Virus record (IMG/VR): IMGVR_UViG_3300007541_000153
Location: 1 to 27,607 of that record
DNA from: a virus
Direction: 5' to 3' (one strand)
Length of the DNA stretch: 27,607 nucleotides
Part shown: positions 1 through 27,607 of the stretch, piece after piece
How the letters are laid out: every line of letters starts with the position of its first letter
Numbering within the stretch: position 1 is the stretch's first letter
The notes under the pieces: generated by a model
What the model was told of the DNA's origin: nothing
What the model saw: only the letters and a program-made list of their open reading frames with translations
The model's database searches: none
Program-made: the position numbers and the translations under genes

Positions 1-371
1 CCCGAGGTCGTCACGCTCCACGCCGTGACGGTGTCCTCCCCCGCCTTCAACGAGACATCGGGGAAGACGGCGCGGAACGCGGGGGAGCGGACGATGTCGC
101 GGACGAAGCGGGTCGTTCCCGTCGCCGCCTCGTCGTTCTGCGAGACGATCTTGATGCGGGTCGCGGGGCGCACGCCGAGCCACCACGCGACGAGATAGGA
201 CAGGGTCGAGGTCTTGGCGTGACCTCGGGGGAGTTCCGCGTACCACGACAGGTTCCCGAGCGCGTGGGCGAGGAGGTCGCGCTGAAGCCCGCTGACGGGC
301 TTCCCGAGCGCGAGGGCGAGGAATGCGTCGGGGGACTCGCGAGCCGCCCTGACGGCATCCTCGACGGTCAG
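1..371 (-). CDS. Terminase large subunit, N-terminal part (runs off left edge)
   Basis: This is the ATPase/nuclease motor that cuts and packages phage DNA. Only about the first 123 codons are in the window. The frame shows a QRDLL segment near residue 30, followed by ELPRGHAKTS near residues 46-55. That is a Walker A-like P-loop of the kind seen in phage terminases, and it is followed by hydrophobic strand YLVAWW and IKIVSQND. The frame has no ATG, GTG or TTG start. The best start is a CTG at 371-369 overlapping the TGA of the small subunit as CTGA, the same geometry as the ATGA, GTGA and TTGA overlaps used elsewhere here. It lies directly downstream of the small-terminase-like gene in the late operon. 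Family assignment is from motif recognition only. Confidence 0.82.
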   Translation of the reverse strand, partial: MTVEDAVRAARESPDAFLALALGKPVSGLQRDLLAHALGNLSWYAELPRGHAKTSTLSYLVAWWLGVRPATRIKIVSQNDEAATGTTRFVRDIVRSPAFRAVFPDVSLKAGEDTVTAWSVTTS

Positions 372-763
372 GCGCGACGCTGCGACAGGCTCGCCGCCAC
401 CGCCGCCATCTGATCGTCCGACAGGCTTGCGAGAACCTGCACCCGATCGGTTGCCTCCCCGCTTGCGAGGCGCATGATCCGATCCAGTTCGACCGCCGCG
501 TCGGTTCGCTGCGCGATCAGGTGGCTGATCGCCTCCGACGCTCGGATTCGGTCGCGGGTCGCCGACTGCGGGTTTCGCACGATGTCGAGAAGCGATTGCG
601 GGATCTCCTTCCAGACCTCGGTCGGCACATCCCACCCTTGGTAGACGATCGCCTCCAGAGTGCGGAGATGCTCGCGCCGCCGCCATTGGGCGTTGCGCTC
701 CTCCGTCGCCCCCGTAGCCCCCTCGGGGATCTCGGGGGTTCGGACATGGTCCCTCGGTGTCAC
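368..763 (-). CDS. Terminase small subunit-like protein, leaderless GTG start
   Basis: The product is a 131-residue, mostly helical protein encoded immediately before the large terminase. Its middle (EIPQSLLDIVRNPQ, then RDRIRASEAISHLIAQRT) resembles the DNA-recognition and oligomerisation helices of phage small terminases, but I see no sharp signature, so position is the main evidence. A TTG at 796 would add 11 residues. I prefer GTG at 763 because a TTGTCA/TACAAT promoter lies immediately upstream and would start transcription at or beside this codon. The stop overlaps the presumed CTG start of the large subunit. Confidence 0.65.
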   Translation of the reverse strand: MTPRDHVRTPEIPEGATGATEERNAQWRRREHLRTLEAIVYQGWDVPTEVWKEIPQSLLDIVRNPQSATRDRIRASEAISHLIAQRTDAAVELDRIMRLASGEATDRVQVLASLSDDQMAAVAASLSQRRA

Positions 764-769
764 GGGCGC

Positions 770-796
770 ATTGTAGCCTTCCCCCGCAAATGACAA
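770..796 (-). promoter_or_regulatory. Probable late promoter giving a leaderless mRNA
   Basis: On the minus strand TTGTCA (796-791), a 15-base spacer and TACAAT (775-770) are followed after six bases by the GTG at 763. Transcription would begin at or next to the start codon. The promoter sits between the terminator of the preceding cassette and the first packaging gene, so it is a good candidate for driving the whole late operon. The same spacing (15, then 6) occurs upstream of the HTH gene at 6140. Confidence 0.55.
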
Positions 797-816
797 CCCC
801 CGCTCGCGGCGGGGGT
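797..816 (-). terminator. Terminator of the 839-1174 gene
   Basis: A seven-base GC stem (CCCCCGC at 797-803 paired with GCGGGGG at 809-815) has a five-base loop. On the minus strand it is followed by TTGTCATTT. It lies about 20 bases after the stop of the gene at 839 and directly abuts the next promoter. Confidence 0.6.
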
Positions 817-838
817 CGTCGGTCGGTCTGGTTGCCGT

Positions 839-1174
839 TCAGTCGCGGTAGTAGCCCGCCGCCTCGACCGCGTCTTGGAACTCGTCGGGACGCGTTTCCC
901 AATGCAGGTTTCCGCGATACGCGAGTCGGCGGACATGGGCGAGGAACGCAGACGGGCGACCGTACTGGCGTTCGACGCGGACCGCGCCGTTGCCCGCGTT
1001 CCGCGCCCACGAAGCGTTGCTCGCGCAGACGAAGCGCGTTTCGTGGGCAAAGACTTCCCCGTTCCGCCTGAATCCGATCGTGACTTCGTACCAGTTGCAT
1101 TCCCCGCTCTGGATCATCGCGACCTCGCGGGCGTTGATGCGGGCGAAGAGTTCGGCGGTCGTTTCGGTCTGCAT
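839..1174 (-). CDS. Hypothetical early cassette protein (111 aa)
   Basis: I do not recognise this protein. It starts MQTETTAELFARINAREVAMIQSG and then has a beta-like stretch (NWYEVTIGFRRNGEVFAHE) with aromatic and charged residues. It has no membrane segment or signal peptide. ATG 1174 has a strong CAAGGAGACAGCC ribosome binding site identical to those of the neighbouring cassettes. The gene has its own promoter-leader module on the right and its own terminator on the left, so it is an independently transcribed unit. Codon use is GC3-rich like its neighbours. Confidence 0.75.
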   Translation of the reverse strand: MQTETTAELFARINAREVAMIQSGECNWYEVTIGFRRNGEVFAHETRFVCASNASWARNAGNGAVRVERQYGRPSAFLAHVRRLAYRGNLHWETRPDEFQDAVEAAGYYRD

Positions 1175-1193
1175 GGCTGTCTCCTTGGGTTAG

Positions 1194-1246
1194 GTCGAGC
1201 GACTTGCTCGACATGAGGACTGTACCATCATCGGCGATGGGGTCAA
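1194..1246 (-). promoter_or_regulatory. Promoter, spacer dyad and 5' hairpin (module a)
   Basis: TTGACC (1246-1241) and TACAGT (1224-1219) are separated by 16 bases that read CCATCGCCGATGATGG on the minus strand, a dyad with CCATC/GATGG arms. The predicted +1 is near 1212. There a hairpin begins with stem GTCGAG/CTCGAC and loop CAAGTCG (1212-1194). No second hairpin is present before the ribosome binding site. This is one of eight related modules. Confidence 0.78.
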
Positions 1247-1277
1247 CCGCCCTTGAGCAAAAAACGGCAACTTTGTG
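1222..1277. repeat. 56-bp direct repeat, copy 1
   Basis: Positions 1222-1277 are identical to 1847-1902, 625 bases apart. The repeat covers the promoter spacer, the -35 box and about 30 bases upstream of it, ending in a T-rich stretch on the minus strand. A third, shorter and imperfect copy starts at 2578. The repeats fit duplication of a whole promoter cassette. Confidence 0.9.
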
Positions 1278-1280
1278 AAA

Positions 1281-1305
1281 ACGCCCCCCGTTTGGCGGGG
1301 GGGCG
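1281..1305 (-). terminator. Terminator of the 1314-1799 gene
   Basis: On the minus strand CGCCCCCC and GGGGGGCG pair around an 8-9 base loop and are followed by TTTTC. It lies nine bases after the stop codon at 1314 and upstream of the next cassette promoter. Confidence 0.75.
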
Positions 1306-1313
1306 ACTCTTCC

Positions 1314-1799
1314 TCATCGGGTCGCGAGCCTCGCGATGCGCTCGGCGCGTTCGCGCAGGCTTGCCGCGCCGTTGAGGCGCGAGTTGTGAACCGAAGCGGA
1401 GTAGCGGTCGAACGAGTCGGCGCGGTCCTGCGCCTCGCAAACGCCGCGCTCAATGTCGTCGGCACGCTCGGTCAGCGACTTCGCGTGGGCGAGGGCGGCA
1501 TCGCGACCGACCTGCGCGATGAACTTCTCGACGCTCGCGTTGCGGCACGACTCGGCGAGGTGCAGTTTGAAAGCGTGATTCGCGCTGTGGAACATCTTCG
1601 CGGCGTACACGCGCTGCTTCTCCGACCATCGCCCGTGCTGCCGCAGGAGCGAGGCGGCGAAGGCGCGAATGCTCGCGGTGCGACCGTTCTTCGCGTAGAA
1701 CTCGACGCTCCACCGCTCCTGCTCGGCGAAGTCGCACGCGATGCCGTGCTTCTGGCAGTCGAGGTCGTAGGCGAAGGTCGTCGTGGTCGTGTTCTGCAT
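1314..1799 (-). CDS. Hypothetical early cassette protein (161 aa)
   Basis: Not recognised. The product starts MQNTTTTTFAYDLDCQKHGI and is mostly predicted helix, with many Ala, Arg, Glu and Gln residues and the stretch SLTERADDIERGVCEAQDRA, which could be a coiled coil. It has no signal or membrane segment. The frame is open further upstream, but ATG 1799 carries the cassette ribosome binding site (CAAGGAGACAGCC) just downstream of a module promoter, so the upstream extension is not real. It is monocistronic, with its own terminator. Confidence 0.75.
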   Translation of the reverse strand: MQNTTTTTFAYDLDCQKHGIACDFAEQERWSVEFYAKNGRTASIRAFAASLLRQHGRWSEKQRVYAAKMFHSANHAFKLHLAESCRNASVEKFIAQVGRDAALAHAKSLTERADDIERGVCEAQDRADSFDRYSASVHNSRLNGAASLRERAERIARLATR

Positions 1800-1820
1800 G
1801 GCTGTCTCCTTGGTTGAGCG

Positions 1821-1871
1821 CGAGCGACCTGCTCGGCGCGTGGATAGTACCATCATCGGCGATGGGGTCAA
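1821..1871 (-). promoter_or_regulatory. Promoter, spacer dyad and 5' hairpin (module b)
   Basis: TTGACC (1871-1866) and TACTAT (1849-1844) flank the 16-base dyad CCATCGCCGATGATGG (1865-1850). From about +1 (1837) a hairpin with core stem CGAG/CTCG and loop CAGGTCG follows (1835-1821), extendable with one bulge. No second hairpin is seen before the ribosome binding site. Confidence 0.78.
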
Positions 1872-1902
1872 CCGCCCTTGAGCAAAAAACGGCAACTTTG
1901 TG
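1847..1902. repeat. 56-bp direct repeat, copy 2
   Basis: Identical to 1222-1277. It spans the operator-like spacer, -35 box and upstream region of module b. Confidence 0.9.
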
Positions 1903-1903
1903 G

Positions 1904-1939
1904 AAAAAGGACGACCCCCGCCAGACGGCGGGGGTCGTC
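1904..1939 (-). terminator. Terminator of the 1955-2509 gene
   Basis: A perfect 13-bp stem (GACGACCCCCGCC at 1910-1922 with GGCGGGGGTCGTC at 1927-1939) has a four-base loop and is followed on the minus strand by a five-T tract. It starts 15 bases after the stop codon. Confidence 0.85.
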
Positions 1940-1954
1940 GGTCGGTCGGTCGTT

Positions 1955-2509
1955 TCAGCCCGCGACCATCGCCTTGAACTTCGCCTCGGGGACGAACTGC
2001 GTTCCGACATAGATGCGGGCGGGGAACTGCGCGTACCACGATCCGCGCTTCGACATCTTCCAAACGATCTGCTGCTTGATCGTGACCTCCTCCGCGATTC
2101 CCGCCTTACGGACGGTCATCATGTAGTCGCTGCGCTCTCGGAGGATCGTGCAGGACTCGACCGCGCCGATCTTGCCGAGGATCTTGGTGTGCCACGCGAG
2201 GAGCGTGTTTGCTGCCTGCTGCGCCGCGTCCGCCTCGACCTTTGCGTCGTCAATCGTGGTCGAGAACGAGTAGCGGAGCATGGAGACGAGCGGGCTGTAG
2301 CCCTTGTCGCTCGCGTAGTTCATCACATGACCGTCCGCCGCGTTGTAGTACCCGTCACGGCTCTGCGCCATGCGCCCGTTCCCGAGGTCGTACTTCGCGA
2401 CAACCTTCGCGAACTCGCGGCGAAGGCGGTCGGCGATCTCGGTCTTCAGCGAGTCGAAGTTCGCGAGGAGGGCGGTAGCGATCGGATCGGTCGGGAGGTT
2501 GACGGACAT
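1955..2509 (-). CDS. Hypothetical early cassette protein (184 aa)
   Basis: I do not recognise a family. The product begins MSVNLPTDPIATALLANF, has a helical N-terminal half (KTEIADRLRREFAKVVAKYD) and a central stretch rich in Tyr, Ser and Asp. Its C-terminal half contains strands and basic residues (VTIKQQIVWKMSKRGSWYAQF) that could bind nucleic acid, though this is weak. ATG 2509 is set by the cassette ribosome binding site GACAAGGAGACAGCC. The frame is open upstream but crosses the promoter, so a longer start is unlikely. It is a single-gene unit with its own promoter and terminator. Confidence 0.77.
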   Translation of the reverse strand: MSVNLPTDPIATALLANFDSLKTEIADRLRREFAKVVAKYDLGNGRMAQSRDGYYNAADGHVMNYASDKGYSPLVSMLRYSFSTTIDDAKVEADAAQQAANTLLAWHTKILGKIGAVESCTILRERSDYMMTVRKAGIAEEVTIKQQIVWKMSKRGSWYAQFPARIYVGTQFVPEAKFKAMVAG

Positions 2510-2528
2510 GGCTGTCTCCTTGTCGTTT

Positions 2529-2635
2529 CGGCGTTCCCCGCCGCAGGGGTGCGAGCGACTTGCTCGACACGGGAACTGTACCATCATCGGCGATGGTGTC
2601 AACCGCCCTTGAGCGAGAATCCGAGATTTTTCGCG
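2529..2635 (-). promoter_or_regulatory. Promoter, spacer dyad and two leader hairpins (module c)
   Basis: TTGACA (2602-2597) and TACAGT (2580-2575) are separated by CCATCGCCGATGATGG. Hairpin 1 starts at the predicted +1 (2568), with core CGAG/CTCG and loop CAAGTCG (2566-2552). Hairpin 2 is CGGCG/CGCCG with loop GGGAA (2543-2529). Upstream of the -35 there is an A-tract and the shared sequence CTCGGATTC followed by CTCAAGGGCGG, also found in other modules. Confidence 0.82.
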
Positions 2636-3028
2636 ATTGCCTGTCCGAGCCGCCTTTCGCTGTCGCAAAAGGCTCTCGGAGCCGCAGTCGGGTGTCGGTC
2701 GTGCCAGACCCCCGCTAGCCCTAGGAGGGGCTTCGGGGGTCGGCTGACACGGTCGTCGCGCCAGACAGCGAGGCAGCACGGTGAGCGGCAGGAACACCAT
2801 GACCCCGTTTCCGAGGTCACGGGAGGCAGCGACGGAGCCGCAGCGAGGTTTCCCTTGCCCCCTCTTTCACCATTTCGACGGGCCGTCCGCTTCCGAGGGG
2901 GAGGAGCGCGAGCGCGAGGCTCGGCGCGAGGTAGGGTCAATCCTCGCGGCTTGGATCCCTGCACGGGATCGCCCTAGGCCAGAGACGGCGCGTCTGGCGG
3001 CGCGGAATCACTTGCGGGTCAGACCCGT
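2636..3028. other. Gene-poor, inverted-repeat-rich region
   Basis: No frame here reads like a protein of this phage. On the plus strand the region holds a run of hairpins. One pairs TCCGAG..CCTTT with AAAGG..CTCGGA (about 2643-2680). Another is GACCCCCG/CGGGGGTC with an inner AGCCC/GGGCT stem (about 2706-2741), nested inside GTGTC/GACAC. Others are GCGAGG/CCTCGC (about 2926-2947), GATCCC/GGGATC (2954-2970) and CCAGA/TCTGG (about 2979-2998). The region separates the diverging transcription blocks. A replication origin, a structured RNA or a protein-binding region are all possible. The only weak coding candidate (2781-3032, plus) is discussed among the rejected items. Confidence 0.5.
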
Positions 3029-3056
3029 TTGACATTCCCCGTTTTCGCGGTAGGAT
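3029..3056 (+). promoter_or_regulatory. Strong promoter of the intergenic small RNA
   Basis: TTGACA (3029-3034), 16 bases, then TAGGAT (3051-3056). A dyad CGCGGT/ACCGCG (3046-3065) spans the -10 box and the start point and could be an operator. This promoter lacks the spacer dyad of the module family. Predicted start of transcription is near 3063. Confidence 0.65.
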
Positions 3057-3062
3057 TCGACC

Positions 3063-3250
3063 GCGCAAGATGACTCGTCGTGCGCCTCACTTTGCAGAGG
3101 CAAGGCGCACGGCACGCGAACGATACCGTCTCGGTGAGCGAAGGCAAGCCGAGACGGTGTTTTCACAAGTTATCCCGAAGTTACCCACACGCTCCTTGTC
3201 CCCCGCCTGCTCCGTGCATGATGCCCGTGACGCAGGCGGGGTCTTTTTTG
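3063..3250 (+). ncRNA. Candidate structured small RNA
   Basis: Downstream of the promoter there is no ORF with a ribosome binding site and phage-like codon use. Instead there are three hairpins. The first is GTGCGCCT/AGGCGCAC (3080-3110). The second is a perfect 10-bp stem ACCGTCTCGG/CCGAGACGGT (3125-3158) followed by GTTTTC, which could itself end a transcript of about 100 nt. The third is a terminator at 3201-3249. The function is unknown. Frames beginning at 3070 and 3080 run through the terminator and the next promoter and are Arg-rich, so I do not call them. Confidence 0.5.
3200..3250 (+). terminator. Rho-independent terminator
   Basis: CCCCGCCTGC (3201-3210) pairs perfectly with GCAGGCGGGG (3232-3241) and is followed by TC and six T residues. 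It isolates the small RNA unit from the promoter at 3280. Confidence 0.85.
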
Positions 3251-3279
3251 CGATTTCCCGAGAATCCGATCAAGTCGTG

Positions 3280-3350
3280 TTGCGCCCATCGCCGAAGATG
3301 GTACTGTGTCGATGTCGGGCAAGTCGCCCGAGCCGAGCGCGGCGGTCCCG
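3280..3350 (+). promoter_or_regulatory. Promoter, spacer dyad and leader hairpins (module P1)
   Basis: TTGCGC (3280-3285) and TACTGT (3302-3307) flank CCATCGCCGAAGATGG. Hairpin 1 begins at about +1: TCGGG/CCCGA with loop CAAGTCG (3315-3331). A second stem GCGCGG/CCGCGC follows, with loop CGGTC, unlike the GGA loops of most other copies. The ribosome binding site is ACAGGAG before ATG 3370. Confidence 0.75.
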
Positions 3351-3369
3351 CGCATGACAGGAGACGACA

Positions 3370-3941
3370 ATGCCGACTCTCGCAAGCGTCGCGCCCGTCC
3401 GCACGATCACGCCCGCCCGACACGGTCGGAAGGGCAACAAGTGGTGCGGTCCGACCGCCATCAGCATCCTGACGGGATGCACGACGGATTCTGCGGAACT
3501 CGCGCTCAAGGCTCGCCGAGCGAGCCGAGCCGCCGTCAAGGGGACGACGGTGTTTGAGGTCAACTGCGCTCTCTCGCAGTTCGGCTTCCGTCTGCACCCG
3601 TGCCTCTCGGCTGCGGACGGGCGCACGATCGCCGCGTTCGTGGACGGGCGCATCGACGGGATCGACATCGACCCCCGCGCCGCCTACCTCATCTCTGCCG
3701 CGCACCATTGGCAGGTCGTGCAGGGTTCGTGGTTCGCGGACAACCGAGGTCTGCGCCGCACCGACGACGCGACTTTCCGACGCGGCGTGATCCGCGCCGT
3801 GTACCGCGTCGAGCGGTTCGCGCTCGTCGCCGACTTCGCCGCGATCGACCGCAGGCATCGCGAGATGCTCGCGGCGATCCCCCGCTGTCTCCGGCGCGGG
3901 GGCAATGCGTCCGCCCCCCGATTCCCCCCCCCGACCCCTAG
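3370..3941 (+). CDS. Papain-like (C39-type) cysteine peptidase-fold protein, apparent frameshift at 3' end
   Basis: The N-terminal GNKWCGPTAISILTG (about residues 22-36) is the typical active-site Cys segment of papain/C39-like folds. AAHHWQVVQGSWFADN (about 110-125) supplies the expected His and Asp/Asn. The biological role is unknown; processing of a protein or an anti-defence role are both possible. As sequenced, the frame does not stop at 3941 but runs on to 4536, through a region that is an Arg-rich shadow of the next gene. A run of nine C (3924-3932) lies just before a TAG at 3939-3941, and one extra C would put that stop in frame immediately before the next ribosome binding site. I therefore end the gene at 3941. 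The first gene of this early operon starts at ATG 3370, downstream of module P1. Confidence 0.65.
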
Positions 3942-3959
3942 ACAAGGACGAAGACGACA

Positions 3960-4210
3960 TGACCGAAGAACGATTCAACGGATGGCGCGACTGGACGACT
4001 TGGAATGTCGCTCTCTGGCTGCGCGAGGAGTTCGCCGCAGCGATCGACCCTCTGCCGCAGACGGCGGACGAACTGCGCGACCGCGCCGAGGAGATCATCG
4101 GAGAGGCGCAGGGATCCCCGAGGAACTGGACGGTCGTCACCCCAGACGGCGCGATCGTCTCCGAGGCGGATTGGGACGAGATCCTCGCCTCGCTGCGGGA
4201 GGATGCGTGA
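3960..4210 (+). CDS. Small phage protein with WxTWNVALWL motif
   Basis: The 83-residue product carries FNGWRDWTTWNVALWLREE near its N-terminus. The W-x-TWNVALW pattern recurs in small proteins of phages and mobile elements whose function is not established. The rest is helical and acidic. ATG 3960 follows AAGGACGAAGACGAC; an earlier ATG at 3905 has no ribosome binding site and overlaps the preceding gene. Its stop overlaps the next start (TGATG). Confidence 0.75.
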
Positions 4211-4536
4211 TGCCGCGTGCGTGGACGATGCCGCGTCACTACATGGGCGCGTCGTGGGACGGTTGGTTCGTCGCGCCGTGCGGTCGCTCGCGTGACTCGG
4301 ACGCGATCGAACGAGCGAACTGGTCCGAGCAACTGGAGCGGCTCGGGGGCGAGGACGGCGAGCGCGTCGTCGTCGTGCGCGAGTCGAACTTCCTGTGCGG
4401 GTGGGTCGAGTGGGTCGCCCTCGCGGCTGACGCGACCGACCTGCACGCGATCGCCGACGACATCCAAGCGAAACTGGACACCTACCCGATCCTCAACGAA
4501 GACGCGGTCGAGTGGGAGGAACTGGACGAAGATTGA
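4210..4536 (+). CDS. Conserved phage protein of unknown function (108 aa)
   Basis: The product has WDGWFVAPCGRSRDSDAIE near the N-terminus, then RVVVVRESNFLCGWVEWVAL and a C-terminal DTYPILNEDAVEWEE. I recall this arrangement (an opening that resembles 'WDGYVVAPLRTRDSD', a central GW-EW-AI segment, then YPV-DEE) from conserved hypothetical proteins of phages and mobile elements; no function is known to me. ATG 4210 overlaps the stop of the upstream gene by one base. In the sequence as given this frame is also the tail of the uninterrupted frame from 3370. Confidence 0.78.
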   Translation: MPRAWTMPRHYMGASWDGWFVAPCGRSRDSDAIERANWSEQLERLGGEDGERVVVVRESNFLCGWVEWVALAADATDLHAIADDIQAKLDTYPILNEDAVEWEELDED

Positions 4537-4538
4537 AG

Positions 4539-4606
4539 TTGCCATCCGCGAAAAGCCGATAGACTGAACGCGGGCAAGTCGCCCGAACCGACGCGGCGGG
4601 ACCGCG
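4539..4606 (+). promoter_or_regulatory. Promoter and two leader hairpins (module P2, variant)
   Basis: TTGCCA (4539-4544), 15 bases, TAGACT (4560-4565). The spacer lacks the CCATC/GATGG dyad, so this copy may be outside the operator-controlled set. Hairpin 1 is CGGG/CCCG with loop CAAGTCG (4571-4585). Hairpin 2 is CGCGG/CCGCG with loop CGGGA (4592-4606). ACAGGAG lies before ATG 4624. Confidence 0.65.
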
Positions 4607-4623
4607 ACCGACAGGAGCAGACA

Positions 4624-4710
4624 ATGGACCACGAACCGACTCTCATCGACTTCATCGGCGGCGCGATCGCCGCGCTCGCCCTCGTCCTCCTCGCGATCCT
4701 CATTGTCTGA
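4624..4710 (+). CDS. 28-residue single-pass membrane peptide
   Basis: A very short ORF with a strong ribosome binding site (GACAGGAGCAGACA) directly behind a module promoter and leader. After a polar start (MDHEPTLIDF) the rest is a single hydrophobic helix made of Ala, Leu, Val and Ile that ends the protein, typical of small phage inner-membrane peptides. The role is unknown; modulation of the host membrane or of lysis are possibilities. Expression is supported by the dedicated promoter. Confidence 0.6.
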   Translation: MDHEPTLIDFIGGAIAALALVLLAILIV

Positions 4711-4721
4711 CTGGAACCGCC

Positions 4722-5069
4722 ATGCAGAACCGATTCATCAAGCCCATCGTGACGCGGGTCGCGCCCGACGACCTCCCCGACGAACTGATCCGCCCCGAGA
4801 CGAATCACAAAGTCCCCCCCGACGAGTTGCCTGAAGGACACGAATCGTTTTCGCTGTTCACGACCAACGCCACGCTCTACCACGACGCGGAGGATGACCT
4901 GCATTGGTGGGCGGTCGATGCGTTCATGCGCCCTCATCGCCAGATCGGGCGCACGATCCGCTTCACCTCGGCGACCGAGGTCCGCGACGGCGACCGCGCC
5001 GATGAGGTCGGACGCGAGTTCGGCAAGGCGATCCTCGCCATGTTCTCGGAGGGCGACGACGATGACTGA
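4722..5069 (+). CDS. Hypothetical protein (115 aa)
   Basis: Not recognised. It has a proline- and acid-rich N-terminal part (VAPDDLPDELIRPETN, PPDELPEGHES), then SLFTTNATLYHDAEDDLHWW, a possible helix near the C-terminus (RADEVGREFGKAILAMF) and an acidic tail (EGDDDD). No membrane segment. The ribosome binding site before ATG 4722 is weak, and the short 11-base gap after the membrane peptide suggests translational coupling. The 3' end overlaps the CsrA-like gene by eight bases. Confidence 0.72.
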   Translation: MQNRFIKPIVTRVAPDDLPDELIRPETNHKVPPDELPEGHESFSLFTTNATLYHDAEDDLHWWAVDAFMRPHRQIGRTIRFTSATEVRDGDRADEVGREFGKAILAMFSEGDDDD

Positions 5070-5268
5070 CCCAGAAGACCGCATCGGATGCGTCGTTCTG
5101 ACGATCAAGGGGGGACGCGAGACGGTCGTCCTCGACACGACGGACGGCGAGATCCGCGTCGAGGTGTCCCCGCAGGGGGGCAACAAGGTCCGCGTCGTCC
5201 TGCGTGCGCCCAGACGCATCCCGATCCGTCGCGAAAAAAATCTTCCGATTCCCGCCGAAGTCGCTTGA
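5062..5268 (+). CDS. CsrA-like RNA-binding protein
   Basis: The 68-residue protein matches the layout of CsrA/RsmA, a small beta-barrel dimer that binds GGA motifs in mRNA leaders and blocks or alters translation. Residues 40-59 (GNKVRVVLRAPRRIPIRREK) line up with the CsrA segment [20 protein letters not shown], including the AP pair (49-50) and the R-E (57-58) that in CsrA contacts RNA. The N-terminal strand is CVVLTIKGG, and the loop before the second strand pair is slightly longer than in E. coli CsrA. The first residues are divergent, so specificity may differ. It overlaps the previous gene by eight bases (ATGACTGA), and its TGA stop lies inside the -35 box of the next module. The leaders of most module genes carry GGA-type loops and ACAAGGA ribosome binding sites, which are plausible targets. 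Confidence 0.72.
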   Translation: MTDPEDRIGCVVLTIKGGRETVVLDTTDGEIRVEVSPQGGNKVRVVLRAPRRIPIRREKNLPIPAEVA

Positions 5269-11103: not shown

Positions 11104-13007
11104 AGCGAACGCACCTCAATGTCGTCGGCGAAAGTCTCGCAGTAGATGCTCGGATTCTGAAAGCATCCAAATGTGCAGCAGATGATCGGATTGTCTGCGT
11201 AGTCGCACGGGATCAGTTCGTACTGGAACGGATAGCAGCGGCACTTGCTCGACGCGGGGAAGTCCGCGTCGCAGATGAACGAGTACCCCCAGATGATCAC
11301 ATCGTCGTTCGGGTCGAGAACGCTGAAGTACGGGTAGAGCGGAGTGACATCAGGCTCCTGAATCGCGACGCATTGAGCGACGCTCTCATACTCACTCGGG
11401 CCGATGCAGATCGTCACGAATGTTTCGTCTGGCTCATCGCACCGCATCAGGCTGTAGCGAGTCCCCTTCGCGTACTGCGGGATCGACAGACCCTGAAGCG
11501 TGTACGGGTACGGCTCCTCCGCGCTGATCGACTTCGTCGTCGTCCACTTGCCGTCGCCGAGGTTGTCCGTGATGCACGGTCGCTCGTACGCACGCATCGA
11601 CACCGAGACGCAATTCACGAACTTCGGGCTGATCGCGATGAACGGGACGATGATCTGCCCTAGAGCAGGGTCGTAATAGATCCCTGCGAGGTTCATCTCA
11701 AGCGTGTCGCCGCCGCGATACGGGGGACGACCGTTCGGCTCCTCTAGCCAGACGCACTCGTCGCAGGTCTGCCGCGTCCCGAGCCAGAACCACGGTCCCC
11801 ACTCCGTGTTGATGTCAACCTGCACGATGCCGCGCAGTCTCGTCTGAATCCGCTCCGCGAACTCCTGCGCCGTCGTGCTGACCCCGAGCAGCGTCAGCCC
11901 GCAGATCACCATGCGCTGCGTCGCGATCGGACCCCAACAGGTGTTCCAGTTGACGGTGTCTACGGTCGGGATGAATGACCCCGTGACCCATGCCGTGACG
12001 GCGGCGGGGTTGTTGATGTCAACGCCCTGATCGACCGCGATGCACGCGGGGATCCGCACGGTGAAGATCGGCTCCTCCTGATTGATGACAGGCTGCGTGA
12101 CGGGGTCCGTCCAATCGGCGACTTGCAGGATGAGTTCGTAGCAGACGGTCGCCTCCCAACTCTCTGCGGGATTGATGTAGGTGTCGCACGCGCTCGGGTC
12201 GATCGCGCAGAGATCCACGCCGTCGCAGCACTTGAACAGGGCAAGCGGGGGGCAGTCGGGGCAGGAGTAGAACTCGTACCAAGTCTGCCACTTCTGATTC
12301 TGACAGACGAAAATCCGCGAGCAGGGGCTGTAGATAGGGGATCCGTTAATTGACTCGCACGGGATGCAAGACCCGATTAGTTGCGTGACCGTCTTGACGA
12401 TCGGCGCGATCGTCTCGGGAGGGCCGAACTCGCATGGCGTATTCGGGGGGATTCCGTAGGTGAGATAACAGGTCGAAAGACGGCACTTGACCTCGACCTC
12501 CTTCCCCGCGACGGTTCCGAACTGGTCGCAATGGTCGTAGCAGTTGCCCCAGAGTTCGATGCATTGATTCTCCTGCGGCGTGAGGATCTTGCCGCCCTCG
12601 CCGCTAGGGCAGTCAATGTCACCGAAGTCGCCCGCGTCTCCCTGCGGAGATCCCTGCGCCTGACAGCACGGACCCACGCCCTCGGGGTAGATCGCCGCGA
12701 GGTAGCCGACATTCGTGGGATAGGGCGTACTCGGTGGAGGACACGCGCCCGTAATCGGGTACGGGTCCACGATGTACGCGCAGCAGTTGTACACGATCAC
12801 GACGCAGAGCGTCGGAGACGGAGGAATCGGCAGAGGCAGAGGAACGCCGAGCGACTTCAGGTACGGGACGCAGAGGTTGATCTTGGGGGGACCGCCCGTG
12901 CAGTCGATGATGTCGCAGCACGGGTTGTCGAAGTAGATCGGGCAGAGGTCCGCCCGATAGTAGACCCCTGCCTCGCAGCAGCAGGCGGCTGCGGTTTCAC
13001 CTGCCAT
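11088..13007 (-). CDS. Large cysteine-rich late protein (639 aa), possible virion adhesin
   Basis: I count about fifty cysteines (near 8 percent), including CCC, CC and CxC clusters spread over the whole length, together with many Pro, Tyr, Trp and Ile. No zinc-knuckle spacing repeats, no signal peptide and no membrane segment are seen. The codon pattern matches the surrounding late genes, and it starts at ATG 13007 three bases after the membrane-protein stop. Its position behind the fibre and membrane genes suggests a virion surface or receptor-binding role, perhaps stabilised by disulfides after lysis. That is inference; I know no family with this composition in phages. Confidence 0.72.
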   Translation of the reverse strand: MAGETAAACCCEAGVYYRADLCPIYFDNPCCDIIDCTGGPPKINLCVPYLKSLGVPLPLPIPPSPTLCVVIVYNCCAYIVDPYPITGACPPPSTPYPTNVGYLAAIYPEGVGPCCQAQGSPQGDAGDFGDIDCPSGEGGKILTPQENQCIELWGNCYDHCDQFGTVAGKEVEVKCRLSTCYLTYGIPPNTPCEFGPPETIAPIVKTVTQLIGSCIPCESINGSPIYSPCSRIFVCQNQKWQTWYEFYSCPDCPPLALFKCCDGVDLCAIDPSACDTYINPAESWEATVCYELILQVADWTDPVTQPVINQEEPIFTVRIPACIAVDQGVDINNPAAVTAWVTGSFIPTVDTVNWNTCWGPIATQRMVICGLTLLGVSTTAQEFAERIQTRLRGIVQVDINTEWGPWFWLGTRQTCDECVWLEEPNGRPPYRGGDTLEMNLAGIYYDPALGQIIVPFIAISPKFVNCVSVSMRAYERPCITDNLGDGKWTTTKSISAEEPYPYTLQGLSIPQYAKGTRYSLMRCDEPDETFVTICIGPSEYESVAQCVAIQEPDVTPLYPYFSVLDPNDDVIIWGYSFICDADFPASSKCRCYPFQYELIPCDYADNPIICCTFGCFQNPSIYCETFADDIEVRSLCDQP

Positions 13008-13010
13008 GCG

Positions 13011-13511
13011 TCACGCGCTCGGAGTCTCGGGAGCCTTGACCGCGTCGGCGATGTTCGCGCCCGTCTTGAGGCCCGCGTTGTAGGAGGCTTCCTTCTCGCT
13101 CGCGACGCGCTTGTCCTCGGCGGGTCGCTTTAAAAACAGGCCCGTGAGAACGCCTAGACCGCTCATCACGACCGCGCCGAACGGAAACGCTCCCGCGTGA
13201 TCTCCGAGGATCGAAACCCCCGTATCAATGATGGACGCGAGCGCGTAGTAGCGGTCGTTCGCGTCGTCAATCGCCGACCGAAGCCTTTCGGTGTTCGTCT
13301 GGACATAGTTCGTCCAATCCTCCCACACGCGCTGCGCGTCGGCGAGAGTGATGTCTCCCTCAAGATCGTCGGGCGCGATCGCCTCAATGACGGGAGGCGG
13401 GACATCCACCTTGACCATCGACTGAAGGTCGCATCCCTGCGCGGAGACAAGAAACCCTCCGACGAGCAGCGTGATGCAGATCATGCAGTAGAACGCGATA
13501 TCGGTCTTCAT
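13011..13511 (-). CDS. Two-span membrane protein, possible lysis protein
   Basis: It has a hydrophobic N-terminal segment (about residues 5-24, CMICITLLVGGFLVSA) followed by Cys27 in a loosely lipobox-like setting. A polar helical middle follows (TNTERLRSAIDDANDRYY). A second hydrophobic helix is at about 108-127 (AFPFGAVVMSGLGVLTGLFL), and the tail is charged. A lipoprotein, spanin-like or holin-associated role is possible by position between fibre genes and the distal late genes, but there is no family match. It overlaps the upstream gene as ATGA. Confidence 0.65.
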   Translation of the reverse strand: MKTDIAFYCMICITLLVGGFLVSAQGCDLQSMVKVDVPPPVIEAIAPDDLEGDITLADAQRVWEDWTNYVQTNTERLRSAIDDANDRYYALASIIDTGVSILGDHAGAFPFGAVVMSGLGVLTGLFLKRPAEDKRVASEKEASYNAGLKTGANIADAVKAPETPSA

Positions 13512-13771
13512 CGGTTGTTCTCCAGACGGACGAGCCGCCTCTGGATCTCTTCAAGCGACCGCGTGTGGGTCGCGTCGGTGATCGCCGCGCTCGCTTGCGC
13601 CTTCGCGAGATCGTTCACGACGCTCGCGAGTTCCGTGATATCCGATTGAGCGCGAGCCAACTGTGCGGTCTTTTCCCCACCTATCCAGATGATGGAGGCG
13701 ATGCCGAACAGCATCGTCGCGATCTGGAGGATTCCGACCGTGTTGGTCGATGGCTTGGGGTCTGCGCTCAT
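13508..13771 (-). CDS. Holin candidate: one membrane span plus coiled coil
   Basis: The 87-residue product has a hydrophobic segment at about 12-31 (VGILQIATMLFGIASIIWIG). A heptad-like helix follows (ARAQSDITELASVVNDLAKA ... EEIQRRLVRLENNR). This layout matches small phage membrane proteins of the holin/hemolysin XhlA or Mu DUF2730 type. Function not proven. ATGA overlaps on both sides (13768-13771 and 13508-13511). Confidence 0.62.
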   Translation of the reverse strand: MSADPKPSTNTVGILQIATMLFGIASIIWIGGEKTAQLARAQSDITELASVVNDLAKAQASAAITDATHTRSLEEIQRRLVRLENNR

Positions 13772-14007
13772 GGGGCCGCTCCGATGATTTGGTCCGCACG
13801 CTCGGACGAGAGCAGATTCGCGGACACTAGGTAGTCCATTCCCTGAATGGTAACCGCATCGGTGTTGACGACCTCCTGCGCGGCAGCGGCGAGTTGCAGA
13901 AAATCGGCAACCGTCTCGTCGGTCTGCGCGGCAGCGCGGATGCCCGCCCGCTCGGAGGCCGTGAAGCGAGTCAGGAACTCATAGGATGTCCACGCCTGCT
14001 CAACCAT
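13768..14007 (-). CDS. Conserved small late phage protein (79 aa)
   Basis: The sequence SYEFLTRFTASERAGIRAAA, then VADFLQLAAAAQEVVNTDAV and GMDYLVSANLLSSERADQII, follows a pattern I know from many phages (F-x-RFT-x-ER-x-IRAA, VADF, YLV-x-x-LL-x-x-ERA). It is usually encoded just after tail fibre genes and has no established function. Start ATG 14007 is supported by GAAGGTGTG upstream. Confidence 0.78.
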   Translation of the reverse strand: MVEQAWTSYEFLTRFTASERAGIRAAAQTDETVADFLQLAAAAQEVVNTDAVTIQGMDYLVSANLLSSERADQIIGAAP

Positions 14008-14008
14008 G

Positions 14009-14695
14009 TCACACCTTCAGGAATGTCGCGGGAGTCGTCGTCCCGTAGGGGTAGATCGGGGAGGGGACGGATGGCAACCCCGAGGCGAATGTCATCCCGT
14101 TTCGATACCAACCGTTGATGCCGACCGTTGTTGACGGGTCGTTGTAGAGTTCGGGAAGCCCGAGTCGGCTGTAGGCGCGAACGGTCGCTGTCGAAGAGGA
14201 ATGAAACGCGAGCCAGTAGAGCGTTCCCGCAGAGAGCGACACCGACACGGCGGTTTCCTTGAGTCCCGTAGTCGAGGAATCCAGATCCGCGCTTACGGCA
14301 AGAGCCGCGCCAGTTGGCACGCCTGTACCGTCGTCGGCGTAGATGCCGACACGGATGAACGACCCCGCTACGGCGGTCGTCACGAACGCCGCGAGAGCCG
14401 TGATCGCGTAGTTGCGCTGCGCGATGTACGGACACCAGTTGACGCGGTTGGCAACTCCTGCGACCGTCGCGTAGGTCTGCGTCGTGGTGTGCGCCGTCAG
14501 GTAGTACGACCCCGCAGGAGGAGTTGCGACCGACGCGACGGAGGGCAGGTAACCGCCGATTTCACCGACCGTGCCATCGGTGCGCTTGGTGAAGAGCCTC
14601 GCGTCGGCGGCATTGACGGCGACCTCGCCGATGTCAAGTTCGGTGGGGTGAGGGACCACGCCCGAAACGGTGCTGCGCTTCAGCAGGATTGCCAT
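14009..14695 (-). CDS. Tail fibre / receptor-binding protein
   Basis: The N-terminus MAILLKRSTVSGVVPHPTEL then DIGEVAVNAADARLFTKRTD is the recurrent opening of phage fibre and virion surface proteins (LKRS-x-x-PG-x-VP, LGE-A-N-x-DG-LY-K). The C-terminal about 180 residues are Thr/Ser/Tyr-rich beta structure, ending in PYGTTTPATFLKV, as expected for a receptor-binding domain. Its TAA neighbour and ATG 14695 are directly adjacent to the upstream gene's stop. Confidence 0.75.
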   Translation of the reverse strand: MAILLKRSTVSGVVPHPTELDIGEVAVNAADARLFTKRTDGTVGEIGGYLPSVASVATPPAGSYYLTAHTTTQTYATVAGVANRVNWCPYIAQRNYAITALAAFVTTAVAGSFIRVGIYADDGTGVPTGAALAVSADLDSSTTGLKETAVSVSLSAGTLYWLAFHSSSTATVRAYSRLGLPELYNDPSTTVGINGWYRNGMTFASGLPSVPSPIYPYGTTTPATFLKV

Positions 14696-16624
14696 TTAGT
14701 CCTCGCCTCCGTCGTAGACCCCGCCGTCGAGATTCGCGCCGAACTCGGGCTGCTGAAGGCAGGTCGTCTTGATCGCGTTCGGGATGCTGAACCAGAATCT
14801 CGTCGCCGATCCGCCTTCGATTTTGACCGACGAGTTCTGCTCGACCATCAGGACGATCGTGTCCTCGCAGATCGGGTAGGGTTCGATCTCGGCGGTCGGG
14901 AGGTAGTCCGCCTGCACCGCGCCCGTCGCGATGACATTCGCGGGGTCCTGCGAGCCGACATACTTGTTCCCCTGCTCGGCGAAGTTGCGTGCGACTCCAG
15001 ACGCTGCGCTCGTTCGCTCGTAGCCTGCCATCGCGGTCGTCGGGGTCGAGGTCGTGTAGCCCGCGCCGCAGTTCGGCTCGACCTCCTGCCATGCGTAGGT
15101 CCATCTCCAGTAGTCGTTGCCCGAAGTGCCAATTCGCTCGGACCCGAGGATCCGCGCAGGGAAGATGCGGCACATCGGAGGCGCGGAGTCGATCCAGAGT
15201 TCGCCGCTCGACAGACGCTGCGCGTGGATCGTGCCGTTCCCGACCGCGATCATCGTCGGATCGGTCGGCAGGTCGCCAGAGGGACCGAGGATCCAGTCGT
15301 CTTCGCGAGCCTCGGTGTAGGTGTAGGGGACGAGCGTGTAGTCGTCGCTGCTCGTTCTGTTCGGGTTCCTTCCGACCGTGTAGCGCAGCATCGTGGCGCG
15401 GAACGGATCTACGACCGTCTTCAGCCAACCCGCCCAGACCGTCTTCCCAAAGAACACCTTCTGTCGGCGGTCAAGTTGATCCGCGTACTGCTGCACCTCC
15501 GCTTGCCATCCCGTGTATCCGATGCCCGACGAAGTAATCGCAGAATCGATCGCATTCGCGGGATCGGGCGCGACGCTGTTGTTCTTCGCCGTCATCGGGA
15601 ACGATTCGATCAGGTTCATCGAACCGATACCCTGTCGAAACCGCTGACCGTTGAAAGGCAGATTTTCCCATTCTCCGCTCTCACGCGACAGGTCGAACGG
15701 GACACCCTGATTGATGACCGAGAGCGTGCTGTTGTATGTCGTAAAGCCCTCGGGAGCGCGGAAAGGCATATGCACCGACACCGTCGCGGACGAGCGGTTC
15801 CGCATCGACTGGTTGGTCGAGTCCCACCAGTCGAGGAGCGAGTCGCTCGGCGCGAACTCGCCCGAGTTCGGCTCAAACCCGCCGCAGACCGCCCGCTTGT
15901 AGTCGCTCATCATCCCGTTCACGGCGACGGGATCGGACAGGATTCGCTTCGCCCTGTAGACCGACGCGCTGTCTGGATCCCACATCACGCAGAATCCCAT
16001 GCTCGCGAGGAACAGATCAATCAGCATCGCAAGCGAGGTCGCGCCGTTGAACATCCGCGTGATGCGAGACTCGCTGTACTCTCCAGAGTAGGTCGTGAGT
16101 TCGGCGAGGTCGATGGTCCCCACGGGGAGGAGGTTCCGCAGCGTCGTAACGATTGCGCTTGCGTCGTACTCCTCTGATTCTCTGGCGTTGCCCGTGAACC
16201 GCTTCGCGACGACGGGGTAGAGGTTGAGGTTTGACCAGTTCGCGTAATAAGTCCGTTTCCACCAGTAGCGAGCGTCAACCGCCTCCACCAGAACGACACC
16301 CGCGCCGCCGTCCGCCTGAATGTAAACAGGCTTCGGAGGCAGGAGGAACAGCGTGATTGACTGCGTCGTCGCCGCGCTGTTCTCTCGCCAGTTGAATACC
16401 GCGCTACCCTGTCCCTGCGCGGTGGCCCCCTGATAGAGCCGCGTCACATCTGCGCGGTTGATGAGGCACTTGACGCGAGTCTCGCGAGTCGCTCCTGCGG
16501 GGATGTCGATCGTAAACAGGTCGCGAGGGTCCATGCCCGCCATCTCGGCGTGCTGCATCATTGTGCGATCGGGGATCTTGCACGCGACGACGAAGGAGCC
16601 GACTTGGAACCACGCTTCGATCAT
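14696..16624 (-). CDS. Large tail-tip / baseplate-type protein (642 aa)
   Basis: ATG 16624 overlaps the upstream stop as ATGA; the frame is open further upstream, but that part is a shadow. The N-terminal region (MIEAWFQVGSFVVACKIPDR) is followed by beta-rich segments with many aromatic residues (VDARYWWKRTYYANWSNL), helical ITRMFNGATSLAMLIDLFLA, and a C-terminal beta-rich domain. It has no transmembrane helix. Position after the tape measure candidate and before the fibre fits the distal tail or baseplate hub region. No specific family recognised. Confidence 0.65.
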   Translation of the reverse strand: MIEAWFQVGSFVVACKIPDRTMMQHAEMAGMDPRDLFTIDIPAGATRETRVKCLINRADVTRLYQGATAQGQGSAVFNWRENSAATTQSITLFLLPPKPVYIQADGGAGVVLVEAVDARYWWKRTYYANWSNLNLYPVVAKRFTGNARESEEYDASAIVTTLRNLLPVGTIDLAELTTYSGEYSESRITRMFNGATSLAMLIDLFLASMGFCVMWDPDSASVYRAKRILSDPVAVNGMMSDYKRAVCGGFEPNSGEFAPSDSLLDWWDSTNQSMRNRSSATVSVHMPFRAPEGFTTYNSTLSVINQGVPFDLSRESGEWENLPFNGQRFRQGIGSMNLIESFPMTAKNNSVAPDPANAIDSAITSSGIGYTGWQAEVQQYADQLDRRQKVFFGKTVWAGWLKTVVDPFRATMLRYTVGRNPNRTSSDDYTLVPYTYTEAREDDWILGPSGDLPTDPTMIAVGNGTIHAQRLSSGELWIDSAPPMCRIFPARILGSERIGTSGNDYWRWTYAWQEVEPNCGAGYTTSTPTTAMAGYERTSAASGVARNFAEQGNKYVGSQDPANVIATGAVQADYLPTAEIEPYPICEDTIVLMVEQNSSVKIEGGSATRFWFSIPNAIKTTCLQQPEFGANLDGGVYDGGED

Positions 16625-18519
16625 GGCTTGTACCAATCGGAGGTTGTGACGGGATAGCGTTCGGTCGAGGTGATCCCCGTCGTTGGGTCCGCGCCCACGA
16701 ACGGACCAAACACGCTCACGCTCGTTTCCTGCGAAGCATCGGTCATAACGGGGGACAGCGTCCCCGCGACATACCCGTTCGGCGCACCCCACGATCGGAA
16801 GTTGCCGTCCGCCGTGAATCCGTTGCTAGAGATCGCGTTGCCCTTGTCAAAGAGTTCGTAGACGCGCTCGTAAACTCCCGTAAACAGCCCCTGCCCCTGC
16901 GCGTCGTTGCGGCTCGCCGACACATCCCAGTTCTCCGAGATAATCATCGCACCAGACGGGTATGGGCGCATGACGCGAGAGGGAGCCTTGTTAACCTGCG
17001 CGACCTCAATGCGCTCGGTCACGCGCACGCGAGGCTTCATCGTTTGGAACACCAGATCCGCGCTCGTCTGATACGCGCTGCTCAACCGCACCATGCCGCC
17101 ATCCACGCCGACCGCCGTGTGCGTGAGCGAGTGACCGATGATCTGCGTAAAACCGTCCGAATCGGCTTCGGGCTGCGACTGCTTTGTTGCGAGTTTGCCG
17201 TCGAACTCGGAGGTGACCGTGGCGGGCATATCCTGCGCCGTCACTCCGACTTCAATCGTCCCCCACGCATTGCTGCCCGTCATCACGGTCAACTGCGGGA
17301 GCGACGCCGTATTAGATCCCGTGCAGCATTGCCCTTGGATGCTGCTGCTCACATAGTGTGGAACCATCCAGTAGGTGTACGGCGATCCGCTCGCCTGCGG
17401 ATTCTCGCCGCTAATTGTGGTGTTGATGCTGTTGGGGCCGTATGGATCGACTGCTCTCTGAAGAGAACGAACGACCGTGAACTTCTGGCCGACCATCGTC
17501 ATCAGAGGAGACACGGTGACGGACGAAGTCGTTGAACTCGACACTACCTGCGCGTCCAGTTCAAATCGGATCTTGTGCCGCGAAAGGATCTCCTGCTCGG
17601 TGATCCTCATGCGCGTGATGATGATGCTACCGTAGTTCGCATTGATTCGCGTCTTGGAGAGAGCGATAGCCGCTTGAACAAGGAGCCTGTTGCCCGTCAG
17701 CCCTGCTACACCCGCGCCACTCATGTCCGCCTGCTTGAGCGACAGGTCGCCCTCAAGATCGCAGGTGAATGTCGCATTCGCGATGCCCGCCTCGCGAGCC
17801 GTGCGCTCAATGCTGAACTCCATGTCGCCGACGCGAACGCCGTCTGGCAGGTCGTAGGCGTGCTGCACATCGACAAGTTGATACAGCAGCACATTGCTCG
17901 CCTCGCTGTATGCGAACTGCTGCGACTCTCGCCGCCAACCCTCGCTCGGGGGCTGCGGGATGAACGCTCGTCGGAAGAGATCCGCATACGCTCCTGTGCT
18001 CCCCCATGTAGTTGGAGTCGTGGCGGGCGTGTAGTCGGTGTTGGTGGATCGTCGGTTAATGACGATCTGCCCGTGAACGGTTCGCGTTGCGCGACCCGCC
18101 GCGTCGAGCCGCATCTCCTGCGTCCATGTATGCGCGACAACGGGCTGACCGCACTCGCTAGTCTCGTCGGTAATCTCAAAGTTGATTAGCGCAAGACCCG
18201 TCCCATGCACGGCGTTGCCCGTGATGGTCGCCGTAGGCGCACCCTTCAGGCTAGTCGTCCTGCGGACATCAATCAGATTCGCGCCGTCGATGCCGAGTAT
18301 CGCGCTCTCAATCTTTCCCGCGCTCAAACGAATCTCGTCGCGCAGCGTCCCCCAGTTCGTATCGACCATCATCGCCGAGCCAGAGATGGAAACGCGCAAG
18401 CCGATCGGGGTGATCCCGTCAGCGGCGAATATGACCTCCGAACGGTAGGAGTCGATATTCGTGTGCAGCAGGTTGTAGTCGACTTCGCAGGCGGTCGTGA
18501 TGACGAGCGTGGTAGACAT
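16621..18519 (-). CDS. Large tail structural protein (632 aa)
   Basis: Beta-rich and low in charge, with repeated Thr/Ser stretches (SSSTTSSVTVSPLMTMVG) and a sequence style typical of virion proteins. It follows the tape measure gene by 23 bases and overlaps the next tail gene by four. A distal tail or tail-tip role is likely by order; I cannot place it in a family. A weak internal resemblance to the 14696-16624 product (both carry YRA/YERV-type and DxDS motifs) is not convincing. Start ATG 18519. Confidence 0.65.
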   Translation of the reverse strand: MSTTLVITTACEVDYNLLHTNIDSYRSEVIFAADGITPIGLRVSISGSAMMVDTNWGTLRDEIRLSAGKIESAILGIDGANLIDVRRTTSLKGAPTATITGNAVHGTGLALINFEITDETSECGQPVVAHTWTQEMRLDAAGRATRTVHGQIVINRRSTNTDYTPATTPTTWGSTGAYADLFRRAFIPQPPSEGWRRESQQFAYSEASNVLLYQLVDVQHAYDLPDGVRVGDMEFSIERTAREAGIANATFTCDLEGDLSLKQADMSGAGVAGLTGNRLLVQAAIALSKTRINANYGSIIITRMRITEQEILSRHKIRFELDAQVVSSSTTSSVTVSPLMTMVGQKFTVVRSLQRAVDPYGPNSINTTISGENPQASGSPYTYWMVPHYVSSSIQGQCCTGSNTASLPQLTVMTGSNAWGTIEVGVTAQDMPATVTSEFDGKLATKQSQPEADSDGFTQIIGHSLTHTAVGVDGGMVRLSSAYQTSADLVFQTMKPRVRVTERIEVAQVNKAPSRVMRPYPSGAMIISENWDVSASRNDAQGQGLFTGVYERVYELFDKGNAISSNGFTADGNFRSWGAPNGYVAGTLSPVMTDASQETSVSVFGPFVGADPTTGITSTERYPVTTSDWYKP

Positions 18520-18542
18520 GGAAAGACCCTATCCCTATCGGT

Positions 18543-19589
18543 TTACGGATTGGGCTTGCGCCCGTCACCGATGCCGCCGTAGGAGCGGCGGGTAATCGCC
18601 TGCACATCTGCGAGGAACCAATCGTTGACCCCCATCGTTGTAGCGGGCTTCGTGTTTGCGCTGATGAGGCCGAGCCACATGAGGATCTGCTTGATGCCCG
18701 CCAAGATCTCCGACCCGAATGCAGCGATGGCCGTGCCTGTTGGACCCATGAGGCCGATCAACGCGCCCTTGATGACGCTGACCACGCCCGTCGCGATCAG
18801 GTCGAATAGGCCCGATCCAAACGCCTGCTCGGTCATCCTGTCAAGATTCATCGCCGCCTCGCCCAACATCCCGATGAACTTCGCCATCGGCAGTAACGCT
18901 TGGTAAAGAGTCTTGACGATCTTCTGATAGAGGATCGCCATCGGCGCGAGGAGTTTGTTGATCTCCAGAGTGACGGCGGATTGCGCGTCCGCCGCAAGCG
19001 TCGCCTCTCGCTGCACCCTTGCGAACGCCAATCCGTTGACCGCCGCCTCGCGAAGATCGCGGTTGAACTTCGCGATGTACTCGCCTGCCTGCGCTGCTGT
19101 GATCGCGCCCGAGAAACGACCGATGTCCTCAAGTCGGCGCAGAACGATTTCGCTCGCCTTCCCGAGCATCTTCCAAGTGGCGTACAGAGCCGCGCCGACG
19201 ACGAGAAGCCCTCCCGCGACGATAACGAGCGGAGCAGCAGCAGCACCCAATGCCGCGATTGTGCCTCCCGTCGCTCCACTTGACGAGAGCATCCCCGCGA
19301 GGCCAGACGCGGAGGGGGAGGTGATGAATCCGAGTGCTTCGGACTTGATCGCGCTGCCCGTCTCAACGCCGCCGAAGAACTTCTGAAGCATCGCCATCGT
19401 GTTCGATGACGCGGTCTGCCCCGCCGCAGGTGCGCGAGGAGGAGTCGGAGAGGATCCGCCGCCACCGCCAGAGGGGATCGGGATACGGGGTCCGCCTCCA
19501 ACGCTACCCCCGCCGCCGCTTGCGCCGCCCGCGCCGCCAACCCTGCCCATCTCGCGGATGTTGATGTTGATCGCGCCGAGGTCTTGCAT
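18543..19589 (-). CDS. Short tape measure protein candidate (348 aa)
   Basis: ATG 19589 overlaps the upstream TGA (TGATG), and a longer frame to 19646 is unlikely. The N-terminal 80 residues are Gly/Pro/Ser-rich. Then come hydrophobic helices (GTIAALGAAAAPLVIVAGGL, LVVGAALYATWKML), a long amphipathic helical region (170-260), and more hydrophobic helices (FDLIATGVVSVIKGALIGLM). This composition and its place right after the tail chaperones fit a tape measure protein. At 348 residues it is short for a siphovirus; at about 0.15 nm per residue the tail would be about 50 nm. Confidence 0.68.
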   Translation of the reverse strand: MQDLGAININIREMGRVGGAGGASGGGGSVGGGPRIPIPSGGGGGSSPTPPRAPAAGQTASSNTMAMLQKFFGGVETGSAIKSEALGFITSPSASGLAGMLSSSGATGGTIAALGAAAAPLVIVAGGLLVVGAALYATWKMLGKASEIVLRRLEDIGRFSGAITAAQAGEYIAKFNRDLREAAVNGLAFARVQREATLAADAQSAVTLEINKLLAPMAILYQKIVKTLYQALLPMAKFIGMLGEAAMNLDRMTEQAFGSGLFDLIATGVVSVIKGALIGLMGPTGTAIAAFGSEILAGIKQILMWLGLISANTKPATTMGVNDWFLADVQAITRRSYGGIGDGRKPNP

Positions 19590-20041
19590 CACGATCCCCA
19601 AGTCATTTCGTAGCAGTAGTCGTAGGAGTCGCGCATCGTCAGCCACCCGTCCATCTCTGGCTCGGCTTCAAGCGTGCCGCCCGAGCGGAACAGGAGCGCG
19701 ACGAGCATTCCGTTGTATCTGGTCTGTGTCAGATGCGTGCGGAGCGCGGCGACGAACTGTTCAATCCCCTCGGTCCCTGCGATGCGATAGTCTCCGCGAC
19801 CCGCGTAGTCGAGAAGCCCGCGCCACCAGATGACCACATCCAGATTCGCTCGGATCATCCCCACGCCGCTCTGCGGATGAACCGACGACTCGGAACCCGC
19901 GATCAACTGGATCGCGTAGGGACCAATCGCCTCGTCAATCTTCGCCTCGGCGAGATAGACATTGGTCCCGTACCCTTCTTCTTCCATCCATGTGATCAGG
20001 TCCGCACGGATGATGTTCAGGATGTCCGCCGTGTTAGCCAT
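19589..20041 (-). CDS. Tail protein, function unassigned (150 aa)
   Basis: Starts MANTADILNIIRADLITWME and contains VIWWRGLLDYAGRGDYRIAG, then AALRTHLTQTRYNGM and EMDGWLTMRDSYDY. The size, mixed alpha/beta look and opening are like tail terminator or neck proteins, which assemble as rings. It is unusually placed between the tail chaperones and the tape measure rather than before the major tail gene. Overlaps the chaperone gene by eight bases and the tape measure gene by one. Confidence 0.65.
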   Translation of the reverse strand: MANTADILNIIRADLITWMEEEGYGTNVYLAEAKIDEAIGPYAIQLIAGSESSVHPQSGVGMIRANLDVVIWWRGLLDYAGRGDYRIAGTEGIEQFVAALRTHLTQTRYNGMLVALLFRSGGTLEAEPEMDGWLTMRDSYDYCYEMTWGS

Positions 20042-20554
20042 GCGACTTCAGAGCCTTCTGCCGCAGGGCGGCGATCTCAATGTCGCGGGCAAGTCTCGCG
20101 CTCCCCGTGACCTGAAACGCTGCTTGCGCCGCCTGACGCTCGTCTCCGAGCGCGATGGCAATCCCGCGTGCAAACTCCAAGGAACGCTGCGCCTCTATCG
20201 TCGGGATGTTCGCGAAGAGTCCCATTGCAGTCTCCTGATCGAACTCCTGCGGCATCCGCCCGTAGGTCGCGAGGAACCGAGCGGATGCCCTTATCCGTTT
20301 CCCGCTGCTTGCACTCGCGTCGTCATTCGCTGCCAAGCGGCGATCAGGTGAGCGTCCGTCGCGTCCTTCGCGACATCTGGCGTGCGGCTCGACCGCCGAA
20401 TGGCGGCGGCGATCTGCGCGACCGTGGGCTGCTCCTTCAGCCCGATGTCCTCCTGAAGCGCGGTGAGCGTCTCCATGTACTGAATCACCAGACGACCCGT
20501 TGGGATCGTCACGGCGAACAGCATCGTGTCGTCGTCGTCGTTGAGTTCGATCAT
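20034..20554 (-). CDS. Tail assembly chaperone GT-type fusion made by -1 frameshift
   Basis: Ribosomes that slip back by one at GGGAAAC leave the 87-residue frame just before its stop. They continue as GKRIRASARFLATYGRMPQE and onward to the TAA at 20034, giving about 173 residues. The downstream frame has no good start or ribosome binding site of its own, but has protein-like composition (FARGIAIALGDERQAAQAAF). This G/GT arrangement between major tail protein and tape measure is the hallmark of long-tailed phages; the fusion helps load tail tube subunits on the tape measure. Confidence 0.82.
20291..20554 (-). CDS. Tail assembly chaperone G-type product (87 aa)
   Basis: This is the unshifted product of the chaperone gene. 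It starts MIELNDDDDTMLFAVTIPTG and is helical after residue 25. ATG 20554 overlaps the stop of the major tail gene (TAATG). The stop TAA at 20291 lies six bases after the slippery heptamer. Confidence 0.82.
   Translation of the reverse strand: MIELNDDDDTMLFAVTIPTGRLVIQYMETLTALQEDIGLKEQPTVAQIAAAIRRSSRTPDVAKDATDAHLIAAWQRMTTRVQAAGNG
20297..20303 (-). promoter_or_regulatory. Programmed -1 frameshift slippery heptamer GGGAAAC
   Basis: In the 0 frame the codons are gcG GGA AAC GGA TAA, so the X XXY YYZ phase is exactly right. The -1 frame continues as GGG AAA CGG ATA without a stop for about 85 codons. Confidence 0.85.
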
Positions 20555-21048
20555 TATTCTGCCGCCGCCGTGTAGGTGTAGAGATTAGTTCCCGCAGTCG
20601 TAATCGCGTTGAGCGCGAGCGTAAGGACTCGCTCGCGGTTGCCCCATTGCGAATCTCCCACGCCGTCAGGCTGTAGGTAGCAGGTTCCGAACACATAAGT
20701 GCTGCCGTCATCGCCTTCAATCGTCAGCGCGAATGTCGCGTTGTTTGAGACGAGCCTGCGTCCGACAGGGTTGTTCGCTGCGGATGTCCCGCGCTGACTC
20801 AACAAAATCGTGTTCAGCACATCCTCGTCCCACTTGACGAGCGCGAGCGAGATCCGCGCCATCGTTCCCGTGAGAACGATCTCCTCGGGAATCTGACCCG
20901 AGAGAACGGTGCGGACATCGTGTTGCGTGTCCTGAAACTGGATGCTCGGGAGGTTGTCGTTGTCGCTGTAGCCGAGGACCGCCACGGATCCTCCTGTCAC
21001 CTCGACCGAGATCGTCGTTGGGCCTGCTACCTGAATCGTCGTTGCCAT
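20554..21048 (-). CDS. Major tail protein (164 aa)
   Basis: A beta-rich, neutral protein starting MATTIQVAGPTTISVEVTGG, with FQDTQHDVRTVLSGQIPEEI and GDDGSTYVFGTCYLQPDGVG. It ends in NAITTAGTNLYTYTAAAE. Size, composition and place between the tail completion gene and the frameshifted chaperones identify it as the tail tube subunit. ATG 21048 overlaps the upstream stop (TGATG), with a GGAGCAGGTG ribosome binding site in the end of the previous gene. Confidence 0.78.
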   Translation of the reverse strand: MATTIQVAGPTTISVEVTGGSVAVLGYSDNDNLPSIQFQDTQHDVRTVLSGQIPEEIVLTGTMARISLALVKWDEDVLNTILLSQRGTSAANNPVGRRLVSNNATFALTIEGDDGSTYVFGTCYLQPDGVGDSQWGNRERVLTLALNAITTAGTNLYTYTAAAE

Positions 21049-21785
21049 CACCTGCTCCTGCGTAGGAGAACCTGACGAAGCCCTAGATAAACGCTTCGCC
21101 CGAAGTCGATCATATCCTCTCGCGTCGGGAGGATGAACGGTCTTGCGGGAACCGTAACGCCCTTCCACGCCATGAGGTAGTCCTTGCCCTTGAGAAGACC
21201 CTCGGCGTTCGGGTTCTGCCCCGTGCCGTGGTCCCGCGCTCCCTTGCGGGAGAGCGGGATGTAGTTCGGTCCTCGCGTCGTGAATCCGCGATCCTGATAC
21301 GCGCCGTACTTGTTGCCGCGCATTCGGATCTTCAATCGCGAGTTGCCAAACCCCGAGCAAGTCGCGCCGAGGCTGCGGGCGAGACTGCCCGTGTCTCGGA
21401 GCGGCTGACCGCCGTTGCGATAGGACGAAGCCGCGATCCGATACTCGGTCACGCGCTTCGTTGCCATGACTTTGCGTGTCTCTACCGAACCGCCCTTGGG
21501 CTTGCGGAGACTCCATTCACCCGTGGGCGATCGGTACTGCGTTACCAATGCCTCTACGACCCGCTGCCGCTTGCCGAGGACGACCGCGCCCTTCGGCTTG
21601 CGCTGCGTCCAGAAGTCGCTTGACAGGCTTTTCAGGGGCTTGTGCTTCTCGGGGTTCCCGCCGCTTCCGCGCCCGATGTTCTGGCGGATGTGGTCGGACA
21701 TCCACTCGGTCGCGATCTGCGCGATGCCGAGGCGAACCGCGTCGGATCGTAGAGCCTCGCGGACCTGTTGCGACCAAGGCTTCAT
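21048..21785 (-). CDS. gpG/virion morphogenesis (tail completion) protein
   Basis: The 245-residue, strongly basic protein has the familiar opening of a long helix (RLGIAQIATEWMSDHIRQNI). It continues with PLKSLSSDFWTQRKPKG, QPLRDTGSLARSL (the L-x-DTGxLxxS signature), NKYGAYQDRGF and finally ARPFILPTREDM. These are the motifs of the Mu gpG/P2 S tail completion family (PF05069), which joins head and tail. It is longer than usual because of inserts around residues 60-110. ATGA overlap with the adaptor gene. Confidence 0.85.
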   Translation of the reverse strand: MKPWSQQVREALRSDAVRLGIAQIATEWMSDHIRQNIGRGSGGNPEKHKPLKSLSSDFWTQRKPKGAVVLGKRQRVVEALVTQYRSPTGEWSLRKPKGGSVETRKVMATKRVTEYRIAASSYRNGGQPLRDTGSLARSLGATCSGFGNSRLKIRMRGNKYGAYQDRGFTTRGPNYIPLSRKGARDHGTGQNPNAEGLLKGKDYLMAWKGVTVPARPFILPTREDMIDFGRSVYLGLRQVLLRRSR

Positions 21786-22273
21786 GCGGGGTAGGTGTTG
21801 GGAAGCCTAGGCGGGAAGAACGGGCTGTTGCTCGCCTCGTTGTAGTAGTAGAGGTTCTGCACGGGGACGGCGACGACGCTCGGAGTTCCCGCCGTCGCGT
21901 TGCGCTCGACATCGCCGAACAGCATCTTCCCGTCGCGCAGGGCTTCAAGGTACGAATACGCCTGCTTGACGCGCTGTTCGATCGCGGGGGTGATCTTCGT
22001 GCCGCGCCTCTGGAACAGGAACTCGGCGGCGAGATCGACCACGATCGCGATCAGGAGCGGATCGTCCGCCGCCGCAAGAGCGGTGAGGTCTGCGTCGGTG
22101 TAGATGTTGCCGACGCGGCAGTAGGCGCGGACCATGCCGCTCCCTCGCTCTAGAGCCGCCGTCGTGATGTCGTTCGGCAGGGCTTCAGCGATTCCCGTAT
22201 CGCTGCACAACTGCTCAATGATGTTCTCGTCAAGCGAGTGGATGATGTCGTTGTAGTCCGCGTAGACCGCCAT
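21782..22273 (-). CDS. Head-tail adaptor, Mu gp36-like (DUF1320 type)
   Basis: It opens MAVYADYNDIIHSLDENIIE, then DITTAALERGSGMVRAYCRV, a Leu/Ala helix (LIAIVVDLAAEFLFQRRG) and QAYSYLEALRDGKMLFGD. This follows the DUF1320 pattern (Y-x-x-x-D, Al-x-x-As-x-x-x-x-Y, A-x-DIA-x-Y-L, Y-x-AL-x-L-x-x-G-K). ATG 22273 has the better spacing to AGGAG than the GTG at 22276. Gene order after the capsid supports the role. Confidence 0.78.
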   Translation of the reverse strand: MAVYADYNDIIHSLDENIIEQLCSDTGIAEALPNDITTAALERGSGMVRAYCRVGNIYTDADLTALAAADDPLLIAIVVDLAAEFLFQRRGTKITPAIEQRVKQAYSYLEALRDGKMLFGDVERNATAGTPSVVAVPVQNLYYYNEASNSPFFPPRLPNTYPA

Positions 22274-22291
22274 CACGCACTCCTATGAATC

Positions 22292-22319
22292 GGGGGAGAG
22301 GGGTTGCCCCCTCCCCCCC
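22292..22319 (-). other. Very GC-rich hairpin after the capsid gene
   Basis: On the minus strand a G-run and a C-run pair around CAA, with a few mismatches, about 25 bases after the major capsid stop. No T tract follows, so it is more likely a 3' stability or partial attenuation element than a full terminator. Confidence 0.5.
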
Positions 22320-22342
22320 GTGGGGTTGAGAGAGTCGCCAGA

Positions 22343-23398
22343 TCAGGCGGTCACATCAAGGACGGCGAAGCCCGAGACGGGCGCGACGACCGCCGCGACC
22401 GAGTTGTCGATCACGCGACCTTCGATGCGGCGGTTGAGCGGATCGTTGAACTGCTCGACCGTCATGTCCTCGTAGGCGAAGATCTGGAGAGTGCTGAACG
22501 AGTTCGCGCCCTCCACGCCGACCAGACCCGCAGGACGCGACACGAAGTACGCGCCGTTTCCGAGGACATACGACGACGAGACGGTCGCGCCCTGCTTGCT
22601 CGTCACGACGACCGAGTCGTCAACGACGACATCGCCGAGGCCGAAGAGGGTCGAGGGGATGCCCCATCGCGAGAAGGTGTCGGTCCCCTGAAGGCACGAC
22701 ACGCTCTGCGCCATGTACTTGACATACTCCTTGACCTCGGGAGCCTGCGAGATGTAGTTCGCGACGGTCGGCGAGATCACCATGATCAGTTGCGAGGGGG
22801 AAACCGCGCCCGCCGTCGTCTTGCCGACGATCTGGAGAACCTGCTGAATCGTCTGCTGAATGTAGCCGTCGCCAGCGGCAGAGCCGACCCACGCGCCCGT
22901 GCCGACATACGCGCTGCCCACAGGGCCGTTCGACCCCGCCGCAGTCGTGTAGTTCGTCACGCCCCAGTTCGCCGTGGTCGCGAGCGCGGTCGCCGCCGCC
23001 GAGGTGCGGCGAGTCATCGCCAACTGTGCGCGGCTGCGAGCGTGCTGCGCGACGGTGTCCCACGCCGCCTGATTCGCAGTCTCCTGCGGGATGTAGAACG
23101 GGAACGCGAACCGCTCGGTCGTGTAGGACACGAACTCAAAGTTGTTCTGCTTCCCTGCGGGGCGATCGGTGCCGAGTCCCCATGCGTACTCGTTCGCGGA
23201 GGTGACGCGAGCGTTGTCCGCGACATCCTGACGCAAATAGTAACCCTGCATCTTGGTGACGGGGACGAGAGTCGCGTAGCGAGAGAGCGCGAACGAGTTG
23301 ACGCTGCGGGTGAACTCCACCTGAAGCGCACCCGTCGCGATGTCGTTGGTCGTGGGGATGTAGGTCGAAAGACCCCCGCCGACAGTAGTGAATGCCAT
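22343..23398 (-). CDS. Major capsid protein (351 aa)
   Basis: The shell protein lies directly after the decoration protein and scaffold/protease. It has the low-charge, Ala/Thr/Val-rich style of HK97-fold capsids, with LVPVTKMQGYYLRQD near the N-terminus and a helix DTVAQHARSRAQLAMTRRTS like the spine helix. SQLIMVISPTVANYISQAPE and GLGDVVVDDSVVVTS match typical P- and A-domain pieces. Residues 5-16 (TVGGGLSTYIPT) are almost repeated in the scaffold/protease protein. The strong AAGGAAGG-type ribosome binding site upstream of ATG 23398 fits high expression. Confidence 0.85.
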   Translation of the reverse strand: MAFTTVGGGLSTYIPTTNDIATGALQVEFTRSVNSFALSRYATLVPVTKMQGYYLRQDVADNARVTSANEYAWGLGTDRPAGKQNNFEFVSYTTERFAFPFYIPQETANQAAWDTVAQHARSRAQLAMTRRTSAAATALATTANWGVTNYTTAAGSNGPVGSAYVGTGAWVGSAAGDGYIQQTIQQVLQIVGKTTAGAVSPSQLIMVISPTVANYISQAPEVKEYVKYMAQSVSCLQGTDTFSRWGIPSTLFGLGDVVVDDSVVVTSKQGATVSSSYVLGNGAYFVSRPAGLVGVEGANSFSTLQIFAYEDMTVEQFNDPLNRRIEGRVIDNSVAAVVAPVSGFAVLDVTA

Positions 23399-23424
23399 GT
23401 GCGTTTCCTTCCTTCAGTCAGGGG

Positions 23425-23823
23425 TCAAGCGAAGACGGGGCCGCGATAGCCGAACCGCCAAGCGCGGATGATGTTTCCAGAGGCTCCCGCCTCAAGAGCG
23501 ATGTACGCAGAGACGGCGGTCGCGCCGCCTGCGGTGACGGCTGCGCCGTTTGCGTCGCTCTCAAGGTAGTCGCCCGCCGCGATCGTGCCGCCCGCCTTGA
23601 CCTGAACGGTGTTCGACGGCTGAAGCGAGATGCGAGTCCCATCGACGGCGTTGTAAGTCGCGCCGAACTGGTAGACCGATCCATCGGTCACGCCGACTGG
23701 ATAGTCGGTCTGGTCAGCGCAGGCCGCACCCGAGAACGGCTCGGTCGAGACGATCTTGACGAACGAGAACGGGTTGATGTTGCCCGTAGCGGTGAGCGGA
23801 GGGGTGAATCCCATGTCAGACAT
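23425..23823 (-). CDS. Capsid decoration protein (132 aa)
   Basis: A small Gly/Ala/Thr-rich beta protein with PFSFVKIVSTEPFSGAACAD, then VGVTDGSVYQFGATYNAVDG, then VQVKAGGTIAAGDYLESDAN and a C-terminal IIRAWRFGYRG. This is the pattern of DUF2190-like head decoration proteins (AGG-x-x-x-GD-L-x-x-D-x-x-G). It sits between scaffold and major capsid genes, the usual place. ATG 23823 follows GAAGGGA; ATG 23814 is an alternative start. Confidence 0.78.
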   Translation of the reverse strand: MSDMGFTPPLTATGNINPFSFVKIVSTEPFSGAACADQTDYPVGVTDGSVYQFGATYNAVDGTRISLQPSNTVQVKAGGTIAAGDYLESDANGAAVTAGGATAVSAYIALEAGASGNIIRAWRFGYRGPVFA

Positions 23824-23841
23824 TGCGTGGTTCCCTTCTGT

Positions 23842-24513
23842 TTAGCGACGCTTGCTGTTGCGAGCGGCGATTGCCTTTGCGAACTCCTCGGGCTTGCCCG
23901 CGTACTCGCGGACCATCGCCGAGATTTCTTCCTTGGAGAGATCGCCGCGAGGAGTCGCGGCACGGCTCATGTCGATGCGAACGCCCATCGGGTCGCGGGC
24001 GAAGAGTTCGCGCCACGAATCGATCAGATCCTCGGGGTTGCGCGACGACGCGAGTTCCGCGATGAGGCGCGGACGATGCGCGGCGGGGATGCGGTATCCG
24101 TCCGCCTCCATCGCGTCGATCTCCCGCGAGAACTTCTCGGCGGCGAGTTCCGCCTTGATCTCGGCGAGTTCACGCGCCATGCGGGCGTTCTCGCGACGCA
24201 TCGCGAATGTGTCGGCGTTCCCACGACGCGAGTAGCGCATCATCGGAACCTCCTCCTCCTCCTCCTCCTCCTCGCCGTGGGAGTCGATGTCGATGTGAAT
24301 GCCATCGCCCTCGCCCTCCTCCTCGGCGAACTGCGAGACAAGGAAGTCGTCGGCTTCCATCTCCTCCTTCTCGTCGTCGTTCTCCTCGCGCTCGGCGAGA
24401 AGTTCGTCGTCCATCATCTCGTCGTCGTCGGCGAAACGCTTCTTGAACTCCTCGCGCATCTCATCCATCTCTGCCTTCATCTTCGACATTTCCTCGCGGA
24501 GATCGTCGTTCAT
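23842..24513 (-). CDS. Possible internal-start scaffold product (223 aa)
   Basis: Within the protease-scaffold gene, ATG 24513 (MNDDLREEMSKMKAEMDEM) has AGAAGGG at a good distance. It lies exactly at the start of the coiled-coil scaffold part. In lambda C/Nu3 and in Mu-type phages the scaffold is made separately from such an internal start in the same frame. Proposed by analogy and the ribosome binding site. Confidence 0.5.
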   Translation of the reverse strand: MNDDLREEMSKMKAEMDEMREEFKKRFADDDEMMDDELLAEREENDDEKEEMEADDFLVSQFAEEEGEGDGIHIDIDSHGEEEEEEEEVPMMRYSRRGNADTFAMRRENARMARELAEIKAELAAEKFSREIDAMEADGYRIPAAHRPRLIAELASSRNPEDLIDSWRELFARDPMGVRIDMSRAATPRGDLSKEEISAMVREYAGKPEEFAKAIAARNSKRR

Positions 24514-25074
24514 GGGCTTGCCCTTCTGTGCTGTGGGAACGAAAGTCGAAAGACCGCCCCCGACCGTTCCCATGTCGAAGCGGAGGTTCCGTGCGAATGA
24601 AACGAGTTCACCCTTGCGGGTGAAGTTCGTGTCGGGTAGCGGTCTGCGCGGAGTCTCGCGACCGAGGAGCGCGACCTCCGACAGATGGTTGTGTTCCTGC
24701 CAGATCTCCGCGCTTCGGCGGGGGAACGCATTGCTCGCGAGAAGCCGCTCCCACGCGCTTCGCTCGACCTCGCAGTCTCCGACGATGTAACCCACGCCTT
24801 CGCGATCCTGATACGCGATCTTCGTGAACCGCCCGACGCTTGACTTCGGCTCGTTCCCGTCCTTCTCATGCATGACGACAAGACGCGGGAACGAACCCTT
24901 CTCCATGTATCGGTTGGTCGATGCGACGATCTTCTGCACTCGCTCGTTGTCGAAATCGCGCAGTTCCGAGTCGCTGTCGCCGTCGATAGACGGGTCGTAG
25001 GCGCAGAACACCTCAAGGTCGTGAATCACGACCTTGTCTCCGTTATCGGTGATGCGGTGCGATGGGTTCGTCAT
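23842..25074 (-). CDS. Prohead protease-scaffold protein (410 aa)
   Basis: Residues 1-165 look like a phage prohead protease-type domain (VVIHDLEVFCAYDPSIDGDS, PRLVVMHEKDGNEPKSSVGR, YIVGDCEVERSAWERL, PRRSAEIW, LSEVALLGRETP). The typical catalytic H-x-x-x-x-x-S set can be placed at H74 and S83, with the RRSAEIW strand. It is followed by TVGGGLSTFVPT (170-181), a nearly exact copy of the capsid N-terminal segment. Then comes a long acidic coiled coil (residues 188-330, including a run of eight Glu) typical of scaffolds, and a basic C-terminus (AKAIAARNSKRR) that would bind the shell. The protease role is inferred from layout. Confidence 0.75.
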   Translation of the reverse strand: MTNPSHRITDNGDKVVIHDLEVFCAYDPSIDGDSDSELRDFDNERVQKIVASTNRYMEKGSFPRLVVMHEKDGNEPKSSVGRFTKIAYQDREGVGYIVGDCEVERSAWERLLASNAFPRRSAEIWQEHNHLSEVALLGRETPRRPLPDTNFTRKGELVSFARNLRFDMGTVGGGLSTFVPTAQKGKPMNDDLREEMSKMKAEMDEMREEFKKRFADDDEMMDDELLAEREENDDEKEEMEADDFLVSQFAEEEGEGDGIHIDIDSHGEEEEEEEEVPMMRYSRRGNADTFAMRRENARMARELAEIKAELAAEKFSREIDAMEADGYRIPAAHRPRLIAELASSRNPEDLIDSWRELFARDPMGVRIDMSRAATPRGDLSKEEISAMVREYAGKPEEFAKAIAARNSKRR

Positions 25075-25082
25075 GGTTGTCG

Positions 25083-25559
25083 TCAGGGTGCGGGAGGGCG
25101 CGGCGCACCGCCCCCATCGGATGTGTACGAATAGAACCGAGCCGCCCCGAACGCCGTCACTCCCGCGAGCAGATAGACCGTTCCAGTTCCAGTCTCATTT
25201 GGCGGGAAGATGCTAAACCGCAAGACATCGTTTGGATATACGGTGAAGGGGTTCCCGATCGTATAGGTAGCGGGGATGCCGTTTCGGTTGATGGTGAGGG
25301 TGGGGCTGCTCGTTCCCGCGATCACAACGATTGTGTCTACAGGGTTGACGAGCCAATCGTAGTTTTCCCACGCGGCGAGCGACTCGTCCTGCGTCGCTTC
25401 ATCCCATGAGAAGTAGTTGGTCGCACGGACGGTTGAGTTCGCCGCCGATCCGCCGTACCAATCCGCAGGGAACTGGTTTGTCTTGTATCCCGCGATGCGA
25501 TACGCGCCCGCTAGGCGAGTCGCGCATCGGTTGTATCGCGGGAATCGGATCAGCGTCAT
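25083..25559 (-). CDS. Hypothetical head-region virion protein (158 aa)
   Basis: Not recognised. MTLIRFPRYNRCATRLAGAY, followed by YFSWDEATQDESLAAWENYD and a beta-rich C-terminal half (TLTINRNGIPATYTIGNPFT, FYSYTSDGG) with a Pro-rich end. The composition is that of a virion protein. ATGA overlap with the upstream gene, and transcribed with head genes. Confidence 0.68.
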   Translation of the reverse strand: MTLIRFPRYNRCATRLAGAYRIAGYKTNQFPADWYGGSAANSTVRATNYFSWDEATQDESLAAWENYDWLVNPVDTIVVIAGTSSPTLTINRNGIPATYTIGNPFTVYPNDVLRFSIFPPNETGTGTVYLLAGVTAFGAARFYSYTSDGGGAPRPPAP

Positions 25560-26104
25560 GTCGTGTGCCAGAGAACGCCCATCGTTGGGCTTCCCGATCC
25601 TGTGAACTGCGCGGTGACGAGACGCGAGCCGATAGGGTCGATGACCGCGCTCGCGGCGAGAGCGTTAGTCGATGCAAGTACGGCGGGATTGAAGGTGCTG
25701 TAAGACGGAGAGATAGCGGTCGGCGTGATGCCGTTGAAGAGATTCCGCGACTGCCCGCTCTGTGGAGCGAATGACGGGATCGGCGATCCAGATCGGAATG
25801 CCAGCGTCGCATGGAACAGCGTCGTCGGCATCCAGTAGACCGTGCCGCTCAAGTTCGTGAACGACTTCCATCCCGTGAGCCGCATCGCAATGCCCGTTCC
25901 GCTCGCCGCGCTGCTGAACGGAGTAACGAACAGCAGCGAGGGGTCCGAGACAAGACCGCCCGTCGCGCTGCTCGTTGCGTCGTATAGCAGTCCCGCCGTA
26001 GGCTTGGTCGTGGTCGGAACGAGATCCGAGAAGGCAGCAGAGACTCCCGAGATCTGGACGATCTCAAGGGGGCGGTCGAGTGTCGCGATTCGTGCGTCGG
26101 CCAT
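25556..26104 (-). CDS. Hypothetical head-region virion protein (182 aa)
   Basis: A low-charge, Ser/Thr/Ala/Gly-rich protein (ATSSATGGLVSDPSLLFVTP, GSGSPTMGVLWHTT). Beta-structured by appearance, no membrane segment and no family recognised. It lies between the gpF-like and scaffold genes, where head accessory or fibre-like proteins sometimes sit. Confidence 0.68.
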   Translation of the reverse strand: MADARIATLDRPLEIVQISGVSAAFSDLVPTTTKPTAGLLYDATSSATGGLVSDPSLLFVTPFSSAASGTGIAMRLTGWKSFTNLSGTVYWMPTTLFHATLAFRSGSPIPSFAPQSGQSRNLFNGITPTAISPSYSTFNPAVLASTNALAASAVIDPIGSRLVTAQFTGSGSPTMGVLWHTT

Positions 26105-26116
26105 GCGGGAATCCTA

Positions 26117-27217
26117 TCAACCGCTTATGAACCCCGTGTCGGGTACAAGCCCTTTGTCAATCAGATTTTGCCGCGCTCCGTTGTGCCGTTTGATCGCGTC
26201 GTAGTCGATGTTGCCATCCTCGTCTGCGAAGCCTGCGCGGATCGCCTTCGCGATGGAGATCGGCGACCACGCACATCGGCAGTTGAACCCGAGCGGGGTC
26301 GCGATTCCCATGCTGTCGATCTGCGCGACCGTGGCGACATAGCCGTCCATCAGGCGATGCGTCTCTCGCGTGCGCTTGTCCCGCGTCGCGTCGAACCGCA
26401 TGAGCGGAACGAACGCCTGCACGGTTTCGTCTCGCACGATGTCGAGCCGCCCCTGCGTCTGTGCGCGGTTGACATTGGTTCGGTACACCGTCTCAAGGCG
26501 AGCCGAGGTGAGGTCGGTCCCTGTCTGAAGCGTCGCCTGCTCCACGAAGTCGCCGACTCCGAGCGTCTCTAGACGCTTGCCCGCGACGGACACGGTGACA
26601 TCCTGTCGGATGACTTTCGCGAGCAGTTTGCGGGTCTGCTCGACCTGCTGCTGCGTCATGCCCGTCGCAAAGAATGTCCCCTGCACCGCCGCCTGCACGG
26701 CGGGGGTCCGCCGCACCTGCACCTCCTCGGGCAGTTCGGCGACCTCGGGCGCGGGGGCCGATCGGATCAGGGCTGCGAGATCGGGGCTGCGCTCGGCGAT
26801 CTTCGCGAGCGCATTCGCCTGCTCGTCGGTTGCCATCTCCCGCGCCGCCTGCTGCGCGTGCGCGATGAGGGCTTCCCATTTCTCTCGGGTGAGAGGCATC
26901 AGTCTGATATATCGCTTGACGACCTCGCGAGACGGCCCGCCGCGAAACACGGCGACCACATCATCCAGAGGAGTCTCGCGAGCGAACGCCGCCACGGGGG
27001 GATCCTGCACGGCTGCGAGGTCCACGCCTGCCTGCCGCAGCGTCGCGACCGCGCCGCTCGCCCACGACGACAGCAGCAGAGCCGCCGTAAGGCTCTCCCA
27101 CGCCCTCCAGTACGAATCGGGGTCGTCGCCCTCTACCTGCGCCGCGACGGCTCTGCGGTACGCCTCCGCGCCTTCGCGGGCGACCTTGGCGATGAGCGCA
27201 TCGGAACTCGCTGCCAT
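26117..27217 (-). CDS. Head morphogenesis protein, Mu gpF-like
   Basis: The 366-residue protein has a helical N-terminal half. The conserved C-terminal domain of phage head morphogenesis proteins follows: SARLETVYRTNVNRAQTQGR (about residues 240-260), MRFDATRDKRTRETHRLMDG and GIATPLGFNCRCAWSPISIA. The N-R-x-x-x-x-x-GR, DxxTRxxH and F-N-CRC motifs are the family signature (SPP1 gp7 / Mu gpF). The protein is a minor head component associated with the portal. It follows the portal gene by three bases. Confidence 0.9.
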   Translation of the reverse strand: MAASSDALIAKVAREGAEAYRRAVAAQVEGDDPDSYWRAWESLTAALLLSSWASGAVATLRQAGVDLAAVQDPPVAAFARETPLDDVVAVFRGGPSREVVKRYIRLMPLTREKWEALIAHAQQAAREMATDEQANALAKIAERSPDLAALIRSAPAPEVAELPEEVQVRRTPAVQAAVQGTFFATGMTQQQVEQTRKLLAKVIRQDVTVSVAGKRLETLGVGDFVEQATLQTGTDLTSARLETVYRTNVNRAQTQGRLDIVRDETVQAFVPLMRFDATRDKRTRETHRLMDGYVATVAQIDSMGIATPLGFNCRCAWSPISIAKAIRAGFADEDGNIDYDAIKRHNGARQNLIDKGLVPDTGFISG

Positions 27218-27220
27218 GCG

Positions 27221-27607
27221 TCACGCCCACCACGATCGGCGGCTGAACGCCTTGGGAGCGTCGGCGGGAGGCTGCTCCCCCTCGGGCGGCTCGCCTCCCT
27301 GCGAGAGCCAGTTCGCGACGGGGTCCGCGTCCCCGCCCGAGGGGGTAGCGGCTCCGCTCGTCGCGCCCGAGAGAACGCGCTCTCCCTCGCTCGGCTCTGC
27401 GAGTCCGAGGAGGTCGCGCACTTCGCTCTCCGCGACCGTGCCGCCGATTTCGATGAACGACTTGATCGCCTCCAAACGCTCCTTCGGATCGGGACGCTCG
27501 GGGGCGAACTCAAACCGCAGACACGAAGCCTCCTCCGCGCTCGCGCCGAGCATCTGTGCGACGACGCGCACGAAATCGCAGGTGAGGCTGTCCGCGAGCG
27601 CGTCGGC
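27221..27607 (-). CDS. Portal protein C-terminus, Mu gp29-like (DUF935 type)
   Basis: The frame is open to the right edge, giving 128 C-terminal residues. ADALADSLTCDFVRVVAQML, then CLRFEFAPERPDPKERLEAI, then GGTVAESEVRDLLGLAEPSE and GERVL follow the end of Mu gp29-type portals (P-x-x-F-x-x-ERPD, G-x-V-x-x-x-x-V-R-x-x-LG-PxPEEGE-VL). A disordered Gly/Pro/Ser tail ends in SRRSWWA. The portal is the channel for DNA entry, and the motor encoded at the left edge would act on it. Confidence 0.78.
   Translation of the reverse strand, partial: ADALADSLTCDFVRVVAQMLGASAEEASCLRFEFAPERPDPKERLEAIKSFIEIGGTVAESEVRDLLGLAEPSEGERVLSGATSGAATPSGGDADPVANWLSQGGEPPEGEQPPADAPKAFSRRSWWA

Follow-up and report, generated by a model that had tools for sequence, protein, structure and literature searches.

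A conserved structured RNA, exchanged with primosomal protein genes, probably serves as an RNA-based replication module in environmental phages

What function resides in positions 2636–3250 of the phage DNA considered here, a gap that lies between two diverging gene blocks? The window, meaning the whole 27,607-base stretch that was analysed, is a virus record (IMGVR_UViG_3300007541_000153). Its leftward block holds small early genes and then terminase and structural genes, of which the terminase and portal genes are apparently cut by the end of the window, and its rightward early block starts at 3370 with ERF, RusA, Gp157 and small proteins. The gap sits between these blocks at the early/late junction, with diverging promoters, and the early promoter/operator module of this phage flanks it on both sides in opposite orientations: a leftward early promoter with the repeated operator (2575–2602, minus strand) and its rightward copy (3280–3307, plus strand). 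This module, TTGACCCCATCGCCGATGATGGTACAGT, is present in seven copies (1246, 1871 and 2602 on the minus strand; 3280, 5265, 9172 and 9915 on the plus strand). Each copy is followed by a 5′-end hairpin, predicted to be a leader hairpin common to the early transcripts, and its arms are mostly compensatory (TCGAGC-AAGTC-GCTCGA, TCGGAC-AAGTC-GTCCGA, TCGGGC-AAGTC-GCCCGA). A distant relative, L009, has a version of the module with different operator arms.

The preliminary description of this locus saw no convincing gene in the gap, and comparison with homologues bears this out. The features that it listed all proved to be present where it placed them. The core of the gap, aligned from 22 sequences, shows no three-base periodicity and has stops in all six frames, and its length ranges from 189 to 228 nt through indels that do not come in threes. 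An unrecognised small protein-coding gene would draw support from an AGGA followed by an ATG at ~2790–2801, which opens a plus-strand frame of ~75 codons in the window; between the window and L009, the differences in this frame are mostly non-synonymous, and the RNA pairs are retained. The missing periodicity, the indels and the stops across homologues rule such a gene out, leaving it the least probable of all the explanations, at the edge of what need be entertained. Protein homologues of a frame in the gap had been named as grounds for abandoning the noncoding reading, and the attempt to find them gave no such grounds.

A search with the protein encoded at 3370–3957 found no homologues, and one with the neighbouring protein at 1955–2506 found only L009 (41% identity), which is ~85% identical to the window over much of the 2778–2957 core, as read from the alignment. 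DNA patterns derived from the core identified ~40 more loci in IMG/VR. In total, 48 phage records carry the RNA (40, then 8 more through covariance model R1 among terminase relatives). Group 1, to which the window belongs, consists of siphovirus-like genomes, group 2 is podovirus-like, and group 3, detected with R1 among the terminase relatives, is more divergent. No match to the RNA was found in annotated phages by blastn; pattern scans of 84,980 bacterial and archaeal species genomes gave 0 and then 44 matches, none of which was confirmed by the model. In Rfam (release 15), no family matched at gathering scores, and the window had only sub-threshold chance matches at E up to 5. A broader model, R2, detected no further RNAs, and the idea that all relatives without the RNA simply have a more divergent form was rejected. 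A published description of the RNA was not found in the open-access literature.

The largest and most conserved part of the gap, missed in the preliminary description, is a minus-strand core with its own promoter. This core, defined by R1 and by covariation, has eight helices in ~190 nt and runs leftward from 2959 to 2771; in the window, it scores 177.3 bits. Across the core alignment, 96.1% of cells in its 43 pairs are paired, and 24 of the 43 pairs have double-sided changes, with a covariation of 0.477 compared with 0.141 when shuffled and at most 0.077 when partners are slid. In an alignment of 28 sequences that was fitted to the model and included divergent members, covariation was 0.516 vs 0.158. 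Directly upstream (5′) of the core lies an H-type pseudoknot (2979–3004, minus strand) of nine pairs, with 98.9% of cells paired, double-sided changes in eight of the nine and a covariation of 0.686 vs 0.164. Further upstream, the dyad CGCGGT-N8-ACCGCG (3046–3065) forms a hairpin in the minus-strand RNA, the loop of which (3054–3058) pairs with 3005–3009, the stretch before the pseudoknot. This loop and the upstream segment co-vary, since the complementarity found within each phage's own sequence was reached in 0 of 5000 permutations. It is near certain that a structured minus-strand RNA exists.

Several variations within the core were observed. In many homologues the core contains two copies of the motif CAGYYGC-A/T-YGG (plus strand; ~2774–2786 and ~2824–2836 in the window), and any one phage usually has the same A/T choice in both, as in a coupled direct repeat and not a base pair. 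The helix GGGAAACC/GGTGTTCC is nearly invariant in groups 1 and 2; in L304–L310 of group 3, it is swapped for another sequence and the remaining fold is kept. In L019 and L021, and likewise in the related L025, an extra hairpin is inserted in the core (the GGAAGTGGAA..TTCCATC region).

The strand of the core was assessed from its non-Watson–Crick cells. Read on the minus strand, the core has 93 G·U cells vs 9 A·C cells, the latter being G·U on the opposite strand; building the structure on that first strand biases the count towards G·U there, and 49 G·U cells are left when pairs that are never Watson–Crick are dropped. An earlier count on an independent, hand-set structure has the same lean (32 vs 8). 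Comparison of the sequences therefore establishes that the core RNA runs leftward. A plus-strand RNA for the core is ruled out by this count and by the lack, on reading, of a TAnnnT −10 element in 2603–2790.

The predicted promoter of this main RNA is a sigma70-type site, TTGCCT-16-TATCGT (3120–3147, minus strand), with a predicted start near 3113. In 21 of 22 homologues, the promoter in the corresponding position, such as TTGACC-17-TAGGAT or TTGCAT-17-TATGAT, ranks first or second among those predicted on the minus strand. From the promoter and the continuous covarying structure, a preprimer-like transcript of at least ~340 nt is predicted (2771–3113, minus strand). A terminator was looked for on its 3′ side and not found, nor did a search reveal a conserved hybrid site or RNA 3′ end of the ColE1 kind. 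In group 3, little is conserved on the 3′ side of the RNA before the next gene, and no conserved ORF was seen there.

Opposite this promoter lies the one that the preliminary description had reported, TTGACA-16-TAGGAT, found exactly at 3029–3056 on the plus strand with the 3046–3065 dyad over its −10 box. A promoter scan gave 2 matches vs 0.2 expected, and this site is the only plus-strand match in 2000–4000. Nearly all homologues have a top or near-top plus-strand promoter in the corresponding position, and both promoters persist in the divergent group 3, where the leftward −10 is retained by reading. The predicted product is a short RNA of ~100 nt (3063–3165, plus strand). Folding against shuffles supports the two stable hairpins claimed for it (103 nt, −54.1 kcal/mol, z −5.75), at ~3077–3113 and ~3125–3158, the second with a T-run and followed by the GTTTTC already noted there. 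The leftward promoter overlaps this second hairpin in group 1. In relatives, the short RNA recurs with arms that, by reading, are compensatory; it ends at a hairpin with a T-run in most of group 1, and the T-run is often absent in group 2. A terminator had also been proposed, and an intrinsic-terminator-like hairpin, CCCCGCCTGC..GCAGGCGGGG TCTTTTTT, is present at 3201–3249 (plus strand) by prediction and direct reading, with comparison by eye to L009 only. In L030, L015, L029, L046 and L063, CCCCCGGAAGC with a strong hairpin after it forms a second conserved element, downstream of the plus-strand RNA; this element is to the right of the RNA module in podovirus-like carriers.

The two predicted starts face each other, separated by ~50 nt in group 1 and by ~16 nt in group 2, and the two RNAs would therefore be complementary at their 5′ ends. 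The short RNA is predicted to be antisense to the first ~50 nt of the main RNA, with an overlap of only ~16 nt in group 2. A short antisense RNA transcribed from a facing promoter and ending at a terminator is, by sequence prediction, part of the module. Distant relatives have these features in corresponding positions, which therefore reflect more than chance. Two conserved promoter-like sites are established from the sequences. The dedicated small RNA gene envisaged previously is supported by a conserved promoter and terminator hairpin; the plus-strand RNA is nevertheless the minor partner, because the main structured RNA runs the opposite way. That a short plus-strand regulatory RNA acts alone, with the remainder as spacer, would account for the conserved promoter, hairpins and T-run, but the strongest conservation and covariation lie elsewhere, on the opposite strand, and this explanation is very improbable.

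The pairing over the −10 box also bears on whether the active element is DNA. Folded single strands serve as a promoter or initiation site in F plasmid Frpo and the M13 complementary-strand origin. A single-stranded DNA element recognised by host RNA polymerase or primosome, with the plus-strand RNA as primer, would fit the plus-promoter −10 region, which pairs and co-varies with an upstream segment as in a folded promoter, and would likewise be a replication function. It would leave unexplained a separate conserved minus-strand promoter, and both the excess of G·U on one strand and the long invariant loops are typical of RNA; a DNA element is consequently judged improbable, if less so than the short RNA alone.

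Replication genes were compared between carriers of the RNA and relatives without it. When 100 proteins encoded in the early regions of five carriers were scanned against Pfam and PHROGs, the functions returned were in recombination and modification (ERF, RecT, RusA, Gp157, PDDEXK nucleases and methylases); no initiator, helicase loader, helicase, primase, polymerase or SSB was found among the Pfam matches or the commonest 25 of 46 PHROG families. DnaB was absent from all carriers tested and SSB from 29/29. One carrier, G001, has a 123-bp terminal repeat, and its genome is therefore probably complete; it likewise has no detected initiator, loader, helicase or SSB. Carriers may nonetheless possess an initiator without known homology.

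Among 53 records compared, DUF1376 (PF07120), HTH_36 (PF13730, counted only above its cut-off) or IstB/DnaC (PF01695) was found in 0/29 carriers vs 20/24 relatives without the RNA, where two counted DUF1376 matches (G034 and G049) are below the family's cut-off, and where the PF01695 profile was run on 45 of the 53 records, including 20 carriers, the other nine carriers (G010–G014, G016, G018, G019 and similar short ones) being covered by single-protein search only. Mutual exclusion of the RNA and initiator genes gives a Fisher value of 5e-11 over rows that are related and not independent. In two carriers, G002 and G006, the only match is to HTH_36, below threshold and over 24 positions, in a small protein that resembles a regulator. 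Four records (G020, G021, G030 and G033) have neither the RNA nor the tested initiator families; they may be fragments or represent a third replication system. The RNA is missing from the annotated phages with terminases nearest to that of carrier G008, MW202640 (71%) and MW202722 (68%); these encode a DnaC/IstB-like loader and O-like or DUF1376 proteins, and one of them also encodes SSB. On TerL trees, five changes of RNA state are needed among podovirus-like and two among siphovirus-like phages. The protein changes opposite to the RNA in every informative independent pair, never in the same direction, and sign tests on these pairs, which are too few, miss 0.05.

The exchange is also visible between close relatives. 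G022 and G023 have near-identical terminases, and a 655-bp segment with the RNA in the former (33409–34063) corresponds to a 795-bp segment with a DUF1376 gene in the latter (27703–28497), between flanks that are 93.6% and 96.5% identical. The same exchange separates G026 (RNA) from G028 (DUF1376), with flanks at 93%, where part of a 229-aa frame is also included in the G026 segment and a 156-aa gene in that of G028, and separates G029 (RNA) from G024 (DUF1376), with flanks at 78–82%. PHROGs assigns the swapped-in proteins of G023 and G028 to 'primosomal protein' families; the homologous protein of MW202722 (W02) has a further match, to 'replication initiation O-like'. Together with the mutual exclusion, these segments establish an exchange of the RNA with initiator genes.

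These exchanges weigh on the reading of the RNA as regulatory, for example as an antitermination element or a binder of a host factor such as RNA polymerase, which would travel beside an origin and not itself start replication. Its position at the early/late junction between diverging promoters, with early genes alongside, would suit such a role, as would loops that are highly conserved, as in a protein-binding RNA. A mere regulator would not account for the initiator genes missing from 29/29 carriers, though, nor for an exchanged segment that, in G022 and G023, amounts to RNA vs DUF1376 gene with no conserved ORF after the RNA, and the direction of the RNA relative to early genes varies among phages. 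A regulatory RNA is accordingly unlikely, while being the strongest of the competing explanations.

Conventional origin signals were sought as well. A GC-skew turn at the RNA module was looked for and not seen. The window has DnaA-box candidates, TTATCCCGA/TTACCCACA, at ~3168–3190, which were rejected since they were not seen retained in relatives, and the 275 nt downstream of the core contain no DnaA-box match. Titration of CsrA by a small RNA, considered and set aside in the preliminary description, is likewise rejected: the sole invariant GGA seen in the minus-strand RNA (GGGAAACC) lies in a helix in groups 1 and 2 and is missing from group 3, and no repeated GGA was found in hairpin loops by reading alignments. 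The small CsrA-like-looking protein itself (5062–5268 in the window) has homologues in G001, G002 and G003 and stays near the RNA in siphovirus-like carriers. One member of the scanned set matches PF02599 at 6e-5.

The gap is thus probably an RNA-based replication module, in which the leftward RNA sets off copying of the phage genome by host enzymes; a role of the RNA in starting replication, by whatever means, is likely on comparative grounds. Where a replication origin and a structured RNA had been left as open alternatives, the evidence favours both together. It is proposed that the leftward RNA, starting near 3113 and extending for at least 340 nt, folds into the conserved pseudoknotted structure. 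Most probably it would act as a preprimer of the ColE1 kind or as an R-loop RNA, hybridising with its template and being extended by a host DNA polymerase. The folded RNA would mark the origin and bring in or prime the host replisome, and the short RNA from the 3029–3056 promoter would probably limit the main RNA by disturbing its folding. Both priming by the RNA itself and copy control by the short RNA are plausible, and ColE1-like priming with antisense control, argued by analogy, is plausible with the case for and against about balanced. In a variant, the RNA recruits host primosome proteins, or the DNA strand folds; the replication role would be the same and the mechanism different.

RNA-based replication starts are already known from ColE1-like plasmids and some mycobacteriophage prophages. 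Here, an RNA family that is absent from Rfam is present in 48 environmental siphovirus-like and podovirus-like phage records. The balance tilts towards an unrecognised family of phage RNA initiators that does the job of lambda O-like or DUF1376 proteins, with RNA and protein cassettes repeatedly replacing each other in tailed phages with unrelated virions. If true, this would account for the start of replication in phages without recognisable replisome genes. Because near-identical sister phages encode a protein initiator where carriers have the RNA, moving cassettes would directly test whether one can substitute for the other in a core replication step, and the covariance model provides a search tool for more such RNAs.

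ColE1 uses an RNA II preprimer with an antisense RNA I (PMC7157519, also general knowledge). The phage module is similar in that no initiator protein was detected (known families, 29 carriers), in its structured RNA of several hundred nucleotides, here predicted from covariation and a promoter, and in the opposing promoter, which would yield a short, terminator-ended hairpin RNA antisense to the 5′ end of the main one, as RNA I is to RNA II. Unlike ColE1, it is a phage module without an Rfam match, and thus without an RNAI match, and its RNA has a conserved core and H-type pseudoknot with a short antisense overlap; the RNase H cleavage site and hybrid site of ColE1, where the RNA–DNA hybrid is cut and DNA polymerase I extends the RNA, were not identified in it. 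Similarly, cluster A mycobacteriophages (Alma, LadyBird and RedRock) have noncoding-RNA prophage origins, in which the RNA region is required for prophage replication, not for lytic growth, and adjoins parABS (Wetzel 2020, PMC7157519). There, a phage-borne noncoding-RNA region also stands in place of an initiator gene, of the RepA type, whereas here the RNA replaces primosomal genes and the Pfam scan of the early regions of five carriers showed no ParA/ParB. R2 had no match in Alma 25800–27800, and kinship with the Alma origin is not supported.

Phage T4 has R-loop origins, at which an annealed RNA primes leading-strand synthesis (PMC3016281). The RNA proposed here would likewise act at an origin as a leading-strand primer. 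T4 encodes its own replisome, unlike the RNA-carrying phages, in which replisome genes were not detected, and to our knowledge no conserved structured RNA family is present at T4 origins. Finally, the DUF1376/O-like primosomal proteins of the sister phages occupy the same genomic place as the RNA and are mutually exclusive with it; the initiator is a protein in those phages, whereas the module of the window is an RNA.
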